Assembly: GCA_016778465.1 (NCBI GenBank)
Contig: JADHPM010000001.1
Coordinates: forward strand, 1-64,000
Reading direction: 5' to 3'
Length of the DNA: 64,000 nucleotides
From: Methylophilaceae bacterium
Lineage (GTDB): Bacteria; Pseudomonadota; Gammaproteobacteria; Burkholderiales; Methylophilaceae
Part shown: positions 1 through 64,000 of the stretch, piece after piece
How positions within the stretch are numbered: the stretch's first letter is position 1
Layout of the letters: every line of letters begins with the position of its first letter
Notes under the pieces: generated by a model
Databases searched by the model: none
What the model was told of the DNA's origin: nothing
What the model saw: only the letters and a program-made list of their open reading frames with translations
Made by a program: the position numbers and the translations under genes

Positions 1-132
1 CCAGCAGAAGAGGCTCCGGCAGCGGAAGCAGCTCCAGCAGAAGAGGCTCCGGCAGCGGAAGCAGCTCCAGCAGAAGAGGCTCCGGCAGCGGAAGCAGCTC
101 CAGCAGAAGAGGCTCCGGCAGCGGAAGCAGAT
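1..132 (+). repeat. 33-bp in-frame tandem repeat encoding a PAE-rich tail
   Basis: Four consecutive 33-bp units are visible (1-33, 34-66, 67-99, 100-132), starting cca gca gaa gag. They are identical at nucleotide level except for the last codon, where gct becomes gat. The array continues upstream of the window, so its full copy number is unknown. Each unit encodes [11 protein letters not shown]. Near-perfect DNA identity implies recent copy-number change by slippage or unequal exchange. Confidence 0.95.
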
Positions 133-144
133 AAAGATAAATAA
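1..144 (+). CDS. rpsP: 30S ribosomal protein S16, C-terminal end (partial)
   Basis: Only the last 47 codons are inside the window, ending in DKDK and TAA at 142-144. What is visible is entirely a low-complexity Pro-Ala-Glu tail built from a perfect 11-codon repeat; the folded S16 core lies upstream of the window. The identification rests on gene order: rimM, trmD and rplS follow, and rpsP is the usual first gene of this operon in proteobacteria. S16 is an assembly protein of the small ribosomal subunit, normally about 80-90 residues without such a tail. Some betaproteobacterial S16 proteins carry Ala-rich extensions, and L19 at the far end of this operon carries a similar one. Confidence 0.8.
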   Translation, partial: PAEEAPAAEAAPAEEAPAAEAAPAEEAPAAEAAPAEEAPAAEADKDK

Positions 145-168
145 CTCTTACATCTTCCTGAGTGAGTG

Positions 169-669
169 ATGGAAGATATTGTAATCATGGGGATGATTTT
201 ATCTCCACATGGTATTAAAGGCTGGATTAAAGTCCATGCATTTACGGAAAAAAAAGAAACATTAAGTAATTACAAAATTTGGCAAACTTCTCCTGATGAG
301 AAAAATTGGCTTGAATATGAAATAGAAGATATCCAAGTCAAAAATAAAGTGCTTTTTGCTAAGTTAAAAAATGTTGATGACCGAGACTCTGCTGATCAAT
401 TAAGTAAGTCTTTCATTGGCGTTTTTAAAAAAGAATTACCTGACCTTGAAAAAAATCAATTTTATTGGTTTCAATTAATAGGTTTGGACGTAAAGAGTTT
501 AACTGGTCACAGGTTTGGCAAAGTGGAGTCAATCCTTGAAACTGGTGCCAATAACGTGCTTGTTGTTAAAAATGAAAAAGAGACACTGGTGCCATACATT
601 GAAAGTGTCATTTTAGAAGTAGATTTAGTGGCTAAAACAATTAAGGTTGATTGGCCAGATGACTTCTAA
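169..669 (+). CDS. rimM: Ribosome maturation factor RimM
   Basis: RimM binds S19 in the 30S head and helps late maturation of 16S rRNA. The 166-residue protein has the family layout: an N-terminal barrel with the early motif GMILSPHGIKGWIKV, then a PRC-barrel half starting near FYWFQLIGLDV and ending ETLVPYIESVILEVD. GTG at 166 precedes ATG at 169 in frame; ATG is preferred, and GTG would add one residue. It lies 24 nt after rpsP and overlaps trmD by 11 nt, which suggests translational coupling in the rpsP-rimM-trmD-rplS operon. Confidence 0.95.
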   Translation: MEDIVIMGMILSPHGIKGWIKVHAFTEKKETLSNYKIWQTSPDEKNWLEYEIEDIQVKNKVLFAKLKNVDDRDSADQLSKSFIGVFKKELPDLEKNQFYWFQLIGLDVKSLTGHRFGKVESILETGANNVLVVKNEKETLVPYIESVILEVDLVAKTIKVDWPDDF

Positions 670-1423
670 GCGGCTACATTTCAATGTCATAACTTTAATG
701 CCTGAAATGTTTGAGGCTCTTGACTTCGGGCTTATTGGTAAGGCATTTAGAGGCGGAAAGGTTAGCAAAACGTTAATCAATCCAAGAGATTTTACTCTGG
801 ATAACCATAAGACTGTTGATGATAGACCTTATGGAGGTGGCCCAGGGATGGTGATGATGTTAGAGCCGTTAGTTAAAGCGATCGAGTTTTCTAAAAGTGA
901 CTCATCATCAAAAAAAAGAAAAGTGATTCATTTAACCCCACGGGGTAATTTGTTGAATCACAAAAAAATTATTGAGTTGTTAAGTTGTGAAGAGCTGACG
1001 ATCGTATCAAGCAGATACGAGGGTGTTGATGAGCGACTTAATCATTGGATTGACGAAGAGATATCTGTTGGTGATTATGTAACAAGTGGAGGTGACTTCC
1101 CTGCGATGGTTTTAATTGATTGCATGGTAAGACAGCTTCCTGGAGTGTTAAATGATGAGGAATCCATTAACCAAGATTCGTTTGTAAATGGGTTGTTAGA
1201 TCATCCAAGTTACACCAGACCTGAGCACTTTCATGAACAAAGTGTTCCGGATATTTTAAAATCAGGTGACCATGAGAAAATAAGATTGTGGCGACTGAAA
1301 GAGTCATTAAGACTTACATGGACAAAACGTCCAGATTTATTGGCCGAAAGGTTGTTGACGAAAGAGGAATCTCGGCTGCTCGATGAAATACAGCATGAGC
1401 AGGAACAAGATCCTCATAACTAA
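659..1423 (+). CDS. trmD: tRNA (guanine-37-N1)-methyltransferase TrmD
   Basis: TrmD makes m1G37 next to the anticodon using S-adenosylmethionine and so prevents +1 frameshifting; it is a SPOUT-fold homodimer. Visible family signatures are NVITLMPEMFEAL at the N terminus, DRPYGGGPGMVM, SSRYEGVDER, and SVGDYVTSGGDFPA, which forms part of the trefoil-knot cofactor site. ATG at 659 is chosen because it starts right before the conserved segment; an in-frame TTG lies 12 nt upstream. The start is inside the end of rimM (overlap 659-669) and rplS follows after 12 nt. Confidence 0.95.
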   Translation: MTSKRLHFNVITLMPEMFEALDFGLIGKAFRGGKVSKTLINPRDFTLDNHKTVDDRPYGGGPGMVMMLEPLVKAIEFSKSDSSSKKRKVIHLTPRGNLLNHKKIIELLSCEELTIVSSRYEGVDERLNHWIDEEISVGDYVTSGGDFPAMVLIDCMVRQLPGVLNDEESINQDSFVNGLLDHPSYTRPEHFHEQSVPDILKSGDHEKIRLWRLKESLRLTWTKRPDLLAERLLTKEESRLLDEIQHEQEQDPHN

Positions 1424-1435
1424 AAGGAACATTGT

Positions 1436-1969
1436 ATGGCAAATATAATTGAAACATTAGAAAAAGAAGAAATTGCACGTTTAAGCAAGAAAATACCTAA
1501 ATTTGCATCTGGAGACACAGTTGCAGTTGGTGTTAACGTTGTTGAAGGAACACGAAAAAGAGTTCAGATCTTTGAAGGTATTGTAATTTCAAAAAAGAAT
1601 CGTGGGCTTAATTCATCTTTTATTGTTCGTAAAATTGCATCTGGCGAGGGGGTTGAAAGAACATTTCAATTACATTCCCCATTGATTGAGAGTATTGAAG
1701 TCAAAAGACGTGGTGATGTGAAGCGATCAAAACTCTTTTATTTAAGAGATCTGTCAGGAAAATCTGCACGTATTAAAGAGCGTCTAAAAGTACGTCTTTC
1801 AGATAGTGAGTTTGAAGATATTCCAGAGGGCCTAGCTCCAGCAGCAGAAGCGGCTCCAGCAGAAGCTCCAGCAGCAGAAGCGGCTCCAGCAGAAGCTCCA
1901 GCAGCAGAAGCGGCTCCAGCAGAAGCGGCTCCAGCAGAAGCTCCAGCAGCAGAAAAAAAACCTGAGTAG
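1436..1969 (+). CDS. rplS: 50S ribosomal protein L19 with PAE-rich C-terminal tail
   Basis: L19 sits at the 30S-50S interface. The conserved body occupies about residues 1-130, including [24 protein letters not shown] and [10 protein letters not shown]. Typical L19 is about 115-130 residues; this one is 177 because of a roughly 45-residue tail made of [10 protein letters not shown] repeats ending KKPE. A good ribosome binding site (AAAGGA) precedes ATG at 1436. It is the last gene of its operon and is followed by a strong hairpin terminator. The tail should be acidic and disordered and is unlikely to be needed for the rRNA-binding core. Confidence 0.95.
1835..1954 (+). repeat. 30-bp in-frame tandem repeat in rplS
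   Basis: Three identical 30-bp units (1835-1864, 1865-1894, 1895-1924) encode [10 protein letters not shown]. They are followed by two half-unit variants up to 1954. The repeat differs in length and sequence from the 33-bp repeat in rpsP but gives almost the same amino-acid composition. Confidence 0.95.
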
Positions 1970-1990
1970 TTTTAAAATATTATTTAATAA

Positions 1991-2016
1991 AGCCTCGCTA
2001 GACGAGGCTTTTTTTA
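1991..2016 (+). terminator. Rho-independent terminator after rplS
   Basis: A 7-bp GC-rich stem (AGCCTCG at 1991-1997 pairing with CGAGGCT at 2003-2009), a 5-nt loop and a run of T ending near 2016. It closes the rpsP-rplS operon ahead of xerD. Confidence 0.92.
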
Positions 2017-2035
2017 TTGTGCTAAGCTTGATCAA

Positions 2036-2950
2036 ATGATGCCTGAAGATAACAAAAAAGAACTTGATCATGTATTAATCATCGATGAATTTATTGATCA
2101 TTTATGGCTTGAGGATGGCTTATCGCAAAATACTTTGAACAGCTATCGGTTCGATTTAAAGATTTTTTACAGTTGGCTTTTAAAAAATAAAGTGGATTTA
2201 TTGAATGTGTCACAGGCTGATATTGAACAATATCTAGCCTATAAATTTCCATCATCGAAATCGCGCAGCATTTCAAGATTACTTGCTACTCTTCGAAGGT
2301 TTTATCGATTTTTATTAAGGGATAATAAAGTTAAGACCGACCCAACACTTAATATCCAAACCCCAAAAGTACCAAAATCATTACCCAAGAGTTTAAGTGA
2401 GGAGGAGGTCGAAGCATTAATAGCGGCACCTGATATTGATCATCCTGTTGGCGTTCGTGATCGAGCAATGTTGGAAATTTTATACGCATGCGGACTCAGG
2501 GTTACTGAATTAGTTGGATTATTAGTGACAGAAATTATCCTCCAGGATGGTGTTATCCGAGTGACAGGAAAAGGCCAGAAAACAAGACTGGTTCCAATGG
2601 GTGAGGAGTCGGTTGATTGGGTAAAAAAATACCTCCATGAATCCAGACCAAAGATATTGGCAGATAGAACATCAAAATTTTTATTTGTGTCAAATCGGTC
2701 TGAGTGCATGACAAGGCAAACATTTTGGCACTTAATTAAAAGGTATTCGATTCAAGCAGGAATAAATAAAACGATCTCACCCCATGTTTTGAGGCATGCT
2801 TTTGCAACACACCTTATTAACCATGGTGCAGATTTAAGGGTAGTTCAAATGTTATTGGGTCATAGCGATATTTCAACTACCCAGATTTATACACATGTGG
2901 CTCGTGAACGCCTGAAGAAATTACATCAAGAACATCATCCACGTGGATAA
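2036..2950 (+). CDS. xerD: Site-specific tyrosine recombinase XerD
   Basis: XerD works with XerC at dif to resolve chromosome dimers under FtsK control. The 304-residue protein has the N-terminal SAM-like domain (residues about 15-100, with FIDHLWLEDGLSQNTLNSYR) and a C-terminal catalytic domain. The catalytic residues are visible: Arg in YACGLRVTELV, Lys in TGKGQKTR, His and Arg in SPHVLRHAFATH, His in LLGHSDISTTQIYTH, and the Tyr of that last motif. The start is ATG at 2036 or the adjacent ATG at 2039. It stands alone after the rplS terminator and abuts folB, which is on the opposite strand. XerC is the alternative call, but the N-terminal pattern fits XerD better. Confidence 0.92.
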   Translation: MMPEDNKKELDHVLIIDEFIDHLWLEDGLSQNTLNSYRFDLKIFYSWLLKNKVDLLNVSQADIEQYLAYKFPSSKSRSISRLLATLRRFYRFLLRDNKVKTDPTLNIQTPKVPKSLPKSLSEEEVEALIAAPDIDHPVGVRDRAMLEILYACGLRVTELVGLLVTEIILQDGVIRVTGKGQKTRLVPMGEESVDWVKKYLHESRPKILADRTSKFLFVSNRSECMTRQTFWHLIKRYSIQAGINKTISPHVLRHAFATHLINHGADLRVVQMLLGHSDISTTQIYTHVARERLKKLHQEHHPRG

Positions 2951-3298
2951 TTAACGTTTTAAAATTACCCCGACAAAATCAGTGGATTCAATTATTCTAT
3001 TTTTAGAAATTTTTAATTCTATTTGCTCTATTTGAAATGCACTTTTGATATGAGTAATTATTTTCTCCCCTAGGGATTCTAGTAACTTGAAATTACTATT
3101 CTCTGTTTCTTGACGAATGATTTCTTCTATTGCTGCATAATCAATGGTTACCGAGAGATCATCCTCTTCAAATGGATTTTTATTGATTAATTCAATTGTT
3201 ACGTCAAATTTTAATTCTTGTAACTTGTTTCTTTCCTCCTCTGTGACTCCAATATGTGCCTTTAGCTTTACTCCTGAAAGAAAAATGTAATTAGTCAT
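2951..3298 (-). CDS. folB: Dihydroneopterin aldolase
   Basis: FolB converts 7,8-dihydroneopterin to 6-hydroxymethyl-dihydropterin and glycolaldehyde in folate synthesis. The 115-residue length is normal. Family features are an early FLSGVKLKAHIGVTEEER segment with the conserved GV-E core, SVTIDYAAIEEI in the middle, and LLESLGEKI with the substrate-binding Glu. In many proteobacteria folB sits beside plsY and tsaD, as here; it is divergent from plsY with 31 nt between the two starts. Confidence 0.93.
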   Translation of the reverse strand: MTNYIFLSGVKLKAHIGVTEEERNKLQELKFDVTIELINKNPFEEDDLSVTIDYAAIEEIIRQETENSNFKLLESLGEKIITHIKSAFQIEQIELKISKNRIIESTDFVGVILKR

Positions 3299-3329
3299 AT
3301 GTGTTTCTTTTTCAAATATAATTAACCCT

Positions 3330-3917
3330 ATGATAAATCAAATTATTTTTGTTTCAATTGCTTATTTGATTGGTTCTTTGTCTTTTGGAATCATTGTGAG
3401 TAAAGTTATAGGTAGTGTTGATCCGCGCACAATAGGCTCAAAAAATCCTGGAGCGACAAATGTTTTGCGTGGGGGAAACAAAATGGCTGCCATTTTGACA
3501 CTCTTGGGAGATTTATTAAAAGCCACTTTTCTTATCATGCTTGCAAAGTGGATGAATTTTAATGATACGGTCATCACACTTACGGCCCTAGCTGTTTTGT
3601 TAGGTCACATCTTTCCTATTTATTATCAATTCAAGGGAGGTAAGGGCGTTGCTACAGCTTTGGGGGTTTTTTTGGGTTTAGACGTTCTGTTTGCTGCGGC
3701 AATTTTGTGCATCTGGATAATGACTTTTTTGATTTGGCGCTACTCATCTTTAGCCGCAATTATCGCATCACTGTCAGCTCCGGTGATGGCATATTTTTTT
3801 CAATTATCGAATGCATTTATTTTTTTAACAATTCTAATAGCTGTAATTGTTTTGTTTAGACATGAATCGAATATAAAAAACCTAATTCATGGTACCGAGC
3901 AAGGCTTTAAAAAATAG
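3330..3917 (+). CDS. plsY: Acyl-phosphate:glycerol-3-phosphate acyltransferase PlsY
   Basis: PlsY transfers an acyl chain from acyl-phosphate to glycerol-3-phosphate, the first committed step of phospholipid synthesis. It is a polytopic inner-membrane protein of 195 residues with several hydrophobic helices. Signature loops are visible: IGSLSFGIIVSK, DPRTIGSKNPGATNVLR, and the glycine-rich HIFPIYYQFKGGKGVATALG. It converges with tsaD with a single nucleotide between the two stops. Confidence 0.95.
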   Translation: MINQIIFVSIAYLIGSLSFGIIVSKVIGSVDPRTIGSKNPGATNVLRGGNKMAAILTLLGDLLKATFLIMLAKWMNFNDTVITLTALAVLLGHIFPIYYQFKGGKGVATALGVFLGLDVLFAAAILCIWIMTFLIWRYSSLAAIIASLSAPVMAYFFQLSNAFIFLTILIAVIVLFRHESNIKNLIHGTEQGFKK

Positions 3918-3918
3918 C

Positions 3919-4926
3919 TTAAATATCTGTCAGTCGCCACCTTGGCTTAATTTGATAGTGATTATTTTTATTATTTTTTGGTAAATGGTATCTAAGTGCA
4001 CCGGCAAGCGCAATCATTGCGCCATTGTCTGTACAAAATTCTAACGATGGAAAAAATAAATCAAATTTATGTTTTTCAGATGCGAGTTTAAATTTTTCTC
4101 TAAGTTGTTTATTTGCTCCAACCCCACCGGAAATAATTAGCTGATCTAAATTAACATATTCTATCGCAGAGATGGTTTTCTTAACTAGAACGTCGGTGAT
4201 AGCCTCTTGAAAAGCGAAGGCAATGTCTGCTCGAGTTTGATCATCTAGTAAAGTTTGTTTTTTCACTAATGTCAGTACAGCCGTTTTTAAGCCACTGAAA
4301 CTAAAGTCAAAATCTGCAGTATTCATCAATGGCCTAGGTAACTCAAATCTTGGATTACCTGTCATAGCCAGACGTGATAATTCTGCCCCTCCAGGGTAAC
4401 TTAAACCTAAAAGCTGGGCTGTTTTGTCAAATGCCTCACCCGCCGCATCATCAAGCGTATCACCAATAATTTCATAATCACCTATGGCTTTTACATGAAT
4501 AATTTGACTATGACCGCCTGAGACTAAAAGGGCTAAAAATGGAAAATCTGGCTTTTTAGTCTCCAGCATAGGTGCCAGCAGATGCCCTTCGAGATGATGA
4601 ATTGGAATGGCTGGTATTGCAAGTGAACAGGCTAAAGACTCTGCAACCGAACTACCAACAAGGAGGGCTCCTGATAGGCCAGGCCCAGCAGTGTAAGCAA
4701 TTGCATCAACGGTAGAAATATCGACATTGTTTTTTTTTAGCAGGGTATCAATTAACGGCATAATTAAACGAATGTGATCCCGTGATGCTAGCTCAGGTAC
4801 GACGCCACCATATTCAGCATGCAAGGCAACCTGCGAATGCAGAATATGATCGATAAGTCCTTTTTGATCATCATATAGAGCGATGCCAGTTTCATCGCAT
4901 GAGGTTTCAATTCCTAGAATAAGCAT
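3919..4926 (-). CDS. tsaD: tRNA N6-adenosine threonylcarbamoyltransferase TsaD
   Basis: TsaD, with TsaB and TsaE, transfers threonylcarbamoyl to A37 of ANN-decoding tRNAs. The protein starts at MLILGIETSCDETGIALYD; this ATG (codon 4924-4926) is chosen because the conserved region begins there, and the further-upstream in-frame extension is hydrophobic and not part of the family. Metal-binding residues are seen in HHLEGHLLAP and in TDNGAMIALAGA. Length is 335 residues, as usual. The start faces rpsU, the common arrangement in beta- and gammaproteobacteria. Confidence 0.95.
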   Translation of the reverse strand: MLILGIETSCDETGIALYDDQKGLIDHILHSQVALHAEYGGVVPELASRDHIRLIMPLIDTLLKKNNVDISTVDAIAYTAGPGLSGALLVGSSVAESLACSLAIPAIPIHHLEGHLLAPMLETKKPDFPFLALLVSGGHSQIIHVKAIGDYEIIGDTLDDAAGEAFDKTAQLLGLSYPGGAELSRLAMTGNPRFELPRPLMNTADFDFSFSGLKTAVLTLVKKQTLLDDQTRADIAFAFQEAITDVLVKKTISAIEYVNLDQLIISGGVGANKQLREKFKLASEKHKFDLFFPSLEFCTDNGAMIALAGALRYHLPKNNKNNHYQIKPRWRLTDI

Positions 4927-5016
4927 TAATTGTATAAATAAGTTGAAAAAAAAGAATATTAGCATTAAAATATGCACCTTTTATGCCTTTCGGGGCAGAT
5001 AATTTTAAGAGAGTTT

Positions 5017-5229
5017 ATGTCTACTATTAAAGTAAAAGAGAACGAACCATTTGATGTTGCTTTACGTCGCTTCAAGCGTCTTGTTGAAAAAACAGGGCTT
5101 TTAAACGACCTTCGAGCCCGTGAGTTTTATGAAAAACCGACATGGGAAAGAAAAAGAAAAGCAGCTGCTGCAGTCAAAAGACAGTACCGTCGACTCAGAA
5201 ATCAAATGCTCCCACCGAAGTTATACTAA
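5017..5229 (+). CDS. rpsU: 30S ribosomal protein S21
   Basis: S21 is a small basic protein near the 30S platform that aids initiation. The 70 residues begin [21 protein letters not shown] and end [13 protein letters not shown], a typical S21 sequence. ATG at 5017 is chosen over an upstream in-frame ATG at 4972, because the extra residues are not part of S21 and a purine-rich AAGAGA lies just upstream. It heads the macromolecular-synthesis cluster rpsU-yqeY-dnaG-rpoD, with yqeY beginning 4 nt after its stop. Confidence 0.97.
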
Positions 5230-5233
5230 ACCT

Positions 5234-5677
5234 ATGTCCTTAAAAGACGCTATCAGTGATGATATCAAAGCTGCTATGCGTAGCAAGGATGCAGCCACCC
5301 TTGGAAGCTTGAGATTATTGTCAGCTGCCATTAAACAAAAAGAAGTTGATGATCAAAAAACCCTGACAGATGAGGATGTATTGATTGTCATACAAAAAAT
5401 GCTTAAACAGCGTCAGGATTCGATAGATGCTTTTAAGAAAGCAAACAGAACCGACCTGTTAGAGCAAGAAGAATTCGAGGTAAAAGTCCTCTCTAAATAC
5501 ATGCCTGAGCAACTATCCTCCGAAGAAGTCGAAGAAATCATTGCCAAAGCTATTACTGCCACAGGCGCTAACAGCATGAAAGATATGGGTAAAGTAATGT
5601 CGACAATAAAGGATCAACTTTCTGGTCGAGCAAACATGGGTTTGGTCTCTCAAACCATCAAATCAAAATTAAGCTAA
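5234..5677 (+). CDS. GatB/YqeY domain-containing protein
   Basis: The 147-residue protein is a YqeY-type helical domain, related to the tail of the GatB subunit of the tRNA-dependent amidotransferase, but its own function is not firmly known. The start MSLKDAISDDIKAAMRSKD, the central QRQDSIDAFKKANRTDL and the late ANSMKDMGKVMSTIKDQ-like stretch are typical. ATG at 5234 is chosen because the family begins there; a longer in-frame extension runs into rpsU. It lies between rpsU and dnaG, a conserved place for this family in proteobacteria. Confidence 0.9.
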   Translation: MSLKDAISDDIKAAMRSKDAATLGSLRLLSAAIKQKEVDDQKTLTDEDVLIVIQKMLKQRQDSIDAFKKANRTDLLEQEEFEVKVLSKYMPEQLSSEEVEEIIAKAITATGANSMKDMGKVMSTIKDQLSGRANMGLVSQTIKSKLS

Positions 5678-5723
5678 GCTTTTTTGTAATTCAAAAAAAT
5701 ATAAATTCATATAGAATTGGGTA

Positions 5724-7445
5724 ATGATTCCCGAGTCGTTTATTCAAGAGCTATTAAACCGAGTTGATGTCGTTGAGGTGGTTGACAAAAAAGTCCAGCT
5801 AAAAAAAGCAGGCGCCAACTTTGTCGCATGCTGCCCTTTTCATAAGGAGAAGACTCCCTCTTTTTCTGTCAGCCCATCAAAACAGTTTTACCATTGTTTT
5901 GGTTGTGGTGCTCATGGCTCAGCGATTAGTTTTCTAATCGAGTACGATGGCATGACGTTTGTTGAGGCTGTGAATGAGCTTGCAAACGCTGCTGGTTTAA
6001 AGGTGCCTAATGAGCAAACGATTAACCCAAAAGCAGTCAAGGAACATCAGAAATTAGAACAGGTCATGCAAAGTGCTAATATTTTTTTTCAAAAACAGTT
6101 ACGTCAATCCAAAAAAGCTATTGATTATTTAAAAGCGCGCGGACTGACGGGGGAAATTGCCAAGGAGTTTGGTATTGGTTACGCCCCGGAGGGTTGGGCA
6201 AACCTTGAGAAACATATCCCTAATTGCGATACCAGCGATTTAATCAACGCTGGGTTAGCCCAAAAAAATGAACAGGGCAAACTCTATGATCGTTTTCGTG
6301 ATCGAATCATATTTCCAATCATTAATGAGAAGAAAGAGGTTATTGGTTTTGGTGGCAGAGTCATCAATCCAGAGGATACCCCGAAATATTATAACTCTCC
6401 TGAAACCCCTTTATTTCAGAAGAGTTACGAGCTTTATGGGCTTATCAATGCGCGAAAGGCTATACGCGAAAAGAATTATGTTTTAGTCGTAGAGGGCTAC
6501 ATGGATGTGGTGGCTCTCGCGCAACACGGAGTTAAGAATGCCGTGGCTACATTGGGGACAGCGACAACACAATTTCATATAAAGAAACTCATGCGCTATA
6601 CGCAAGAGGTTGTATTTTGTTTTGATGGTGATCATGCCGGTAAAGAGGCGGCATGGCGGGCACTCAATAATGCTCTCGAGGCATTAAACGATAACCTAAA
6701 CTTAAAATTTTTATTTTTACCCAATAACCACGATCCAGATTCCTACATCCGAGAGCACCCCAAAGAGAATTTTGAAGAAATGGTTGAGGCTTCACTGCCA
6801 TTTAGTGAGTATTTAATAAAGTATTTGACGCAAAATAATGACTTGAGCTCGCAAGAAAAAAAAGTAAAGTTACTAAATGAGGTTGAGCCAATTCTAAAAA
6901 AAATAAATGCTTCTAAACTCAAACTGCTTTTACGAAAAAAAATTGCCACGCTGCTTGAGCTTAATTCGCAGGATATGAATCAAATTTTTGGCGCCGCAAC
7001 TAGCAATAAAGCCAGTGTTCAGAAAAACATTTTTTTGGCAAATCGTTCACAAAAAAGAAAATTTTGCCTACTCATGTTATTGGAACCTAGCAGCATCAGA
7101 CAAGAAGACAGCATTCTCTTTGATTCAGACAGTCTCGATGATGAGCTTGGCAGAGCAATTATCGGTATTGCAAAGGATTTAGGTGAGAAAAGAACGGCGA
7201 ATATAATGTTCGGGCTCGAAAGCAGATTTGACAAAAATGTCATTAGTGAAATCAATCATCAACTTGGTTCATTCGATATGAATTTAGACTTAAAGGAGGA
7301 GTTAGCTGCATTGAGTTTGAATTTGCAGCAAAAGGGCTCATCCAAAACGAACTTATCAAAATTGAACTTATTGAAAGGAAAAAGCATCAGTTCTCTTAGC
7401 GCAGAGGAAAGAAACTTTCTCCAGAATATGAGAAAGAAGAAATAA
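5724..7445 (+). CDS. dnaG: DNA primase DnaG
   Basis: DnaG makes RNA primers for the lagging strand. The 573 residues contain the N-terminal zinc ribbon (CCPFHKEKTPSFSVSP then YHCFGCGAHG), the catalytic core with the TOPRIM motif VLVVEGYMDVVAL and acidic FCFDGDHAGKEAAWRA, and a C-terminal region that would bind the helicase DnaB. The C-terminal part is less conserved and AT-rich, with many Lys and Leu. The N-terminal domains are of normal size. Confidence 0.96.
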   Translation: MIPESFIQELLNRVDVVEVVDKKVQLKKAGANFVACCPFHKEKTPSFSVSPSKQFYHCFGCGAHGSAISFLIEYDGMTFVEAVNELANAAGLKVPNEQTINPKAVKEHQKLEQVMQSANIFFQKQLRQSKKAIDYLKARGLTGEIAKEFGIGYAPEGWANLEKHIPNCDTSDLINAGLAQKNEQGKLYDRFRDRIIFPIINEKKEVIGFGGRVINPEDTPKYYNSPETPLFQKSYELYGLINARKAIREKNYVLVVEGYMDVVALAQHGVKNAVATLGTATTQFHIKKLMRYTQEVVFCFDGDHAGKEAAWRALNNALEALNDNLNLKFLFLPNNHDPDSYIREHPKENFEEMVEASLPFSEYLIKYLTQNNDLSSQEKKVKLLNEVEPILKKINASKLKLLLRKKIATLLELNSQDMNQIFGAATSNKASVQKNIFLANRSQKRKFCLLMLLEPSSIRQEDSILFDSDSLDDELGRAIIGIAKDLGEKRTANIMFGLESRFDKNVISEINHQLGSFDMNLDLKEELAALSLNLQQKGSSKTNLSKLNLLKGKSISSLSAEERNFLQNMRKKK

Positions 7446-7490
7446 GTTTTAAAATCAACTAGTTAGTAAATCAATTGTGAAATTATTACA

Positions 7491-7519
7491 TTGACTTTAA
7501 AAAAGCAAAACCCTATAAT
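7491..7519 (+). promoter_or_regulatory. Sigma70-type promoter upstream of rpoD
   Basis: TTGACT at 7491-7496 and TATAAT at 7514-7519 are separated by exactly 17 bp. This is a near-consensus housekeeping promoter in the 124-bp gap between dnaG and rpoD, so rpoD can be transcribed independently of the rpsU-yqeY-dnaG genes. Transcription would start near 7526, about 45 nt before the ATG. Confidence 0.82.
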
Positions 7520-7569
7520 TAAGGGTTATTCGTACAAAAAAACGAACGCCAAATCATTTAGAGGAAAAT

Positions 7570-9543
7570 ATGGCTAGACCTAGAAAAAATCCCCAAGACA
7601 AGAAGCCCAAGACTGCCAGGAAAGTCAAAAAATTAAATGAGTTGTATCTGAAAGATACCGCCAATGATCCTGTTGAAGCTGAGAATCGTCGCGCTCAACT
7701 CAAAGCGTTAATTATACTAGGCAAGGAAAGAGGTTACCTGACTTACGCTGAGATCAATGATCATCTTCCTGACGAAGTTTCTGAGAGTGAACAAGTAGAG
7801 GGTATTGTCGGTATCATCAACGATATGGGTATCATGGTTTACGAGGAAGCTCCGGATGCAGAGGCACTATTGATGTCTGATGCACCACCCCCCGTGACGG
7901 ATGAGGAGGCTGCCGAAGAGGCAGAACAGGCCTTGGCAACGGTGGACTCTGAATTTGGACGCACCACTGATCCGGTCAGAATGTACATGCGCGAGATGGG
8001 AACGGTTGACTTGCTGACTCGTGATGGCGAGATTGAAATTGCCAAACGAATAGAGGACGGATTAAAGCACATGGTACAGGCAATTTCTCTATGCCCTGGC
8101 ATTATTGATGACCTCATGACCATCGGTGAGCGTGTTAAAAAAGCAGAAATCAGTGTTGATGAGTTTGTGGATGGCTTGATTGATATCGAAGCTGAACAGG
8201 AACTCGCAAAAGTTGAAGCAGCACTTACCGCTGCGGATGAGCCAGAGACGAGTGATGAAGATGATGACGATGACGATGATGATTCTGATAGTGGCGGCAA
8301 AGGGATATCTGCTGAAGATTTGGCTCACTTAACGAAAGAGGTGCTGGCACGCTTTGCTAAAATAAAACGTGCACACAAGAAACTTGACGAACTTCGTCAA
8401 AAAAAGAAATGGATCGATGATGTTGACTACAAGAAGCATCACGATCAAATTTTGAAAGAGTTAGTTAACTTCAGATTCTCCTCAAAGTTTGTAGAGCTGC
8501 TATGTGACAAGGTACGTATTTTTGTTGCACAAATCCGAATCCATGAAAGAGCTATTATGGATTTCTGTGTTGACCAGTCAAAAATGCCAAGAACGCATTT
8601 TATTAAGTCCTTTCCAGGTAACGAAACTAATTTAAAGTGGCTGAAAGAAGAAATGAAGCTTGAGAAAGGCTATGTCCCTGAACTCAAGAGGCTGAAACAC
8701 TCCATCTTTGATCAACAACAAAAACTCATAGAGTTAGAACAAGAGTCGGGCATTCCGATTAAAAACTTTAAAGAGATAAATCGTCAGATGACAACAGGCG
8801 AGGCTCGAGCAAGGCGTGCAAAAAGAGAGATGATTGAAGCGAACCTTCGTCTCGTGATCTCCATTGCTAAAAAATATACGAACCGTGGACTGCAATTCTT
8901 AGATCTTATCCAAGAAGGAAACATAGGGCTTATGAAGGCTGTCGATAAGTTTGAGTACCGTCGGGGATACAAGTTTTCTACGTATGCCACCTGGTGGATA
9001 CGACAGGCAATCACCCGCTCTATTGCAGACCAAGCAAGAACGATTCGAATTCCAGTTCATATGATCGAGACAATTAATAAGATGAACCGTATCTCACGAC
9101 AAATCTTGCAGGCAACGGGAGAAGAGCCGGAACCAGCAGAACTAGCTGAAAAAATGGGAATGCCGGAAGATAAAATTAGAAAGATTCTAAAAATTTCCAA
9201 GGAACCAATCTCCATGGAGACGCCAATTGGCGACGATGAAGATTCGCATCTTGGCGATTTTATTGAGGATGTTGGAACACTGACCCCAGATGATGCTGCG
9301 ATTTATACAAGCTTACGTTCTGTGACTTCTGAGATTTTAGAGGGCTTAACTCCAAGAGAGGCCAAAGTTCTAAGAATGAGATTTGGTATTGAAATGAATA
9401 CCGATCATACACTGGAAGAAGTTGGTAAGCAGTTTGATGTTACACGTGAAAGAATTCGTCAAATTGAAGCAAAGGCGTTAAGAAAATTGAGACACCCAAC
9501 GCGCTCAGAAAGATTAAAGAGTTTTTTAGAAAATAAAGATTAA
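7570..9543 (+). CDS. rpoD: RNA polymerase sigma factor RpoD (sigma70)
   Basis: This is the primary sigma factor, 657 residues. An N-terminal region 1.1 is followed by region 1.2 ([22 protein letters not shown]), the non-conserved region with a run of Asp (residues about 232-243), region 2 ([29 protein letters not shown]... and [10 protein letters not shown]), region 3 and region 4 ([32 protein letters not shown]). Region 2.4 [13 protein letters not shown] recognises the -10 element. RBS GAGGAA precedes ATG at 7570. A tRNA follows 5 nt after the stop. Confidence 0.97.
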
Positions 9544-9548
9544 ATCTA

Positions 9549-9625
9549 GGGCCTATAGCTCAGTTGGTTAGAGCAGAGGACTCATAATCCTTTGGTCCCT
9601 GGTTCAAGTCCAGGTGGGCCCACCA
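9549..9625 (+). tRNA. tRNA with CAU anticodon, probably tRNA-Ile2 (lysidine)
   Basis: The 77-nt cloverleaf includes an encoded CCA. The acceptor GGGCCTA pairs with TGGGCCC, the D arm is GCTC/GAGC, the anticodon stem is GAGGA/TCCTT with loop CTCATAA, and the T arm contains GGTTCAAGTCC. CAU can mean Met or lysidine-modified Ile2. The variable loop and T arm look like the Ile2 type, and the sequence is unlike the initiator tRNA. Annotation tools often label this tRNA-Met. It lies directly after rpoD and may be co-transcribed with it. Confidence 0.93.
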
Positions 9626-9921
9626 AATTCCTTGTTGCTTAGTTAACTTTGTTTTTCTCGCTACCACATTGTTAACAAAATCCTCTCTTAATAATGGCAC
9701 CAGTTTGAAAATAAGTGCCTTTTAATTTCATGATTGAGTCATTTCATTGTTAAAATCAAAGTATGAAACTGTCAGGTATGTTAGAAATATTTATAAGTAC
9801 TACATTGCCTACAAGTTGCTGGATCAAAAAAATACATTCTCAAAATAGACTCATGAAATTCCAGAAAGACTAAAACCTAAGTTAATATTAGGGCTTAAGA
9901 TTATTATTTGGAAAATATGCT
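9626..9921. other. 296-bp intergenic region after the tRNA
   Basis: No convincing gene, hairpin terminator or repeat is visible. There is no second copy of the tRNA 3' end that would indicate an integrated element. A 36-codon reading frame at 9763-9873 has no recognisable features. A promoter for the small gene at 9922 is presumably in the AT-rich part but no clear -35/-10 pair stands out. Confidence 0.6.
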
Positions 9922-10068
9922 ATGGAAGATAAACGTTGTTGTGGGAGCGGAACTTGTATCATCAATGATGAGGGAGTTTGTTGGTGTGGGCAAAGATGGG
10001 ATGGTGAAAAAATGATTTCAATAAACACAGACAACAAAAAAAATGATGAGGCTGATAAAAATAAGTGA
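9922..10068 (+). CDS. Small cysteine-rich conserved-looking protein (48 aa)
   Basis: A 48-residue reading frame too short for ordinary gene finders. Residues 6-29 hold five Cys and two Trp in a compact pattern: CCGSGTC, then GVCWCGQRWDGEKM. The tail is Lys/Asn/Asp-rich and ends DEADKNK. The Cys spacing (C-C-x4-C-x7-C-x-C) suggests a zinc or iron-sulfur site, or a redox-active motif. I recall similar short proteins in other betaproteobacteria but know no function or name. There is no signal peptide, so it is probably cytoplasmic. ATG at 9922 is the only in-frame start before the Cys cluster; the ribosome binding site is weak. Confidence 0.72.
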   Translation: MEDKRCCGSGTCIINDEGVCWCGQRWDGEKMISINTDNKKNDEADKNK

Positions 10069-10146
10069 GTAATTGTCCATTATATAGAGGACACAACTGT
10101 AACCTTCATGTTTAAATTAGCTTAACTAAACAATTAAAATATCCTG

Positions 10147-11982
10147 ATGGATCCAAAAATAAACAATCAATTCAATATAGCAAAAAAATATTTCAATGAA
10201 AGCAAAATCACGCAAGCAGAAGAAATAGCTACAGAATTGGTTTCGAAAAATTCTAAGGTCGTTGAAATTAATTATTTCCTTGGACTCATCAAGATTAGGC
10301 TTAAAAAATATCATGAAGCAATAGAAATTTTAGAAAAATCGAATAAAATAAAAAAAAATTTTGAACACACAAATCTACTGTTAGGGATTGCGTATACCCA
10401 ACTTAAAAATTTTGTTAAGGCATTAAATTTTTTAAAAAAAGAACTTCAAAACTACCCTAACAAAATTGATGCTTATATAAATTTATCGAACCTCTATATA
10501 GAGCTAAAAGACTTCAAGTTATCGGAATATTATCTCACCAAGGCAAAAGAGATTGATCCAATTCACCCCATGATTTATGAGATCGAGGGATTAAATCTTT
10601 TACGCCAACAAAAATATTCAGCAGCCTTAAGCAGTTATGAATTAGCAATCCAGCATAAGCCGAAATCCATCGAAGTAATTTTTAATATTGCAAAAATTCA
10701 TGAAAAGTTATTCAAATATAGCGAGGCGAAAACGTATTATTTGAGAGCGATAAACTTAGCCCCAAATAATGGTTTTTATAGTAATGAGTACGCCAATTTT
10801 CTCAATAAAATTGGCTACGAAAAAGAAGCATATGATTTTTTAGAAAAAAATTGGCAAGACTTTTCAGGTATTGAAAAATGTAGGGCATTAGAGACATTAG
10901 CAAAAATTGCATCAGGCCAGAATCTCCTGGAGGCATCTACGAAATTCCATGAATTATTTTTATTGAACAACATTGTTCATCCGAATTTTATGGCTATGCT
11001 CTATGGCTATTCGGAAATAAGAGAAATTCATCTTGATAGCGATATATTTAAAAGAGCGAAACAGGTGTTTGATCATGAAAAGATAGATAACAAACAAAAA
11101 GCTTATTACTTTTTTGTTCTTGCTGATATTTATAAAAAAAATGATGCAGAAAAATATGTTGAAAGTTTAGTGAAAGCGAATAGTTTTTTAAAAAAATATC
11201 GTAAATATAATTTTGAAGAGGACGCTAGTAAATTCAAAAAAATCTATGCTGTTGATAATTTATTAAATCAATATGAGCTAGAAAAGAGTAAAAAAGTTAA
11301 CCCCATTTTTATTGTGGGCATGCCAAGGTCAGGCACCACCTTGGTTGAGCAAATCATATCCTCTCATCCTGAGGTTTATGGTGCGGGGGAAATTCATCTT
11401 CTCTCCGATGAGCTGGAAAATTTTTTCAAAAAAGTAGACCTCAGTCCGGAAGCCCTAGAGAGAGTAAAAAATAAATATGAGCATTTACTCTCAACAAAAA
11501 AAGAGAATAAAAGATATCATACCGATAAATATCCCTTAAATTTTTTGTACATCAACTTCATCATTAAATTTTTTCCTAATGCAAAAATTATTAATATTGA
11601 CAGAGATAAAAATGCCATCATCTTCTCGATATTTAGCAGATACATAGGCGATAAATTAGGTTGCAGTTGTGACATTAAAGATTTAAACCATTATTACCTG
11701 GCATATCAGAAGCTGATGCTGTTTTGGAAGAAAAAATACCCAAATCATATCTATAACCTTAGTTATGAACAGTTAACTGAAAATCCAGAAATTGAGATAA
11801 AGAAACTAATTGAATTTTGTGGTTTAGATTGGAACAAAAGCTGCTTAAATCATGAAAATAACAAAAGAGTAATCAACACACCAAGTAAATTTCAAGCCAG
11901 GCAAAAAATTTATAAAAACAGTTCTTTGGTTTGGAAAAAGTATGCAGATTTTTTTCCAGCACTCAATGAAATTAGTAATTAA
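10147..11982 (+). CDS. TPR-repeat protein with C-terminal sulfotransferase domain
   Basis: Residues about 10-340 are helical TPR-like repeats (for example YFLGLIKIRLKKYHEAIEIL and INLSNLYIELKDFKLSEYYL). Residues about 385-590 form a sulfotransferase-like domain with the PAPS 5'-phosphosulfate loop IFIVGMPRSGTTLVEQIISSH and a later KFFPNAKIINIDRD-type 3'-phosphate region. The sulfotransferase family uses PAPS to sulfate sugars, peptides or small molecules; the substrate here cannot be told. It stands alone between the Cys-rich protein and marC, convergent with the latter (6 nt between stops). It is Lys-rich and AT-rich, slightly more so than its neighbours. Confidence 0.85.
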   Translation: MDPKINNQFNIAKKYFNESKITQAEEIATELVSKNSKVVEINYFLGLIKIRLKKYHEAIEILEKSNKIKKNFEHTNLLLGIAYTQLKNFVKALNFLKKELQNYPNKIDAYINLSNLYIELKDFKLSEYYLTKAKEIDPIHPMIYEIEGLNLLRQQKYSAALSSYELAIQHKPKSIEVIFNIAKIHEKLFKYSEAKTYYLRAINLAPNNGFYSNEYANFLNKIGYEKEAYDFLEKNWQDFSGIEKCRALETLAKIASGQNLLEASTKFHELFLLNNIVHPNFMAMLYGYSEIREIHLDSDIFKRAKQVFDHEKIDNKQKAYYFFVLADIYKKNDAEKYVESLVKANSFLKKYRKYNFEEDASKFKKIYAVDNLLNQYELEKSKKVNPIFIVGMPRSGTTLVEQIISSHPEVYGAGEIHLLSDELENFFKKVDLSPEALERVKNKYEHLLSTKKENKRYHTDKYPLNFLYINFIIKFFPNAKIINIDRDKNAIIFSIFSRYIGDKLGCSCDIKDLNHYYLAYQKLMLFWKKKYPNHIYNLSYEQLTENPEIEIKKLIEFCGLDWNKSCLNHENNKRVINTPSKFQARQKIYKNSSLVWKKYADFFPALNEISN

Positions 11983-11988
11983 TGCTTG

Positions 11989-12606
11989 TTACGTTAGGGC
12001 TATGATTTCTAGAATAGCTTTCGTGATAATTTCAATAGCCATAGCTCCCAAAATAAGCCCCATGATGCGTGTAATGACTTTTGCGCCAATCGCTCCTACC
12101 TTTTTTGAGACCACATCAGCGTAAGTGAAGAGCGACCAGATAAGTAATGAAACGATACCGACCGGAATTATTAAGAGGACTTGATTGATCCAACCAGGAT
12201 TTACACTGGAGGCAATAATGATATTACTAATCGCTCCGGGCCCTGCCAATAATGGTATGCCTAGGGGAACATAAGCAATTAAATCAATTTCATTATCGAG
12301 TGTTTCATCGAGTTTTTTTTGGTCACGGCCCTGCATCATATCAATTCCCATGATCAGTAAAAGTAACCCCCCGCATATTTTAAAGCTGACGAGACTGATG
12401 CCAAAGAAATCAAGGATGGATTGCCCTAAAAAAATAGACAGGACTAGCACAACAAAAACAGTGAGCGAGACATTTTTGGCGATCTTAGATTCATCGATTT
12501 TTTTGTTTTGTTTAAAGGCAAGGTACAAAGGAAGTGCGATCAGTGGATCCACGATTGCAATTAGTGCCGTTGTTTGTTTGATAATAAGCGTAATTTCTGG
12601 AAACAT
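11989..12606 (-). CDS. MarC family integral membrane protein (UPF0056)
   Basis: A 205-residue protein with about six hydrophobic helices. It has the family signatures IDPLIALPLYLAF near the N terminus, FFGISLVSFKICGGLLLLIMGIDMM in the middle, and VPLGIPLLAGPGAISNII in the second half. The MarC family is widespread, its transport substrate is not established, and early links to multiple antibiotic resistance were not upheld. The start MFPEITLIIKQT is a plausible first helix. There is no operon partner. Confidence 0.88.
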   Translation of the reverse strand: MFPEITLIIKQTTALIAIVDPLIALPLYLAFKQNKKIDESKIAKNVSLTVFVVLVLSIFLGQSILDFFGISLVSFKICGGLLLLIMGIDMMQGRDQKKLDETLDNEIDLIAYVPLGIPLLAGPGAISNIIIASSVNPGWINQVLLIIPVGIVSLLIWSLFTYADVVSKKVGAIGAKVITRIMGLILGAMAIEIITKAILEIIALT

Positions 12607-12696
12607 ATTTTATTTTAAATGGCTTTGATCAAAAATTAAATCTATTTTTTTTAGCTGAGTTTGCAAAATTATTATTTATCTGTAGACTAATTACCC

Positions 12697-12987
12697 ATGT
12701 TGAAAAAGCACCTCTTCCAAATCTTTATTGTTTTCAGCCTGCTCTTTAATGTGCAGGCCAGCCTTGCCCATGGCATAGAACATCATGATCATGATGTTCA
12801 TGATCATGACAGTGAGGTTTACCATGACTGTGAAGACTGTGTTTTAAAACAACAAGTCTTAAAATCAACATTAGTTCCGCAGTCATCTAACTTCAAATGT
12901 GCATTTGAAAATGAATTTTTTGATAATTATCAATCACGAATTTTATTTTCAGAAACATTTGTTGCCTATCAATCCCGAGCCCCTTAA
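12697..12987 (+). CDS. Secreted His-rich small protein, probably metal-binding
   Basis: A 96-residue protein with an N-terminal signal peptide (MLKKHLFQIFIVFSLLF... with cleavage after SLA near residue 24). A dense His/Asp/Glu stretch follows: HGIEHHDHDVHDHDSEVYHDCEDC. The His cluster plus the closing C-x2-C is a likely Zn(II) or other transition-metal site in the periplasm. It lies 49 nt upstream of a TonB-dependent receptor whose own loops are His-rich, and was probably transcribed with it. The arrangement recalls small His-rich proteins found beside ZnuD-like zinc receptors. No family name recognised. Confidence 0.72.
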   Translation: MLKKHLFQIFIVFSLLFNVQASLAHGIEHHDHDVHDHDSEVYHDCEDCVLKQQVLKSTLVPQSSNFKCAFENEFFDNYQSRILFSETFVAYQSRAP

Positions 12988-13036
12988 AACTTCCTAGATT
13001 TTTTTAATTTTTTTCTAATTTCTAGGAGATAGACCT

Positions 13037-15100
13037 GTGCGTAGAATTAATTATGTACTTGTCCTCCTTGCCTGCACAGCGCTGCAAGTCAAGGCGGATG
13101 AGTCAATATTTTTAAAGGAGCTGCCGGTAACAGCAAATCCTTTAGGTTTAAGTAATGATGAGATGGTTCACCCGATTCATATCATGCAAGGAGCAGAGCT
13201 TGAGAGAAACAAGAGCTCATCCTTGGGCGAGATGCTAGACAACATTCCCGGGGTAAATAATAGTGCTTGGGGCACTAGTATTGGGCGCCCTGTTATTCGT
13301 GGTATGGATAGAAACAGAATTAAGATTTTAAATAATGGCACAGAGCTAAGGGATGTATCAAATATGTCTGGAGATCATGGCGTCGGCTATGACAGCTTAG
13401 CATCGGAGCAAATTGAAATCATTAGAGGGCCGGAGTCAATAATTTATGGCGGCGGCGCAATTGGTGGTGTCATTAACGTTATTGACTATCGCATTCATCC
13501 GGAATTTGTAGAGGGCATTTTTGGAAAATATGATGCAAAGACTGGGGGTGCAAACAATGAAAACTCAGGGTCATTGTTGATTGATTATGGTGCTGATAAT
13601 TTGATGTTTCATGTCGATGTATATAAGCGTGACAGCAAAAATTTAAAGATTCCTGGTGCCTCGGTTTCTAAAAGACTAGCTGAGTCAGATGATGAAATCA
13701 GTCGAGATGAATATGGCAGGGATACTCTGCAAAACTCTTACAGTGAAACGGAAGGGGGCGCTTTAGGCGCAAGCTACTTTTTTCATAAGGGGCGAACGGG
13801 AATTTCGTTTGCAAGACATGAGCAAGAGTACGGCACTATCCTCGAGGATGAAGCTTATATTGATTTAGAGTCAAGCAATATTAAATATGAGCTTGAGTTG
13901 CAAGAACTCTCAAAGCTCATCAACCATTTCAAAGTTAAACTCAGTTATACGGATTACGAGCACAAGGAGATTGAGGATAATGCAACGGCCCTAGATTATT
14001 TTGATCAAGGCGGCGATGCTAAATTTGAGTTTGTACATTCAGCGTTTTCAAAATCTGGGGGGGTCGTTGGCGTGGATTTAAATTCATTTCGATTTTCACA
14101 AGAAAATGGCTCATTTGCACCCAATAGTCAAAGGAAGGGCGTTGCATTATATGCGATGGAGAGGTTTAATTTCGAAGGTCATGACCTCACCGTTGGGTTA
14201 AGGCATGACTACCATGATTATAATGCCAATTCCTTTACCAGTGATAACGGCTATGCCACACCTGAGGGAGCTGAGGGAGGGGATGAAACGGAGACAACTT
14301 TTGCTGAAACAGAAAAGACGTTCAATGTCACCAGTGCGTCAATCGGCTCCTCTTCACAAATTAGCCAGAACTGGAAACTGGGTTTTAGCCTCTCCCACAC
14401 TGAAAGAGCCCCGTCACATGATGAGTTATTTGTTTATGGCGAGCACCATGCGACTGAAATTATTGAGCAAGGCGATCGTTCCTTGAAAAGTGAGCGTTCG
14501 AACGCCATAGACCTGACCTTGGGCTGGGTAAGTGGGGACAATACATTTTCTATGACCCCCTATTACAAGGACTTTAATAGCTATATCGCATTATTGAATA
14601 CCGGTACGGTTCAATACCATGAACATGAGCACGAAGGTGAGGTGGAGTATGAGGCATTACCTGTTTACCGCCATCAAAACGTGCCAGCGGAGTTTTATGG
14701 TTTCGAATTCCAGGGCAATATCGACATCGCGAGTAATTATGGACTAAATTATTGGGGTGACTTTGTGCGAGCTAAAAATAAAGATGGGGGAAATTTACCC
14801 AGAATACCGCCCTTGACTCTCGGGACAGGTTTGTATTACCAATGGAACGCACTTAATGCTAATTTAGGATTGGTTCACGCCTTTAGCCAGAGCGACCTGG
14901 GACCTGAGGAACTCAAAACCGATGACTACACTGACCTATCCATGACGTTGAATTATGAGTTTGCCAATTCTAAAATTAATGCCTACGTTAAAGGTACAAA
15001 TCTTTTAGATGAGGAAATAAGGCTCCATACTTCGTTTCTAAAAGATAAGGTCTTGATGGGTGAACGGGCGTTTTCATTCGGCTTGTCAGGTTCTTTTTAA
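13037..15100 (+). CDS. TonB-dependent outer-membrane receptor, ZnuD-like
   Basis: The 687-residue protein has a short signal peptide (to about residue 20, ALQVKA), a TonB-box-like segment, a plug domain (SSSLGEMLDNIPGVNNSAWG, IRGMDRNRIKILNNG, EQIEIIRGPESIIYGGGAIGGVINVID) and a beta-barrel ending in GERAFSFGLSGSF with a terminal Phe. Two loops are rich in His and acidic residues (YHEHEHEGEVEYE near residue 530 and VYGEHHATEI). The plug and these loops resemble ZnuD, a zinc/heme receptor of Neisseria, so Zn(II) uptake is the best guess. The start codon is GTG at 13037 after AGGAGA. Energy would come from TonB/ExbBD, which are not in this window. Confidence 0.85.
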   Translation: MRRINYVLVLLACTALQVKADESIFLKELPVTANPLGLSNDEMVHPIHIMQGAELERNKSSSLGEMLDNIPGVNNSAWGTSIGRPVIRGMDRNRIKILNNGTELRDVSNMSGDHGVGYDSLASEQIEIIRGPESIIYGGGAIGGVINVIDYRIHPEFVEGIFGKYDAKTGGANNENSGSLLIDYGADNLMFHVDVYKRDSKNLKIPGASVSKRLAESDDEISRDEYGRDTLQNSYSETEGGALGASYFFHKGRTGISFARHEQEYGTILEDEAYIDLESSNIKYELELQELSKLINHFKVKLSYTDYEHKEIEDNATALDYFDQGGDAKFEFVHSAFSKSGGVVGVDLNSFRFSQENGSFAPNSQRKGVALYAMERFNFEGHDLTVGLRHDYHDYNANSFTSDNGYATPEGAEGGDETETTFAETEKTFNVTSASIGSSSQISQNWKLGFSLSHTERAPSHDELFVYGEHHATEIIEQGDRSLKSERSNAIDLTLGWVSGDNTFSMTPYYKDFNSYIALLNTGTVQYHEHEHEGEVEYEALPVYRHQNVPAEFYGFEFQGNIDIASNYGLNYWGDFVRAKNKDGGNLPRIPPLTLGTGLYYQWNALNANLGLVHAFSQSDLGPEELKTDDYTDLSMTLNYEFANSKINAYVKGTNLLDEEIRLHTSFLKDKVLMGERAFSFGLSGSF

Positions 15101-15108
15101 GGCTTATA

Positions 15109-15366
15109 ATGAAGGCTATGAAAATTTTTTTATGCATAGCCTTTGTTTTTTTATCGCTAAATCTTCCTGCAAACGAAACAGATGAATTAAGGGCAAAAAA
15201 GTCCATTACGGAAGAGGTTTCTAAGCAGGAGTATAGCGAGCGACAAATCAATCAATTCCAACAGCTCGAGCAATATGAGAGTTACAGGCCATACTCATAC
15301 AGTGATGTGAACAGAAATCCTTTAAACAACACGCCCAAACGCTACAAATTTGAAGTGACTGATTAG
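15109..15366 (+). CDS. Small secreted hypothetical protein (85 aa)
   Basis: Not recognised. A signal peptide is clear (KIFLCIAFVFLSLNLPANE, cleavage near residue 20). The mature part is about 65 residues, polar and charged, with a Gln/Tyr/Ser-rich middle (RQINQFQQLEQYESYRPYSYSD). Starts at 15109 or 15118 (both ATG) are possible. It begins 8 nt after the TonB receptor stop, so is probably in the same transcript and may be a periplasmic helper of the receptor; this is inference from position only. It converges with the SYLF gene (1 nt between stops). Confidence 0.65.
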   Translation: MKAMKIFLCIAFVFLSLNLPANETDELRAKKSITEEVSKQEYSERQINQFQQLEQYESYRPYSYSDVNRNPLNNTPKRYKFEVTD

Positions 15367-15367
15367 T

Positions 15368-15910
15368 TTATTTTGGTGTATCGATTTTATTCAATTTTTT
15401 ACCTTCGAGCGTCAGGTTGTACATGAGTCCCTTAGGTGAAAAAACAAAAGCGACGACTGGATCCTCTATCGTGTCCGTGTTGACTTCGCCACCTGCTCCC
15501 CAAACTGCAATCGCAACACTTGCGTCACCACCACCTGACCAGCCGCTAGATTCTCTGAATTTCGTTAATGCCGCGCCATCAAGGAAAAGGTAAACCTCGG
15601 ATCTTTTTTCAACACCTATTTGAAAACCAATACTCCCTGCCATGTTGTTATAGTATTGGACTTTTTTGCCACCAATAATGAGAGCACCTTCACCATAGGC
15701 GCCACCAAAGACAAGCCCCGCTTTTACGATACTGGGGAAGACCAATATACCCTTTGCCCTCTTAGATAACTCTTTTGCAGCAGGGGTGTTTGCATAAAGT
15801 TCATCTAGGGCCACTTTAATCTCTGCATCCAACTCAGCTTTTGAAGCTGCAAAAGCTAGGTTAGAAAATAACATAAAAAATACAGCGGTTAGGGTGTTAA
15901 AAAGCCTCAT
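15368..15910 (-). CDS. SYLF/YSC84 lipid-binding domain protein, secreted
   Basis: After a signal peptide (MRLFNTLTAVFFMLFSNLAFA) the protein consists of one SYLF (Ysc84-type) domain: AKGILVFPSIVKAGLVFGGAYGEGALI, YYNNMAGSIGFQIGVEKRSEVYLF and VWGAGGEVNTDTIEDPVVAFVFSPKGLMYN. SYLF domains bind phosphoinositides in eukaryotes; the bacterial role is unclear, but periplasmic or outer-membrane association is likely. ATG at 15910 is chosen over one at 15943 because it gives a clean signal peptide and has AAAGGA upstream. Its 5' end faces the Fur boxes 78 nt away, so it could share that control. Confidence 0.85.
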   Translation of the reverse strand: MRLFNTLTAVFFMLFSNLAFAASKAELDAEIKVALDELYANTPAAKELSKRAKGILVFPSIVKAGLVFGGAYGEGALIIGGKKVQYYNNMAGSIGFQIGVEKRSEVYLFLDGAALTKFRESSGWSGGGDASVAIAVWGAGGEVNTDTIEDPVVAFVFSPKGLMYNLTLEGKKLNKIDTPK

Positions 15911-15987
15911 CTGAAAATCCTTTTTTTTGATTACTCCCATCATCGTAATAAAAATTCATAAGATTGTCAAAAAGAAACCCCTCTTGA

Positions 15988-16006
15988 AATGAGAATGATT
16001 CTCATT
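15988..16006. promoter_or_regulatory. Fur box 1
   Basis: AATGAGAATGATTCTCATT is a 19-bp 9-1-9 inverted repeat close to the Fur consensus (GATAATGATAATCATTATC). It lies between the SYLF gene and the porin operon. Its centre is 23 bp from that of box 2, about two helical turns, the spacing expected for cooperative Fur dimers. Confidence 0.85.
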
Positions 16007-16010
16007 TATA

Positions 16011-16029
16011 ATTGAGAATGATTCTCATT
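16011..16029. promoter_or_regulatory. Fur box 2, overlapping the porin promoter
   Basis: ATTGAGAATGATTCTCATT is a second 19-bp inverted repeat that shares TGAGAATGATTCTCATT with box 1. It covers the -35 and spacer of the promoter of the downstream operon. Bound Fur-Fe(II) here would block RNA polymerase, so the operon should be induced by iron limitation. Confidence 0.87.
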
Positions 16030-16041
16030 TACAATTATAAA
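16012..16041 (+). promoter_or_regulatory. Promoter of the porin operon
   Basis: TTGAGA at 16012-16017 and TATAAA at 16036-16041 are 18 bp apart (or TTATAA at 16035 with 17 bp). A strong ribosome binding site AGGAG follows at 16044-16048, 9 nt before the ATG at 16058. Confidence 0.6.
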
Positions 16042-16057
16042 TTAGGAGACAAGAAAA

Positions 16058-17275
16058 ATGAAACTTAAAAAATCCACGCCCTTGTTTCTATTGTTGGCTG
16101 GTTTTGCATTAAATACTCACGCTAATGCCCCAACAAACGAGGAGATTTACCAGATGATGTTGGAGTTAAAAAAAGAAATTGCCTCTCTAAGGGCGGAAAA
16201 CCAAAAGCTCAAAGAGTCTGTAGAGGTTGTCGAGGAATCCGTGGATGAGGTGGTTATTGCAACCGATGAGGCAATCAAAGAACAGGAAAAAATTGCAAGC
16301 CGCACAACGTTTGGAGGTTATGGAGAGCTGCATGGCAATTGGTTAAACGATCGGAATGGCAACGCGGACGTAGATGAATTAGATTTTCATCGGTTTGTGC
16401 TTTACTTTAATCATGAGTTTACAGATCGACTAAGGTTTTTTTCTGAGGTAGAGCTCGAGCACAGCGTTGCGGGGGAGGATCAAGTGGGTGAATTTGAGCT
16501 TGAGCAGGCATATGTCCAGTATGACTTGAACAATAAATATTCTCTCTCGGGCGGGGTTTTTCTAATGCCGGTGGGTATTCTTAATGAGACCCATGAGCCA
16601 GCCACCTTTTATGGGGTTGAGCGAAATAATGTGGAAAGTAAAATTGTGCCAACGACCTGGTGGGAGGGTGGCGCCATGCTATCTGGTAAATATGATAACG
16701 GCATGAGTGTCGATTTTGCCGTATCTTCAGGCCTTAAAGCAACTGTTGATAGTAATTATGCGCCAAGGAGTGCGCGCCAAAAAGTTGGCGAAGCAACTGC
16801 TAAAAGCCCATCAATTACCGGGCGTATGAAATATACTGGGTTGCCGGGTATTGAGTTGGCAGCATCGATTAATCATCAGGTCGATTACAGCCAAGACTCA
16901 TTAAGTAATGTGGACGACGCAACATTATTCGAACTTCATACGATTATCCAAAAAGGCAATTATGGTTTAAGGGCTATGTATGCCATGTGGGATATTAATG
17001 GTAGTGGCCCAAAATCGATTGGCGCTGATGAGCAATTTGGCTGGTATATCGAGCCATCTTATCGTATTAATGACGTGGGATTTTTCACACGCTATAGCCT
17101 TTATGATAATTTAGCAAACAGCAACAGTGATACGGAAATCAAGCAATGGGATATAGGGATTAATTGGTGGCTTCATAAAGATGTTGTCGTCAAACTTGAC
17201 TATCAAAACCAATCTGCGCCGTCGAGCATGGCTGAGTTAGATGGCATTAATGCTGGTCTTGGCTACTCTTTTTAG
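16058..17275 (+). CDS. Outer-membrane porin-like protein with coiled-coil, Fur-controlled
   Basis: The 405-residue protein has a signal peptide (to about residue 23, NTHANA), an N-terminal coiled coil with heptads (YQMMLELKKEIASLRAENQKL, residues about 29-72), and a beta-barrel beginning TTFGGYGELHGNW and ending in GINAGLGYSF with a terminal Phe. The overall shape is like trimeric porins of the DcaP or phosphate-selective porin type. The substrate is unknown; tandem Fur boxes immediately upstream point to iron. It is followed after 9 nt by an FMN-binding protein and a PepSY-type membrane protein. Confidence 0.8.
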   Translation: MKLKKSTPLFLLLAGFALNTHANAPTNEEIYQMMLELKKEIASLRAENQKLKESVEVVEESVDEVVIATDEAIKEQEKIASRTTFGGYGELHGNWLNDRNGNADVDELDFHRFVLYFNHEFTDRLRFFSEVELEHSVAGEDQVGEFELEQAYVQYDLNNKYSLSGGVFLMPVGILNETHEPATFYGVERNNVESKIVPTTWWEGGAMLSGKYDNGMSVDFAVSSGLKATVDSNYAPRSARQKVGEATAKSPSITGRMKYTGLPGIELAASINHQVDYSQDSLSNVDDATLFELHTIIQKGNYGLRAMYAMWDINGSGPKSIGADEQFGWYIEPSYRINDVGFFTRYSLYDNLANSNSDTEIKQWDIGINWWLHKDVVVKLDYQNQSAPSSMAELDGINAGLGYSF

Positions 17276-17284
17276 AGCTTGAGT

Positions 17285-17794
17285 ATGAAAAAAATCTTTT
17301 TAGCTTTACTGCTCCTTTTTTCGATGTCCATGGCACAGGCAAAAGGAGTCTACAAAACTGAAGAAAAGTTTTTAAATGACGTCTTTAATCAAAATGTTCC
17401 TGCAAGTGAGTCGCTCCTTTTAAAGAGCGAGCTTCGTGCCTCGGTGACGAAAATTTTAGGTCATCGTTATTCGGGTCTTAGAATTAAGTACTGGAAAAAT
17501 GAAAGTACTAGCGCATGGATATTGGAGGAAATTGGCAAAGATGAATTAATTACTTTCGGTTTTGCCATCAAAGAGAAAAAGATCAGCCAAGCAGAAGTCT
17601 TAATTTTTCGTGAGACTCGAGGGTGGGAAATTAAATACCCGGCCTTTACAACCCAATTCATTGGTGGACAACTGTCAAATAACGAGCTCACGCAAAACAT
17701 CGACGGTGTTACAGGAGCCACACTTTCAGTATGGGCGATGACCTCTGTTGCGAAATTAGCCTTATTTTTAGATGCATACGTAAATAAGCAATAA
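17285..17794 (+). CDS. Periplasmic FMN-binding domain protein (ApbE-flavinylated type)
   Basis: After a signal peptide (MKKIFLALLLLFSMSMAQA) this 169-residue protein has an FMN-binding domain ending in DGVTGATLSVWAMTS. The D-x2-TGAT motif is the recognised site at which ApbE attaches FMN to the last Thr, here about residue 146, as in NqrC and RnfG. It would therefore be an extracytoplasmic electron carrier. ATG at 17285 is chosen; an in-frame TTG lies 6 nt upstream. Its stop overlaps the ATG of the next gene by one base (TAATG), which implies translational coupling. No apbE is present in the window. Confidence 0.87.
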   Translation: MKKIFLALLLLFSMSMAQAKGVYKTEEKFLNDVFNQNVPASESLLLKSELRASVTKILGHRYSGLRIKYWKNESTSAWILEEIGKDELITFGFAIKEKKISQAEVLIFRETRGWEIKYPAFTTQFIGGQLSNNELTQNIDGVTGATLSVWAMTSVAKLALFLDAYVNKQ

Positions 17795-18519
17795 TGAGAC
17801 GGAATACTAAAATCATTAATTTGCACCGTAAAATCGGTATTTTGATTTGTGCCTTTTTAGTTCTCCTGTCAGTGACAGGGATTTTTTTAAATCACAGTGA
17901 TGATTTGAGTTTGAATAAGCATTATCTCAATTGGCCATGGTTGTTGAAACATTATGGCCTCGAGGCACCAGAGCCAAAACAAAATTTTAACTTAGGGTCA
18001 AACTCAGTGACCAATGTTGATGGTCAAATATTCTATAATGAAGTAAAGCTCTTTCAGACGAGTGATGAAATTAAAGGGGCAATTTTAAAAAATAATTATT
18101 TGTATATTGCATTATCTGATGAGATTATGATCTTCGATGACGCAATGGAAATTGTTATGTCCTTAGTGAATATGCCAGCCACAGTTGAACTGATTGGAAC
18201 CAATCCAGATGATGAACAAATCAGGTTTCTTGATAGTAATTATCAGAGCTGGACTTATAATGCAGCAGATAGTGAATGGATATCTGACTCTACAAAGATT
18301 CATGATTGGAGCCAATTAGAGCCTATGTCCTCAAGCCAAAGACAACGTATGCAGGATTATTTTCTAAGTAAAGGTGTCACGTTAGAGCAATTCTTGCTTG
18401 ACCTCCACAATGGCGCTATTTTTAAGAAAATTGGGAAATACCTGTTAGATGCCATTGGCGTATTAACTTTCCTCTTATCGATTACAGGTATTTTGATGTG
18501 GGGTATCCGAAAACGTTAA
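17794..18519 (+). CDS. PepSY-associated transmembrane protein
   Basis: The 241-residue protein has an N-terminal membrane helix (LHRKIGILICAFLVLLSVTGIFLNHSDDLSL), a periplasmic domain of about 150 residues, and a C-terminal helix (LLDAIGVLTFLLSITGILMWG). LH-x-G-type histidines lie near both helices (NLHRKIG; LDLHNGAIF), as in PepSY-TM proteins linked to ferric or siderophore reduction. It is the last gene of the Fur-controlled operon. I infer that it passes electrons across the inner membrane to the neighbouring flavoprotein; heme binding by the conserved His residues is possible but not shown. Confidence 0.8.
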   Translation: MRRNTKIINLHRKIGILICAFLVLLSVTGIFLNHSDDLSLNKHYLNWPWLLKHYGLEAPEPKQNFNLGSNSVTNVDGQIFYNEVKLFQTSDEIKGAILKNNYLYIALSDEIMIFDDAMEIVMSLVNMPATVELIGTNPDDEQIRFLDSNYQSWTYNAADSEWISDSTKIHDWSQLEPMSSSQRQRMQDYFLSKGVTLEQFLLDLHNGAIFKKIGKYLLDAIGVLTFLLSITGILMWGIRKR

Positions 18520-19154
18520 TTCAATTGCCATAGGTACCATGCGGCAATAGACCTGTAAGGTTGCCAGGCAGCGGAATGCTTCGCTAAATCTTCATGGTTA
18601 ATTCTCTCCGGCAGCTTTTTCAACTTGGAATAATTAATTTTTAATGCAAGATCGTTGCTCGGTAAGATGTCGGCTCGACCAAGGTTAAAGATGAGCAGCA
18701 TATCGATGGTCCAAGGTCCTACACCCTTGATGGGTTGAAAAATATGCTTAATTTCACTTTCTGTCATTTTCTGGATCTCAAATTTATTAGGCAGTTTGTT
18801 TTGAATATGCAATTCGGCAATATTTTGAATACAGCTCATTTTATTTTTTGATAATCCACAATTTTTAAGTTGATCATTATCCATTGTAAAAATTTGTTCA
18901 GCGGTGGGAAAATTTTTTTGGAAAATATTTAAAAATTTTTCATATATGGAATTGGCTGCTTTGGGATTCAATTGCTGAAAAATCACAGACTTGATTAAAG
19001 CTTGATAGGGCTCATACGATGTATTGATTTTAATTCTACAAGAGCCAATGTGCTGAATGAGTTGTTTCCAGTCAAGGTCGATGTTGCTTAAAAATTTTTC
19101 TGCCCTTTTCAGCTCATGTTTACCAATTAATTTTTTTTCCGGCATAGTCAACAT
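18516..19154 (-). CDS. DNA-3-methyladenine glycosylase, AlkA/HhH-GPD type
   Basis: The protein removes alkylated bases and starts base-excision repair. It has a helix-hairpin-helix motif (IKGVGPWTIDMLLIFNL) and the downstream catalytic Asp in ILPSNDLALK. At 212 residues it lacks the N-terminal beta domain of E. coli AlkA, like the short AlkA/Mag1-type enzymes. The 3' end overlaps the convergent PepSY gene by 4 nt and its 5' end overlaps the SDR gene (19120-19154), so the two minus-strand genes are probably co-transcribed. Confidence 0.88.
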   Translation of the reverse strand: MLTMPEKKLIGKHELKRAEKFLSNIDLDWKQLIQHIGSCRIKINTSYEPYQALIKSVIFQQLNPKAANSIYEKFLNIFQKNFPTAEQIFTMDNDQLKNCGLSKNKMSCIQNIAELHIQNKLPNKFEIQKMTESEIKHIFQPIKGVGPWTIDMLLIFNLGRADILPSNDLALKINYSKLKKLPERINHEDLAKHSAAWQPYRSIAAWYLWQLN

Positions 19155-19812
19155 AATTACCTGAATTGCTGAGATTAAGTTTTGCTATTTGTTTGAGCAT
19201 TCCGTTTACACTCTCATCAGCACTTATCCAAGCACCAAGTCCGCCCATATCGGTTTTTACCCAACCCGGGTGAAGAGTGAGCGTTGCGATACCATCATTG
19301 GCAAGGTCATATTGCAGGCTCCGCATCATAGAGTTTAGCGCCGACTTACTTGTTCGATAAATATAAGAGCCTCCGCTAGTATTATCATCAATACTGCCCA
19401 TCTTACTGGTGATAGAGACGACTTTTTTTTGATTACCGCGATGCAGATGAGGCAAGAAAGATATAACAATTTCATAGGGCGCAATCGTATTGATAGCAAA
19501 GCTCTCTAACCATGCTTTTTTATCTAGATTCCCTAGTGTGCAAGAGCGATAAATACCAGCATTGTTAATTAAGATATCAATGGCTTCAAAGTTGAGGTGG
19601 TCCGCTAAATGTTTAATTTGTTCAGAGTTTTCAACTTCTAAAGGGTAGATGGCTATGGATGGATACTCTTGTGCGAGCAAGTTAAGTTCTTTAGCATCCT
19701 GAGGGTTTCGACATGTAGCAATAACATGCCAATCTTGTTTGGCGTATGCCTCCACAAACTTTAAGCCAAGACCTCGATTGCAGCCAGTAATAAAGACGGT
19801 CGATTGTTCCAT
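19120..19812 (-). CDS. Short-chain dehydrogenase/reductase (C-factor/sniffer-like)
   Basis: A Rossmann-fold SDR of 230 residues. The cofactor motif is TGCNRGLGLKFVE, the NNAG motif is INNAGIY, and the catalytic triad is Ser in VVSITSKMGS with Tyr and Lys in YIYRTSKSALN. The sequence around TLHPGWVKTDMGG resembles the C-factor/sniffer subfamily, whose members reduce carbonyl compounds with NAD(P)H. The substrate cannot be told from sequence. It overlaps the glycosylase gene by 35 nt. Confidence 0.87.
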   Translation of the reverse strand: MEQSTVFITGCNRGLGLKFVEAYAKQDWHVIATCRNPQDAKELNLLAQEYPSIAIYPLEVENSEQIKHLADHLNFEAIDILINNAGIYRSCTLGNLDKKAWLESFAINTIAPYEIVISFLPHLHRGNQKKVVSITSKMGSIDDNTSGGSYIYRTSKSALNSMMRSLQYDLANDGIATLTLHPGWVKTDMGGLGAWISADESVNGMLKQIAKLNLSNSGNYVDYAGKKINW

Positions 19813-19877
19813 TTACTTTAAACTTTCATAAGTTAAGAGTAGTCTATAAAAGAAATCCTCATTTAGGAAGTAATACC

Positions 19878-20813
19878 ATGAAAAAAATCATTATTACATT
19901 GTTCGCTTTGTTCACTTCATCCCTCCAAGCAACTGAGTTTGATCGTTATTGTACGACAAGTCTCGCCGACGGAAATTATAATAAGACAGATTGTTCTATT
20001 AAAACCACTTTTGATGGTAAAGAGTACTGTTTTGGCAATGAGGCAGCCTTGACTATTTTTACCGAAGATCCCAAAGCTGTTTTGGCAAAAGCAAGTAAAT
20101 TTTATGTAAAGAGCAACCAAGAGAGAGATAAAATTACTCAAGCTGCTGCTGATGAAATCTTAGAGGATCCTGATTGTGATTTTTCAAATAAGGATGTGGG
20201 TTATTTAGATTTCAACGGACGCGATCTTACGCATTGCATCATGGTAAATACAAGCTTTTTTGGAGCAGATTTACGAGGTGCAAATTTATCAGGGGCAAAT
20301 CTTCAGAGAGCTTATCTTAATTTGGCGCGACTCGAAAAGACCAATTTTTCAGGAGCGAATTTAAAGGAGGCAACCATCTTCCAACCCATTTTTGGGGAGA
20401 CTGTATTTCGCTCAGCAAACTTATCAGGCGCAAGACTCATAGGTACCCTTGGAAAAGTTAATATGTCTGGAGCGATTCTAACAGGAGGTCGGCTAGGTTT
20501 GGATGTGGGGAATCAGCCTATGGGGCAAATGAAATTTGATTCTTCCGGTGGAAATTTCGAGGGCGCTGATTTCGAGGGAGCTGATTTGAACATTGCTAGT
20601 TTTATTTTTGGAAATCTACAAGGTGCTAACTTAAGAAATACTAATCTTTATCGGGCAGAATTAATACAAGCTGATTTAACCGGTGCTGATTTAACCGGTG
20701 CTGATTTAACTGATGCAGAGGTAGATGGTGCGAACTTTGCGGCTGTCAAAGGTTTAGATACTGTGAAGGGATTTAATACAGTCAAAGGAAAGTGCAAGAG
20801 TTGTGGCCAATAA
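19878..20813 (+). CDS. Secreted pentapeptide-repeat protein with N-terminal YHS-like domain
   Basis: The 311-residue protein has a signal peptide (MKKIIITLFALFTSSLQATE). A YHS-like, possibly metal-binding, segment follows (DRYCTTSLADG to about residue 75, with FDGKEYCFGNEAAL). From about residue 105 it is a run of A(D/N)LxG pentapeptides (GADLRGANLSGANLQ and later GADLTGADLTDAEVDG), which would form a right-handed quadrilateral beta helix. The end, GKCKSCGQ, has a C-x2-C. Its stop lies inside msrP (11-nt overlap), so it is the first gene of an msrPQ operon. Its role there is unknown. Confidence 0.8.
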   Translation: MKKIIITLFALFTSSLQATEFDRYCTTSLADGNYNKTDCSIKTTFDGKEYCFGNEAALTIFTEDPKAVLAKASKFYVKSNQERDKITQAAADEILEDPDCDFSNKDVGYLDFNGRDLTHCIMVNTSFFGADLRGANLSGANLQRAYLNLARLEKTNFSGANLKEATIFQPIFGETVFRSANLSGARLIGTLGKVNMSGAILTGGRLGLDVGNQPMGQMKFDSSGGNFEGADFEGADLNIASFIFGNLQGANLRNTNLYRAELIQADLTGADLTGADLTDAEVDGANFAAVKGLDTVKGFNTVKGKCKSCGQ

Positions 20814-21732
20814 AAAAATATTAGCCTCTGAAATAACTGCAGAAAAAATTTATTATGACCGCCGTAATTTTTTAAAAAAAATAGGCTTTGCTTCTGCTGC
20901 GATTGGGTTTTCTCCCCTTTTGTCTTTTGCCAATATGAGCCAAGCAAAAAAAATACCCCACGACATTAAAGATAGCTTAACAAGTTTCAAAGATGTCACT
21001 TCCTATAATAATTTCTATGAATTTGGCTTACAAAAATCTTCTCCAAAAGCCCATGCTCATAAGATGAAAATTGATCCATGGTCAGTAGATATTTCCGGCC
21101 ATATTGAAACAAATAAAACCTACGCCCTCGAGGACCTTGTTAAGCTGGCATCACTTGAAGAGCGAGTTTATCGTTTAAGATGTGTTGAGGGATGGTCGAT
21201 GGTTATCCCCTGGATAGGCTTTTCATTAAGTGTTCTTTTAAAAAAATTAGCCCTTACCAGTCGGGCTAAGTATATTATTTTTGAAACACTTTTTCGACCT
21301 GATGAAATGGAGGGGCAAAAATCCAGAGTATTAGATTGGCCTTATCTTGAAGCTTTGAGGATAGACGAGGCAATGCACCCCTTGACATTACTTTGTTTTG
21401 GCGTCTATGGAAAGGTATTGCCTAATCAGAATGGCGCCCCAGTGCGTCTTATTATTCCGTGGAAATATGGATTTAAGAGTATCAAATCAATTGTAAAGAT
21501 TAAATTTGTTGAGTCTATGCCAAAAACAACTTGGGCATTATCTAATCCAAATGAATATGGCTTTTATGCTAATGTTAATCCTAATGTTGATCATCCCCGT
21601 TGGACTCAAGCAACAGAGCGACGTATCGGTGACTCGATTCTTGCCAAGCGGCGTAAAACTGAGTTTCTAAATGGATACGCTGAGGAAGTAGGCTATCTCT
21701 ATTCGGGGTTAGATCTGAAAAAAAATTTCTGA
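20803..21732 (+). CDS. msrP: Protein-methionine-sulfoxide reductase catalytic subunit MsrP
   Basis: MsrP is a periplasmic molybdopterin enzyme that reduces methionine sulfoxide in proteins. A twin-arginine signal is visible (DRRNFLKKIGFASAAIGF), then the family core YNNFYEFGLQK, RLRCVEGWSMVIPWIGF with the Mo-ligand Cys, and PNQNGAPVRLIIPWKYGFK. Length 309 is normal. The start is GTG at 20803; no other start precedes the Tat signal. It overlaps the pentapeptide gene and is followed after 4 nt by msrQ. Its cofactor would come from the moa/mob/moe genes at 40666-43985. Confidence 0.94.
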   Translation: MANKKILASEITAEKIYYDRRNFLKKIGFASAAIGFSPLLSFANMSQAKKIPHDIKDSLTSFKDVTSYNNFYEFGLQKSSPKAHAHKMKIDPWSVDISGHIETNKTYALEDLVKLASLEERVYRLRCVEGWSMVIPWIGFSLSVLLKKLALTSRAKYIIFETLFRPDEMEGQKSRVLDWPYLEALRIDEAMHPLTLLCFGVYGKVLPNQNGAPVRLIIPWKYGFKSIKSIVKIKFVESMPKTTWALSNPNEYGFYANVNPNVDHPRWTQATERRIGDSILAKRRKTEFLNGYAEEVGYLYSGLDLKKNF

Positions 21733-21736
21733 TTCA

Positions 21737-22291
21737 ATGAAATTATTTCTTTTTTACAATTTTTGTAATGCGCCAATTTATTTCATCTTAGCAATCTTAT
21801 TCGGTATTTATTATGTCACCAACCCAATTGATTATTTATTATCAATTACGGGTCATGCAGCAATTATTCTATTAATCATTTTACTTCTCATTCCACATAT
21901 TTTTTTTCGGCTACAAATAAATTTATTTTTCTATCGACGGCCGATTGGATTATATGTCTTTCTTTATTCGTTTTTGCACACCTTAATTTTTTTTGCTCTT
22001 GATTATCAGTTTGCATGGCCTAGTATCTTGCATGAAATTAAATTACATTTATATTTGCAACTGGGCCTTCTTGCGCTTATTTTTCTTCTACCTTTGGTGA
22101 TTACCTCCAATGACTATGCCAAGAAGCTCTTATCTGATTGGTGGGGAAAGCTTCATAAGCTCATTTATTTGGTTATCATTTTCACCTTGTTACATTATTA
22201 TTTTTTAATTAAATTAGATTTTAATTTTTTAATAATGTACATCGTTTTATTTTTAATCCTGTTTATTGTACCCAAAAAAAACGCCCAATAA
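21737..22291 (+). CDS. msrQ: Heme-binding subunit MsrQ
   Basis: MsrQ is an inner-membrane b-type heme protein that delivers electrons from the quinone pool to MsrP. The 184 residues form about five or six hydrophobic helices. Conserved His positions are seen in SITGHAAIILLI, SFLHTLIFFALDY and WGKLHKLIYLVIIFTLLHYY. The gene order msrP-msrQ and the 4-nt spacing support the call. It ends at a bidirectional terminator shared with hupB. Confidence 0.92.
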   Translation: MKLFLFYNFCNAPIYFILAILFGIYYVTNPIDYLLSITGHAAIILLIILLLIPHIFFRLQINLFFYRRPIGLYVFLYSFLHTLIFFALDYQFAWPSILHEIKLHLYLQLGLLALIFLLPLVITSNDYAKKLLSDWWGKLHKLIYLVIIFTLLHYYFLIKLDFNFLIMYIVLFLILFIVPKKNAQ

Positions 22292-22306
22292 ATGGGCGTT
22301 TTTTTA
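22274..22306. terminator. Bidirectional terminator between msrQ and hupB
   Basis: ACGCCCA at 22281-22287 pairs with TGGGCGT at 22293-22299 around a 5-nt loop, with a run of A on the left and a run of T on the right. The hairpin overlaps the msrQ stop codon and serves the convergent hupB gene on the other strand. Confidence 0.9.
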
Positions 22307-22317
22307 AAAGAATTTTT

Positions 22318-22590
22318 TTAGTTTACTGCTGACTTAAGACCAGCACCTGCTTTAAACGCTGGAACTTTTCTAGCTGGTATTTTTAGTTCCGCACCGGTCT
22401 GTGGGTTTCGCCCTGTACGTGCTGCTCTTTGACTTACTTTGAAAGTACCAAAGCCAATTAAAGTTACACTGTCACCTTTTTTAAGTGCACCTGAAACTGC
22501 GTCTATGGTTGCATCAATTGCGCGTGTTGCATCTGCTTTTGTTGAACCTGTAGCGCTAGCTACTGCTTCAATGAGTTCGCCTTTATTCAT
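22318..22590 (-). CDS. hupB: DNA-binding protein HU-beta
   Basis: HU is an abundant nucleoid protein that bends DNA. The 90 residues match the HU/IHF family: [55 protein letters not shown] with the RNP-type arm, and [17 protein letters not shown] at the end. A strong ribosome binding site (GGAGGA) lies upstream on the minus strand, and a clear -35 lies further upstream at 22701-22706. It is a single-gene unit, convergent with msrQ. Confidence 0.96.
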
Positions 22591-22677
22591 TCAATATTCC
22601 TCCGATGAATTAGTTAGTATATTAATCTTTCTCTCTTGAAACCCTTGCCATAACTGCTTTATAGGCTGGTTTGATTC

Positions 22678-22706
22678 ACTTTGCCTATTTTCTATAGGAA
22701 TGTCAA
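22678..22706 (-). promoter_or_regulatory. Probable hupB promoter with a palindrome in its spacer
   Basis: On the minus strand there is TTGACA (22706-22701), a 17-bp spacer and CAAAGT (22683-22678). The spacer contains an inverted repeat, CCTAT-N5-ATAGG at 22684-22698, where a regulator could bind between the -35 and -10. The -35 is perfect and the -10 is weak. Confidence 0.5.
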
Positions 22707-22796
22707 CACGTTTTCTTTAATTTTCTTTAATTTTTCTATTGAATTTTTCTGCTAAATAATAGCTCTTTTATTTTGATTAATGTTACAATATTCAAA

Positions 22797-23372
22797 ATGA
22801 AAAATAAGAATTGGGGCGGATTAAGAAAAGGAGCTGGGCGTAAAGTTGGCTCGGGAGTATATGGTGAACGTACAAAAGTAATTCGTGTCCCCGAGAGTCG
22901 CGTTTATGATATCAGGGATTATCTTGCGCGAACGCAATCAAGCAATATCGTCGAGTTTCTGAGCATAGAAAACAATCTAAATACCAATCCAAGAGTTTTG
23001 TTTGAACATAAAGTGGCAGCTGGATTTCCTTCACCAGCCGACGATCATGCAGAAAAAAAATTAGATCTAAATGATTATTTGATTGGGCAAAAAGAAACTA
23101 CCTTTTTTGTTAGGATTAAAGGGGATTCGATGATTGATGCCAGTATCCACGACGGTGACATTGTGATTATTGATCGATCCAGGCAAGCTAAAATTGGAGA
23201 TATTGTGCTGGCATCAATTGATGGCGATTTTACAGTCAAGATCTTATCCAACCAGGGGGGGCGACCACGTTTATTACCAGCCAATGAAAAGTACCGGCCG
23301 ATTGATATTAAAAAAGATACGACTTTTGAGATTTGGGGCACGGTAACGGGCGCAGTAAGAAAGTTTAAATAA
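22797..23372 (+). CDS. umuD: UmuD-like S24 autoprotease with DNA-binding-like N-terminal extension
   Basis: Residues about 73-191 are a UmuD core: cleavage site AAGFPSP (A75-G76), catalytic Ser111 in KGDSMIDA and Lys148 in DGDFTVK. The spacings match UmuD of E. coli (36 and 37 residues). About 50 extra residues precede the core: a basic GGLRKGAGRKVGSG followed by ERTKVIRVPESRVYDIRDYL, which looks like a ribbon-helix-helix or similar DNA-binding segment. Cleaved UmuD' joins UmuC as DNA polymerase V. ATG at 22797 is chosen; an upstream TTG at 22773 is possible. umuC follows with no gap. I saw no standard LexA box upstream. Confidence 0.88.
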   Translation: MKNKNWGGLRKGAGRKVGSGVYGERTKVIRVPESRVYDIRDYLARTQSSNIVEFLSIENNLNTNPRVLFEHKVAAGFPSPADDHAEKKLDLNDYLIGQKETTFFVRIKGDSMIDASIHDGDIVIIDRSRQAKIGDIVLASIDGDFTVKILSNQGGRPRLLPANEKYRPIDIKKDTTFEIWGTVTGAVRKFK

Positions 23373-24629
23373 TTGATTGCGTTAGTGGATGTAAATAATT
23401 TTTATGTAAGTTGCGAAAGGCTATTTAATCCGAGTCTCATGCATCAACCAGTAGTTGTGTTGAGTAATAATGATGGTTGTATTATATCGCGCAGCAATGA
23501 AGCAAAGGCGCTTGGTATCAAAATGGGCGAACCTTTATTTAAAGCAAAATCGATTATTAAAAAATATCAAGTAAAAGTCCTGTCATCAAATTACCCGCTT
23601 TATGCCGACCTGAGTGAACGAGTTATGAAGGTTTTAGCAACCTTTACAGATCAGCAAGAAATTTATTCCATTGATGAGTGTTTTTTAAATATGTCAGGGC
23701 AAAAAGATTTACTCGGTAGAGGATTCATGATTAAGAAACGACTGTCTGAATGGTTGGGGATGCCAGTTTGTGTCGGAATCGGCCCCACTAAAGTATTAGC
23801 AAAATTTGCGAATCATTGCGCAAAAAAACAGCCGTGTTGGGATGGTGTTTTTTCAAAAGACCAATTTCTGGATGACCATTTACATCAATTGATGGCATCG
23901 GTAGCTGTAGGTGAAATTTGGGGAATAGGCAGGCGATTGGCACAACAATTAGTGCGCATGGGAATTCATTCAGTACTAGACCTAAAGCAGGCTAATCCTA
24001 ATCATATGAAGCAATACTTTAGTATCAATATGGAACGTATAGTTCTAGAACTTAATGGGGTTAAGTGTTTTGAGCTTGAGACACAATTTAAAGCAAGAAA
24101 AGAAATTATCGCATCTCGTAGCTTTGGCAGATCTGTTGTCTGTTATAACGAGATTGTGGAAGCGATTACAACTTTTGTGACTAGAGCTGCACGTAAAGCT
24201 AGACAGCAATCAACGTTGTGTGGCTCTATTAGCGTCTTTATCCGCAGCAGCCCTTTTAATGCAAAAGAAAAATTTTATGCAAACAGTGGTACATTATCGC
24301 TCAAGCCAATGACAAATAACTCAGCTTTAATTTTAAAATCAGCCCTGATGATTTTACCGACTATTTATAAACCAGGCGTCAGGTACAGTAAGTGTGGCGT
24401 TATTCTTTCTGATTTGGTTGATATAGATGCAGTACAAAATGATTTATGGACGGTCTCTTCTACCGAAAAAGAGGCACTCAGTCAGGTCATAGACCGTATT
24501 AACGATCGTTTCGATAAAACTAGTTTGCGTATCGCTACTCAACCAGTCAAACCTTTGTGGGGAATGAAGCAGTCACTAAAAAGTCAATCCTATACGACGG
24601 CATGGGATCAACTGTTAGTAGCGCATTAA
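23373..24629 (+). CDS. umuC: DNA polymerase V catalytic subunit UmuC
   Basis: A Y-family translesion polymerase of 418 residues. The palm motifs are visible: [17 protein letters not shown] near the start and [12 protein letters not shown] with the catalytic Asp-Glu. A helix-hairpin-helix-like [15 protein letters not shown] follows, and the little-finger domain and the C-terminal UmuC segment with PLWGMKQ come last. The start is taken as TTG at 23373, directly after the umuD stop, because the conserved sequence begins there. Its end overlaps the convergent rodZ gene by 4 nt. It supports error-prone bypass of DNA lesions. Confidence 0.92.
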
Positions 24630-25516
24630 TTTTGAGGCTCGGGTAACTCGGAAGGATTGAGCTGAATAAAAGAGTGGCTCGGATCAACTCTGACAATCCA
24701 TCCTTGAAAAAAGAGTCGACTTTTTGAAGGATCCAGTTGAATTTTAAAAGGGGCTTGACCTCGGATGGTTACACGCCCCTCTTTTTCTAATTCCACGGTT
24801 TTAAAATTACCCGCATCATCGATAGAGCAAATTGTTTGCGGTTCAAGACTAACTAAATGGAAGTAAGTCGCAGGTTTTTCAGGATTTTTGGTGGTGTATT
24901 CTATGGTCGTAGCATTCCGAATGATGCAAAGAAACTCATAATTAGATTCGGTTTCATCTACAATTGGGGCGGCAATAGTTTCATTCTGCGGGATTAATTT
25001 TTCTTCATTTTTATCACTTGTATTTTTTGCTTTTGGCTCAGGATCATTGATAATGATTGGTAAAGTGTCATCCTCATTTTCCATTGGCTTCATTTTAGCG
25101 ATAATACTTTTTTCAAGCGCAGTAATGGACAAATCATCTTCAATATTTTCTGGGGCATCAAATATAAAAATTCGCATCATGACACCTAGCAAGACAACCA
25201 GGAAGATTAGAGAAAAAAAAGGCTTAAAAAAAGGTCGCGGACTTACAGGAGTATTTTTCGCTGGAGCTTTGGTTGAGTCACCCTTGGTGATAATAATTTT
25301 TTTTAAATCAACCTCTAAAAGTCTAGCATAACGCTTGATACTCAACGCTTTAAAATGAAAGTTGATAAACCCACGATCCTGATTTTTTTCAATTGCATTA
25401 ATTTGGTCAATACTTAACGTCAGTTTATTGGCAACCATGGCCTGGCTCAAGCGCAATTTTTTTCTTTTGCGAGCTAAGGCCTCACCTTTAAAAGAGATTT
25501 TGTTACTTTGATCCAT
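24626..25516 (-). CDS. rodZ: Cytoskeleton protein RodZ
   Basis: RodZ links MreB to the elongasome. The 296-residue protein has an N-terminal HTH domain (about residues 10-85, [25 protein letters not shown]), a basic juxtamembrane stretch, one membrane helix ([21 protein letters not shown], about 103-123), a variable acidic/polar linker, and a C-terminal beta domain (about 220-290, [18 protein letters not shown]), the periplasmic DUF4115. It ends inside the umuC stop region and starts 2 nt before the antiporter stop, so it follows that gene in the same direction. Confidence 0.85.
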
Positions 25517-25518
25517 AT

Positions 25519-26775
25519 TTAAATTAAACGAAAGGCCAATATGGCAACAAAAGTAGGGACTAGAGCACCGGCTAAAAGCCCAAGCGGACTGACTACCTTC
25601 TCATCAAAATATTCACGTAAGATTGAGATACCTGCAGGGTTGGGTGCATTAGCAATTACTGTTAAGCCTCCACCGGTAACAGCCCCTTCAACGAGTGAAA
25701 CCTTAAATTCATCTGATAGACCCTCCACAAGTGACCCAAGATAGGTGAGGGCAGCATTATCAGTGAAAGCCGTTAATATGGTTGCGCCGTAAAAAACAAC
25801 GGTACTATCCATGGAAATTAAGGTTGGTTCGAGCCACCATTGTTGCATCCCACCGAGGACTACCAGACCCGCCAAAAAGAAACCAACTAGAAGTGCCTCT
25901 TTCAGAATTAATTCATTTTGATGATGTTTATAGGCAGCTGTAAAACCTAAAAAGAATAAAAATAGTGACATGAAGACTGCAGGATGATGAGCAAAGAGAA
26001 CCACCCCCACTAAAAATAATAAATGCATAATGATGATAGGGAAAGGAACAGCTTTTTCACTTGTATCATCTTTAAATTTGATTTCCAATAATTCGGTTTT
26101 GAAAATACTTATTAACAAAATTGTATTCACAAGGACCGCGATAGCAGAACGCCAACCAAAATGGGTTAGCATGAATTGTAGGTCCCAACCCCATGTACCA
26201 CTTACCATAAGCACTGGGGGGGCAGCGTAGGGGGTTAACGTGCCGCCAATCGAGATGTTGACGAATAAGATACCGATGGTGGCATATTTAAATCTATTAC
26301 TCTTAATTTGCTTAAAATAATTTTTTCCCAACAGGAGGGCGGCTAAGGTCATGGCGGCCGGTTCGGTGATGAATGAACCTAATAAAGGCACAAAGCTTAA
26401 CAGTAGAAAAAAAATAGCAACCTCTTTTTTTACAGGGATCAATTTCGCTAACCATAAGACAAAATTTTGCGATAACTGCAGAATGGGTCTTGTAGCTGCA
26501 ATCACCATGATCACAAAGACAAACATCGGCTCGGTATAATTTCGGGTATCTAAATATTCAACCGCTGCACCCTCACCTTGAATCATAAACATAAAAATTA
26601 TGAGAATCATTGCCCAGAAGCCAAAGACAACCTCGACTTCTCCCAATAAGTGAAAAATACCTTCAAATCGGGGATTAGTATGAGCTAAGTGTTCAAAATA
26701 CTTCGTTGAAAACGTATGAATGATGGCAAGTGCAAAAAGTGAGGCGCCAATAATATTTATTAATGAAGTGTCCAT
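25519..26775 (-). CDS. Putative Na+/H+ antiporter (PF07399-type)
   Basis: A 418-residue polytopic protein with about 10-12 hydrophobic segments. The stretch GSFITEPAAMTLAALLLG, the charged YLDTRNYTEPMFVF loop and the FTDNAALTYLGSL segment near residue 340 resemble the putative Na+/H+ antiporter family distantly related to NhaD/ArsB. Ion specificity is not testable here; Na+/H+ exchange would fit an aquatic bacterium. It lies directly upstream of rodZ (2 nt), and the two may share a transcript although no functional link is known. Confidence 0.78.
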   Translation of the reverse strand: MDTSLINIIGASLFALAIIHTFSTKYFEHLAHTNPRFEGIFHLLGEVEVVFGFWAMILIIFMFMIQGEGAAVEYLDTRNYTEPMFVFVIMVIAATRPILQLSQNFVLWLAKLIPVKKEVAIFFLLLSFVPLLGSFITEPAAMTLAALLLGKNYFKQIKSNRFKYATIGILFVNISIGGTLTPYAAPPVLMVSGTWGWDLQFMLTHFGWRSAIAVLVNTILLISIFKTELLEIKFKDDTSEKAVPFPIIIMHLLFLVGVVLFAHHPAVFMSLFLFFLGFTAAYKHHQNELILKEALLVGFFLAGLVVLGGMQQWWLEPTLISMDSTVVFYGATILTAFTDNAALTYLGSLVEGLSDEFKVSLVEGAVTGGGLTVIANAPNPAGISILREYFDEKVVSPLGLLAGALVPTFVAILAFRLI

Positions 26776-26838
26776 GCTTAGTTTTTTAATGTTAATAAAG
26801 GCTAGATTCTATCATTCAAATAATAGATTAAAAAAGAA

Positions 26839-27969
26839 TCAGGGGCGATATGAGATATATTTTTGGCTTGATTCAATTTTGGTTAAAATAATTTGCCATA
26901 ATTGCCCTTTTCTTGCTCTAAAGTATCCTGCACAACTTAACAAATAGTACTCCCACATGCGAAAAAAGTGGTTGTCAAAGCTACTTTGGTGTTGTGACCA
27001 ATGATTTTTAAAATTGTCATACCATGCCATCAAAGTGTAATCATAATTTACCCCAAAATTATGCCAATCCTCTAGATGAAAATTACCCTCTATCGCTTTT
27101 GTAATTTGTTGATAAGAAGGGATGAAGCCATTGGGAAAAATATATTTATGTATCCACGGATCGGTAGCAATTTTTGACCTACTTGATCCGATGGTTTGTA
27201 AAAGAAAGAGTCCATCTTTCTTAAGATGTTGGTAGGCACCCTTAAAAAAATCTGCATAATTTTTTTTCCCCACATGCTCAAACATTCCAATAGAAACAAT
27301 TTTATCAAATTCGCCACGGATATCTCGATAATCCATTAGCGTAAAGTTTGCTTTGAGTCCATGACATCTTTTTTTGGCATAATTAATCTGTTCTTTAGAA
27401 ATAGAAACGCCTGTGTAGTGTATTTTGTATTTTTTAATTGCATATTCTGCGAAGCCTCCCCAACCACAGCCAATTTCTAGGACATGATCATTTGGCTTTA
27501 AGTAAAGTTTCTGGCAAACCATATCGAGTTTATTTTGTTGAGCTTCATTTAAATTTTTTGCTTTTTCCCAATAAGCACATGAATACTGCATATATGGATC
27601 TAGCATAGAGGAAAAAAATTGATTACCCAGATTGTAGTGCACTTCTCCAACATGAAAGGCGCGTCTTATGCTTTGTAAATTGAGTGTTAATGAACTTAGG
27701 TAATGAAATAGCAAAGGGATATTGTTCCATACAAACTTTTTTCTATCTAAATTAGATTTTAAAAGTCGACAGACCATCTCATCAAGCCTCTCGCAAGACC
27801 AAAAACCGCGCATATATGTTTCTCCAAACCCAAGCGACCAGTTTCCCAACACATAGGAGTAAAACTGTTCATTATGAACTTGAATATCATATGGCTGATT
27901 ACCATTAACAGTAATTCCAGCTTGTTTAAGAAATTTTGTTAAAATATGCTTAGATGCAATCATTGGCAA
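26839..27969 (-). CDS. Cyclopropane-fatty-acyl-phospholipid synthase family protein
   Basis: An S-adenosylmethionine methyltransferase that adds a methylene to unsaturated acyl chains of membrane phospholipids. SAM motif I is VLEIGCGWGGFAEYA. Other family stretches are YNLGNQFFSSMLDPYMQYSCAYW, SIGMFEHVGKKNYADFF and the late WHNFGVNYDYTLMAWYDNF. Length 376 matches bacterial Cfa. It is a single gene, divergent from the TPR-oxygenase (47 nt between starts), so the two may share regulatory DNA. Confidence 0.9.
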   Translation of the reverse strand: MPMIASKHILTKFLKQAGITVNGNQPYDIQVHNEQFYSYVLGNWSLGFGETYMRGFWSCERLDEMVCRLLKSNLDRKKFVWNNIPLLFHYLSSLTLNLQSIRRAFHVGEVHYNLGNQFFSSMLDPYMQYSCAYWEKAKNLNEAQQNKLDMVCQKLYLKPNDHVLEIGCGWGGFAEYAIKKYKIHYTGVSISKEQINYAKKRCHGLKANFTLMDYRDIRGEFDKIVSIGMFEHVGKKNYADFFKGAYQHLKKDGLFLLQTIGSSRSKIATDPWIHKYIFPNGFIPSYQQITKAIEGNFHLEDWHNFGVNYDYTLMAWYDNFKNHWSQHQSSFDNHFFRMWEYYLLSCAGYFRARKGQLWQIILTKIESSQKYISYRP

Positions 27970-28016
27970 AATGTTTGTTATGCTTAATTTAAATTGATTT
28001 TAAAAAATTTTTTTCT

Positions 28017-29600
28017 ATGAAACAACTCTCTCAGCAACAAATTCAGCAGTTAGTTATGCTGCATCAGCAAGGTCGACATGACCAAGTTATTCAAGAGGCC
28101 ACACGACTCATTGCCGGGCATCCGCGCGAATTTATCCTGTTTAATCTGTTGGGAGTCAGCCTTGAAAGTAAAGGTAAGCTATTGGAGGCAGCTACCGCAT
28201 ATCAAAAGGCGCTGAAAATTAATCCAAATATTCCCGAGCTACAATTTAATCTTGGAGCAATGCTTTATGCACAAAATAAATTTGAAGAAGCTATTCAGCA
28301 TTATCAAAAAGCTATCAAGTTAAATGCAAATTTTGTTGAAGCTTTTTTTAATCTTGGTATCACCTTCCAATCACAAGGAAAATTTGATAATGCAGTTAAA
28401 GCATACAAGAATGCTCTAAGCATCCAGCCTGGTTTTTACGAAGCAATAACAAATATTGGCACAATAAAACAATTACAGGGCGATCTTGATGGTGCCATTG
28501 TGTTGTTTGAAAAGGCCATTAAGATTCATGAGGACGCTAAGGGCCACTATAATTTAGCAGGTGCTTATAGAAATCAGGGAATTCTGGGGAAAGCGATACA
28601 GCATTTCAAAAGAGCAATTGATTTAGGTTCGAACGAGCCAGACTTTTATTCTGATTTGGGCGATGCGCTCTGGCATGATGGGCAAATCAAAGAAGCCAAT
28701 AATTTTTTGAGACTTGCAGTAGAGAAGGATCCCGATCATTCAAGAGCAAACTACCAGCTGGCTATTTTTTTGTATGATAATGAAAATTATGATGAGGCAA
28801 TTAAGTATTTTTCAGCATCAAGATTTGAAGATTATCAGGAAAGATCGCTCTATTGTTTGTACAAACTAAAACGATTCGATGAGTTCTATCAGCAGTTGCA
28901 GAAATTAATTTCAGTTAAAAACAGATCTCCCTTTTTGGCAACACTCTCAACACATTATTCGCAGAATTTTAATCATGAGGATTTGTATCAATTTTGCCCT
29001 AACCCACTTAATTTTATTTGCCATGAAAAGATTCCTGCGCTAATTGAAAACGATTCCAAGCTGGTAAGAGAACTTTTACACGATATCAATACAGCAAATA
29101 TTTCTGAAAGAAAGCAGAGTAGATTGTCGTTTGGGGTTCAGTCATCTGGAAATTTGTTTAGGCGTAAAGAGCCATCTTTTCAAAAATTAGCTGATGCTTT
29201 GAAGCTAATGATAAAAAATTACCGCACCAGATTTGCAAATGAATCTTGTGAATTTATAAAGTCATTTCCTAAAAAAATTGAGTTTAGCAGTTCTTGGTTT
29301 GTGAAAATGCAAAAAGGTGGGCACTTAAGCTCACACATTCATGAAGACGGATGGATTAGTGGTGCTGTATATCTTAGTATTCCTAATGAAAATTCGAGTT
29401 CGAATGAGGGTGCAATTCAATTAAGCACTCATGGCGATAATTACCCAAAGATGCATGATAATTTTCCAGAAAAAACTATCTTACCTGAAGTGGGGGACGT
29501 TATTTTTTTTCCGTCATCGGTATTTCATCGAACTATCCCTTTTAATTCAACTAAAGAGAGAATTTGTATTGCTTTTGACTTGCGACCAGAGACTAAGTAG
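28017..29600 (+). CDS. TPR-repeat protein with C-terminal 2OG-Fe(II) oxygenase-like domain
   Basis: The first half is a run of about eight TPR units of 34 residues (PELQFNLGAMLYAQNKFEEA, VEAFFNLGITFQSQGKFDNA). The last 200 residues carry a 2-oxoglutarate/iron oxygenase pattern: HIHEDGWISGAVYLSIP gives the H-x-D pair and FHRTIPFNSTKERICIAFD gives the distal His and an Arg for 2-oxoglutarate. Members of this domain family include putative hydroxylases of unknown substrate. It converges with the YihY gene, overlapping by 8 nt. It is the second TPR-enzyme fusion in the window (see 10147). Confidence 0.83.
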   Translation: MKQLSQQQIQQLVMLHQQGRHDQVIQEATRLIAGHPREFILFNLLGVSLESKGKLLEAATAYQKALKINPNIPELQFNLGAMLYAQNKFEEAIQHYQKAIKLNANFVEAFFNLGITFQSQGKFDNAVKAYKNALSIQPGFYEAITNIGTIKQLQGDLDGAIVLFEKAIKIHEDAKGHYNLAGAYRNQGILGKAIQHFKRAIDLGSNEPDFYSDLGDALWHDGQIKEANNFLRLAVEKDPDHSRANYQLAIFLYDNENYDEAIKYFSASRFEDYQERSLYCLYKLKRFDEFYQQLQKLISVKNRSPFLATLSTHYSQNFNHEDLYQFCPNPLNFICHEKIPALIENDSKLVRELLHDINTANISERKQSRLSFGVQSSGNLFRRKEPSFQKLADALKLMIKNYRTRFANESCEFIKSFPKKIEFSSSWFVKMQKGGHLSSHIHEDGWISGAVYLSIPNENSSSNEGAIQLSTHGDNYPKMHDNFPEKTILPEVGDVIFFPSSVFHRTIPFNSTKERICIAFDLRPETK

Positions 29601-30816
29601 CTTGTAACTTTCTTGCCATATGATTCAGAAATTGCATTGCAATATCATGATTTTCTTTGATTAAACGACGCATTCTTTTTTCATCAACGATAATAACTCT
29701 TGCCCAGTCGGAAGCTATATAAGCAGAGGCCACACGCGGAACTTTGTTTAAAAGCGATAATTCTCCAAGATACTCACCCGCTTTAACAATATCAACCCAT
29801 TTACCTGATTTAACAATACCAACCTCCCCTTCCACGATGTAAAAGAGTCTTTGATCATGATCGCCTTCATTAAATAGTATGTGATTTTTTTTTACTTTTT
29901 GCCCAAAAAGCTTCATAAGTTTCGGTAAAATTGGGTGTCGATGCATATTATCATTTTTAAAGAGTTGCTTAATTAAGATAAGATCCTGGTTCTTGCTAGC
30001 AGCTATTACTTCTAAGCCAAGTAACAAGGCGCCAGTATTTAAATAAAGCCAAATGATAGAAATAAAAATATTTCGCATTCCGCCAAAAAATAGGCCGTAG
30101 CCTGCGCTTAAAGAGGTAAAAAATTCAAATACAATACTCAGAAAAAACCAACATATGCAGGTGACTAAACTTCCTGCAAGTAAATATTTTGCTTTCATCT
30201 TCACCGGTATAAGACTTTTGAAGAAAAAAATCATAATTAATACTAGGAGAATAAAAGAGACGAATGAGGTTAATGCCTCTTTTTTAACGAGAGGAATGAA
30301 TTCGGCTAAGACAGCTGACATGTCATCCAAGTAAACATTAATAAAGGAATAAAATGTAAACAAGATAAGAATAGTAATAACCGAGAGTAGATCAAATAAT
30401 TTGTTAATTAAAAAAAATCGTCTTTTCATCTCGCCAAAAATCTTAGTGATACAGGATCTTAAGGTCGAAGTAAGTGGTGTTGAGCCAACGAATAAAAGAA
30501 GAATCCAAAATATTTCCCAGCCTACATGTTGGCTGGCAATATTTCTTACCTCACCCATGATAAGTTGGCTGAGTTCAGGTAATAGGAGCTGTGTAATTTC
30601 TTGCAGACGCTCAAAAGCCAACGTTGATTCATTCAGCCATGTGCCAAGAACAAATATGATTAAAAGTATAATTGGAATGATGGCAAACAATGAAAAGAAT
30701 GCAACAGATGCGTTCATTGCTACAAATTGATGTTGCTTGAGATTATTAAGGATGTCCTTATATATGTAGTAGAGGGTATTTGTATCCATAAATAGGCTAT
30801 TTATTTGTTGTTTCAC
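29593..30816 (-). CDS. YihY/BrkB membrane protein fused to a cyclic-nucleotide-binding domain
   Basis: The 407-residue protein has an N-terminal YihY/virulence factor BrkB domain (about residues 20-280, six hydrophobic segments, with VAMNASVAFFSLFAIIPIILL at its start and YGLFFGGMRNIFISIIWLYLNTGALLLG near its end). A cyclic-nucleotide-binding domain follows (about 300-405) with the phosphate-binding cassette GEYLGELSLLNKVPRVASAY. The start is GTG at 30816, overlapping the pip stop, or ATG at 30789. YihY proteins were once called ribonuclease BN; that assignment has been withdrawn, and the function remains open. The fusion suggests ligand-gated membrane activity. Confidence 0.85.
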   Translation of the reverse strand: MKQQINSLFMDTNTLYYIYKDILNNLKQHQFVAMNASVAFFSLFAIIPIILLIIFVLGTWLNESTLAFERLQEITQLLLPELSQLIMGEVRNIASQHVGWEIFWILLLFVGSTPLTSTLRSCITKIFGEMKRRFFLINKLFDLLSVITILILFTFYSFINVYLDDMSAVLAEFIPLVKKEALTSFVSFILLVLIMIFFFKSLIPVKMKAKYLLAGSLVTCICWFFLSIVFEFFTSLSAGYGLFFGGMRNIFISIIWLYLNTGALLLGLEVIAASKNQDLILIKQLFKNDNMHRHPILPKLMKLFGQKVKKNHILFNEGDHDQRLFYIVEGEVGIVKSGKWVDIVKAGEYLGELSLLNKVPRVASAYIASDWARVIIVDEKRMRRLIKENHDIAMQFLNHMARKLQAT

Positions 30817-31772
30817 AACGACTTGAAATCCTCTGTTGCTTTTATGAGTGCGCTGAGTGTCCCTTTCTCTGAGGCTGAATGTCCTGCGTCAGGCACCATA
30901 ATTAATTTTGCCTGTGGTAATTTGACAGTTAACTCATAAGCTGTTTTTGGAGGACAAACCATATCATAACGGCCTTGAACAATAACGATCGGTTTAGATT
31001 TTAATACAGTCGCTTTATCGAGAATCTCCTCTCCATTGATAAAGCAATTATTAATTATGTAGTGTATTTGCACTTTTGCACGGGCGAGTTCAAATGCATA
31101 ATTAATACTATCAACTTCCCCCACGCCCTCATCTGGAAAAAGTTTAAGGATACTGCCCTCAAATTGATTCCATGAAAATGCTGCTTTTTCTGCTGCATCT
31201 TGCGAGCCATGAAAAATAAGCTGTGAATACTTTTCAATCAAGTTGTCTTTATTGATCCCTGGACGATGATCGATTAATTTTTTGTATAGTTCTGGGAAAA
31301 AATGTTCAACGTCTCTCAAAAACCAATTGAGTTCAGATTCACGGCTTAAGAAAATTCCCCGTAAGATTAAACCTTTAACTTTATCGGAATAGTTAATAGC
31401 ATACTCAAGGGCAAGTGAACTTCCCCATGACCCACCAAATAATATCCACGAATCAATTTTGAAACGTTTACGAATGGCCTCAATATCATGTAACAAATGA
31501 GCTGTGGTGTTATCTTTAATCTCACCCAACGGTTTGCTTTGTCCACAACCTCGCTGATCAAATAAAATAATTAAGTAATGTTTTGGATCAAAGAAGCGTC
31601 GTTGTTTAGCACCTGTGCCACCGCCAGGACCTCCGTGTAAAAAAAGGATTGGTTGCCCATTTGGATTCCCAGACTGTTCAACATAAATTTCGTGACCATC
31701 TTTAGAGCTAAGATGGCAAGAGTGGAAGGGTTCAATTTCGGGAAATAGGTCAGTCGGGGATTTTGAAAACAT
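30813..31772 (-). CDS. pip: Proline iminopeptidase
   Basis: An alpha/beta-hydrolase of peptidase family S33 that releases N-terminal proline. The visible motifs are the oxyanion HGGPGGGTG, DQRGCGQSKP, the nucleophile elbow GGSWGSSLALEYA, the acid in VQGRYDMVCPP and the catalytic His in PDAGHSASEKG. Length 319 is normal. It overlaps the YihY-CNB gene by 4 nt (GTGA), so the two are probably co-transcribed. Its 5' end faces the xoxF upstream region. Confidence 0.93.
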   Translation of the reverse strand: MFSKSPTDLFPEIEPFHSCHLSSKDGHEIYVEQSGNPNGQPILFLHGGPGGGTGAKQRRFFDPKHYLIILFDQRGCGQSKPLGEIKDNTTAHLLHDIEAIRKRFKIDSWILFGGSWGSSLALEYAINYSDKVKGLILRGIFLSRESELNWFLRDVEHFFPELYKKLIDHRPGINKDNLIEKYSQLIFHGSQDAAEKAAFSWNQFEGSILKLFPDEGVGEVDSINYAFELARAKVQIHYIINNCFINGEEILDKATVLKSKPIVIVQGRYDMVCPPKTAYELTVKLPQAKLIMVPDAGHSASEKGTLSALIKATEDFKSL

Positions 31773-32060
31773 ACTTTATATAACCTTATATTTTTTATCT
31801 AGCTGGTGTTCATTGTAAATCAAAAAAAGGGGTTATTTAGGGCAATTTTTTTGATAAGTAAAATAAATCACATAATGTAACAAAATTGTTACAAAACTGT
31901 TGCAATTCAAAAATTAGGGGTATAGAGTACTCAACAAGCACGTGTAGTTTGTGCTACGAGTGAAATTTCCCTTGGCCAGATATACTGTTTTGCAGTTCCT
32001 CTGCATGAGTGGCTCTTTCACTTTATTTTAAACCCTTAGTTAAAACTATGGAGATTTATA
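31773..32060. other. 288-bp region between pip and xoxF
   Basis: No gene. It holds a palindromic operator candidate at 31876-31893 extended by a related half-site to 31905, and a weak promoter-like pair (TTGCAA at 31900-31905, TATAGA at 31921-31926, spacing only 15). About 130 nt of transcribed leader could follow, with short complementary stretches such as AGCAC and GTGCT near 31937-31955. The ribosome binding site GGAG is at 32050-32053. Confidence 0.6.
31876..31893. promoter_or_regulatory. Palindromic operator candidate upstream of xoxF
   Basis: TGTAACAAAATTGTTACA has 8-bp inverted arms around a 2-bp centre. A third similar half-site (TGTTGCAA) follows at 31898-31905, so the block 31876-31905 reads as three half-sites with alternating orientation. 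It sits about 160-185 nt upstream of the xoxF ATG and overlaps the best -35 candidate. The binding factor is unknown. Confidence 0.5.
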
Positions 32061-33938
32061 ATGCAATTAAATAAAATCAAATTAGCTCTTGGTTTCGTTG
32101 CTGGTTTAACTGTTGCTATGCCAATGGTTGCTTCAGCTGCTGCTGATCAAGAAAAAGCTATGGCGAATGCTAACAACTGGGCTCACCCACGTGGTCAGCA
32201 TGACAACCAAGCTTATTCAAAATTAACACAAGTAAATAAAGGTAACGTTAAAAACCTTAAAGCTGCTTGGACATTTGCTACTGGTGTTAACCGTGGTCAC
32301 GAAGGTGCTCCACTTGTTATTGGTAACACTATGTTCGTTCATACTGCTTTCCCTAACAACGTTTACGCTTTAGACCTTAACAACGATCAAAAAATCGTTT
32401 GGTCTTACTTCCCAAAACAAGATCCTAGCGTTCAGGCAGTTCTTTGCTGCGATAACGTTAACCGTGGTCTTGGTTTCGGTGATGGTAAAATCTTCTTACA
32501 ACAAAACGATGGTCAGTTAGTTGCGCTTGACGCTAAAACTGGTGCTAAAGTTTGGGATGTATCTAATGTTGATCCTAAAGTTGGCGCTACAAACACTAAC
32601 GCTCCACACGTAATCAAAGACAAAGTAATTACTGGTTGTTCAGGTGCTGAATTCGGTGTTCGTTGCTTCATCGCAGCTTACAACATCGCTGACGGTTCTC
32701 TAGCTTGGAAAGCTTTCAGTACTGGTCCTGATTCAGAAGTTTTAATCGGTGCAGACTTCAACAAAGAAAACCCACTTTTCTCAGCTCTTTCAGTTTATGA
32801 AGACGTGAACGGTGGTAACAAACAAGGTGGTTCTTTCAAAAGAATCCCTACTGACCAACTACAAGGCGGTGTTGCTGATCTAGGTATTAAAACTTGGCTC
32901 AAGCCACAAGCTGTTAAAGACGGTTGGCAACATGGTGGTGGCTCTGTATGGGGCTGGTGGCCATATGACGCAAAAACAAACTTAGTGTACTACGGTACAG
33001 GTAACCCATCTGTTTGGAACCCAGACGTACGTCCAGGTGACAACAAATGGTCTATGACTGTTTTTGCTCGTGACCTTGATACAGGTATGGCACGTTGGGG
33101 TATGCAAATGACACCACACGACGAGTGGGATTACGACGGTATTAACGAAGTTATCCTCTTCGACAAAGGTGGTAAAACATATGCATGGCACCATGATAGA
33201 AACGGTTTTGCTTACACATGGCAAGCTGACAACGGTACTTTAGTTTCTGCTGAAAAAGTTCACCCATTCGTGAACTGGGCAACAGACGTTGACCTTAAAT
33301 CTGGTGTACCTAACAAGGTACCTGAGCACTCAACACACCAAGATTACAACACTAAAGGTACATGTCCTGCAGCTCTTGGTACTAAAGATCAACAGCCTGC
33401 TGCATACTCACCTAAAACTGGCCTTATCTACTCACCACTCAACCACGTATGTATGACATACGAGCCAGTTGAGTCTAAGTATGTTGCTGGTCAGCCATGG
33501 GTTGGTGCAACACTTACTATGTTTGCTGGTCCTGACGGTGTAATGGGTGGCTTTGCTGCTTATGACCCAATGACTAACAAAAAAGTATGGTACAACAAAG
33601 AGAAATTCTCAGCTTGGGGCGGTGCTTTAACAACTGCTTCAGACTTAGTTTTCTACGGTACTTTAGATCGTTGGTTCAAAGCTCTTGACGCGAAAAGCGG
33701 TAAAGAACTTTGGAAATTCCAAGTTGGTTCAGGTGTGATTGGTAATGCATTCACATATGCACACAAAGGTAAACAACACGTTGGTGTCCTTTCAGGCATC
33801 GGTGGTTGGGCTGGTGTTGCTATGAACCTTGGTCTTACAAATGACACAGACGCACTTGGTGCTGCTGGTGGTTATAAAGAACTAACAAAATACAACGCTG
33901 CTCCTGGTGGCGGTGCATTAACAGTATTCAGCCTATAA
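32061..33938 (+). CDS. xoxF: Lanthanide-dependent PQQ methanol dehydrogenase XoxF
   Basis: XoxF oxidises methanol to formaldehyde or formate in the periplasm and passes electrons to cytochrome XoxG. The 625-residue protein has a signal peptide (cut after VASAAA, about residue 28), eight-bladed propeller WW/GxxxW motifs, the adjacent Cys pair (C129-C130) and the W-D-Y-D-G motif (D357 catalytic, D359). The second Asp is the lanthanide-ligand mark of XoxF and is absent from Ca-type MxaF. The length slightly exceeds most XoxF, fitting the XoxF4 group of Methylophilales. Codon use is strikingly different from neighbours, with many C-ending codons (AAC, TTC, TAC), consistent with very high expression. 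Confidence 0.96.
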   Translation: MQLNKIKLALGFVAGLTVAMPMVASAAADQEKAMANANNWAHPRGQHDNQAYSKLTQVNKGNVKNLKAAWTFATGVNRGHEGAPLVIGNTMFVHTAFPNNVYALDLNNDQKIVWSYFPKQDPSVQAVLCCDNVNRGLGFGDGKIFLQQNDGQLVALDAKTGAKVWDVSNVDPKVGATNTNAPHVIKDKVITGCSGAEFGVRCFIAAYNIADGSLAWKAFSTGPDSEVLIGADFNKENPLFSALSVYEDVNGGNKQGGSFKRIPTDQLQGGVADLGIKTWLKPQAVKDGWQHGGGSVWGWWPYDAKTNLVYYGTGNPSVWNPDVRPGDNKWSMTVFARDLDTGMARWGMQMTPHDEWDYDGINEVILFDKGGKTYAWHHDRNGFAYTWQADNGTLVSAEKVHPFVNWATDVDLKSGVPNKVPEHSTHQDYNTKGTCPAALGTKDQQPAAYSPKTGLIYSPLNHVCMTYEPVESKYVAGQPWVGATLTMFAGPDGVMGGFAAYDPMTNKKVWYNKEKFSAWGGALTTASDLVFYGTLDRWFKALDAKSGKELWKFQVGSGVIGNAFTYAHKGKQHVGVLSGIGGWAGVAMNLGLTNDTDALGAAGGYKELTKYNAAPGGGALTVFSL

Positions 33939-33984
33939 TCTCATATGATTTTATAGAACTAAATACACGTTAGTTAGTCCTAGA

Positions 33985-34015
33985 AACACCCTACTTCGGT
34001 AGGGTGTTTTTTTTT
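33985..34015 (+). terminator. Strong terminator after xoxF
   Basis: A 10-bp stem (AACACCCTAC at 33985-33994 with GTAGGGTGTT at 33999-34008) is closed by a C(TTCG)G tetraloop and followed by about nine T. It separates highly expressed xoxF from xoxJ. Confidence 0.95.
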
Positions 34016-34097
34016 GCTCGAAAGAATTAGAGATAATCATGAGGTCAGCTTGTATTTAACAAGGTATAATTTGGCAACAAAAAATTAAGGATATAAC

Positions 34098-34988
34098 ATG
34101 TTCAAACATCTATTCAAGACGACAATCATTTTATTATTTAGCACATCAATGGTAATTGCTGATACTAGAACCGTTGATGTAAATCCCGATGAAGGAAAGC
34201 TAGGTGGTGTTCGCCGCGTACCCAAAGCTGATGAATTCAAAGTTTGTGCGGACCAAGATAATCTACCTTATTCTAATGCTGACGGCGAAGGCTTTGAAAA
34301 TAAAATTGCCGAAGTCCTCGCTGCAGATTTGGGTCGTGAATTAACATACCAATTTTGGCCTGATCGCTTTGGTTTTTTAAGAAACACGCTAAATGGTTAC
34401 CGATGTGATTATGTTATTGGTACAAATACCACTTATGACGCGGTAAATACCACTAAACCTTATTATCGAGCTGGACATGTTTGGGTTTATCGTAAGGACA
34501 GTGGTTTCAATATTGAGAACTGGGATTCACCTGATTTAAGAAAAGGTGTGATTGGTGTTAATGATAAAAGTCCAGTCGCGGTGGCTTTAAATGCTAATGG
34601 TCTAATGTTTAATGCGAGACCTTATCGTATTCAGCGCGATTTAAATCAATCACCAGGACAAAAGATTGAAGATTTGGCTGAAGGAAAGATTGATATTGCA
34701 ATTGAGTGGGGACCTATTGGAGGGTATTATGCAAAACAATCCAAAGTCGAAATGGTTGTGGTTCAAATTCCTGAGTATGCAACAGACCAGTCACGACTTA
34801 CCGGAAAAACAAACTGGAATATCTCGGCTGGTGTCAGAAAGAAAGAAGATGATCGTCGAGATGAAGTTGAGGCCGCAATCTTTAGAAATTTAGATAAGAT
34901 CAAAAAGATAATGGATGAGTTTGGTATTCCATACACAGACCCAACCTTTGCGGATCGTTTAGACGGTTACAAACGCCATAAAAATTAG
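34098..34988 (+). CDS. xoxJ: XoxJ, periplasmic substrate-binding-like partner of XoxF
   Basis: The 296-residue protein has a signal peptide (MFKHLFKTTIILLFSTSMVIA) and a bacterial extracellular solute-binding fold (SBP family 3) with FKVCADQDNLPYSNADGEGFENKIA at its start and an ELTYQFWPDRFGFLRNTL stretch, as in MxaJ/XoxJ. XoxJ is thought to help activate or assemble XoxF; no amino-acid transport partner is present. AAGGA precedes the ATG at 34098. It is separated from xoxF by a terminator and from xoxG by 162 nt. Confidence 0.92.
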   Translation: MFKHLFKTTIILLFSTSMVIADTRTVDVNPDEGKLGGVRRVPKADEFKVCADQDNLPYSNADGEGFENKIAEVLAADLGRELTYQFWPDRFGFLRNTLNGYRCDYVIGTNTTYDAVNTTKPYYRAGHVWVYRKDSGFNIENWDSPDLRKGVIGVNDKSPVAVALNANGLMFNARPYRIQRDLNQSPGQKIEDLAEGKIDIAIEWGPIGGYYAKQSKVEMVVVQIPEYATDQSRLTGKTNWNISAGVRKKEDDRRDEVEAAIFRNLDKIKKIMDEFGIPYTDPTFADRLDGYKRHKN

Positions 34989-35150
34989 TTTTTTTTTGGT
35001 CAAAAAGGGTGACATAAACTTTAAAAATTAGTAAGATTAATGGTTAGGAAATCTTAAACGTTCTAATTAATTTAATCCCTTATTGCAAGGAACTTATAGC
35101 TTTTTAGGTGTCCTACTTTTAGGAATGCTAAAAAGAATACGGAGATATTT

Positions 35151-35669
35151 ATGTTAAATAAAAAAATAATTTTGTCATCACTACTTATTGCGATGATTAG
35201 TGTGGCAGGTATTGCTAGTGCTAAAGTCAAATTAATCAAAACCACTGACGGAACAGAATTCACAATTCCAAAAGAGGGCCTTAAGGGAACACCGGCTGAA
35301 GAAGAATTTCTAAAAACTGGTAAAAACATTTATGTGGGTGATGCGGAAGCTGAAAAGCGAGGAAAAAAGCGCTTTGGTTACTGGTCATGCACGCAATGCC
35401 ATGGTCCAACTGCGAAAGGTCAAGTGGGTCCAGGTTTAGTTGGTCCTACTTTTAAGTATCCAAAAGACATTACCAATCAAGGTATGTTTGAGACAATTTG
35501 GTGGGGTACTAATGGCGGTATGGGCGGTAAAGGTTTTGGTGTAATGGCTGCTGATGATGGCCTCTCTGTTGATGAACTCTTAAAAATTATTGCATGGGTG
35601 CGTACGCAGGGTAGTCAAGGTGTGACAGGTAATGAAGAAGATCAAATGAAGAAGTTTTTAAAGAATTAA
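35151..35669 (+). CDS. xoxG: Cytochrome c XoxG, electron acceptor of XoxF
   Basis: The 172-residue protein has a signal peptide (to about residue 24, GIASA) and one class I c-heme site, WSCTQCHGPTAKGQVGPG. The distal Met ligand is probably in GGMGGKGFGVM. It belongs to the XoxG/cytochrome cL group. GGAG lies 8 nt before the ATG at 35151. It is followed by a long hairpin terminator and then a close paralogue at 35747. Confidence 0.92.
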   Translation: MLNKKIILSSLLIAMISVAGIASAKVKLIKTTDGTEFTIPKEGLKGTPAEEEFLKTGKNIYVGDAEAEKRGKKRFGYWSCTQCHGPTAKGQVGPGLVGPTFKYPKDITNQGMFETIWWGTNGGMGGKGFGVMAADDGLSVDELLKIIAWVRTQGSQGVTGNEEDQMKKFLKN

Positions 35670-35700
35670 GCTTCGTTACAACTCAGCAATAAATAAATTT

Positions 35701-35736
35701 AAAGACTGAAGTATAATTACTTCAGTCTTTTTTTTT
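35701..35736 (+). terminator. Long-stem terminator between xoxG and the second cytochrome
   Basis: A 13-bp perfect stem (35701-35713 with 35718-35730, core GACTGAAGTA/TACTTCAGTC) has a TAAT loop and a T run to 35736. The T run ends only 10 nt before the next start codon at 35747. Confidence 0.94.
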
Positions 35737-35746
35737 AAGTTTTAGT

Positions 35747-36223
35747 ATGTCCAAAAATCTTGTTTTTGTTTTATTTTTTTCTTTCATCTTAGTAGCATGT
35801 TCAGATTCCTCACAGTCCATACACTTTATTAAGACCACCGATGGTTCGACACTTAATATAGATCGAGAACTTTTTGATACAGTGGCAGCAAAACATTTTT
35901 TAGCTACTGGAGAAAATTTGTATATAGGTGACGCAGAAGCAATCAAATATGGAAAAAAACGTTATAACTTATGGTCTTGTACACAATGCCATGGCCCGAC
36001 CGCGAAAGGTCAGGTGGGGCCAGGGCTAATAGGGCCAGATTTTAAATATCCCAAAGACGCAACTAACAAAGGCATGTTTGAAACAATTTGGGCAGGAACT
36101 AACGGTGGTATGGGTGCAAAAGGCTTTGGCTTGATGGTTCCAGATGACGGCATAACCCCTGATGAGCTATTACAGATCATTGCTTTTATTAGAAGTAATG
36201 GAAAAATTACTGGGAATGAATAA
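35747..36223 (+). CDS. Second XoxG-like cytochrome c, predicted lipoprotein
   Basis: The 158-residue protein resembles XoxG closely: both share an IKTTDG segment, GDAEA, WSCTQCHGPTAKGQVGPG, FKYPKD and GMFETIW. Unlike XoxG it has a lipoprotein signal (FSFILVACSDSS, Cys at about residue 18), so it should be tethered to a membrane. No Shine-Dalgarno sequence precedes the ATG, and a strong terminator ends 10 nt upstream. ndh starts 3 nt after its stop, so these two genes form a unit. It may pass electrons between XoxF or XoxG and a terminal oxidase; this is inference. Confidence 0.87.
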   Translation: MSKNLVFVLFFSFILVACSDSSQSIHFIKTTDGSTLNIDRELFDTVAAKHFLATGENLYIGDAEAIKYGKKRYNLWSCTQCHGPTAKGQVGPGLIGPDFKYPKDATNKGMFETIWAGTNGGMGAKGFGLMVPDDGITPDELLQIIAFIRSNGKITGNE

Positions 36224-36226
36224 AAT

Positions 36227-37552
36227 ATGAATAGTCGGGAATTACATAAAGTTGTTATCGTTGGAGGTGGGGCAGGCGGACTTGAGCTGGCAACCAAATT
36301 AGGCGATTCGCTTGGTAAAAAAAAGAAAGCTGAAATCACCTTAGTTGATGCTAAAAAGACGCACGTTTGGAAGCCACTGCTGCATGAAATTGCTGCTGGC
36401 AGTCTTAATCCTGATAAAGACGAGCTCGATTATTTAGCCCAAGCACATTGGCATCATTTTCATTTTCGCTTAGGGATGATGGATGGGATTGATCGAGAAA
36501 ATAAGAAGATTTCACTAGCCCCGTTTCAAGATAGCGAGGGTAATGAAGTTATTCCAAGACGCTATTTTTCTTACGACACCTTAGTTATTGCTGTTGGTAG
36601 CACTATTAATAATTTTGGTATTCAGGGTGTTGCTGAAAATGCCATTGCATTAGATACGCAGCATCAAGCAGAACGATTCCACCAAAAATTACACAATGCT
36701 ATTTTAAAAGCGCAAACACAAAAAGATGAAATTAAACCAGGCCAATTAGAGGTAGTTATTGTTGGCGCAGGGGCAACGGGAGTTGAGTTGGCGGCAGAAC
36801 TTCACAAGGCGACAAGAGAAATGACTGCTTATGGCCTAGACAAGATCAATCCTGATAGGGATATCCATATCTCTATTGTTGAGGCAAGTGATCGTTTATT
36901 ACCGGCCTTACCTGAGAGAATGAGTCTTTCAGTTAGGCGTGAATTAGAGAAATTAAATATTAAACTTTTCTTAGGCGAGAGTGTTGTCGAAGTAAATCCG
37001 ACTGGAATTAAAACCAGTAACGGTAGATTTATTAAATCTTCATTAGTGGTATGGGCAGCAGGAATTAAAGCCCCGAGTTTTTTAAGCCGTTTGGGCCTTA
37101 AGACAAACAATATCAATCAAATAAATGTCTTACCATCATTGCAGACTGTCGATGATCCAAACATTTTTGCTTTTGGAGATTGTGCAAGTTGCCCTATTAA
37201 GCCCGGCGCTATCGAAACTGTTCCCCCCAGAGCACAATCGGCTCACCAACAAGCCTCTATGCTTGTGAAATCCATTCAGCAAATTGTAAAGGGTAAATTC
37301 GATATTTTACCGCAATACCGATATCAAGATTACGGTTCTTTAGTTAACTTAGGGAGTTACTCAACCGTTGGTAATTTGATGGGCTCAATAACTGGAGGCA
37401 GTATGTTTATTGAGGGTTTGATTGCACGACTTATGTATTTGCTACTCTACCAAATGCATTTACTTGCCTTACATGGTCCTTCAGTCGTTTTTTTTCGTTT
37501 AATTGCAAAATTTATAACTCGCCGAACGGAAGCACACGTGAAGCTACATTAG
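36227..37552 (+). CDS. ndh: Type II NADH dehydrogenase (NDH-2)
   Basis: A single-subunit FAD enzyme that oxidises NADH and reduces quinone without pumping protons. The 441 residues show the FAD motif VVIVGGGAGGLELATKLG, the NADH motif VVIVGAGATGVELAAEL, the FAD-closing segment NIFAFGDCASCP, and a hydrophobic C-terminal part (LIARLMYLLLYQMHLLALHG) that anchors it to the membrane. It lies 3 nt after the lipoprotein cytochrome gene. Together with Fds at 44052-50015, which makes NADH from formate, it completes a route from formate to quinone. Confidence 0.93.
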   Translation: MNSRELHKVVIVGGGAGGLELATKLGDSLGKKKKAEITLVDAKKTHVWKPLLHEIAAGSLNPDKDELDYLAQAHWHHFHFRLGMMDGIDRENKKISLAPFQDSEGNEVIPRRYFSYDTLVIAVGSTINNFGIQGVAENAIALDTQHQAERFHQKLHNAILKAQTQKDEIKPGQLEVVIVGAGATGVELAAELHKATREMTAYGLDKINPDRDIHISIVEASDRLLPALPERMSLSVRRELEKLNIKLFLGESVVEVNPTGIKTSNGRFIKSSLVVWAAGIKAPSFLSRLGLKTNNINQINVLPSLQTVDDPNIFAFGDCASCPIKPGAIETVPPRAQSAHQQASMLVKSIQQIVKGKFDILPQYRYQDYGSLVNLGSYSTVGNLMGSITGGSMFIEGLIARLMYLLLYQMHLLALHGPSVVFFRLIAKFITRRTEAHVKLH

Positions 37553-38745
37553 GACATTCCTTTTTCCTCATAATGAATGCGCGCGATAATCATCGCAAAT
37601 ATTACGAATAAACCAAAAATAAAGACTATGGCGGTAATTGGTAAGTCATATTTGACCATAATGGTATAGGTTCCGCTGAGGATAAGAATACCTAGGTTCT
37701 CGCTAAAATTTTGAACGGCTATGGAGTGTCCAGAGCCAACGAGTTTATGCCCCCGGTGCTGCAATAGAGCGTTCATGGGTACAATTAAAAAACCACTAAA
37801 AATACCAATTAGCAGGAGAACAAGTGCTGCGATATACCATGCAGTGATGAATGTCATGGCGCACACAAAAAATCCCATGAGCACGCCAATGAATAAAATC
37901 TTTACAGAATCTCTCATTTCCACATACTTTGCCGCAATTACTGCTCCTATGGCAACACCAAGAGCAACAATTGCTGTGAGCATGGTTGCCTTATCAATTT
38001 CGTAATTTAGAGCGTAAGCTGCCCAAGCGATAATCACCAATCGCAACGTTGCGCCCGCACCCCAAAAAAGTGTGGTAATTGCCAACGATAATTGCCCACC
38101 AAAGCGATCTTTGCAAAGCTTCGTTGCTGATTTTATAAAATCTTTAAAGAGGAACCAAGGATTTTTTTTCTCAACCTTATGCTCAATAGGCAATTTAGGT
38201 ATGTAGCGATTAAAAATAGCAGCCAGTAAATAGAGTGCTGCAATGATCAGTATTGCATGATGCACATTATAACTTGCCAGGAGTCCGCCCACAATTGCGC
38301 CTAGAATAATAGCAGCAACTGTGGTGCCTTCAACCCATCCGTTAGCTGGTACCAAAGATTTTTCTGGTAAGAGCTCAGTCAAAATTCCATACTTTGCAGG
38401 CGAATAAGTCGCAGCTCCTATGCCTACAATGCCATAAGCGTAGAGAGGTTGCATTCCAAAAAACATCGCTAAACAGCCTATAAGTTTTATTCCATTTGAA
38501 ATAAACATGACTTGTCCTTTTGGTTTGGAGTCAGCAAACGCGCCTACAATTGGCGCAAGGACAATGTATGATATGACAAAAAACTGTAAGAGGAGTGGTT
38601 GATGCCATTTTGGCGCATCCATTTGTGCTAGCAAAGCAATAGCTGCAAAAAGAAGAGCATTGTCGGCAAGGGCAGATAAAAATTGGGCTGTTAGATAAGC
38701 ATAAAACCCCTTTGATTGAATAGCTTTAGAGGATATCTGCTGCAT
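37549..38745 (-). CDS. lplT: Lysophospholipid transporter LplT-like MFS protein
   Basis: The 398-residue MFS protein has about 12 hydrophobic segments. The start KGFYAYLTAQFLSALADNALLFAAIALLAQ and the GRGHK-like LLQHRGHKLVGSGHSIAVQNF stretch are typical of LplT, which flips lysophosphatidylethanolamine inward for reacylation. The usual partner aas is not adjacent. It overlaps phoH by 20 nt and ndh by 4 nt. Confidence 0.87.
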   Translation of the reverse strand: MQQISSKAIQSKGFYAYLTAQFLSALADNALLFAAIALLAQMDAPKWHQPLLLQFFVISYIVLAPIVGAFADSKPKGQVMFISNGIKLIGCLAMFFGMQPLYAYGIVGIGAATYSPAKYGILTELLPEKSLVPANGWVEGTTVAAIILGAIVGGLLASYNVHHAILIIAALYLLAAIFNRYIPKLPIEHKVEKKNPWFLFKDFIKSATKLCKDRFGGQLSLAITTLFWGAGATLRLVIIAWAAYALNYEIDKATMLTAIVALGVAIGAVIAAKYVEMRDSVKILFIGVLMGFFVCAMTFITAWYIAALVLLLIGIFSGFLIVPMNALLQHRGHKLVGSGHSIAVQNFSENLGILILSGTYTIMVKYDLPITAIVFIFGLFVIFAMIIARIHYEEKGMS

Positions 38746-40114
38746 AATCGGCTAACCTAGATCTTTCCCCACGCATCAAAGTGACGTGACCATTATGATC
38801 CCAACCCTTAAATCTCTCGACAACATAGGTTAGACCGGAACTTCCTTCCGTAAGATAGGGGGTATCAATTTGTGCAATATTGCCTAAACATACCACTTTG
38901 GTTCCTGGCCCCGCCCGAGTTATTAGGGTTTTCATTTGTTTTGAGGTAAGGTTTTGAGCTTCGTCAATAATTAAAAATTTATTTAAGAATGTTCGGCCCC
39001 GCATGAAGTTAAGGGATTTAATTTTAATTCGTGAACGAATTAAATCTTGAGTGGCAGCTCTGCCCCAATCCCCTGCATCGTCATCGGATTTGTTGAGAAC
39101 ATCAAGATTATCTTCAAGCGCCCCCATCCATGGAGTCATTTTTTCCTCTTCCGTACCTGGCAGAAAGCCTATATCCTCGCCAACGGATACTGTGACACGT
39201 GTCATGATAATTTCACTGTATTTTTTTTTATCTAACACTTGAGCGAGGCCAGCAGCAAGCGTTAGTAAAGTTTTTCCCGTACCAGCTTGCCCTAATAAAG
39301 TGACAAAATCGATTTCGGGATCCATTAACAAGTTTAACGCAAAATTTTGCTCACGATTTCTTGCGTTTATGCCCCAAACATTGAACTTGGGATTAGTGAA
39401 ATCATGCACTACCTGCAATGTCGCTGTTTTTTTCTCAACGGTTTTAACAATTGCATGAAAAGGTTTATCAAACTCATAGTAAAGAAATTCGTTGTTGAGA
39501 AAGCCATCACACGTGGGTCCAGACAGCCGATAAAACATTTTTCCTTCGTCTTGCCAGGATTCCATTGCTTTACTATGTTTCTCCCAAAAGTCTTCTGGAA
39601 GTTCACGCACCCCCGAATAAAGTAATTCAGTGTCCTCCATGACTTTGTCATTAAAGTAGTCCTCAGCGCTAATTCCAAGCGTTCTTGCCTTGATTCGAAT
39701 ATTAATGTCTTTGGAAACAAGAATAACCTCGCGACTTTTATGTTCTTTTTTCAGATAAGCAACAACACTTAAAATTTGGTTATCAGCGATATTACCCGCA
39801 AGCATAGGCAGGTCAAATTTGATGGGGTGTGTTTGTAAAAAAAGACGCCCTGCAATATGATTTCCATTTGTGTCAAGCGGGCAGCCATTCTCAAGGCCAT
39901 CAAGACATGGAGTCATAATTTCTTCCAAGTAACGACTTGTTTGTCTTGCATTTCTTGCAACTTCCGATAAACCCTTTTTTATATTATCTAATTCCTCAAG
40001 AGTTACCATGGGCAAATAGATATCGTGCTCCTCAAAACGAAAGAGACTTGAAGGATCATGCAGTAATACATTAGTGTCAAGCACGAAGAATTTGGTATTA
40101 TTTTTTTTGGGCAT
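38726..40114 (-). CDS. PhoH family ATPase with N-terminal PIN domain (PhoH2-like)
   Basis: An N-terminal PIN nuclease-like domain (residues about 8-150: FVLDTNVLLHDPSSLFRF and VSKDINIRIKARTLGI) is joined to a PhoH ATPase domain (about 250-462) with the P-loop LLGQAGTGKTLLTLAAGLAQ, Walker B FLIIDEAQNLTSKQMKTL, and GERSRLADYAADIL at the end. PIN-PhoH proteins are linked to RNA unwinding and cleavage. Length 462 is normal. It is transcribed with lplT downstream and lies 3 nt from the peroxiredoxin gene. Confidence 0.9.
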   Translation of the reverse strand: MPKKNNTKFFVLDTNVLLHDPSSLFRFEEHDIYLPMVTLEELDNIKKGLSEVARNARQTSRYLEEIMTPCLDGLENGCPLDTNGNHIAGRLFLQTHPIKFDLPMLAGNIADNQILSVVAYLKKEHKSREVILVSKDINIRIKARTLGISAEDYFNDKVMEDTELLYSGVRELPEDFWEKHSKAMESWQDEGKMFYRLSGPTCDGFLNNEFLYYEFDKPFHAIVKTVEKKTATLQVVHDFTNPKFNVWGINARNREQNFALNLLMDPEIDFVTLLGQAGTGKTLLTLAAGLAQVLDKKKYSEIIMTRVTVSVGEDIGFLPGTEEEKMTPWMGALEDNLDVLNKSDDDAGDWGRAATQDLIRSRIKIKSLNFMRGRTFLNKFLIIDEAQNLTSKQMKTLITRAGPGTKVVCLGNIAQIDTPYLTEGSSGLTYVVERFKGWDHNGHVTLMRGERSRLADYAADIL

Positions 40115-40117
40115 TAT

Positions 40118-40588
40118 TTAGGAATTTTCTTTTAATTGGTTCAGTACTTCAACGACGTGGCCATCAACTTTAACTTTTCTCCACTCATGGATTAATATGC
40201 CATCCTTATTAATTAAAAACGTACTTCTTTCAATCCCCTGAACTTGTTTTCCATACATATTCTTCATTTTGATGACATCAAAAATTTTGCAAGCAATCTC
40301 GTCAGGATCTGAAAGTAGCTCAAATGGAAAATTGTATTTTGTTTTGAAATTTTCATGTGATTTAATTGAGTCTCTTGAGAGGCCAAAAACTTCTGTATTT
40401 AGTTTTTGAAATTCCTCATAATGATCTTTAAAGTCAATGCCCTCATTCGTGCAACCTGGAGTTGAGTCTTTAGGGTAAAAATATAAGACAATATTTTTAC
40501 CTAAGAAATTCTCAAGAGTAAATTGCAGGCCCGATGTACCGGTAAGTGAAAAATTTGGTATTTTACTTCCCAGACTTACATCTGTCAT
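40118..40588 (-). CDS. bcp: Peroxiredoxin, Bcp/PrxQ type
   Basis: A 156-residue thiol peroxidase of the BCP/PrxQ branch, with GSKIPNFSL, YFYPKDSTPGCTNEG (peroxidatic Cys46) and FGLSRDSIKSHENF. E. coli Bcp has its resolving Cys 5 residues further; here that position is not Cys (CTNEGID), and the next Cys is near residue 100. It would therefore act as a 1-Cys enzyme or use an atypical resolving Cys. phoH lies 3 nt downstream and moeA 77 nt upstream on the same strand. Confidence 0.9.
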   Translation of the reverse strand: MTDVSLGSKIPNFSLTGTSGLQFTLENFLGKNIVLYFYPKDSTPGCTNEGIDFKDHYEEFQKLNTEVFGLSRDSIKSHENFKTKYNFPFELLSDPDEIACKIFDVIKMKNMYGKQVQGIERSTFLINKDGILIHEWRKVKVDGHVVEVLNQLKENS

Positions 40589-40665
40589 AACATATTCCTT
40601 TGATTAATTTTATTTGAAGATTGACCTATTATAGCTCACAAAATTCATCCAAATACCAATGTAAT

Positions 40666-41934
40666 TTAGATAATTCCATCAAAAATTTGTATGTTTACGA
40701 TAGTATTTTTTTCAATGTTTGAATCATTTTTATCAAGCACAATAAAGCAGTTTGCTTGAGTCATGGAGCTTAGGATACCTGAGCCTTGATTTGCAGTTGG
40801 CTGCACAATCCATTCATTATTTTTTTTGATTAATACCCCTCTTTGAAATTCCAAACGCCCAGGTCTTTTTTTTATGGGCTCTATACATTTGGCATGAAAG
40901 TATGGGGGTAACTGGTAGTTAGTCTGCCCCATAATTTTTTTAATTGCAGGCTGGACAATTTGGTAAAAAGTCACCATTGATGATACTGGATTTCCAGGCA
41001 GTCCAAAATAGTGTGCCTTCATAATTTTTCCATAAGCCAGCGGGCGGCCAGGCTTTATGGAAAGCTTCCAAAACAATACCTGCCCAATTTCACTTAAAAC
41101 CTCTTTCATATAATCTGCCTTACCTACAGAGACTCCTCCAGATGTGATAATCAGATCAGCAGACTTTGCCGCTTTTAAAAGTGTTTTTTTTATAATAACC
41201 TTATCATCAAGAACATTTTTATAGTTTGTGAAATCAATATTTAAACGTTCCAACATTGCTTGAATAGAATAGCGATTACTGTCGTAGATTTGGCCAACTT
41301 TAATCTTACTTCCAACAGGAATTACTTCGTCACCCGATGAGAAGAATATGACTTTTAGTTTTTTTAAGACATTGACTGAACTTAAGCCTAGGGAGGCCAG
41401 CAGTCCAATTTCTGCGGGGCGAATAAAATGTCCTTTTGTTAATATAATTTCTCCTTTTTTCACATCCTCGCCAATATTGCGAATGTTGGCATACTTTTTT
41501 GGCAAAGAATTTATGGTGATATAGGATTCATGTTCTCTCAATAATTCAATAGGTACAACTGCATCACAACCTTTTGGAATTCGTCCTCCCGTCATGATCT
41601 GAATTGCCTCTCCAGGCCTAATACTTTTTCTTTTAATTGAACCAGCATATATTGCGCCTGTTACCTTAAAAGTTAAGCCGGTATTATTGAAAGCTATGGC
41701 ATAGCCATCCATTGCTGAATTATCATAATTTGGAACATTAATTGTAGATTTCACGTCTTTGGCTATTACTCTACCAAGAGAATTTTGGATAGGTATTTTT
41801 TCTGAAGCACTAATCGGCGTTAAAAATTTATCAAGGAATTCATGCACCTTCGCAAAATCCATAGCATTAGGATCATAGTCACTCAGACAACTTGGGTCAT
41901 CTGCTAACCTTTTTAAGTTTATGGTTTTTTTCAT
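40666..41934 (-). CDS. moeA: Molybdopterin molybdenumtransferase MoeA
   Basis: MoeA inserts molybdate into adenylylated molybdopterin. The 422 residues have VPNYDNSAMDGYAI, the MTGGRIPKGCDAVVPIE loop, SSGDEVIPVG, TSGGVSVGKADYMKEVL and PGNPVSSMVTFYQIV, all MoeA signatures. The Lys-rich N-terminal 20 residues precede the domain. It is last in the moaA-mobA-mobB-moeA series and overlaps mobB by 4 nt (ATGA). Confidence 0.94.
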   Translation of the reverse strand: MKKTINLKRLADDPSCLSDYDPNAMDFAKVHEFLDKFLTPISASEKIPIQNSLGRVIAKDVKSTINVPNYDNSAMDGYAIAFNNTGLTFKVTGAIYAGSIKRKSIRPGEAIQIMTGGRIPKGCDAVVPIELLREHESYITINSLPKKYANIRNIGEDVKKGEIILTKGHFIRPAEIGLLASLGLSSVNVLKKLKVIFFSSGDEVIPVGSKIKVGQIYDSNRYSIQAMLERLNIDFTNYKNVLDDKVIIKKTLLKAAKSADLIITSGGVSVGKADYMKEVLSEIGQVLFWKLSIKPGRPLAYGKIMKAHYFGLPGNPVSSMVTFYQIVQPAIKKIMGQTNYQLPPYFHAKCIEPIKKRPGRLEFQRGVLIKKNNEWIVQPTANQGSGILSSMTQANCFIVLDKNDSNIEKNTIVNIQIFDGII

Positions 41935-42437
41935 TGTTTTATCAAATTGAATATAAATTGTTCGACCGCATCAGTATCATTTATATCAAAGACGGGTTTA
42001 TTGCATGAGAAACTTTCATTACTAACGATTGCAATAATTGAAGAATCAATCTCAGCTAGCCGGACTTTTGATACCGATGATCTATACACCTCTATTTTTG
42101 GAAAATTTAATGATTTCAGCCCCTCTATTAAGATAAGATCAACATTTTGATCCATCTGTTTTATTGCAGCCTCAAAGGTAACAGGCTCACTCTCAAATTC
42201 TGTCAATAGAGCAGATCTTCTTGTATTCATGACCAAGGTTTGGTAGGAACCTGCTTTTCGTAATCGATAACTATCTTTTCCCTCATGGTCAATATCAAAA
42301 TCATGGTGCGCGTGTTTAACTGAAGAAATTTTTAAACCCCTTCGTATGAGACCAGGAATAATTTTTTCAATGAAAGTGGTTTTACCAGCTCCACTGTTAG
42401 AAGCAACGATAGTAAGAATAAGTGGGATTTTAGTCAT
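41931..42437 (-). CDS. mobB: Molybdopterin-guanine dinucleotide biosynthesis adaptor MobB
   Basis: MobB is a small P-loop GTPase that assists MobA. It has the P-loop IVASNSGAGKTTFIEKIIPGL, KHAHHDFDIDHEGKDSYRLRKAG and a Walker-B-like DLILIEGLKSLNFPKIEV. Length 168 is typical. ATG at 42437 is chosen over the TTG at 42443. It overlaps mobA by 8 nt and moeA by 4 nt, so all are translationally coupled. Confidence 0.93.
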   Translation of the reverse strand: MTKIPLILTIVASNSGAGKTTFIEKIIPGLIRRGLKISSVKHAHHDFDIDHEGKDSYRLRKAGSYQTLVMNTRRSALLTEFESEPVTFEAAIKQMDQNVDLILIEGLKSLNFPKIEVYRSSVSKVRLAEIDSSIIAIVSNESFSCNKPVFDINDTDAVEQFIFNLIKQ

Positions 42438-42993
42438 TTTCAATTAGCGCCAAAGCATCTTTATCATTAATATTGGTAAACGCTTTTTTATCAGCAAATT
42501 CAACAGTAACATAATTATGTGCCATAACCCATTTCAACAATTTTGCACCCTCTTTATTTACAAAATCAGGTATTTCATTTGCTAATGATTTTGAGCACAG
42601 AATAAATGTTGGCTGGAGAAAATTATTAACGCTAGGAATAACAATATCTAGATTCTTGTCATTTATAAACTGCGTTAGATACCTAACTAAATTTGCGTCA
42701 AGAAAAGGGCTATCATTTGGACAAAATTGCACCCAATCACTTTCAGCTTTGTTTAAACCAGAATAAATTCCAGTTAAAGGGCCAAAACTCTCTGAAAATT
42801 CATCTTGAAATTGAATATCCTCTGGAAATTGTTCCAAATGTTCATTGGTACTTATCCAAACCTGCCTAACTTGAGGAAATAATAAATCGTATACGTGATT
42901 AATGAGTGGCTTGCCTTTAAATTGAATTTGAGATTTATTACACCCCATTCGAGATGATTTTCCACCAGCTAAAATTACACCGTCAATTAACAC
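42430..42993 (-). CDS. mobA: Molybdenum cofactor guanylyltransferase MobA
   Basis: MobA joins GMP to molybdopterin to form MGD, which bis-MGD enzymes such as FdsA need. The 187-residue protein starts MLIDGVILAGGKSSRMGCNK with the nucleotide-binding loop, and has FCPNDSPFLDANLV near the middle (the usual Asp motif of PCDxP, here CPNDSP). Its start overlaps the moaA stop by one base. Confidence 0.92.
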   Translation of the reverse strand: MLIDGVILAGGKSSRMGCNKSQIQFKGKPLINHVYDLLFPQVRQVWISTNEHLEQFPEDIQFQDEFSESFGPLTGIYSGLNKAESDWVQFCPNDSPFLDANLVRYLTQFINDKNLDIVIPSVNNFLQPTFILCSKSLANEIPDFVNKEGAKLLKWVMAHNYVTVEFADKKAFTNINDKDALALIEND

Positions 42994-43985
42994 TAACCAC
43001 CTGTATGCGACATAAATCGAATCACCGCAGGGGATTTTTTATGTATTTCGAATTCATGTGATTTTGGTTTCGTTTTTAAAGCATCGAGAATGCTATTAAT
43101 AATTGGTTTATCATCATTTAAGTGGCGTCGCAACAATGGTAATAATTCAATCTTGTTTTCTTGTCCCAAGCAGAGAAATAATTCACCCTTACAACTTATT
43201 CTCACACGATTACATGACTCACAAAAATTATGGCTATGAGGAGAAATAAGACCTACGTGGGTTTGACTGTTTTGAATCTGCCAATAATTTGCAGGCCCCC
43301 CCGTTGATATTGATGTTTTTATCAGATTATAATGATTTTTTAAATTTTTCAGCAAATCATCATTGCTGACAAAAGTTTCTTTTCTCTCATGCGTCACATC
43401 TCCTAGAGGCATTTCTTCTATAAAGCTTACATCCAATGCATTTTTAATTGCAAAATCGACTAAATTATAAATTTCATGATCATTAATTCCACGCATTAAA
43501 ACAACGTTTAATTTAATTTTTTTAAAACCCAGTTCAATTGCAAAATATATATTTTCCAAAATTGTATCCAGATGACCTGTTCTCGTCATTTTTTTAAAAA
43601 CTTTGGAATCCAAACTATCAAGGCTAATATTAATTCTTTTGACACCAGCATCTATTAGCATTTGCCCCTTTTTTTTTAATTGACTTGCATTCGTTGTGAG
43701 AGTCAATTCTTTTAAATCCCTATTTTTTCCTAAATTTAAAAATAATTGGTCAATATCCTTTCTAACAAGGGGTTCGCCGCCTGTGATGCGAATTTTTTTA
43801 ACCCCAAGTTGAATAAATATTTCGGCAAGACGTTGTAATTCTTCTAAGGTTAAGAGATCTTTCCGGGGCATAAAATGCATATCTTCAGACATACAGTAAA
43901 TACAGCGAAAGTCACATCGATCGGTTACAGAGAGTCTAATATAATCAATATTTCTATTGAACTGATCAATTAGATGTGTAGTCAT
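42993..43985 (-). CDS. moaA: GTP 3',8-cyclase MoaA
   Basis: A radical-SAM enzyme that starts molybdopterin synthesis from GTP. The protein starts MTTHLIDQFNRNIDYIRLSVTDRCDFRCIYCM with the C-x3-C-x2-C cluster, then ITGGEPLVRKDI and a second cluster near the end (FCESCNRVRIS ... CLG). It ends HKKSPAVIRFMSHTGG, with the usual GG terminus. ATG at 43985 is chosen because the conserved start lies there; the in-frame extension to 44027 reads across the promoter. It is divergent from fdsG with 66 nt between starts. Confidence 0.94.
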   Translation of the reverse strand: MTTHLIDQFNRNIDYIRLSVTDRCDFRCIYCMSEDMHFMPRKDLLTLEELQRLAEIFIQLGVKKIRITGGEPLVRKDIDQLFLNLGKNRDLKELTLTTNASQLKKKGQMLIDAGVKRINISLDSLDSKVFKKMTRTGHLDTILENIYFAIELGFKKIKLNVVLMRGINDHEIYNLVDFAIKNALDVSFIEEMPLGDVTHERKETFVSNDDLLKNLKNHYNLIKTSISTGGPANYWQIQNSQTHVGLISPHSHNFCESCNRVRISCKGELFLCLGQENKIELLPLLRRHLNDDKPIINSILDALKTKPKSHEFEIHKKSPAVIRFMSHTGG

Positions 43986-44012
43986 AGCAGTATAATTTTT
44001 TCTTGAACATAC

Positions 44013-44020
44013 AGTATAAT
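44013..44020. promoter_or_regulatory. Overlapping divergent -10 elements between moaA and fdsG
   Basis: AGTATAAT contains TATAAT on the plus strand (44015-44020) for fdsG and TATACT on the minus strand (44018-44013) for moaA. Each would give a leader of about 20-25 nt before its start codon. The same CAGTATAAT sequence occurs 24 bp earlier (43988-43996). No good -35 element is seen for either direction. Confidence 0.45.
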
Positions 44021-44051
44021 AAACCATTTATTCTTAACGAAAAATTAGCCA

Positions 44052-44528
44052 ATGTCATTTACGAAAGAATCTGCAGAAAAGATACAAAATTTAATAGGAA
44101 AGTTTCAAGACAAACCAGGTGCTCTTCTACCTCTAATGCATGGTATTCAAGACGCTCTAGGTTTCGTCCCTGAGGAAGCTTATCCGTTAATTTCAAAAGC
44201 TTATCAATTATCCATCGCTGAGATTCATGGCTTTGTTACTTTCTATCATCATTTTAGAAGAAAACCTTCAGGAAAAAATATTTTGCATATTTGCCGAGCA
44301 GAATCTTGCCAATCAATGGGGGCTGAAAAAATTGAGCAATATTGCAAAGATAAATTGGATATTGATTATCACGACACTACATCAGATGGCGCTATTACTT
44401 TAGAACCAATTTATTGCTTAGGAAATTGTGCCTGTTCACCTGCAGTCATGATTAATGAGAAAGTTCTCGGTCGAGTGACCCCTAACATGATAGATAAAAT
44501 TATTGAACGGGCTAAGGAAAATTCATGA
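44052..44528 (+). CDS. fdsG: NAD-dependent formate dehydrogenase gamma subunit FdsG
   Basis: A NuoE-like [2Fe-2S] protein of 158 residues. Cluster ligands are visible in [16 protein letters not shown] and [15 protein letters not shown]. It carries electrons from FdsA toward the FMN of FdsB in a cytoplasmic, soluble complex. Its stop overlaps the fdsB start (ATGA). It is the first gene of fdsGBA-fdhD-fdsD, divergent from the Moco genes. Confidence 0.94.
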
Positions 44529-46078
44529 GTTATAAAATTTATATTCCTACCGATTCCACTTCACTCTCACTGGGTGCAGATGAGGTTTTTGAGGCAGTTC
44601 AGCGTGAAGCAATTCAAAGAAATATTTCCCTTGAAATAGTTCGTAATGGATCACGGGGCCTTTTTTGGCTTGAACCTTTAATCGAAGTTGAAACAAAAAC
44701 AGGTCGTTTAGCTTATGGTCCAGTTACAGTCGATGATGTTAGAGCTTTGTTTGATGCAGAATTCTTTGCGGGTAAAGGGCACGCATTGTGCCATGGATTA
44801 ACAGAAGAAATTGAGTGGTTAAAAAAACAGGAACGCCTAACATTCGCCAGGGCAGGTATCTCAGACCCACTTAATCTTAATGATTACCTTAATCTTGGAG
44901 GCTTTAGAGGTTTAAAAAATGCGATTAATCTAAAGCCTAATGAAATCGTTAAAACTGTTACAGATTCAGGCTTACGCGGAAGAGGAGGTGCTGCTTTTCC
45001 AACCGGGATTAAATGGCAAACAGTGCACGATACACTTAGTCAAAAAAAATATATCGTTTGTAATGCCGACGAGGGTGATTCAGGCACCTATTCCGATCGT
45101 ATGATTATGGAAAATGACCCCTTCGTGTTAATTGAGGGAATGGTTATTGCCGGATTAGCAGTTGGTGCTGATCAAGGCTATATTTACTTGAGATCAGAAT
45201 ACCCTGATGCATTAAAAGTCTTGAATAAGGCTATAGATCTTGCAAAAGAAAAAGGTTATTTGGGAGATAAAATTTTAGGAACAGATTTCAATTTTGAATT
45301 AGAGGTGACAAGAGCCGCAGGGGCTTATATTTGTGGTGAGGAAACCTCACTTCTTGAAAGCCTTGAGGGTAAAAGGGGAATGGTTCGTTACAAACCTCCA
45401 CTTCCCGCGATCGAGGGGCTTTATGGAAAACCTACGGTTGTTAATAATGTCATAACATTAGCCTCGATTCCTATTATCTTAGACAAGGGCTCAAAGTATT
45501 ATGCTGATTACGGTATGGGTCGATCTAAAGGCACACTTCCTATTCAATTAGCTGGTAATCTTAAAAAAACAGGTTTAATTGAAAAAGCTTTTGGCATCAC
45601 TTTACGGGAACTTATCTATGATTTTGGCGGAGGTTCAGCAACGGGGAGACCAATTAAAGCAGTTCAAGTTGGAGGTCCTTTAGGAGCCTTTATACCAGAG
45701 TCTCAGTTTGACATGCCGATGGACTATGAAACCTTTGCAAAAGTTAATGCAGTAGTGGGTCACGGAGGAATTGTAGCTTTTGATGATACCGTTGATATGG
45801 CTAAGATGGCGCGTTACTCATTCGAATTCTGTGCTATTGAATCTTGTGGAAAGTGCACGCCATGCAGAATTGGCTCCACTCGAGGAATGGAGGTAATTGA
45901 TAAAATTAAAGCTGGTGTTGAAGTTAATAAAAATGAAAAATTGCTCCGCGATCTTGCTGATACAATGGTAAGCGGGTCACTATGTGCAATGGGCGGGATG
46001 ACGCCATTTCCTGTGATTAGCGCGCTTAATTTTTTCCCGAACGACTTTGGTCTTGAAAAGACTGATACTAAGGCTTAA
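44525..46078 (+). CDS. fdsB: NAD-dependent formate dehydrogenase beta subunit FdsB
   Basis: A NuoF-like diaphorase subunit of 517 residues. An N-terminal thioredoxin-like part (residues about 1-95) resembles the domain often fused here. FMN/NAD motifs are [17 protein letters not shown] and [21 protein letters not shown], with [20 protein letters not shown] and the [4Fe-4S] site [16 protein letters not shown]. It passes electrons to NAD+. Confidence 0.95.
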
Positions 46079-46120
46079 ACTTATAAAAATAAATAATGAA
46101 ATTAATGGGTTATAGATAAA

Positions 46121-48964
46121 ATGGACGATACAAAAGATTTTGGTACGCCAAAAAGCACAAAAGAAAAAATTGTTAATTTAAAAATTGATGGTTTTGACGT
46201 TAGTGTTCCGGAAGGCACTTCAATTATGCGTGCTGCAGCTGAGGCTGGAATTAATGTACCAAAGTTATGTGCCACGGATAATCTAGATCCATTTGGCTCT
46301 TGCCGTCTATGCTTAGTTGAAATTGAAGGTCGAAGAGGCTATCCAGCATCGTGCACCACTCCTGTTGCAGAGGGTATTGAAGTTAAAACAGAAACACCAA
46401 AGTTGGAGGATTTACGTCGCGGTGTGATGGAGCTTTATATTTCTGATCATCCATTAGATTGCCTTACATGTGCAACCAATGGTGATTGCGAATTACAAGA
46501 CATGGCGGGTCGAGTTGGGTTGAGAGAAGTGCGTTATGGCTACGAAGGAGAAAATCACTTAAATGCTGTCAAAGATGAATCTAATCCCTATTTTACCTTT
46601 GACCCATCAAAATGTATTGTTTGCTCTCGATGCGTGCGAGCTTGCGAGGAAGTTCAGGGCACATTTGCACTAACCATAGATGGCCGTGGTTTTGAATCTA
46701 AAGTTTCTGCTGGTAATAAAGACTTTATGGACTCAGAGTGCGTTTCATGTGGTGCTTGCGTTCAAGCCTGCCCGACGGCAACTCTCATTGAAAATTCAAT
46801 TATCGAACAAGGAATTCCAGATAGAAAAGTAACTACCACTTGTGCCTACTGTGGCGTAGGTTGCTCTTTTAATGCTGAAATTCAGGGTGACCAAGTTGTT
46901 CGAATGACGCCCAATAAAAATGGCGGAGCTAACCACGGTCACTCATGCATTAAAGGCCGTTTTGCCTGGGGATACACAACCCATCAAGATCGCATAACCA
47001 CTCCTATGATTCGGAAAAGCATTAAGGATCCATGGCAAAAAGTAAGTTGGGATGAAGCCATTTCTTATGCAGCTTCTGAAATTAAAAGAATTCAGAAAAA
47101 ATATGGCACTAATTCAGCAGGAGCAATTTCATCTTCACGATGTACAAACGAGGAAGTATGGGTTGTGCAGAAATTAGCACGCGCAGGATTTGGTAATAAC
47201 AATGTTGATACCTGTGCCCGTGTTTGCCATTCACCAACTGGTTATGGCCTAAAACAAACATTGGGAGAATCGGCCGGTACTCAGAACTTTGATTCGGTTA
47301 TGAAATCTGATGTTATTATGATAATTGGTGCAAATCCAACTGATGGCCATCCTGTGTTTGCCTCTCATATGAAAAGACGCTTGAGACAAGGTGCAAAATT
47401 AATTATCGTTGATCCAAGAGAAATTGATTTAGTTAAAAACTCAGTTCATATTAAAGCTGATTATCATCTCAAACTAAGACCAGGTACAAATGTGGCAACC
47501 ATAAATGCGATATCTCACGTGATTGCTACTGAAGGCTTAATTGATAATGATTTTGTTCAAGAGCGATGTGAAACAGAAGCATTTAAATATTGGCTTGAAT
47601 TTATCTCCGATAAAAGAAATTCACCCGAGGTATTGGAAAGTGAAACAGGTATTCCTGCCGACACCATTAGGTCAGCAGCAAGACTATTTGCTAAAGAGAA
47701 AAATGGCTCTATTTACTATGGACTGGGTGTTACTGAACATAGCCAGGGGTCAACAATGGTTATGGCTATTGCTAATTTGGCGATGGCGACTGGAAATATT
47801 GGCCGAGAAGGTGTGGGGGTTAATCCGCTAAGAGGGCAAAACAATGTTCAAGGCTCATGTGATATGGGATCATTTCCACATGAATTTCCAGGTTATAGAC
47901 ATGTCTCTGACGACAAAACTCGAGAGTCATTTGAAAAAGCTTGGTCTGTGAAATTACTAGGAGAACCTGGTTTAAGAATCCCAAATATGCTTGATGAGGC
48001 TATTTCCGGTAAATTTAAGGCGCTTTATTGTGAAGGTGAGGATATTGCTCAATCAGATCCAAATACCCAGCACGTAACTCATGCGCTTGAGTCAATGGAA
48101 TGTGTCATTGTTCAAGATTTATTTCTGAATGAAACGGCTATGTACGCCCATGTATTTTTACCTGGAGCTTCATTTTTAGAGAAGAGTGGAACATTTACCA
48201 ATGCTGAAAGACGCATATCACCTGTACGAAAAGTTATGCAAGCAAAAAATGGATATGAGGACTGGGAAATTACACAAATGTTGTCTAATGCTTTAGGTTA
48301 TCCAATGAATTATAAGCATGCCAGTGAAATTATGGATGAGATTTCCTCTATGATGCCTACTTTCAAGGGGGTTAGTTATGAAAAACTAGATCGTCTTGGT
48401 AGTATTCAATGGCCTTGTAATGATGACGCACCGGAAGGAACTCCTACTATGCATAGTGAAGAGTTTGTCCGTGGAAAAGGAAAGTTTTTCATTACAGAAT
48501 ATGTCCCCACGACGGAAAAAGTCAATGCTAAATTCCCATTAATAATGACGACTGGAAGGATATTGTCACAATATAATGTGGGTGCTCAAACAAGACGAAC
48601 TAAAAATAGTACATGGCATAGTGAAGATTTAGTTGAAATTCATCCGCATGATGCAGAAGAGAGAGGAATTTTAGAAAATGATTGGGTAGGTATCTCAAGT
48701 CGAGCAGGAGACACTGTTTTGAGAGCTAAGATTACTGAGAGGGTTCAGCCTGGGGTCGTTTACACAACATTTCATCATCCAGAATCAGGCGCTAATGTTA
48801 TTACAACTGAAAACTCAGATTGGGCAACCAACTGTCCTGAGTTTAAAGTTACAGCTGTTCAAGTTTCAAAAGTTTCACAGCTTTCAGATTGGCAAAAACA
48901 ATATAAAGACTTTAGTGAAAAACAAATCAAATTTGTTGATGAGAGCACCGAAAAAGTTGATTAG
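46121..48964 (+). CDS. fdsA: NAD-dependent formate dehydrogenase alpha subunit FdsA
   Basis: The molybdenum-bearing catalytic subunit of 947 residues oxidises formate to CO2. An N-terminal [2Fe-2S] ferredoxin domain (CATDNLDPFGSCRLCLVE), a His-Cys3 cluster and two [4Fe-4S] sites (CIVCSRCVRACEE and CVSCGACVQACP) precede the bis-MGD domain. The active-site Cys is C369 in CARVCHSPTG. The C-terminal MGD-binding part has ATNCPEFKV. Standard length. The ribosome binding site is poor, so the 42-nt gap after fdsB may hold a further element. Confidence 0.96.
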   Translation: MDDTKDFGTPKSTKEKIVNLKIDGFDVSVPEGTSIMRAAAEAGINVPKLCATDNLDPFGSCRLCLVEIEGRRGYPASCTTPVAEGIEVKTETPKLEDLRRGVMELYISDHPLDCLTCATNGDCELQDMAGRVGLREVRYGYEGENHLNAVKDESNPYFTFDPSKCIVCSRCVRACEEVQGTFALTIDGRGFESKVSAGNKDFMDSECVSCGACVQACPTATLIENSIIEQGIPDRKVTTTCAYCGVGCSFNAEIQGDQVVRMTPNKNGGANHGHSCIKGRFAWGYTTHQDRITTPMIRKSIKDPWQKVSWDEAISYAASEIKRIQKKYGTNSAGAISSSRCTNEEVWVVQKLARAGFGNNNVDTCARVCHSPTGYGLKQTLGESAGTQNFDSVMKSDVIMIIGANPTDGHPVFASHMKRRLRQGAKLIIVDPREIDLVKNSVHIKADYHLKLRPGTNVATINAISHVIATEGLIDNDFVQERCETEAFKYWLEFISDKRNSPEVLESETGIPADTIRSAARLFAKEKNGSIYYGLGVTEHSQGSTMVMAIANLAMATGNIGREGVGVNPLRGQNNVQGSCDMGSFPHEFPGYRHVSDDKTRESFEKAWSVKLLGEPGLRIPNMLDEAISGKFKALYCEGEDIAQSDPNTQHVTHALESMECVIVQDLFLNETAMYAHVFLPGASFLEKSGTFTNAERRISPVRKVMQAKNGYEDWEITQMLSNALGYPMNYKHASEIMDEISSMMPTFKGVSYEKLDRLGSIQWPCNDDAPEGTPTMHSEEFVRGKGKFFITEYVPTTEKVNAKFPLIMTTGRILSQYNVGAQTRRTKNSTWHSEDLVEIHPHDAEERGILENDWVGISSRAGDTVLRAKITERVQPGVVYTTFHHPESGANVITTENSDWATNCPEFKVTAVQVSKVSQLSDWQKQYKDFSEKQIKFVDESTEKVD

Positions 48965-48972
48965 GTTTTTTG

Positions 48973-49794
48973 GTGAAATCACACAAATTTATTCATTCTA
49001 ATAACCCTGTTGCCGAAGTTAAAATCACAAAAAGCAGTCTGCTTGGCGAGTTTGTTGATGAATTCTTAGTCGAAGAGACTCCTATCGCCATGGTTTTTAA
49101 TGGCATTTCGCATGTAGTTATGATGGCAAGCCCCTCCAATTTGTATGATTTTGCCTACGGCTTCGCCATTACTGAAAAAATTGTTTCATCTGTTGACGAT
49201 ATTTACGGGGTTGATATTAATGTAAAAGATCATGGTATTGAGTTAGAAATAAATATTAGCTCTGAAAGTTTTGAAAAACTAAAAGAAGTAAGACGAAACC
49301 TTACTGGACGAACAGGCTGTGGTCTTTGTGGGGCCGAAAGTTTGAATCAAGTGATAAATTTACCTGTTGATCAAATTAAAAATTCCTACATTTTTTCATC
49401 AGAAAAAATACTTATCGCTATTGAAAAATTTTCTTCCAAGCAAGAAATGCAATCCAAAACAGGGTCTACGCATGCCTGTGCTATTTGTTCGCAAAACGGT
49501 GAGATAAAATTAATTAGAGAAGACGTAGGAAGGCATAATGCACTTGATAAGTTAATAGGTGCAGTTATCAAGAATAATTTACTTGAACCAGATGATTTTG
49601 TCTTGATTTCTAGTCGCGCAAGTTACGAGATGCTACAAAAATTCGCTTTCTTAAATTTAGGACTAATTGCGGCGATTTCAGCTCCAACAGCATTGGCTGC
49701 TAGGTTGGCAGATAGTCTAGATATAACTTTAATTGGATTTGCCAAAGGTAAAAAATTTAATATTTATTCACATGAAAGACGCGTTACAGGGTAA
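48973..49794 (+). CDS. fdhD: Formate dehydrogenase accessory sulfurtransferase FdhD
   Basis: FdhD (FdsC in the fds nomenclature) delivers sulfur to the Mo cofactor before it enters FdsA. The 273 residues have the Cys pair TGCGLCGAE, the TGSTHACAICSQNGEI segment, EDVGRHNALDKLIGA and the C-terminal ISAPTALAARLADSL. GTG at 48973 is chosen; a TTG three bases earlier is in frame. It begins 8 nt after the fdsA stop and fdsD follows after 11 nt. Confidence 0.94.
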   Translation: MKSHKFIHSNNPVAEVKITKSSLLGEFVDEFLVEETPIAMVFNGISHVVMMASPSNLYDFAYGFAITEKIVSSVDDIYGVDINVKDHGIELEINISSESFEKLKEVRRNLTGRTGCGLCGAESLNQVINLPVDQIKNSYIFSSEKILIAIEKFSSKQEMQSKTGSTHACAICSQNGEIKLIREDVGRHNALDKLIGAVIKNNLLEPDDFVLISSRASYEMLQKFAFLNLGLIAAISAPTALAARLADSLDITLIGFAKGKKFNIYSHERRVTG

Positions 49795-49805
49795 TATCTC
49801 GACAT

Positions 49806-50015
49806 ATGAAAAATGATCATTTAATAGTTATGGCAAATCAAATAGGAGATTTTTTTAAAAGTTATCCTGATCAAGAGTATGCTAAAAAAGAAATAGCAAC
49901 GCATTTAAGAAAGTTTTGGGCACCTGATATGCGTAATTTAATTAAAGAGATGGTTGAAAAAAATACACCTGAACTTCAGGACCATGTCGCTGAGGCAATA
50001 AAGAAATACCTCTGA
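49806..50015 (+). CDS. fdsD: Formate dehydrogenase delta subunit FdsD
   Basis: The 69-residue FdsD-like protein, MKNDHLIVMANQIGDFFKSYPDQEYAKKEIATH and then FWAPDMRNLI, is found only with FdsGBA complexes and may aid stability. It is the last gene of the operon. It converges with the glycosyltransferase gene, the two stops being directly adjacent. Confidence 0.92.
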   Translation: MKNDHLIVMANQIGDFFKSYPDQEYAKKEIATHLRKFWAPDMRNLIKEMVEKNTPELQDHVAEAIKKYL

Positions 50016-51650
50016 CTACTCTCTTAACAGAACAAAATAAAATTTGTCTTTGGGGCGCTTACCTGTCCAAATCTCGCGCCAATCCTTAAATTCAGCAGGA
50101 GTTTCATTGTCCCCTTGTAATCTTATCAACGCAAGTTTGCAATTTTGCAAATTGTTTGAGTAGTTAATCGGTTTGACTTTTGTATAGTAATGCAAAATAT
50201 TTATTTGGCTATCATTTAAATACTGTGAATATAGGCAGCTGGATGACTGCACAAGATGTGGTTTTAAATCAGTAAATAAACTTTTCATGCTTTTTCGGTT
50301 ATTAAATGAATCACCCCAGAGCATTATAAAGATTACCCATATCATAGTGATACCAATAGCCCAATTACTGATCATAGAGCGGTTAGTAATTTTCGATTTG
50401 ATTATATAGAAAATCCAGAGACTAGAGATTGCTAGCGAAATTAAAAAATTAAGTATTGAGAATTCAATTTTAAAATTAGCTGATGCGTCGTAAATTCTAA
50501 GATATAAATCATAGGGTATAGAAGTCAAAGAGCTGAGCCATCCAAGCCAGATGATAATACCTATAAAGCCAAAAATAAGTATGCCAAACCAGTTCAATGC
50601 ACTTGCAGCACCTCGCTTAAGATTATCAATTGCTCCAGTACCTAAGATTGAGAAGGGTACAAGAAATGGCAGAAGAGAAATTGGGCTCTGTTCATATTTG
50701 AATGAGATAAGGATGAAATAGCTGAGAATAAAAATGATCGGTAAAGTTAAATTTTTATCAACAAAACATTTTTTATAATTTTTATAGATTACCGAGACTG
50801 CTAATGGTAAAGCTGGCCAAGTAAACCATGCTATTCCTTCCATGATATAGAGAAACGATGAGGAATTGTTAAAAATAGGCTGCTGAACCCAGAGTAAAAA
50901 AATTTCAGGAAATAGTTTTTTAAAAATGATAAGCCAAGGAAAAATAAACGAAATTGCTATCATGCTTGATAGCCCAATAAACGTTAAGTATCTTTTATTG
51001 CGCCAACTGGAAAATAAATATAGTGTAACCAGACAAAAGAACATAGCAAGAAATGGTAAAAACCCCCCTGCTAAAAATAGTATACCTAAGCCCAAGCCTA
51101 AGATAACGCTTGAGCGAAAGGGTCTGCGATAATACAAAGTGCAACTGTAAAAACATAAACTAAAGCCAGATAGGGATGCAACTTCAGGGGTTAGAGTGTG
51201 GGCATTTAATATGAGCCCAATGGATGCAATAAAAATTAATCCTGCTTGTCTACCAAATCCTCGACCAAGAAGCTCGCGTGTACTCATGCCAACCGCGACT
51301 AGAGTTATGGCTAGCCATAAAAGATTTGATAGTCGTGCTGCATCATGAAAAGCTAATAAGGGCGTGAGAATTTTTACAAAGACTGAGGCAATTAATGCAT
51401 ATAGTGGGGGGGTTGTGAGGTAAGTGTTGCTAGCAGATAAAGGAGCTATAATTTCCCCATCATGAATAATACTTACTATTTGACTGATGGTTTCTGATTC
51501 TTGTGGCGGCCATGGATCATGACCAATTAATCCAAAGGTAGTCCAAATGACTGTAAGGGCAATAAATAAATTAAACTTTGTTTTTCCCCCAAGATTTTTT
51601 CTTGGAGTTGACATATTACCTTGCCAATCGTGCTCAAGATCAAATTTCAT
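50016..51650 (-). CDS. ArnT/PMT-like membrane glycosyltransferase
   Basis: A 544-residue polytopic protein with about 11-12 hydrophobic segments. The early loop HDPWPPQESETISQIVSIIHDGEIIAPL, then TYLTTPPLYALIASVF, is the position of the acidic catalytic motif in the ArnT/PMT (GT39/GT83) family, which uses polyprenyl-phosphate sugars. The C terminus is a small soluble part (ENETPAEFKDWREIW-like). The acceptor is unknown; lipid A or another envelope sugar is possible. The start could be residue 1 or the ATG at codon 13 (AAGGTAAT upstream). It is read from the same strand as rpmE but is separated by a terminator. Confidence 0.75.
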   Translation of the reverse strand: MKFDLEHDWQGNMSTPRKNLGGKTKFNLFIALTVIWTTFGLIGHDPWPPQESETISQIVSIIHDGEIIAPLSASNTYLTTPPLYALIASVFVKILTPLLAFHDAARLSNLLWLAITLVAVGMSTRELLGRGFGRQAGLIFIASIGLILNAHTLTPEVASLSGFSLCFYSCTLYYRRPFRSSVILGLGLGILFLAGGFLPFLAMFFCLVTLYLFSSWRNKRYLTFIGLSSMIAISFIFPWLIIFKKLFPEIFLLWVQQPIFNNSSSFLYIMEGIAWFTWPALPLAVSVIYKNYKKCFVDKNLTLPIIFILSYFILISFKYEQSPISLLPFLVPFSILGTGAIDNLKRGAASALNWFGILIFGFIGIIIWLGWLSSLTSIPYDLYLRIYDASANFKIEFSILNFLISLAISSLWIFYIIKSKITNRSMISNWAIGITMIWVIFIMLWGDSFNNRKSMKSLFTDLKPHLVQSSSCLYSQYLNDSQINILHYYTKVKPINYSNNLQNCKLALIRLQGDNETPAEFKDWREIWTGKRPKDKFYFVLLRE

Positions 51651-51666
51651 ATATTGTAATCATATA

Positions 51667-51696
51667 TAAAAAAAGGCAGCGCAGCTGCCTTTTTTT
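51667..51696. terminator. Bidirectional-type terminator after rpmE
   Basis: GGCAGC (51675-51680) pairs with GCTGCC (51684-51689) over a 3-nt loop. There is an A run on the left and a T run on the right. It lies just downstream of rpmE on the minus strand and before the start of the glycosyltransferase. Confidence 0.88.
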
Positions 51697-51712
51697 AAAA
51701 ATAAAGAGCTAA

Positions 51713-51913
51713 TTACATGCCATATTTTTGTTTGAATTTTTCAACACGTCCAGCTGTGTCTAATATTTTTTGTTTTCCAGTATAAAAGGGATGACATTTA
51801 GAACAGACTTCAATCGTAAGATCTTTGCCTACAGTAGATTGAGTCTTAAAAGTGTTACCACAACTGCAAGTAACATTCACTTCTGGATAATTTGGGTGTA
51901 AATCTTTTTTCAT
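51713..51913 (-). CDS. rpmE: 50S ribosomal protein L31, zinc-binding type
   Basis: The 66-residue protein [22 protein letters not shown] has a C-x-C pair and later [14 protein letters not shown] with C-x2-C, the zinc-containing (C+) form of L31. ATG at 51913 is preferred over 51922: AAGAA is spaced correctly for the former. It lies after rho in the same direction. rho and rpmE are often neighbours in proteobacteria. Confidence 0.94.
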
Positions 51914-51984
51914 TTGTATCATTTCTTAAAAAATTGAGGTGTAATTATGTTAGAAAAAACGAAAAAAATCAATAAGTATATGAA

Positions 51985-53244
51985 TTAGCCACCACGCATG
52001 CTATCAAAAAAATTATCATTATTCTTTGTTGATTTAACTTTGTCTAACAAGAATTCCATTGCTTCTAAATCGTCCATCGGGTAAAGCAACTTCCTGAGTA
52101 CCCATATTTTTTGTAAAACTTCAGGAGTGATGAGTAGTTCCTCTCGTCTTGTGCCTGATTTATTCACATTAATGGCTGGGTAAATTCGTTTCTCAGCCAT
52201 ACGACGGTCTAAATGAATTTCCATGTTACCTGTACCTTTAAATTCTTCATAAATAACATCATCCATTCTGGAACCTGTTTCAACAAGAGCGGTTGCTAAA
52301 ATGGTAAGAGACCCCCCTTCCTCAACATTTCGAGCAGCCCCAAAAAATCGTTTTGGCTTTTGCAGAGCGTTTGCATCAACACCACCTGTCAAGACCTTAC
52401 CTGATGAAGGTATTACAGTATTATAAGCTCTCGCAAGTCGAGTTATTGAATCAAGCAATATAACAACATCTTTTTTGTGTTCAACTAACCGCTTCGCTTT
52501 TTCTAGAACCATTTCAGCGACTTGGACATGGCGTGTTGCAGGTTCATCGAATGTTGATGCTAGAACCTCACCTTTGACTGACCTGGCCATATCTGTCACC
52601 TCTTCTGGTCTCTCATCGATTAAAAGTACTATTAATTCAACATCAGGATGATTAGCGGTGATTGCATGGGCTATATTTTGCATCATGACAGTTTTTCCGC
52701 TTTTAGGACTTGCAACAATTAAGCCGCGCTGACCCTTACCGATAGGGGATATCATGTCAATAATACGACTAGTGTAATTTTCTTCTCCACCTTTGTCTCT
52801 CTCTAAAGTAAGAGGCTCATTAGGGAAAAGAGGGGTTAGATTTTCAAAAAGTATTTTATTTTTTGTATTCTCAGGTGCGTCATTATTTACTTTATCGACT
52901 TTAACTAGAGCAAAATATCTTTCACTGTCTTTTGGTGTTCTGATCTCTCCTGAAATAGTATCTCCAGTATGAAGATTAAAACGTCTTATTTGCGAAGGTG
53001 ACACATAGATATCGTCAGGACCAGCGAGGTAGGATGCCTCTGAAGATCTAAGAAAACCAAATCCATCAGACAATACTTCAAGGGTGCCCTCACCTTGAAG
53101 TGTGTCACCATTTTTTGCCTTATTTTTAAGCAGGGCAAAAATCAAGTCCTGTTTTCTCATCCTTCCAGTATTTTCAATTTTCTCGGCTATTGCCATATTT
53201 ACTAACTCGGCAATTGGAAGGTGTTTTAAATCAGATAAATGCAT
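51985..53244 (-). CDS. rho: Transcription termination factor Rho
   Basis: A hexameric RNA helicase of 419 residues. An N-terminal Rho-N helical part and a cold-shock-like RNA-binding domain ([29 protein letters not shown]) precede the ATPase domain with P-loop [26 protein letters not shown] and the Q-loop region ([20 protein letters not shown]). Size is standard. trxA lies 2 nt upstream on the minus strand, a common pair in proteobacteria. Confidence 0.97.
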
Positions 53245-53246
53245 AG

Positions 53247-53573
53247 TTATATTGTGCTATCGATGAATGCGGTTAATTGTGACTTTGATAAGGCCCCAAC
53301 CTTAGTTGCCTCTGGATTTCCATCTTTAAAAATCATAAGTGTAGGGATACCTCTGACACCATATTTGCTGGGAATTTCTTGGTTTTCATCAATATTTAGT
53401 TTTGTAATCTTGAGTTTTCCTTCATATTCTTTAACTAATTCATCAAGAATAGGGGCAATCATTTTGCAAGGTCCGCACCATTCAGCCCAATAATCAACAA
53501 GAACTGGAATAGTTGACTCGATTACTTCTGTTTGAAATGAATCACCACTGAGGTGAACGATAGAATTACTCAT
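53247..53573 (-). CDS. trxA: Thioredoxin TrxA
   Basis: The 108-residue protein has [21 protein letters not shown] with the WCGPC redox site, and [11 protein letters not shown] with the cis-Pro. It reduces disulfides in the cytoplasm and is regenerated by thioredoxin reductase. It is directly followed by rho (2 nt), and the trxA-rho order is widely conserved. An AT-rich gap of about 66 nt separates it from the dolP-like gene. Confidence 0.97.
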
Positions 53574-53639
53574 AAAACGTTTAGATTATTAATATAAGGG
53601 GGGTAATTAGGATCATATTAAATCATAAAAAGGGGAAGA

Positions 53640-54224
53640 TCAATATTTATTTATATAATTGTCATCAATTTCAAATAAGGGAATTACTTTCTTAACTCCC
53701 TTGGATGATTTTGCAATCTTAATAGCGTCCTCAGCCTCTTTAGTGCTTAGAAGACCCATTAGATATACTTCTTGTCTTTCAGTGTATACCTTGACATGAA
53801 TAGGGGATAAGTTAGACTCAAAATCCTTGATATACATCCTGGAAACAACATTAGAGGTAGTAACAACATCGGCGGCCTTTGATTTTAAAGAACTTGTCGA
53901 TCCAATATGCAGATAATTCTTAATTTGTTTAACCCCTTCAATATTTCTTATTGCATTTTCAATCTCCTGTTTTACTTCTTCAGAAGGAACTTCGCCGGTG
54001 ATGAGAACAGTTTGATTGTAGCTAACAAAGCTTAAATTATCATATTCGTTTATAGATTGTGTTTCCAGGATGGCTTTAATTTCAATTTTTTGATCGAGGT
54101 ATATTACTTCTGAACTTCTTCTGTCAGCATATGCTACTGGCACAGCAACAACTCCGGAGGCACAACTTGTTATTTGAGCGATAAGTAAAGCAACGAGAAT
54201 TAAAAAACTGTATGATTTAATCAT
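53640..54224 (-). CDS. dolP: BON-domain outer-membrane lipoprotein, DolP-like
   Basis: The 194-residue lipoprotein has signal MIKSYSFLILVALLIAQ and lipobox ITSC. It has two BON domains (about residues 48-120 and 125-190: YNQTVLITGEVPSEEVKQEIENAI and ERQEVYLMGLLSTKEAEDAI), which bind anionic lipids, as in DolP/YraP. ATG at 54224 is chosen because it gives a clean lipoprotein signal; the longer in-frame extension overlaps the divergent rsmI. It sits 44 nt from rsmI, the same neighbourhood as yraP in other proteobacteria. Confidence 0.86.
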   Translation of the reverse strand: MIKSYSFLILVALLIAQITSCASGVVAVPVAYADRRSSEVIYLDQKIEIKAILETQSINEYDNLSFVSYNQTVLITGEVPSEEVKQEIENAIRNIEGVKQIKNYLHIGSTSSLKSKAADVVTTSNVVSRMYIKDFESNLSPIHVKVYTERQEVYLMGLLSTKEAEDAIKIAKSSKGVKKVIPLFEIDDNYINKY

Positions 54225-54268
54225 TGAGAGATTATAACTTTTTTTCAAATTTTTAAAAGAAAATACAC

Positions 54269-55105
54269 TTGGAACCTGCACTTTATATTGTAGCAACACC
54301 TATTGGAAATTTGAATGATATTACTCTTCGGGCTGTTGAAATATTAAAAACAGTAGATTATGTAATTTGTGAGGATACGCGACATTCAAAAAAACTTTTA
54401 AATTTTTTTGGGATTAATAAAAAAACAACCTCCCTTCATCAGCATAATGAAAAAAATAAAACAGATGAAATTGTAAATTTGTGCCAAAAGGGAAAGTCAA
54501 TCGCTTATATTTCTGATGCTGGTACACCAGCAATAAGTGACCCCGGTGCTTTTTTAGTTAATAGTTTTCATGATGCAAAGTTGCGTGTCATTCCAATACC
54601 AGGAGTATCTGCGGTCATAGCAGCATTTTCAGTAGCTGGCTTGACTGACCATCACTTCCAATTTTATGGGTTTTTACCTAACTCCAAAAAAAAAGCACAC
54701 GATTATTTATTAAAAATTTATAAAAGTAATATAGCTACAGTTATTTATGAGTCACCTAATCGGGTAATGAGCACACTTAGTGAAATTATAAATATTTTTG
54801 GAGAAGAGCATATTGTCATTATTGCTCGTGAGCTTACAAAGATATTTGAAAGTATTAAAAAGGCATCTGCAAAAGAATTAGTAGATTTTTACAAGGAAAA
54901 TAAAATTCAAACGAAAGGTGAGTTTGTTTTAATTATCACTCAATCAAATAGCTACATTGACATGGATGAGGAGATAATTTTACGCGCCTTAAAGTTTACC
55001 TTAAAAGATCTATCATTGAGTCAATCAGTAAAACTTGTCTCCTCAATATACAATATAAATAAAAAAGAAGTTTATAATTTAGCGCTGAGACTGAAAAATG
55101 AATGA
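54269..55105 (+). CDS. rsmI: 16S rRNA 2'-O-ribose C1402 methyltransferase RsmI
   Basis: RsmI methylates C1402 in the decoding centre with SAM. The 278 residues have the tetrapyrrole-methylase-type core: ALYIVATPIGNLNDITLRAVE, CEDTRHSKKLL, SIAYISDAGTPAISDPGAFL and PGVSAVIAAFSVAGL. The start is TTG at 54269 because the conserved segment begins there and no better codon is seen. It overlaps pyrC by 8 nt at its end. Confidence 0.94.
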   Translation: MEPALYIVATPIGNLNDITLRAVEILKTVDYVICEDTRHSKKLLNFFGINKKTTSLHQHNEKNKTDEIVNLCQKGKSIAYISDAGTPAISDPGAFLVNSFHDAKLRVIPIPGVSAVIAAFSVAGLTDHHFQFYGFLPNSKKKAHDYLLKIYKSNIATVIYESPNRVMSTLSEIINIFGEEHIVIIARELTKIFESIKKASAKELVDFYKENKIQTKGEFVLIITQSNSYIDMDEEIILRALKFTLKDLSLSQSVKLVSSIYNINKKEVYNLALRLKNE

Positions 55106-56126
55106 ATTAATCATAACAAAACCAGATGACATGCATTTGCACCTAAGGCAAGGCGAACTTTTAAAGACTGTCATAAAAGATACTGAGAAGCAATTTGCAA
55201 GAGCAGTTGTTATGCCAAATCTCAATAATCCAGTTATGAATGTTACGCTTGCTGAAGATTATTATAATGAAATAAAACAATCTTGTTCTGTGTTTGAACC
55301 TTTAATGACTTTATATTTCACTGATCAATTAACTGAGCAAGAAATTAAGAAGGCAAGTGCTTCTCCTAAGATCATAGGAATTAAACTTTATCCAGCGGGG
55401 GTTACGACCAATTCAAGTCATGGAGTCAAATCAATTAAAGATCATTATCATATATTTGAGAAAATGGAAAAATATGACCTACCTCTCTTAATTCACGGTG
55501 AAGTAAATGACAAAAATATTGATGTCTTTGATCGTGAAAAAGTTTTTATTGATAATTATTTAAGCGAAATTACAAGTTTGTTTCCCAGCCTAAGAATAGT
55601 ATTTGAACACATCTCAACAAAAGACGCTGTCAGCTTTGTTAGTCAATCAAGTGAAAAGATTGCAGCAACAATCACTCCTCATCACATACTAATGAACAGA
55701 AATGATTTGTTGGTAGGTGGAATTAAACCCCACAATTATTGTTTGCCTGTATTGAAAAGAAAAATTCACCAAGAGGCGGTCTTAAATGCTGCAATTTCAG
55801 GAAATGCAAAATTTTTTCTGGGTACAGATAGCGCTCCTCATTTAAAATATGAAAAGGAAAGTGCATGTGGATGTGCAGGAGTATATTCGGCCTCTAATGC
55901 GATTGAACTTTATGCTGATATTTTTGAAAAAAATAATGCTCTTGATAAATTAGAGGGTTTTTCAAGTTTTTATGGGGCAGATTTTTATAATTTGCCAAGA
56001 AATAAATCAAAATTGAAGCTAATAAAACAACAAAATAAAATTCTAGAATCAATTCCTTCCGAGGCGGGTGAAATTATTCCCTTTATGGCCGGTAAAATAA
56101 TTCAGTGGCAATCTTTTGATGATTAA
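55098..56126 (+). CDS. pyrC: Dihydroorotase PyrC
   Basis: A zinc enzyme of pyrimidine synthesis that closes carbamoyl-aspartate to dihydroorotate. Metal ligands are in DDMHLHLRQGE, the carboxylated Lys is in IGIKLYPAGVTTN, the His region is in PLLIHGEVND and FEHISTKDA, and the catalytic Asp is in FLGTDSAPH. Length 342 fits the E. coli type (class II). Its start overlaps rsmI by 8 nt, so the two are coupled. Confidence 0.95.
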   Translation: MNELIITKPDDMHLHLRQGELLKTVIKDTEKQFARAVVMPNLNNPVMNVTLAEDYYNEIKQSCSVFEPLMTLYFTDQLTEQEIKKASASPKIIGIKLYPAGVTTNSSHGVKSIKDHYHIFEKMEKYDLPLLIHGEVNDKNIDVFDREKVFIDNYLSEITSLFPSLRIVFEHISTKDAVSFVSQSSEKIAATITPHHILMNRNDLLVGGIKPHNYCLPVLKRKIHQEAVLNAAISGNAKFFLGTDSAPHLKYEKESACGCAGVYSASNAIELYADIFEKNNALDKLEGFSSFYGADFYNLPRNKSKLKLIKQQNKILESIPSEAGEIIPFMAGKIIQWQSFDD

Positions 56127-56142
56127 ATGATAAAATATTTGC

Positions 56143-56422
56143 AAGTTGACCAGACAGTCGCTGTGCCTAGCACAGAGGAAAGTCCGGGCTCCATAGAGCG
56201 AAGTGATGGCTAACAGCCATACGCCGTGAGGCGAGGAATAGGGCCACAGAGACGAGCGTATTTAGTTACGGTGAAACGCGGTAACCTCCACTTGGAGCAA
56301 GGCCAAATAGGATAACATTGACATGGCTCGTGTCGTTATCGGGTAGGCCGCTTGACTAAATAAGCAATTATTTAGCTAGATGAATGACTGTCCAAGACAG
56401 AACCCGGCTTACCGGTCAACTT
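56143..56422 (+). ncRNA. rnpB: RNase P RNA (bacterial class A)
   Basis: The ribozyme component of RNase P, which matures tRNA 5' ends. The 5' strand AAGTTGACC at 56143-56151 pairs with the 3' strand GGTCAACTT at 56414-56422, closing helix P1. Conserved P4-side sequence GAGGAAAGTCCGGGCTCC is near the 5' end, and ACAGAACCCGGCTTA is near the 3' end. Length of about 280 nt is short, as in reduced genomes. A TAAAAT -10 element lies at 56131-56136, fitting a start near 56143. rnpB beside mraZ is typical of betaproteobacteria. Confidence 0.95.
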
Positions 56423-56467
56423 ATCTCTTTAATGTATAAATCCTTGAAATGTATGGAATATTTTAAA

Positions 56468-56493
56468 AAGTGCTTGCAAAGCACTTTTTTTTT
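56468..56493 (+). terminator. Terminator after rnpB
   Basis: AAGTGCT (56468-56474) pairs with AGCACTT (56480-56486) over a 5-nt loop, followed by a run of nine T to 56493. It ends rnpB transcription ahead of the division cluster. Confidence 0.9.
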
Positions 56494-56510
56494 GCCTATA
56501 GTGTATTTGT

Positions 56511-56535
56511 TAGGGAAAAAGTGGTAATTTGTGGG
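56511..56535 (+). promoter_or_regulatory. MraZ operator (direct repeats) upstream of mraZ
   Basis: Three pentamers with the GTGGG-like consensus, TAGGG at 56511, GTGGT at 56521 and GTGGG at 56531, are spaced exactly 10 bp apart (5-bp spacers). This is the operator layout known for MraZ autoregulation of the dcw cluster. It lies 60-85 nt before the mraZ ATG. Confidence 0.8.
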
Positions 56536-56595
56536 AAATTATTTAACGATACTAAGGGCGTTCAGTAATTTCCCATCTTTTTATAGGTAAAAGCT

Positions 56596-57042
56596 ATGTA
56601 TAGGGGTGTGACGCTATTAAATTTAGATGGCAAGAGTCGAGTGGCAGTACCTACAAAGTACCGTGAAGCTCTTCTTAATGAATCCTCAGGCTCTATTGTT
56701 CTTACTGCACATCCTCACGGCTGCCTTCTTTTATATCCTCAAAAAGCATGGGAGCCTATTCAAAATAAAATCATGCAACTTTCCAGTTTTGACAAAAAAT
56801 CAAGTAAATTGCAACGATTATTGGTCGGTTACGCAGAAGATGTTTCCCTTGATAACTCTGGAAGAATTTTAATATCTGCTGAATTAAGAAATTTCTCGAA
56901 AATTGACAAAACCATCATGCTGGTTGGACAAGGGAGTCATTTTGAGCTTTGGAGCGAGGAAGCTTGGGTACTGCAAATTCAAGAAATTAGTATTGATAGT
57001 GAAGATGAATTACCTGATGAGTTGGATGGTTTCTCATTATGA
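56596..57042 (+). CDS. mraZ: Transcriptional regulator MraZ
   Basis: MraZ is a small AbrB-like regulator that binds repeats upstream of its own gene and represses the division and cell-wall cluster. The 148 residues have the two DxxGR repeats: LLNLDGKSRVAVPTKYREAL and DVSLDNSGRILISAELRNF. It is the first gene of the cluster. Its stop overlaps the rsmH start by 4 nt (ATGA). Confidence 0.95.
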   Translation: MYRGVTLLNLDGKSRVAVPTKYREALLNESSGSIVLTAHPHGCLLLYPQKAWEPIQNKIMQLSSFDKKSSKLQRLLVGYAEDVSLDNSGRILISAELRNFSKIDKTIMLVGQGSHFELWSEEAWVLQIQEISIDSEDELPDELDGFSL

Positions 57043-57979
57043 GTAGCAATTGCTATCAACATATCCCCGTCTTATTAAGGGAGGCAGTTGATGCGCTCAA
57101 TATCAAGGCTGATGGTTGCTATCTAGATTGCACATTTGGAAGGGGAGGTCATTCTCGATTGATACTTGAGCGATTAAATAAAAAAGGTCGGTTGATTGCA
57201 ATCGATAGAGACGCAGAAGCGATTTCAGAGGGCAGGAAAATTGAGGATTCTAAATTTTCTATTGAGAGAGCAAATTTTTCTGCAATGCAGGATATTTTAA
57301 AAAAAAAAGAATTCATAAATTAGATGGAATTTTAATGGACTTAGGTATCTCCTCTCCGCAAATAGATAACCCAGTTCGTGGTTTTAGCTTCATGCATGCG
57401 GCTTTGCTGGATATGCGTATGGATCAAGATCAGAAAGTATCAGCTTTTGATATTGTCAATGAATGGGATGCAAAAGAACTGACGAGGATATTCAAAACTT
57501 ACGGGGAAGAAAAGTTTGCTTGGAGAATTGCTAACGATATTATTGACTATAGAAATGATATAGGTCCAATCCAAAATACATTAGAGCTAGCAAAAATTGC
57601 AGCCAAAGCCCAGCCTAAAAAAGATCTGGGAAAAAACCCTGCCACCCGTATATTCCAAGCTTTACGGATAGAAACAAATAAAGAGCTTAAAGAATTAGAG
57701 GACTCATTACCATTAGCTATAGAGCTCCTTAGGGAGGGAGGTCGCTTGGCAGTAATTAGCTTTCACTCTCTTGAGGACAGAATTGTAAAGAATTTTATAA
57801 GCTCTCAAAGTAAGACTGATTTCTTACCAAAAAATATTCCCATTAAAGCTTCTGAAATCAAACCCTCAAAAATTAGAAAAATTGGGAAATTTATCAAGCC
57901 AAGTGAAATTGAAATTAAGCACAATCCAAGAGCAAGAAGCGCAACATTGCGCGTTATTGAAAAGGTATCAGACCAATGA
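57039..57979 (+). pseudogene. rsmH: rsmH (16S rRNA m4C1402 methyltransferase) split by a -1 frameshift at a 10-A tract
   Basis: RsmH methylates N4 of C1402. The first frame (57039-57323, 94 residues) has HIPVLLREAVDAL and the SAM-binding LDCTFGRGGHSRLI. It ends at TAG just after a run of ten A (57299-57308). In the -1 frame, the protein continues KKKRIHKLDGILMDLGISSPQ and runs to 57979 with the normal C terminus (FHSLEDRIVKNF and HNPRARSATLRVI). The only fault is one missing base in the A run; reading eleven A would restore the whole gene. Either real mRNA/ribosome slippage keeps it functional, or the sequence has an error. The neighbouring overlaps with mraZ and ftsL are intact. Confidence 0.88.
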
Positions 57980-58230
57980 GGCTCAACTTAATATTATTTG
58001 GCATATTAATCATATTTTCGTTGACGCTAGTAAATTCTGAGCACCAGTATCGAAATAATTATTCACAATTAGATCAAGAAAATAAAAAGACATTTGAGTT
58101 AAGAGATGAGCAAACAAAGTTACAGATAGAGGAATCAGAAAAATCTAGTAATGATCGTATAAAAGAGATTGCGACCAAAAAGCTGGGAATGTTCGAGCCA
58201 AAAAAATCTAGTATCAGGGTTATAAAATAA
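57976..58230 (+). CDS. ftsL: Cell division protein FtsL
   Basis: A small bitopic divisome protein of 84 residues: one N-terminal membrane helix (LILFGILIIFSLTLVNSEHQYR) followed by a coiled-coil-like periplasmic part (DQENKKTFELRDEQTKLQIEE). It partners with FtsB and FtsQ. The size and position between rsmH and ftsI are decisive because the sequence itself is poorly conserved. It overlaps rsmH by 4 nt and ftsI by 1 nt. Confidence 0.88.
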   Translation: MRLNLILFGILIIFSLTLVNSEHQYRNNYSQLDQENKKTFELRDEQTKLQIEESEKSSNDRIKEIATKKLGMFEPKKSSIRVIK

Positions 58231-59963
58231 TGGTCAGAAAAGCCAAAACCCCTTCTAACTTCTTTGAACTCTCCACATTTAGAAGGAGGCTGGTTCTTCT
58301 TGTTCTTTTATCTCTCTTTGCAACCTTAATAAGTCGATCTTTCTATCTGCAAGGTATGCAAACAGATTTCTTACAAAAAAAAGGACGCGCCACCAGTAAT
58401 CGTACTGAAGACCTTCATGCGTACCGAGGAAAAGTTATTGACCGCCACGGAGAAATATTGGCAATAAGCTCACCAGTGCAAACAATATGGGCTAACCCAC
58501 CTGAGGTTGAAATGACATTATTGCAAAAGAAAAAATTAGCAAGATTACTTGAATTGAGAGTGGAGCATCTGGAGCAAAGAATCAATAAAAAAGATAAACA
58601 ATATATATATTTGAAGAGGAGGGCTTCGCCCGAGTTAGCAAATCGTGTATTACAACTTAAAATTCCGGGTATTCGTACGGAAAAAAACTATGATCGTTTC
58701 TATCCAGAGAGAGAAACAACTGCTCATTTGGTAGGGTTCACGAATATTGATGGCTTGGGGCAGGAAGGTATTGAGCGTCATGCAAATAACTTACTTTCAG
58801 GTATACCAGGCTATAAAAAAGTACTAAAAGATAATTTGGGGCGGATTGTTGATGATTTGCAAGACATAAAAATACCAGTTGATGGAAGAGACGTTCAACT
58901 TGCTATCGATAAGCGCCTACAATATTCATCATATCAGGCACTAAAAAAAGCAGTTGAAAAACATGGTGCAACATCAGGTTCAGCAGTTTTACTTGATGCA
59001 AAAACGGGAGAGGTTTTAAGCATGACAAATTATCCCTCGTTCAACCCTAACAGCAAAAGAAAGCCAACAGAGCGAATTAGAAATAAAGTGGTTACGGATA
59101 TTTTTGAACCTGGCTCAACAATAAAACCATTAACAATTAGCGCTGCGCTCGAGTCAAATATTGTTAAACCAGAAAGCGTTATTGATACTGAAAAAGGTCA
59201 CTATCGTCTTGGTGGATCACGTTTTACAGTCAGAGATACCAAAGCCTATGGGATTATTTCAGTTAGTGAGGTCATACAAAAGTCATCAAATGTTGGAACA
59301 ACAATAATTAGTGAAAAACTTGATTCAAAGTATTTATGGTCGACGATCAATTTATTTGGATTGGGTATCAAGACAGGAATAGAATTCCCAGGAGAAACTT
59401 CGGGAAAAGTGCACCACTACAAAAAATGGAGAAAAACAGAGCATGCAACGATAAGCTATGGATACGGCTTAAGCGCAAACCTATTGCAACTGGCACAGGC
59501 ATACACGGTTTTTGCAAATGAAGGTGAATTAAAAACGGCTAAACTTTTTAAAAATAGTGAACCTGTCATTGGTCGGAAAGTTTTATCCAGCAAAACAAGT
59601 AACAAAATGTTAGAAATATTAGAAACCGTTGTTTCAGATGACGGTACTGCACCTCAAGCTAAAGTCCCTGGTTATCGCGTTGCTGGAAAAACAGGAACGG
59701 CCCATAAACTTATTAATGGAGTATATGAAAATAAATATATTGGATCGTTTATTGGCATAGCCCCAGTTTCCAATCCTCGCTTTGTTTTGGCGGTAATGAT
59801 TGATGAGCCAACATTGAACGGTTATTATGGTGGAGTTGTCGCTGGCCCAGTATTTAGTGCAATTATGAACGATGCACTAAAAATATACTCAGTCCCTCAA
59901 GATGCGATAGAGGAAAAAGAAAATACCATTGTTGCTGATTCTAAAAACGACAAGGTCATATGA
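58230..59963 (+). CDS. ftsI: Septal peptidoglycan transpeptidase FtsI (PBP3)
   Basis: A division-specific class B penicillin-binding protein of 577 residues. It has a short cytoplasmic segment, a membrane helix (LVLLVLLSLFATLISRSFYLQ), a pedestal domain (starting YRGKVIDRHGEILAIS) and a transpeptidase domain. The catalytic motifs are EPGSTIKPL (S-x-x-K), KSSNVG (SxN) and AGKTGTAHK (KTG). It overlaps murE by 4 nt. Confidence 0.96.
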   Translation: MVRKAKTPSNFFELSTFRRRLVLLVLLSLFATLISRSFYLQGMQTDFLQKKGRATSNRTEDLHAYRGKVIDRHGEILAISSPVQTIWANPPEVEMTLLQKKKLARLLELRVEHLEQRINKKDKQYIYLKRRASPELANRVLQLKIPGIRTEKNYDRFYPERETTAHLVGFTNIDGLGQEGIERHANNLLSGIPGYKKVLKDNLGRIVDDLQDIKIPVDGRDVQLAIDKRLQYSSYQALKKAVEKHGATSGSAVLLDAKTGEVLSMTNYPSFNPNSKRKPTERIRNKVVTDIFEPGSTIKPLTISAALESNIVKPESVIDTEKGHYRLGGSRFTVRDTKAYGIISVSEVIQKSSNVGTTIISEKLDSKYLWSTINLFGLGIKTGIEFPGETSGKVHHYKKWRKTEHATISYGYGLSANLLQLAQAYTVFANEGELKTAKLFKNSEPVIGRKVLSSKTSNKMLEILETVVSDDGTAPQAKVPGYRVAGKTGTAHKLINGVYENKYIGSFIGIAPVSNPRFVLAVMIDEPTLNGYYGGVVAGPVFSAIMNDALKIYSVPQDAIEEKENTIVADSKNDKVI

Positions 59964-61387
59964 GTGTCGATTTACTTGATATCCTCTCAAATTGTAACGG
60001 CATAACAAACGATAGCCGCAAAGTTAAATTAGGTTGGCTTTTTTTGGCTTACCCAGGACGCTATGAAGATAGAAGGAAATATATTCCAGATGCCATAAAA
60101 AATGGAGCCAAATATATTCTTTATGAACCTCGAAATTATAGTGTTGATTCTAAGGCAATAAACTTTATTCCTGTAAAAAATCTTAAAGAAAAAATATCAA
60201 ATATTGCCTCAGATTATTACAATCATCCCTCAAAAAAAATTGAAATCATTGGTGTAACAGGCACCAACGGAAAAACTACAGTAACGGGATGGCTTGATCA
60301 ATCATTTAGGTATTTAAAAAAACCATCAGCATGGATAGGTACTTTGGGCTTTGGTGATGGGGAAAACATAAAAATTTCAAATAACACAACCCCGGACGCG
60401 ATTTTAATTCAAGAAATTTTATCGGATTATGCGAGTAAAAAATATTCTTTTGTGACCATGGAAGTTTCCTCACATGCCATTGAACAAAAAAGGGTTGAGG
60501 GAGTAAACTTTAGCGCAAAGCTTCTAACAAATGTCTCAAGGGATCACCTGGACTACCATGTGACATTGAAAGACTATCAAGACATAAAAAAAAGCTTTTT
60601 CCAATCAAATAAAGCAAAATTTTTTGTAATCAACGCAGATGACAAAATAGGGCAAAAGGTAATCAGAGATCAGAAAAAATTTATTAAGATAATTACTTAT
60701 GCTTTGAAAAATAATGCTGACCTTGTTGCCACAAATATCGTCTATGGAAATAAGACTTCTTTTGATTTACTTTTTCAAGAACAAAAATATGAAGTAACTT
60801 GTAATTTCTTTGGAAAACATAATATTCAAAATGTTTTATTAGTAATCGCTACATTAATTGGCTATCATTTTAAAGTAGACCAAATTATTGAATGTATACG
60901 TCTTCTAAAATCGGTACCAGGACGTTTGGAAAGAATTGACTCTAATTCCAAAAATAAATTAAATATTTTTATAGATTATGCGCATACCCCGCATGCGCTT
61001 GAGAATGCGCTTTTAGCTATAAAAGAAACATATTCCAAGAAAATTATTTTAGTTTTTGGTTGTGGAGGCGATCGAGATCATGGAAAGAGAGCGGAAATGG
61101 GAAGTGTTGCAAATAAATTAGCTGATGAAATTATTATTACCTCTGATAATCCTCGTAGTGAGAATCCTAAAAAAATCATGATGGATATCGCGACTGATAT
61201 TAGAAAGCCTTTCAAAATGATTGAAGATAGAGGTCAAGCGATAAGGATGGCAATTCATAATATGAATGAAGAAAGTATTCTTTTAATTGCAGGTAAGGGG
61301 CACGAGCAATATCAAGAAATTGATGGAAAGAAAATACCTTTTTCTGATAGAGATATAGTACTCAAGACTCTAAAAAATAATGACTAA
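59960..61387 (+). CDS. murE: UDP-N-acetylmuramoyl-tripeptide synthetase MurE
   Basis: MurE adds meso-diaminopimelate to UDP-MurNAc-L-Ala-D-Glu. The 475 residues have ITNDSRKVKLGWLFLA in the N-terminal domain, the ATP loop VTGTNGKTTVTGWLD, MEVSSHAIEQKRVEGV in the central domain, and the C-terminal DNPRSENPKKIM motif, which indicates DAP rather than Lys as the substrate. It overlaps ftsI by 4 nt and murF by 8 nt. Confidence 0.96.
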   Translation: MSVDLLDILSNCNGITNDSRKVKLGWLFLAYPGRYEDRRKYIPDAIKNGAKYILYEPRNYSVDSKAINFIPVKNLKEKISNIASDYYNHPSKKIEIIGVTGTNGKTTVTGWLDQSFRYLKKPSAWIGTLGFGDGENIKISNNTTPDAILIQEILSDYASKKYSFVTMEVSSHAIEQKRVEGVNFSAKLLTNVSRDHLDYHVTLKDYQDIKKSFFQSNKAKFFVINADDKIGQKVIRDQKKFIKIITYALKNNADLVATNIVYGNKTSFDLLFQEQKYEVTCNFFGKHNIQNVLLVIATLIGYHFKVDQIIECIRLLKSVPGRLERIDSNSKNKLNIFIDYAHTPHALENALLAIKETYSKKIILVFGCGGDRDHGKRAEMGSVANKLADEIIITSDNPRSENPKKIMMDIATDIRKPFKMIEDRGQAIRMAIHNMNEESILLIAGKGHEQYQEIDGKKIPFSDRDIVLKTLKNND

Positions 61388-62723
61388 TCTTGATTTAGAT
61401 AAATTATTAGAAGTTTTAGGGGTGAATAATCGTTTAAGTCAGCATTCAAATAACAGACCTATTAATGGCCTCTCAATCGATTCGCGAAGTATAAATAAAT
61501 CCGATATTTATATTGCAATAAAAGGTAAAAATTTTGATGGACACTCTTTTGTAAAACAAGCATTCGAAAAGGGAGCTTCTTATTGCATTATCTCAGAAAA
61601 AAAGTTGAATGGTGAAAATTGTATTGTTGTAGAAAATACAAAAACTGCACTTGCGCAAATTGGCTCTTTTTTTCTTGAAGAAAGCAAATCAAAGGTAATT
61701 GCCATTACTGGTAGTAATGGCAAAACAACAACCAAGGAAGCAGTGTTAAATATTCTTAAGTATAAATTTAATGAAGAATATCTATTGGCTACAGAAGGAA
61801 ACTTCAATAATGAAATTGGTCTGCCCTTGACATTATTTCGCTTGCGACCAACTCATAAAATTACAATTTTAGAGATGGGTATGAATCATAAGGGTGAAAT
61901 AGAGAATCTTGCAAAAATCGCTCCTCCCGATATTTCTATTGTGACAAATATTGGCGAAGCACATATAGAAAATTTTAAATCGAGAAAAGATATTGCTTTG
62001 GCAAAAAAAGAATTATTGATAAATACCAAGCCCACTGGGACCTTAATATTGCCATTTGATGATGATTATTATGAATTATTAGTGAATGATTTAGGCCACA
62101 AGAAAATCACTTTTGGCTCCTCAAATCAAGCAGATATTTATTATGAAAGAGAAAACGATCTATACAGTTTTTATTTTCAAAATAAAAAAATTATTGAGAA
62201 AATTAAGTTCTGTGTGGAACACAATGCTACTAATTTTATGGCTGCTATTGGTGCTGCTATTGCATTAGATTTTTCACAGGAGGAATTTAAATTAATTAAA
62301 AATTTTGATTTGAAAATACCTCATCGATTGGAATTCATCAATACAAATAGTGATGTGTTAGTTATTGATGATTGTTACAATGCAAACCCAAGCTCTATGA
62401 AAAAAGCTATAGATGTTTTGAGTAAAATGGGAGGCCATAAAATTGCATTAATTGGGGATATGGCTGAACTTGGAGAAAGAACTGAAAAATATCATCAGGA
62501 CATAATAAATTATTTAGAGGAAAAAAAAATTGATTTAATTTTCAGAATTGGGGGTCGTTTTAAAAATATTAAAACTAATCATGAAAATAATTTTTGGTTC
62601 CCATCTAAAGAATCACTCATTGAGTCTTTGAAAAAGCAGCTTAAATCAAATAGTATTATCTTGATAAAAGGTTCGCGCTCCATGAAAATGGAAGATATGA
62701 TTGAAGACATACAAAATTATTAA
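61380..62723 (+). CDS. murF: UDP-N-acetylmuramoyl-tripeptide-D-Ala-D-Ala ligase MurF
   Basis: MurF adds D-Ala-D-Ala to make the UDP-MurNAc-pentapeptide. The 447 residues have SIDSRSINKSDIYIAIKG, the P-loop ITGSNGKTTTKEAVLN, TEGNFNNEIGLPLTL and VIDDCYNANPSSMKKAI. It overlaps murE by 8 nt and is followed after 21 nt by mraY. Confidence 0.96.
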   Translation: MTNLDLDKLLEVLGVNNRLSQHSNNRPINGLSIDSRSINKSDIYIAIKGKNFDGHSFVKQAFEKGASYCIISEKKLNGENCIVVENTKTALAQIGSFFLEESKSKVIAITGSNGKTTTKEAVLNILKYKFNEEYLLATEGNFNNEIGLPLTLFRLRPTHKITILEMGMNHKGEIENLAKIAPPDISIVTNIGEAHIENFKSRKDIALAKKELLINTKPTGTLILPFDDDYYELLVNDLGHKKITFGSSNQADIYYERENDLYSFYFQNKKIIEKIKFCVEHNATNFMAAIGAAIALDFSQEEFKLIKNFDLKIPHRLEFINTNSDVLVIDDCYNANPSSMKKAIDVLSKMGGHKIALIGDMAELGERTEKYHQDIINYLEEKKIDLIFRIGGRFKNIKTNHENNFWFPSKESLIESLKKQLKSNSIILIKGSRSMKMEDMIEDIQNY

Positions 62724-62744
62724 TCTTAAAATGGATCAAAGCTC

Positions 62745-63848
62745 ATGCTACTAGAATTTTTTCGTTGGTTGTCTGATAGCTTTAGTAGCTTTAGTGTTTT
62801 TAACTATATTTCTCTAAGAGCCGTGCTTGCAGTTATTACCTCTTTATTTGTCTCTTTTTCTTTTGGCCCTTGGTTTATTAGAAAGTTAGGCGATTACAGT
62901 TTTGGGGAATACATAAGATCTGATGGCCCCGAGGACCACCTTAAAAAATCTGGGACTCCAACAATGGGTGGCGGGCTAATTCTTATATCCATTTTAATTT
63001 CAACACTACTTTGGGCAGATTTGTCGAACCGTTATATTTGGCTACTAATTTTGGTTACAGGGGGGTTTGGTATAATTGGCCTTGTAGACGATTACAGTAA
63101 AATTAAGAAAAAAAATTCGGATGGCCTGCGTGCTATCCATAAATATTTATTACAGTCTATTATTGGTCTTGGGGTAGCAACTTACTTATTAATGACTGCG
63201 ACATCGCCACTTCAAACAGAATTACTTATTCCTTTCTTTAAGGACCTTAGCTTGCCCTTAGGAACATTTGGTTTTTTAATTTTGTCTTATTTAGTTATTG
63301 TGGGTAGCAGTAATGCTGTCAATTTAACAGATGGTCTTGATGGTTTGGCAATCATGCCAATTGTTATGGTTATAAGTGCATTAGGCGTATTTGCTTATTT
63401 GAGTGGCAATACTATATTTGCATCCTACCTGGGTATTCCCTACATATCAGGAACTGGTGAACTTACAATTTTTTGTGCTGCGATCGTGGGTGCGGGCTTG
63501 GGTTTCTTATGGTTTAACGCATATCCTGCTGAGGTATTTATGGGTGACTTGGGGTCGTTATCATTGGGAGCTGCAATGGGAACTCTGGCAGTAATTGTTC
63601 GCCAAGAGATAGTTTTATTGATAATGGCTGGTGTTTTTGTGGTGGAAACAATCTCAGTGGCGCTGCAAGTAAGCTATTTTCGCTATACTAAATTTAAATA
63701 CGGACATGGTAGAAGAATATTTTTAATGGCTCCTCTTCATCACCATTATGAAAAAAAGGGATGGAAAGAGACTCAAGTGGTGGTTAGATTTTGGATTATA
63801 TCTATGATATTGGTCCTTATCGGATTGGCGAGCCTTAAAATTAGGTGA
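62745..63848 (+). CDS. mraY: Phospho-N-acetylmuramoyl-pentapeptide-transferase MraY
   Basis: MraY makes lipid I from UDP-MurNAc-pentapeptide and undecaprenyl phosphate. The 367-residue membrane protein has about ten helices. Signature loops are [34 protein letters not shown] with the catalytic Asp pair, [13 protein letters not shown], and [16 protein letters not shown]-like [13 protein letters not shown] near the end. Its stop overlaps the murD start by one base. Confidence 0.97.
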
Positions 63849-64000
63849 TGCACAAGACAAATACTGATCACATTCTTATTCTGGGTATGGGGATAACCGG
63901 GCTATCCTTGTTGAATTATTTATCAAAAAAAAATAAAACAATTTCTGTCTATGATCAAAATAAATCTTTAGATAAGCTAAAAGAAATTACAAAGAATTAC
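63848..64000 (+). CDS. murD: UDP-N-acetylmuramoylalanine-D-glutamate ligase MurD, N-terminal end (partial)
   Basis: The first 51 codons are in the window. ATG at 63848 overlaps the mraY stop (TGATG). The start HILILGMGITGLSLLNYLSKKNKTISVYD is the UDP-binding Rossmann-like segment found at the start of MurD, and gene order (mraY-murD) agrees. MurD adds D-Glu to UDP-MurNAc-L-Ala; the ATP-binding and ligand domains lie beyond the window. Confidence 0.9.
   Translation, partial: MHKTNTDHILILGMGITGLSLLNYLSKKNKTISVYDQNKSLDKLKEITKNY

What the first reader, a model, noticed from the sequence alone, without database searches (positions are those of the whole stretch)
15988..18519. Tandem Fur boxes control a porin / FMN-binding / PepSY-TM operon: a candidate iron-reduction system
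Two 19-bp palindromes very close to the Fur consensus lie 23 bp apart and cover the promoter. The three genes behind them encode an outer-membrane porin-like barrel, a periplasmic protein with the ApbE flavinylation motif DGVTGAT, and a PepSY-TM protein, linked by short spacing and a TAATG overlap. Covalently flavinylated periplasmic proteins and PepSY-TM proteins are known redox modules. The combination suggests transfer of electrons across the envelope for ferric-iron reduction with a dedicated porin, not a siderophore receptor route. The exact function of the set is not known to me.
Basis: partly seen in the sequence, partly recalled or inferred. Interest (0 to 1): 0.7.

Follow-up and report, generated by a model that had tools for sequence, protein, structure and literature searches.

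The report
Porin-fed flavin/heme iron-reduction operon
A tiny methylotroph genome carries three genes under iron-switch (Fur) boxes, for an outer-membrane pore, a flavin-carrying protein and a membrane electron carrier, that most likely reduce iron in the cell envelope for uptake, in the place where sister species carry a siderophore receptor.

Summary
A consensus-like promoter (TTGAAA-17-TATAAT) is covered by two perfect Fur boxes before porin, FMN-binding and PepSY_TM genes. Three perfect boxes were found in the 1.24-Mb genome; the third precedes feoAB. In 31 genus genomes, 36 of 41 perfect boxes lie before this operon, feoAB, a siderophore-type receptor or an EfeU/FTR1 permease. Of 80 related loci 75 have all three genes; four genus members lack PepSY there, one locus is cut by a contig end. 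Fur-like boxes precede the porin in 34 of 74 loci, against 5 of 336 flanking genes. In the genus the operon (16 of 31) and one siderophore-type receptor (9 of 31) never co-occur, with at least two switches; other TonB receptors were not searched. Models give a 16-strand OprP-like porin and a two-helix protein, related to FoxB by profile, with a propeller-like periplasmic part. Likely function: Fur-repressed reductive iron acquisition, quinol to heme protein to flavinylated protein to Fe(III), then Feo or EfeU. Chemistry and substrate are inferred. PepSY-type flavinylated iron reductases are already proposed in print; I did not find this composition. New variant of a known kind.

The parts
15984..16012 (+). 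sigma-70 type promoter match, TTGAAA-17-TATAAT
   Evidence: 11 of 12 consensus positions
15988..16006 (.). Fur box 1 (19-bp palindrome) filling the -35/-10 spacer
16011..16029 (.). Fur box 2, from the end of the -10 element over the likely start site
16058..17275 (+). OprP/OprO-like porin: signal peptide (by eye), helices 27-80 of low confidence (coiled-coil-like), 16 strands 83-404
17285..17794 (+). FMN-binding-domain protein with signal peptide (by eye), predicted ApbE substrate
17702..17722 (+). flavinylation motif DGVTGAT; Thr146 codon 17720-17722
   Evidence: Thr146 identical in all 81 rows
17794..18519 (+). two-helix PepSY_TM-type protein with a 12-strand, propeller-like periplasmic part; conserved His11, His34, His205

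Best explanation
A Fur-repressed, reductive iron-acquisition module of the cell envelope. When iron is short, Fur leaves the two boxes and the operon is made. The porin lets iron ions or small iron chelates into the periplasm. The two-helix membrane protein, probably a homodimer that rebuilds the four-helix, two-heme core of FoxB, takes electrons from the quinol pool and passes them to the periplasmic protein carrying FMN on Thr146, put there by the genome's ApbE. The reduced flavin turns Fe(III) into Fe(II), which FeoAB (here) or an EfeU/FTR1 permease (in sister species) imports. Shown: promoter and box architecture, the same box before feoAB, gene conservation, motif and histidine conservation, predicted folds. 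Inferred: Fur binding, heme and FMN loading, dimer, electron path and donor, Fe(III) as substrate.
For: Three perfect boxes in the genome: two here, one before feoAB. 41 perfect boxes in 31 genus genomes: 16 before this operon, 5 before feoAB, 13 at a siderophore-type receptor, 2 before EfeU/FTR1, 5 at other genes. Fur-like box (at most 1 mismatch) before the porin in 34 of 74 loci, against 5 of 336 flanking genes and 22 of 1475 windows. Trio complete in 75 of 80 loci, median gaps 32 and -4 bp by mechanical ORF starts. Iron neighbours: an iron-binding-protein gene (one member tested) downstream in 7 of 80 loci, 72-80 bp after PepSY in 5; bacterioferritin-type genes nearby in 7 of 80 (one member tested). 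FTR1 is in 7 of 31 genus genomes, all 7 with the operon. Operon and the receptor exclude each other (0 of 31 with both). Profile of the membrane protein finds only FoxB 7abw (9.1e-6). ApbE in 31 of 31 genus genomes.
Against: No biochemical or expression data. Four genus genomes with porin-FMN have no PepSY gene next to it (L031, L034-L036; the same four are L075, L077, L078, L085). FeoB is also in all 9 receptor genomes, so FeoB alone does not point to this reductase. The exclusion rests on at least 2 switches only and the labels are strongly clustered on the tree. TonB receptors other than homologues of P0001 were not searched, and the window itself holds a ZnuD-like one upstream of the operon. 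40 of 74 loci have no box within 1 mismatch. ApbE is not in the cluster. In the FoxB match only the last helix is significant on its own (i-E 1.7e-4; first helix 7.6), and FoxB is not among the 50 structural matches listed.
Confidence: 0.6

Rival explanations
1. A ferrisiderophore reductase: siderophores or other iron chelates enter by the porin or an unlinked receptor and the module only strips iron from them, as FoxB, FhuB and HiuB are reported to do for hydroxamates.
For: FoxB-related profile match; FoxB-type proteins act in siderophore use and hiuABC is Fur-regulated (PMC12424826, PMC10866019, passages). The window has a TonB receptor of ZnuD-like type upstream.
Against: By eye, no TonB receptor among the 25 most recurrent neighbour families of the 80 loci (a capped list); in the genus the siderophore-type receptor P0001 and the operon never co-occur; the upstream ZnuD-like gene has no Fur-like box within 3 mismatches; the model shows no PepSY domains.
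Confidence: 0.16
2. An outer-membrane electron conduit: the flavoprotein sits in or on the porin and reduces iron outside the cell, as porin-cytochrome complexes do.
For: Porin and FMN genes stay neighbours also where PepSY is missing; weak match to the porin ExtI of a selenite/tellurite reduction operon (E 0.0016, 17.3 bits against a cut-off of 150).
Against: 16-strand OprP-like barrel, narrower than known conduits (recalled: MtrB has 26 strands); a single flavin motif; no multiheme gene in the trio.
Confidence: 0.08
3. Iron-sparing redox substitution: under iron shortage a flavoprotein replaces a cytochrome in a periplasmic electron route unrelated to iron uptake.
For: Fur control and flavin chemistry fit, by analogy with flavodoxin (recalled).
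Against: The membrane partner is itself predicted to bind heme (conserved histidines); iron-binding-protein and bacterioferritin-type genes as neighbours in some loci and the exclusion of a siderophore-type receptor point to uptake.
Confidence: 0.1
4. Reduction of another metal, such as copper, as speculated for the PepSY_TM protein CrpH.
For: CrpH is a PepSY_TM protein linked to copper (PMC13038864, passages).
Against: The same Fur box before feoAB and iron genes as neighbours; CrpH has at least four membrane helices.
Confidence: 0.04

Closest known systems
PepSY-like flavinylation gene clusters (Meheust et al. 2021, PMC8238504)
   Same: PepSY_TM-type membrane protein beside an ApbE-type flavinylation substrate; Fur repression cited for Shewanella oneidensis and Caulobacter crescentus; proposed iron reduction and assimilation (passages)
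   Different: Those clusters frequently have ApbE, DUF2271 and DUF4198; here FMN_bind plus a porin and no ApbE in the trio. The word porin was not found in that main text; its supplement was not readable.
FoxB / FhuB / HiuB ferrisiderophore reductases
   Same: membrane helices with conserved histidines; profile match to 7abw, 9.1e-6
   Different: Two helices instead of four, no PepSY domains in the model, porin neighbour instead of a TonB receptor; FoxB not among the 50 structural matches listed
S. oneidensis SO1188-1189-1190
   Same: Iron-responsive, potentially Fur-repressed operon of unknown function (PMC2667191, PMC2535785, PMC3127752, passages)
   Different: SO1190 is annotated there as a Co2+-transporter-like periplasmic component; homology to this trio was not tested
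OprO/OprP porins
   Same: Pfam Porin_O_P over cut-off; best structural match OprP 2o4v, E 8.6e-15
   Different: 15-16% identity in that alignment; conserved acidic ladder E130/E132/E134 and E145/E147/E149
OmpC-plus-Feo ferrous uptake in E. coli (PMC7315122, start of abstract in a listing)
   Same: a porin and Feo as one iron route
   Different: no reductase module is mentioned in what I saw

Membership tests
Fur-regulated operon | Fur boxes over the promoter and a Fur protein in the genome | tested here: met
   (Fur NF006999, 192.9 bits, cut-off 146)
Fur-regulated operon | Fur binds and represses; iron limitation induces | not testable with these tools
   needs gel shift or transcript data
PepSY-like flavinylation cluster | PF03929 or PF16357 protein beside an FMN-binding or ApbE gene | tested here: met
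PepSY-like flavinylation cluster | ApbE, DUF2271 or DUF4198 in the cluster (frequent, not obligatory) | tested here: not met
   the only ApbE match lies on contig C15; none of the window proteins scanned matched DUF2271 or DUF4198 (not every ORF around was scanned)
ApbE substrate | [S/T]GA[S/T] motif with invariant acceptor | tested here: met
ApbE substrate | FMN attached in vivo | not testable with these tools
   needs expression and mass spectrometry
FoxB-type reductase | conserved membrane histidines for heme | tested here: met
   H11 77/77, H34 76/77, H205 76/77 rows, the last exception an X; H11 and H205 fall on FoxB histidines, H34 lies one residue off a His pair; the H11 stretch is weak on its own
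FoxB-type reductase | at least four helices and two periplasmic PepSY domains | tested here: not met
   two long helices, 12 strands; two hydropathy peaks
Porin O/P | Pfam profile and 16-strand barrel | tested here: met
Porin O/P | phosphate-selective arginine ladder | tested here: inconclusive
   conserved acidic ladder found; the OprP ladder positions were not mapped
MtrCAB-type conduit | large barrel plus multiheme cytochrome | tested here: not met
   16 strands; no multiheme gene in the trio

The most novel reading that the evidence does not exclude
A complete iron uptake system that needs no siderophore receptor: a Fur-controlled porin (perhaps selective for iron, with an acidic ladder) feeds a covalent-flavin reductase driven by a minimal homodimeric di-heme cytochrome, half of FoxB, whose two three-bladed halves close into a six-bladed propeller that docks the flavoprotein. 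Streamlined methylotrophs have swapped it with siderophore receptors at least twice.
Probability: 0.35. Interest if true: 0.78.

Novelty: new variant of a known kind. Interest (0 to 1): 0.6.

Why it matters
How streamlined aquatic bacteria get iron with few transporters is open. A three-gene, Fur-switched reductive system that stands where sister species have a siderophore-type receptor, whose flavoprotein has at least 416 relatives in named genomes (the trio was checked in 80 of them), and that may use a minimal cytochrome, would give a testable answer and a marker to follow iron strategy in metagenomes.

Tried and rejected
Chance palindrome: rejected (0.0135 expected against 3 found; 0 control hits in 31 genomes). 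At 3 mismatches the pattern is weak (142 against 70 control in the genome; 7 against mean 3.67 in the window), so I used perfect and 1-mismatch sites, and give 2-mismatch counts as well.

Zur instead of Fur: one FUR-family match in the genome, and it scores as Fur.

MtrB-type conduit and FoxB membership: see rivals and membership test. Homology to SO1188-1190 was not tested. The FMN protein's profile found no solved structure at E up to 1, and no fold was predicted for it (both jobs went to the other two proteins). The structural matches of the half propeller are partial (TMq 0.28-0.37 in the 50 rows listed, 5 with E under 0.001); 6r5z, a 9-bladed propeller from 3-bladed fragments, is rank 39. 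The six-bladed dimer is my inference, not a result. Literature; two direct term sets gave 0 papers; supplements could not be read, so Supplementary file 1 of PMC8238504 may list such clusters. PMC3377617 and PMC13142918 (passages) describe other systems.
Full report
What is there. The window comes from a 1.24-Mb genome (99% complete, 21 contigs) whose closest relatives with record titles are mostly Methylophilaceae and OM43-clade records. Two perfect TGAGAATGATTCTCA boxes lie 23 bp apart on a TTGAAA-17-TATAAT promoter match: the first fills the spacer, the second follows the -10 element. Behind it come a porin, an FMN_bind protein with DGVTGAT, and a PepSY_TM-type membrane protein.

Regulon. 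The genome has three perfect boxes. The third is directly before a feoA-like ORF and feoB (feoA by eye). The one FUR-family match is Fur by NCBIfam. In the 31 genus genomes searched there are 41 perfect boxes, in 23 genomes, and no hit of the reversed control. I placed all 41: 16 before the operon; 5 before feoAB; 13 at a siderophore-type TonB receptor, where another gene runs the other way from the boxes (in G011 two of them at a 60-residue receptor start cut by the contig end); 2 before an EfeU/FTR1 permease; 4 at a 42-residue Cys-rich or 129-residue protein; 1 before an unknown 159-residue protein. So 36 of 41 stand at this operon or at iron transport genes. The receptor's best profiles are TIGR01783 (1.4e-58, 199 bits, cut-off 223.5, part-length query P0001) and catecholate or hydroxamate receptors.

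Conservation. A search of 101 genomes, the own one included, found the FMN protein in 31. In the 22 best places the porin is next to it in all 22 and the PepSY gene in 16. Of the other 6, L031 and L034-L036 (all in the genus) have a pseudouridine-synthase-like gene next (by eye); in L038 a cytochrome b561-like gene takes the third place (PF01292, over cut-off); in L042 the script listed no third gene. Weaker FMN relatives (L043-L050) have other arrangements, several with a barrel, an ApbE-like gene (by eye) and a small membrane protein with at best sub-threshold DUF4405 matches. Of these 80, 79 have a porin match (L087 starts at the contig end; L127 has only a fragment; several others are cut by contig ends) and 76 have PepSY (in L055 it is split over two frames); 75 have all three. 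The 80 include genus members already seen under G handles, so they are not independent.

Fur boxes in relatives. Six of the 80 were dropped (no porin, or under 120 bases upstream). Of 74, 34 have a box with at most one mismatch and 11 a perfect one; Markov shuffles gave 0.5% and 0%. Against real DNA: 5 of 336 upstream regions of flanking genes and 22 of 1475 other windows have at most one mismatch (Fisher 8e-24 and 2e-34, ignoring relatedness). Perfect: 11 of 74, 2 of 336, 4 of 1475. With two mismatches: 57 of 74, 48 of 336, 124 of 1475. 40 of 74 have none within one mismatch.

Iron neighbours. In 7 of 80 loci a gene of one solute-binding-protein family lies downstream on the same strand, 72-80 bp behind PepSY in 5; the member tested matches PDB iron-binding proteins (best named iron transport match 5.8e-83, best overall 4.3e-99), though NCBIfam gives only sub-threshold aminoethylphosphonate and thiamine names. 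A permease-like gene follows in 6. Bacterioferritin-type genes lie nearby in 7 of 80, in L127 downstream on the other strand and in L069 2.8 kb away (the member tested is TIGR00754).

Receptor swap. In the 31 genus genomes the operon is in 16, homologues of the receptor P0001 in 9 (E up to 1e-10), both in none, neither in 6 (all at most 84% complete). Among the 14 genomes at least 90% complete, 6 have the operon and 8 the receptor. Fisher p is 0.00025 for all and 0.00033 for the 14, but relatedness inflates this: an rpoB tree of 23 genomes (8 of the 31 lacked a usable rpoB) needs at least two changes, against 6.3-6.4 for shuffled labels, one of them G015 beside G013. Other TonB receptors were not searched, and the window holds a ZnuD-like one. 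Inner-membrane partners: of the 16 operon genomes 5 have FeoB and 7 FTR1, none both; the other 4 are 59-84% complete. FTR1 occurs only with the operon (7 of 7; Fisher 0.007). FeoB is in all 9 receptor genomes and in 1 with neither, so it is not specific to the operon.

The FMN protein. Asp140, Gly144, Ala145 and Thr146 are identical in all 81 rows, Gly141 in 99%. The genome's only ApbE match is at C15, beside genes that remind me of Rnf-associated ones (recalled, not family-tested); ApbE is in 31 of 31 genus genomes. The other FMN_bind match of the genome is RnfG.

The membrane protein. His11, His34 and His205 are near-invariant in 77 rows. A profile of 50 rows (the window and 49 of 76 relatives, A2) finds one PDB chain at E up to 1, FoxB (7abw, 9.1e-6). 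Only the stretch at FoxB 338-375 with our His205 is significant alone (i-E 1.7e-4); the stretch at FoxB 1-38 with our His11 scores 9.4 bits (i-E 7.6), and two inner stretches score -0.5 and 0.1. The pattern is what one half of FoxB's internal repeat would give, but it is weak support. The model (pLDDT 94, pTM 0.77) has long helices 3-33 and 208-240 and 12 strands between, which I read as three groups of four. Foldseek's listed matches are mostly kelch or WD40-type propellers (recalled), all partial; FoxB is not among the 50 listed. From this I infer a homodimer with a four-helix heme core and a closed six-blade propeller; this was not computed. PMC13038864 (passages) says that the proteins compared there have at least four helices; PMC8238504 speaks of three.

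The porin. A model from the window and 44 of 79 relatives (A4): pLDDT 82, helices 27-80 of low confidence, 16 strands; best match OprP 2o4v, E 8.6e-15, TMq 0.58; by sequence OprO at 5e-4. Conserved glutamates alternate on strands 3 and 4 (E130/132/134, E145/147/149), so they should face the lumen; over the whole protein 23 conserved acidic against 10 basic positions. A cation or iron preference is a guess from this. The architecture argues against an MtrB-like conduit.

Literature. PMC8238504 (passages) already proposes that PepSY-like flavinylated clusters reduce iron, and cites Fur repression in S. oneidensis and C. crescentus. PMC11334425 (passages) treats DUF4405 and PepSY cytochromes. No paper of the library holds the words FMN-binding, PepSY and porin together. 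So the kind is known as a proposal; this composition I did not find described.

Verdict. Observation confirmed, interpretation partly supported. Fur-regulated iron acquisition about 0.9; periplasmic Fe(III) reduction by flavin about 0.6; the homodimer-propeller detail about 0.4.

Noticed in passing
window 12697-15366: Histidine-rich small protein, a ZnuD-like TonB receptor (NF038289 267 bits, under its cut-off of 950) and an 85-residue protein: perhaps a zinc uptake set; only one FUR-family protein was found in the genome, and no Fur-like box within 3 mismatches lies before it.
   Followed up: partly
window 20803-22291: MsrP/MsrQ-like pair: molybdopterin oxidoreductase (PF00174) and a ferric-reductase-like membrane protein (PF01794).
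   Followed up: no
L140, L150, L184, L185 (box at 1501, 1501, 1516, 1550): In four genus genomes a perfect Fur box lies at a 42-residue Cys-rich protein (CGCGRSPNGKCLGW, seen in three) or a 129-residue protein (seen in three): unknown iron-regulated candidates.
   Followed up: partly
L144 1501-2037: Perfect Fur box before an unknown 159-residue protein.
   Followed up: no
L031, L034, L035, L036: Four genus genomes keep porin-FMN without an adjacent PepSY gene; each shows one single box with one mismatch.
   Followed up: partly
L043-L050: Distant FMN relatives pair with other barrels (DUF6662 in L048), often an ApbE-like gene and a small membrane protein: a possible sister module.
   Followed up: partly
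window 15368-15943 minus: Divergent SYLF/Ysc84-type ORF starts 41 bp from the -35 element; a similar neighbour is seen in L148 by eye.
   Followed up: no
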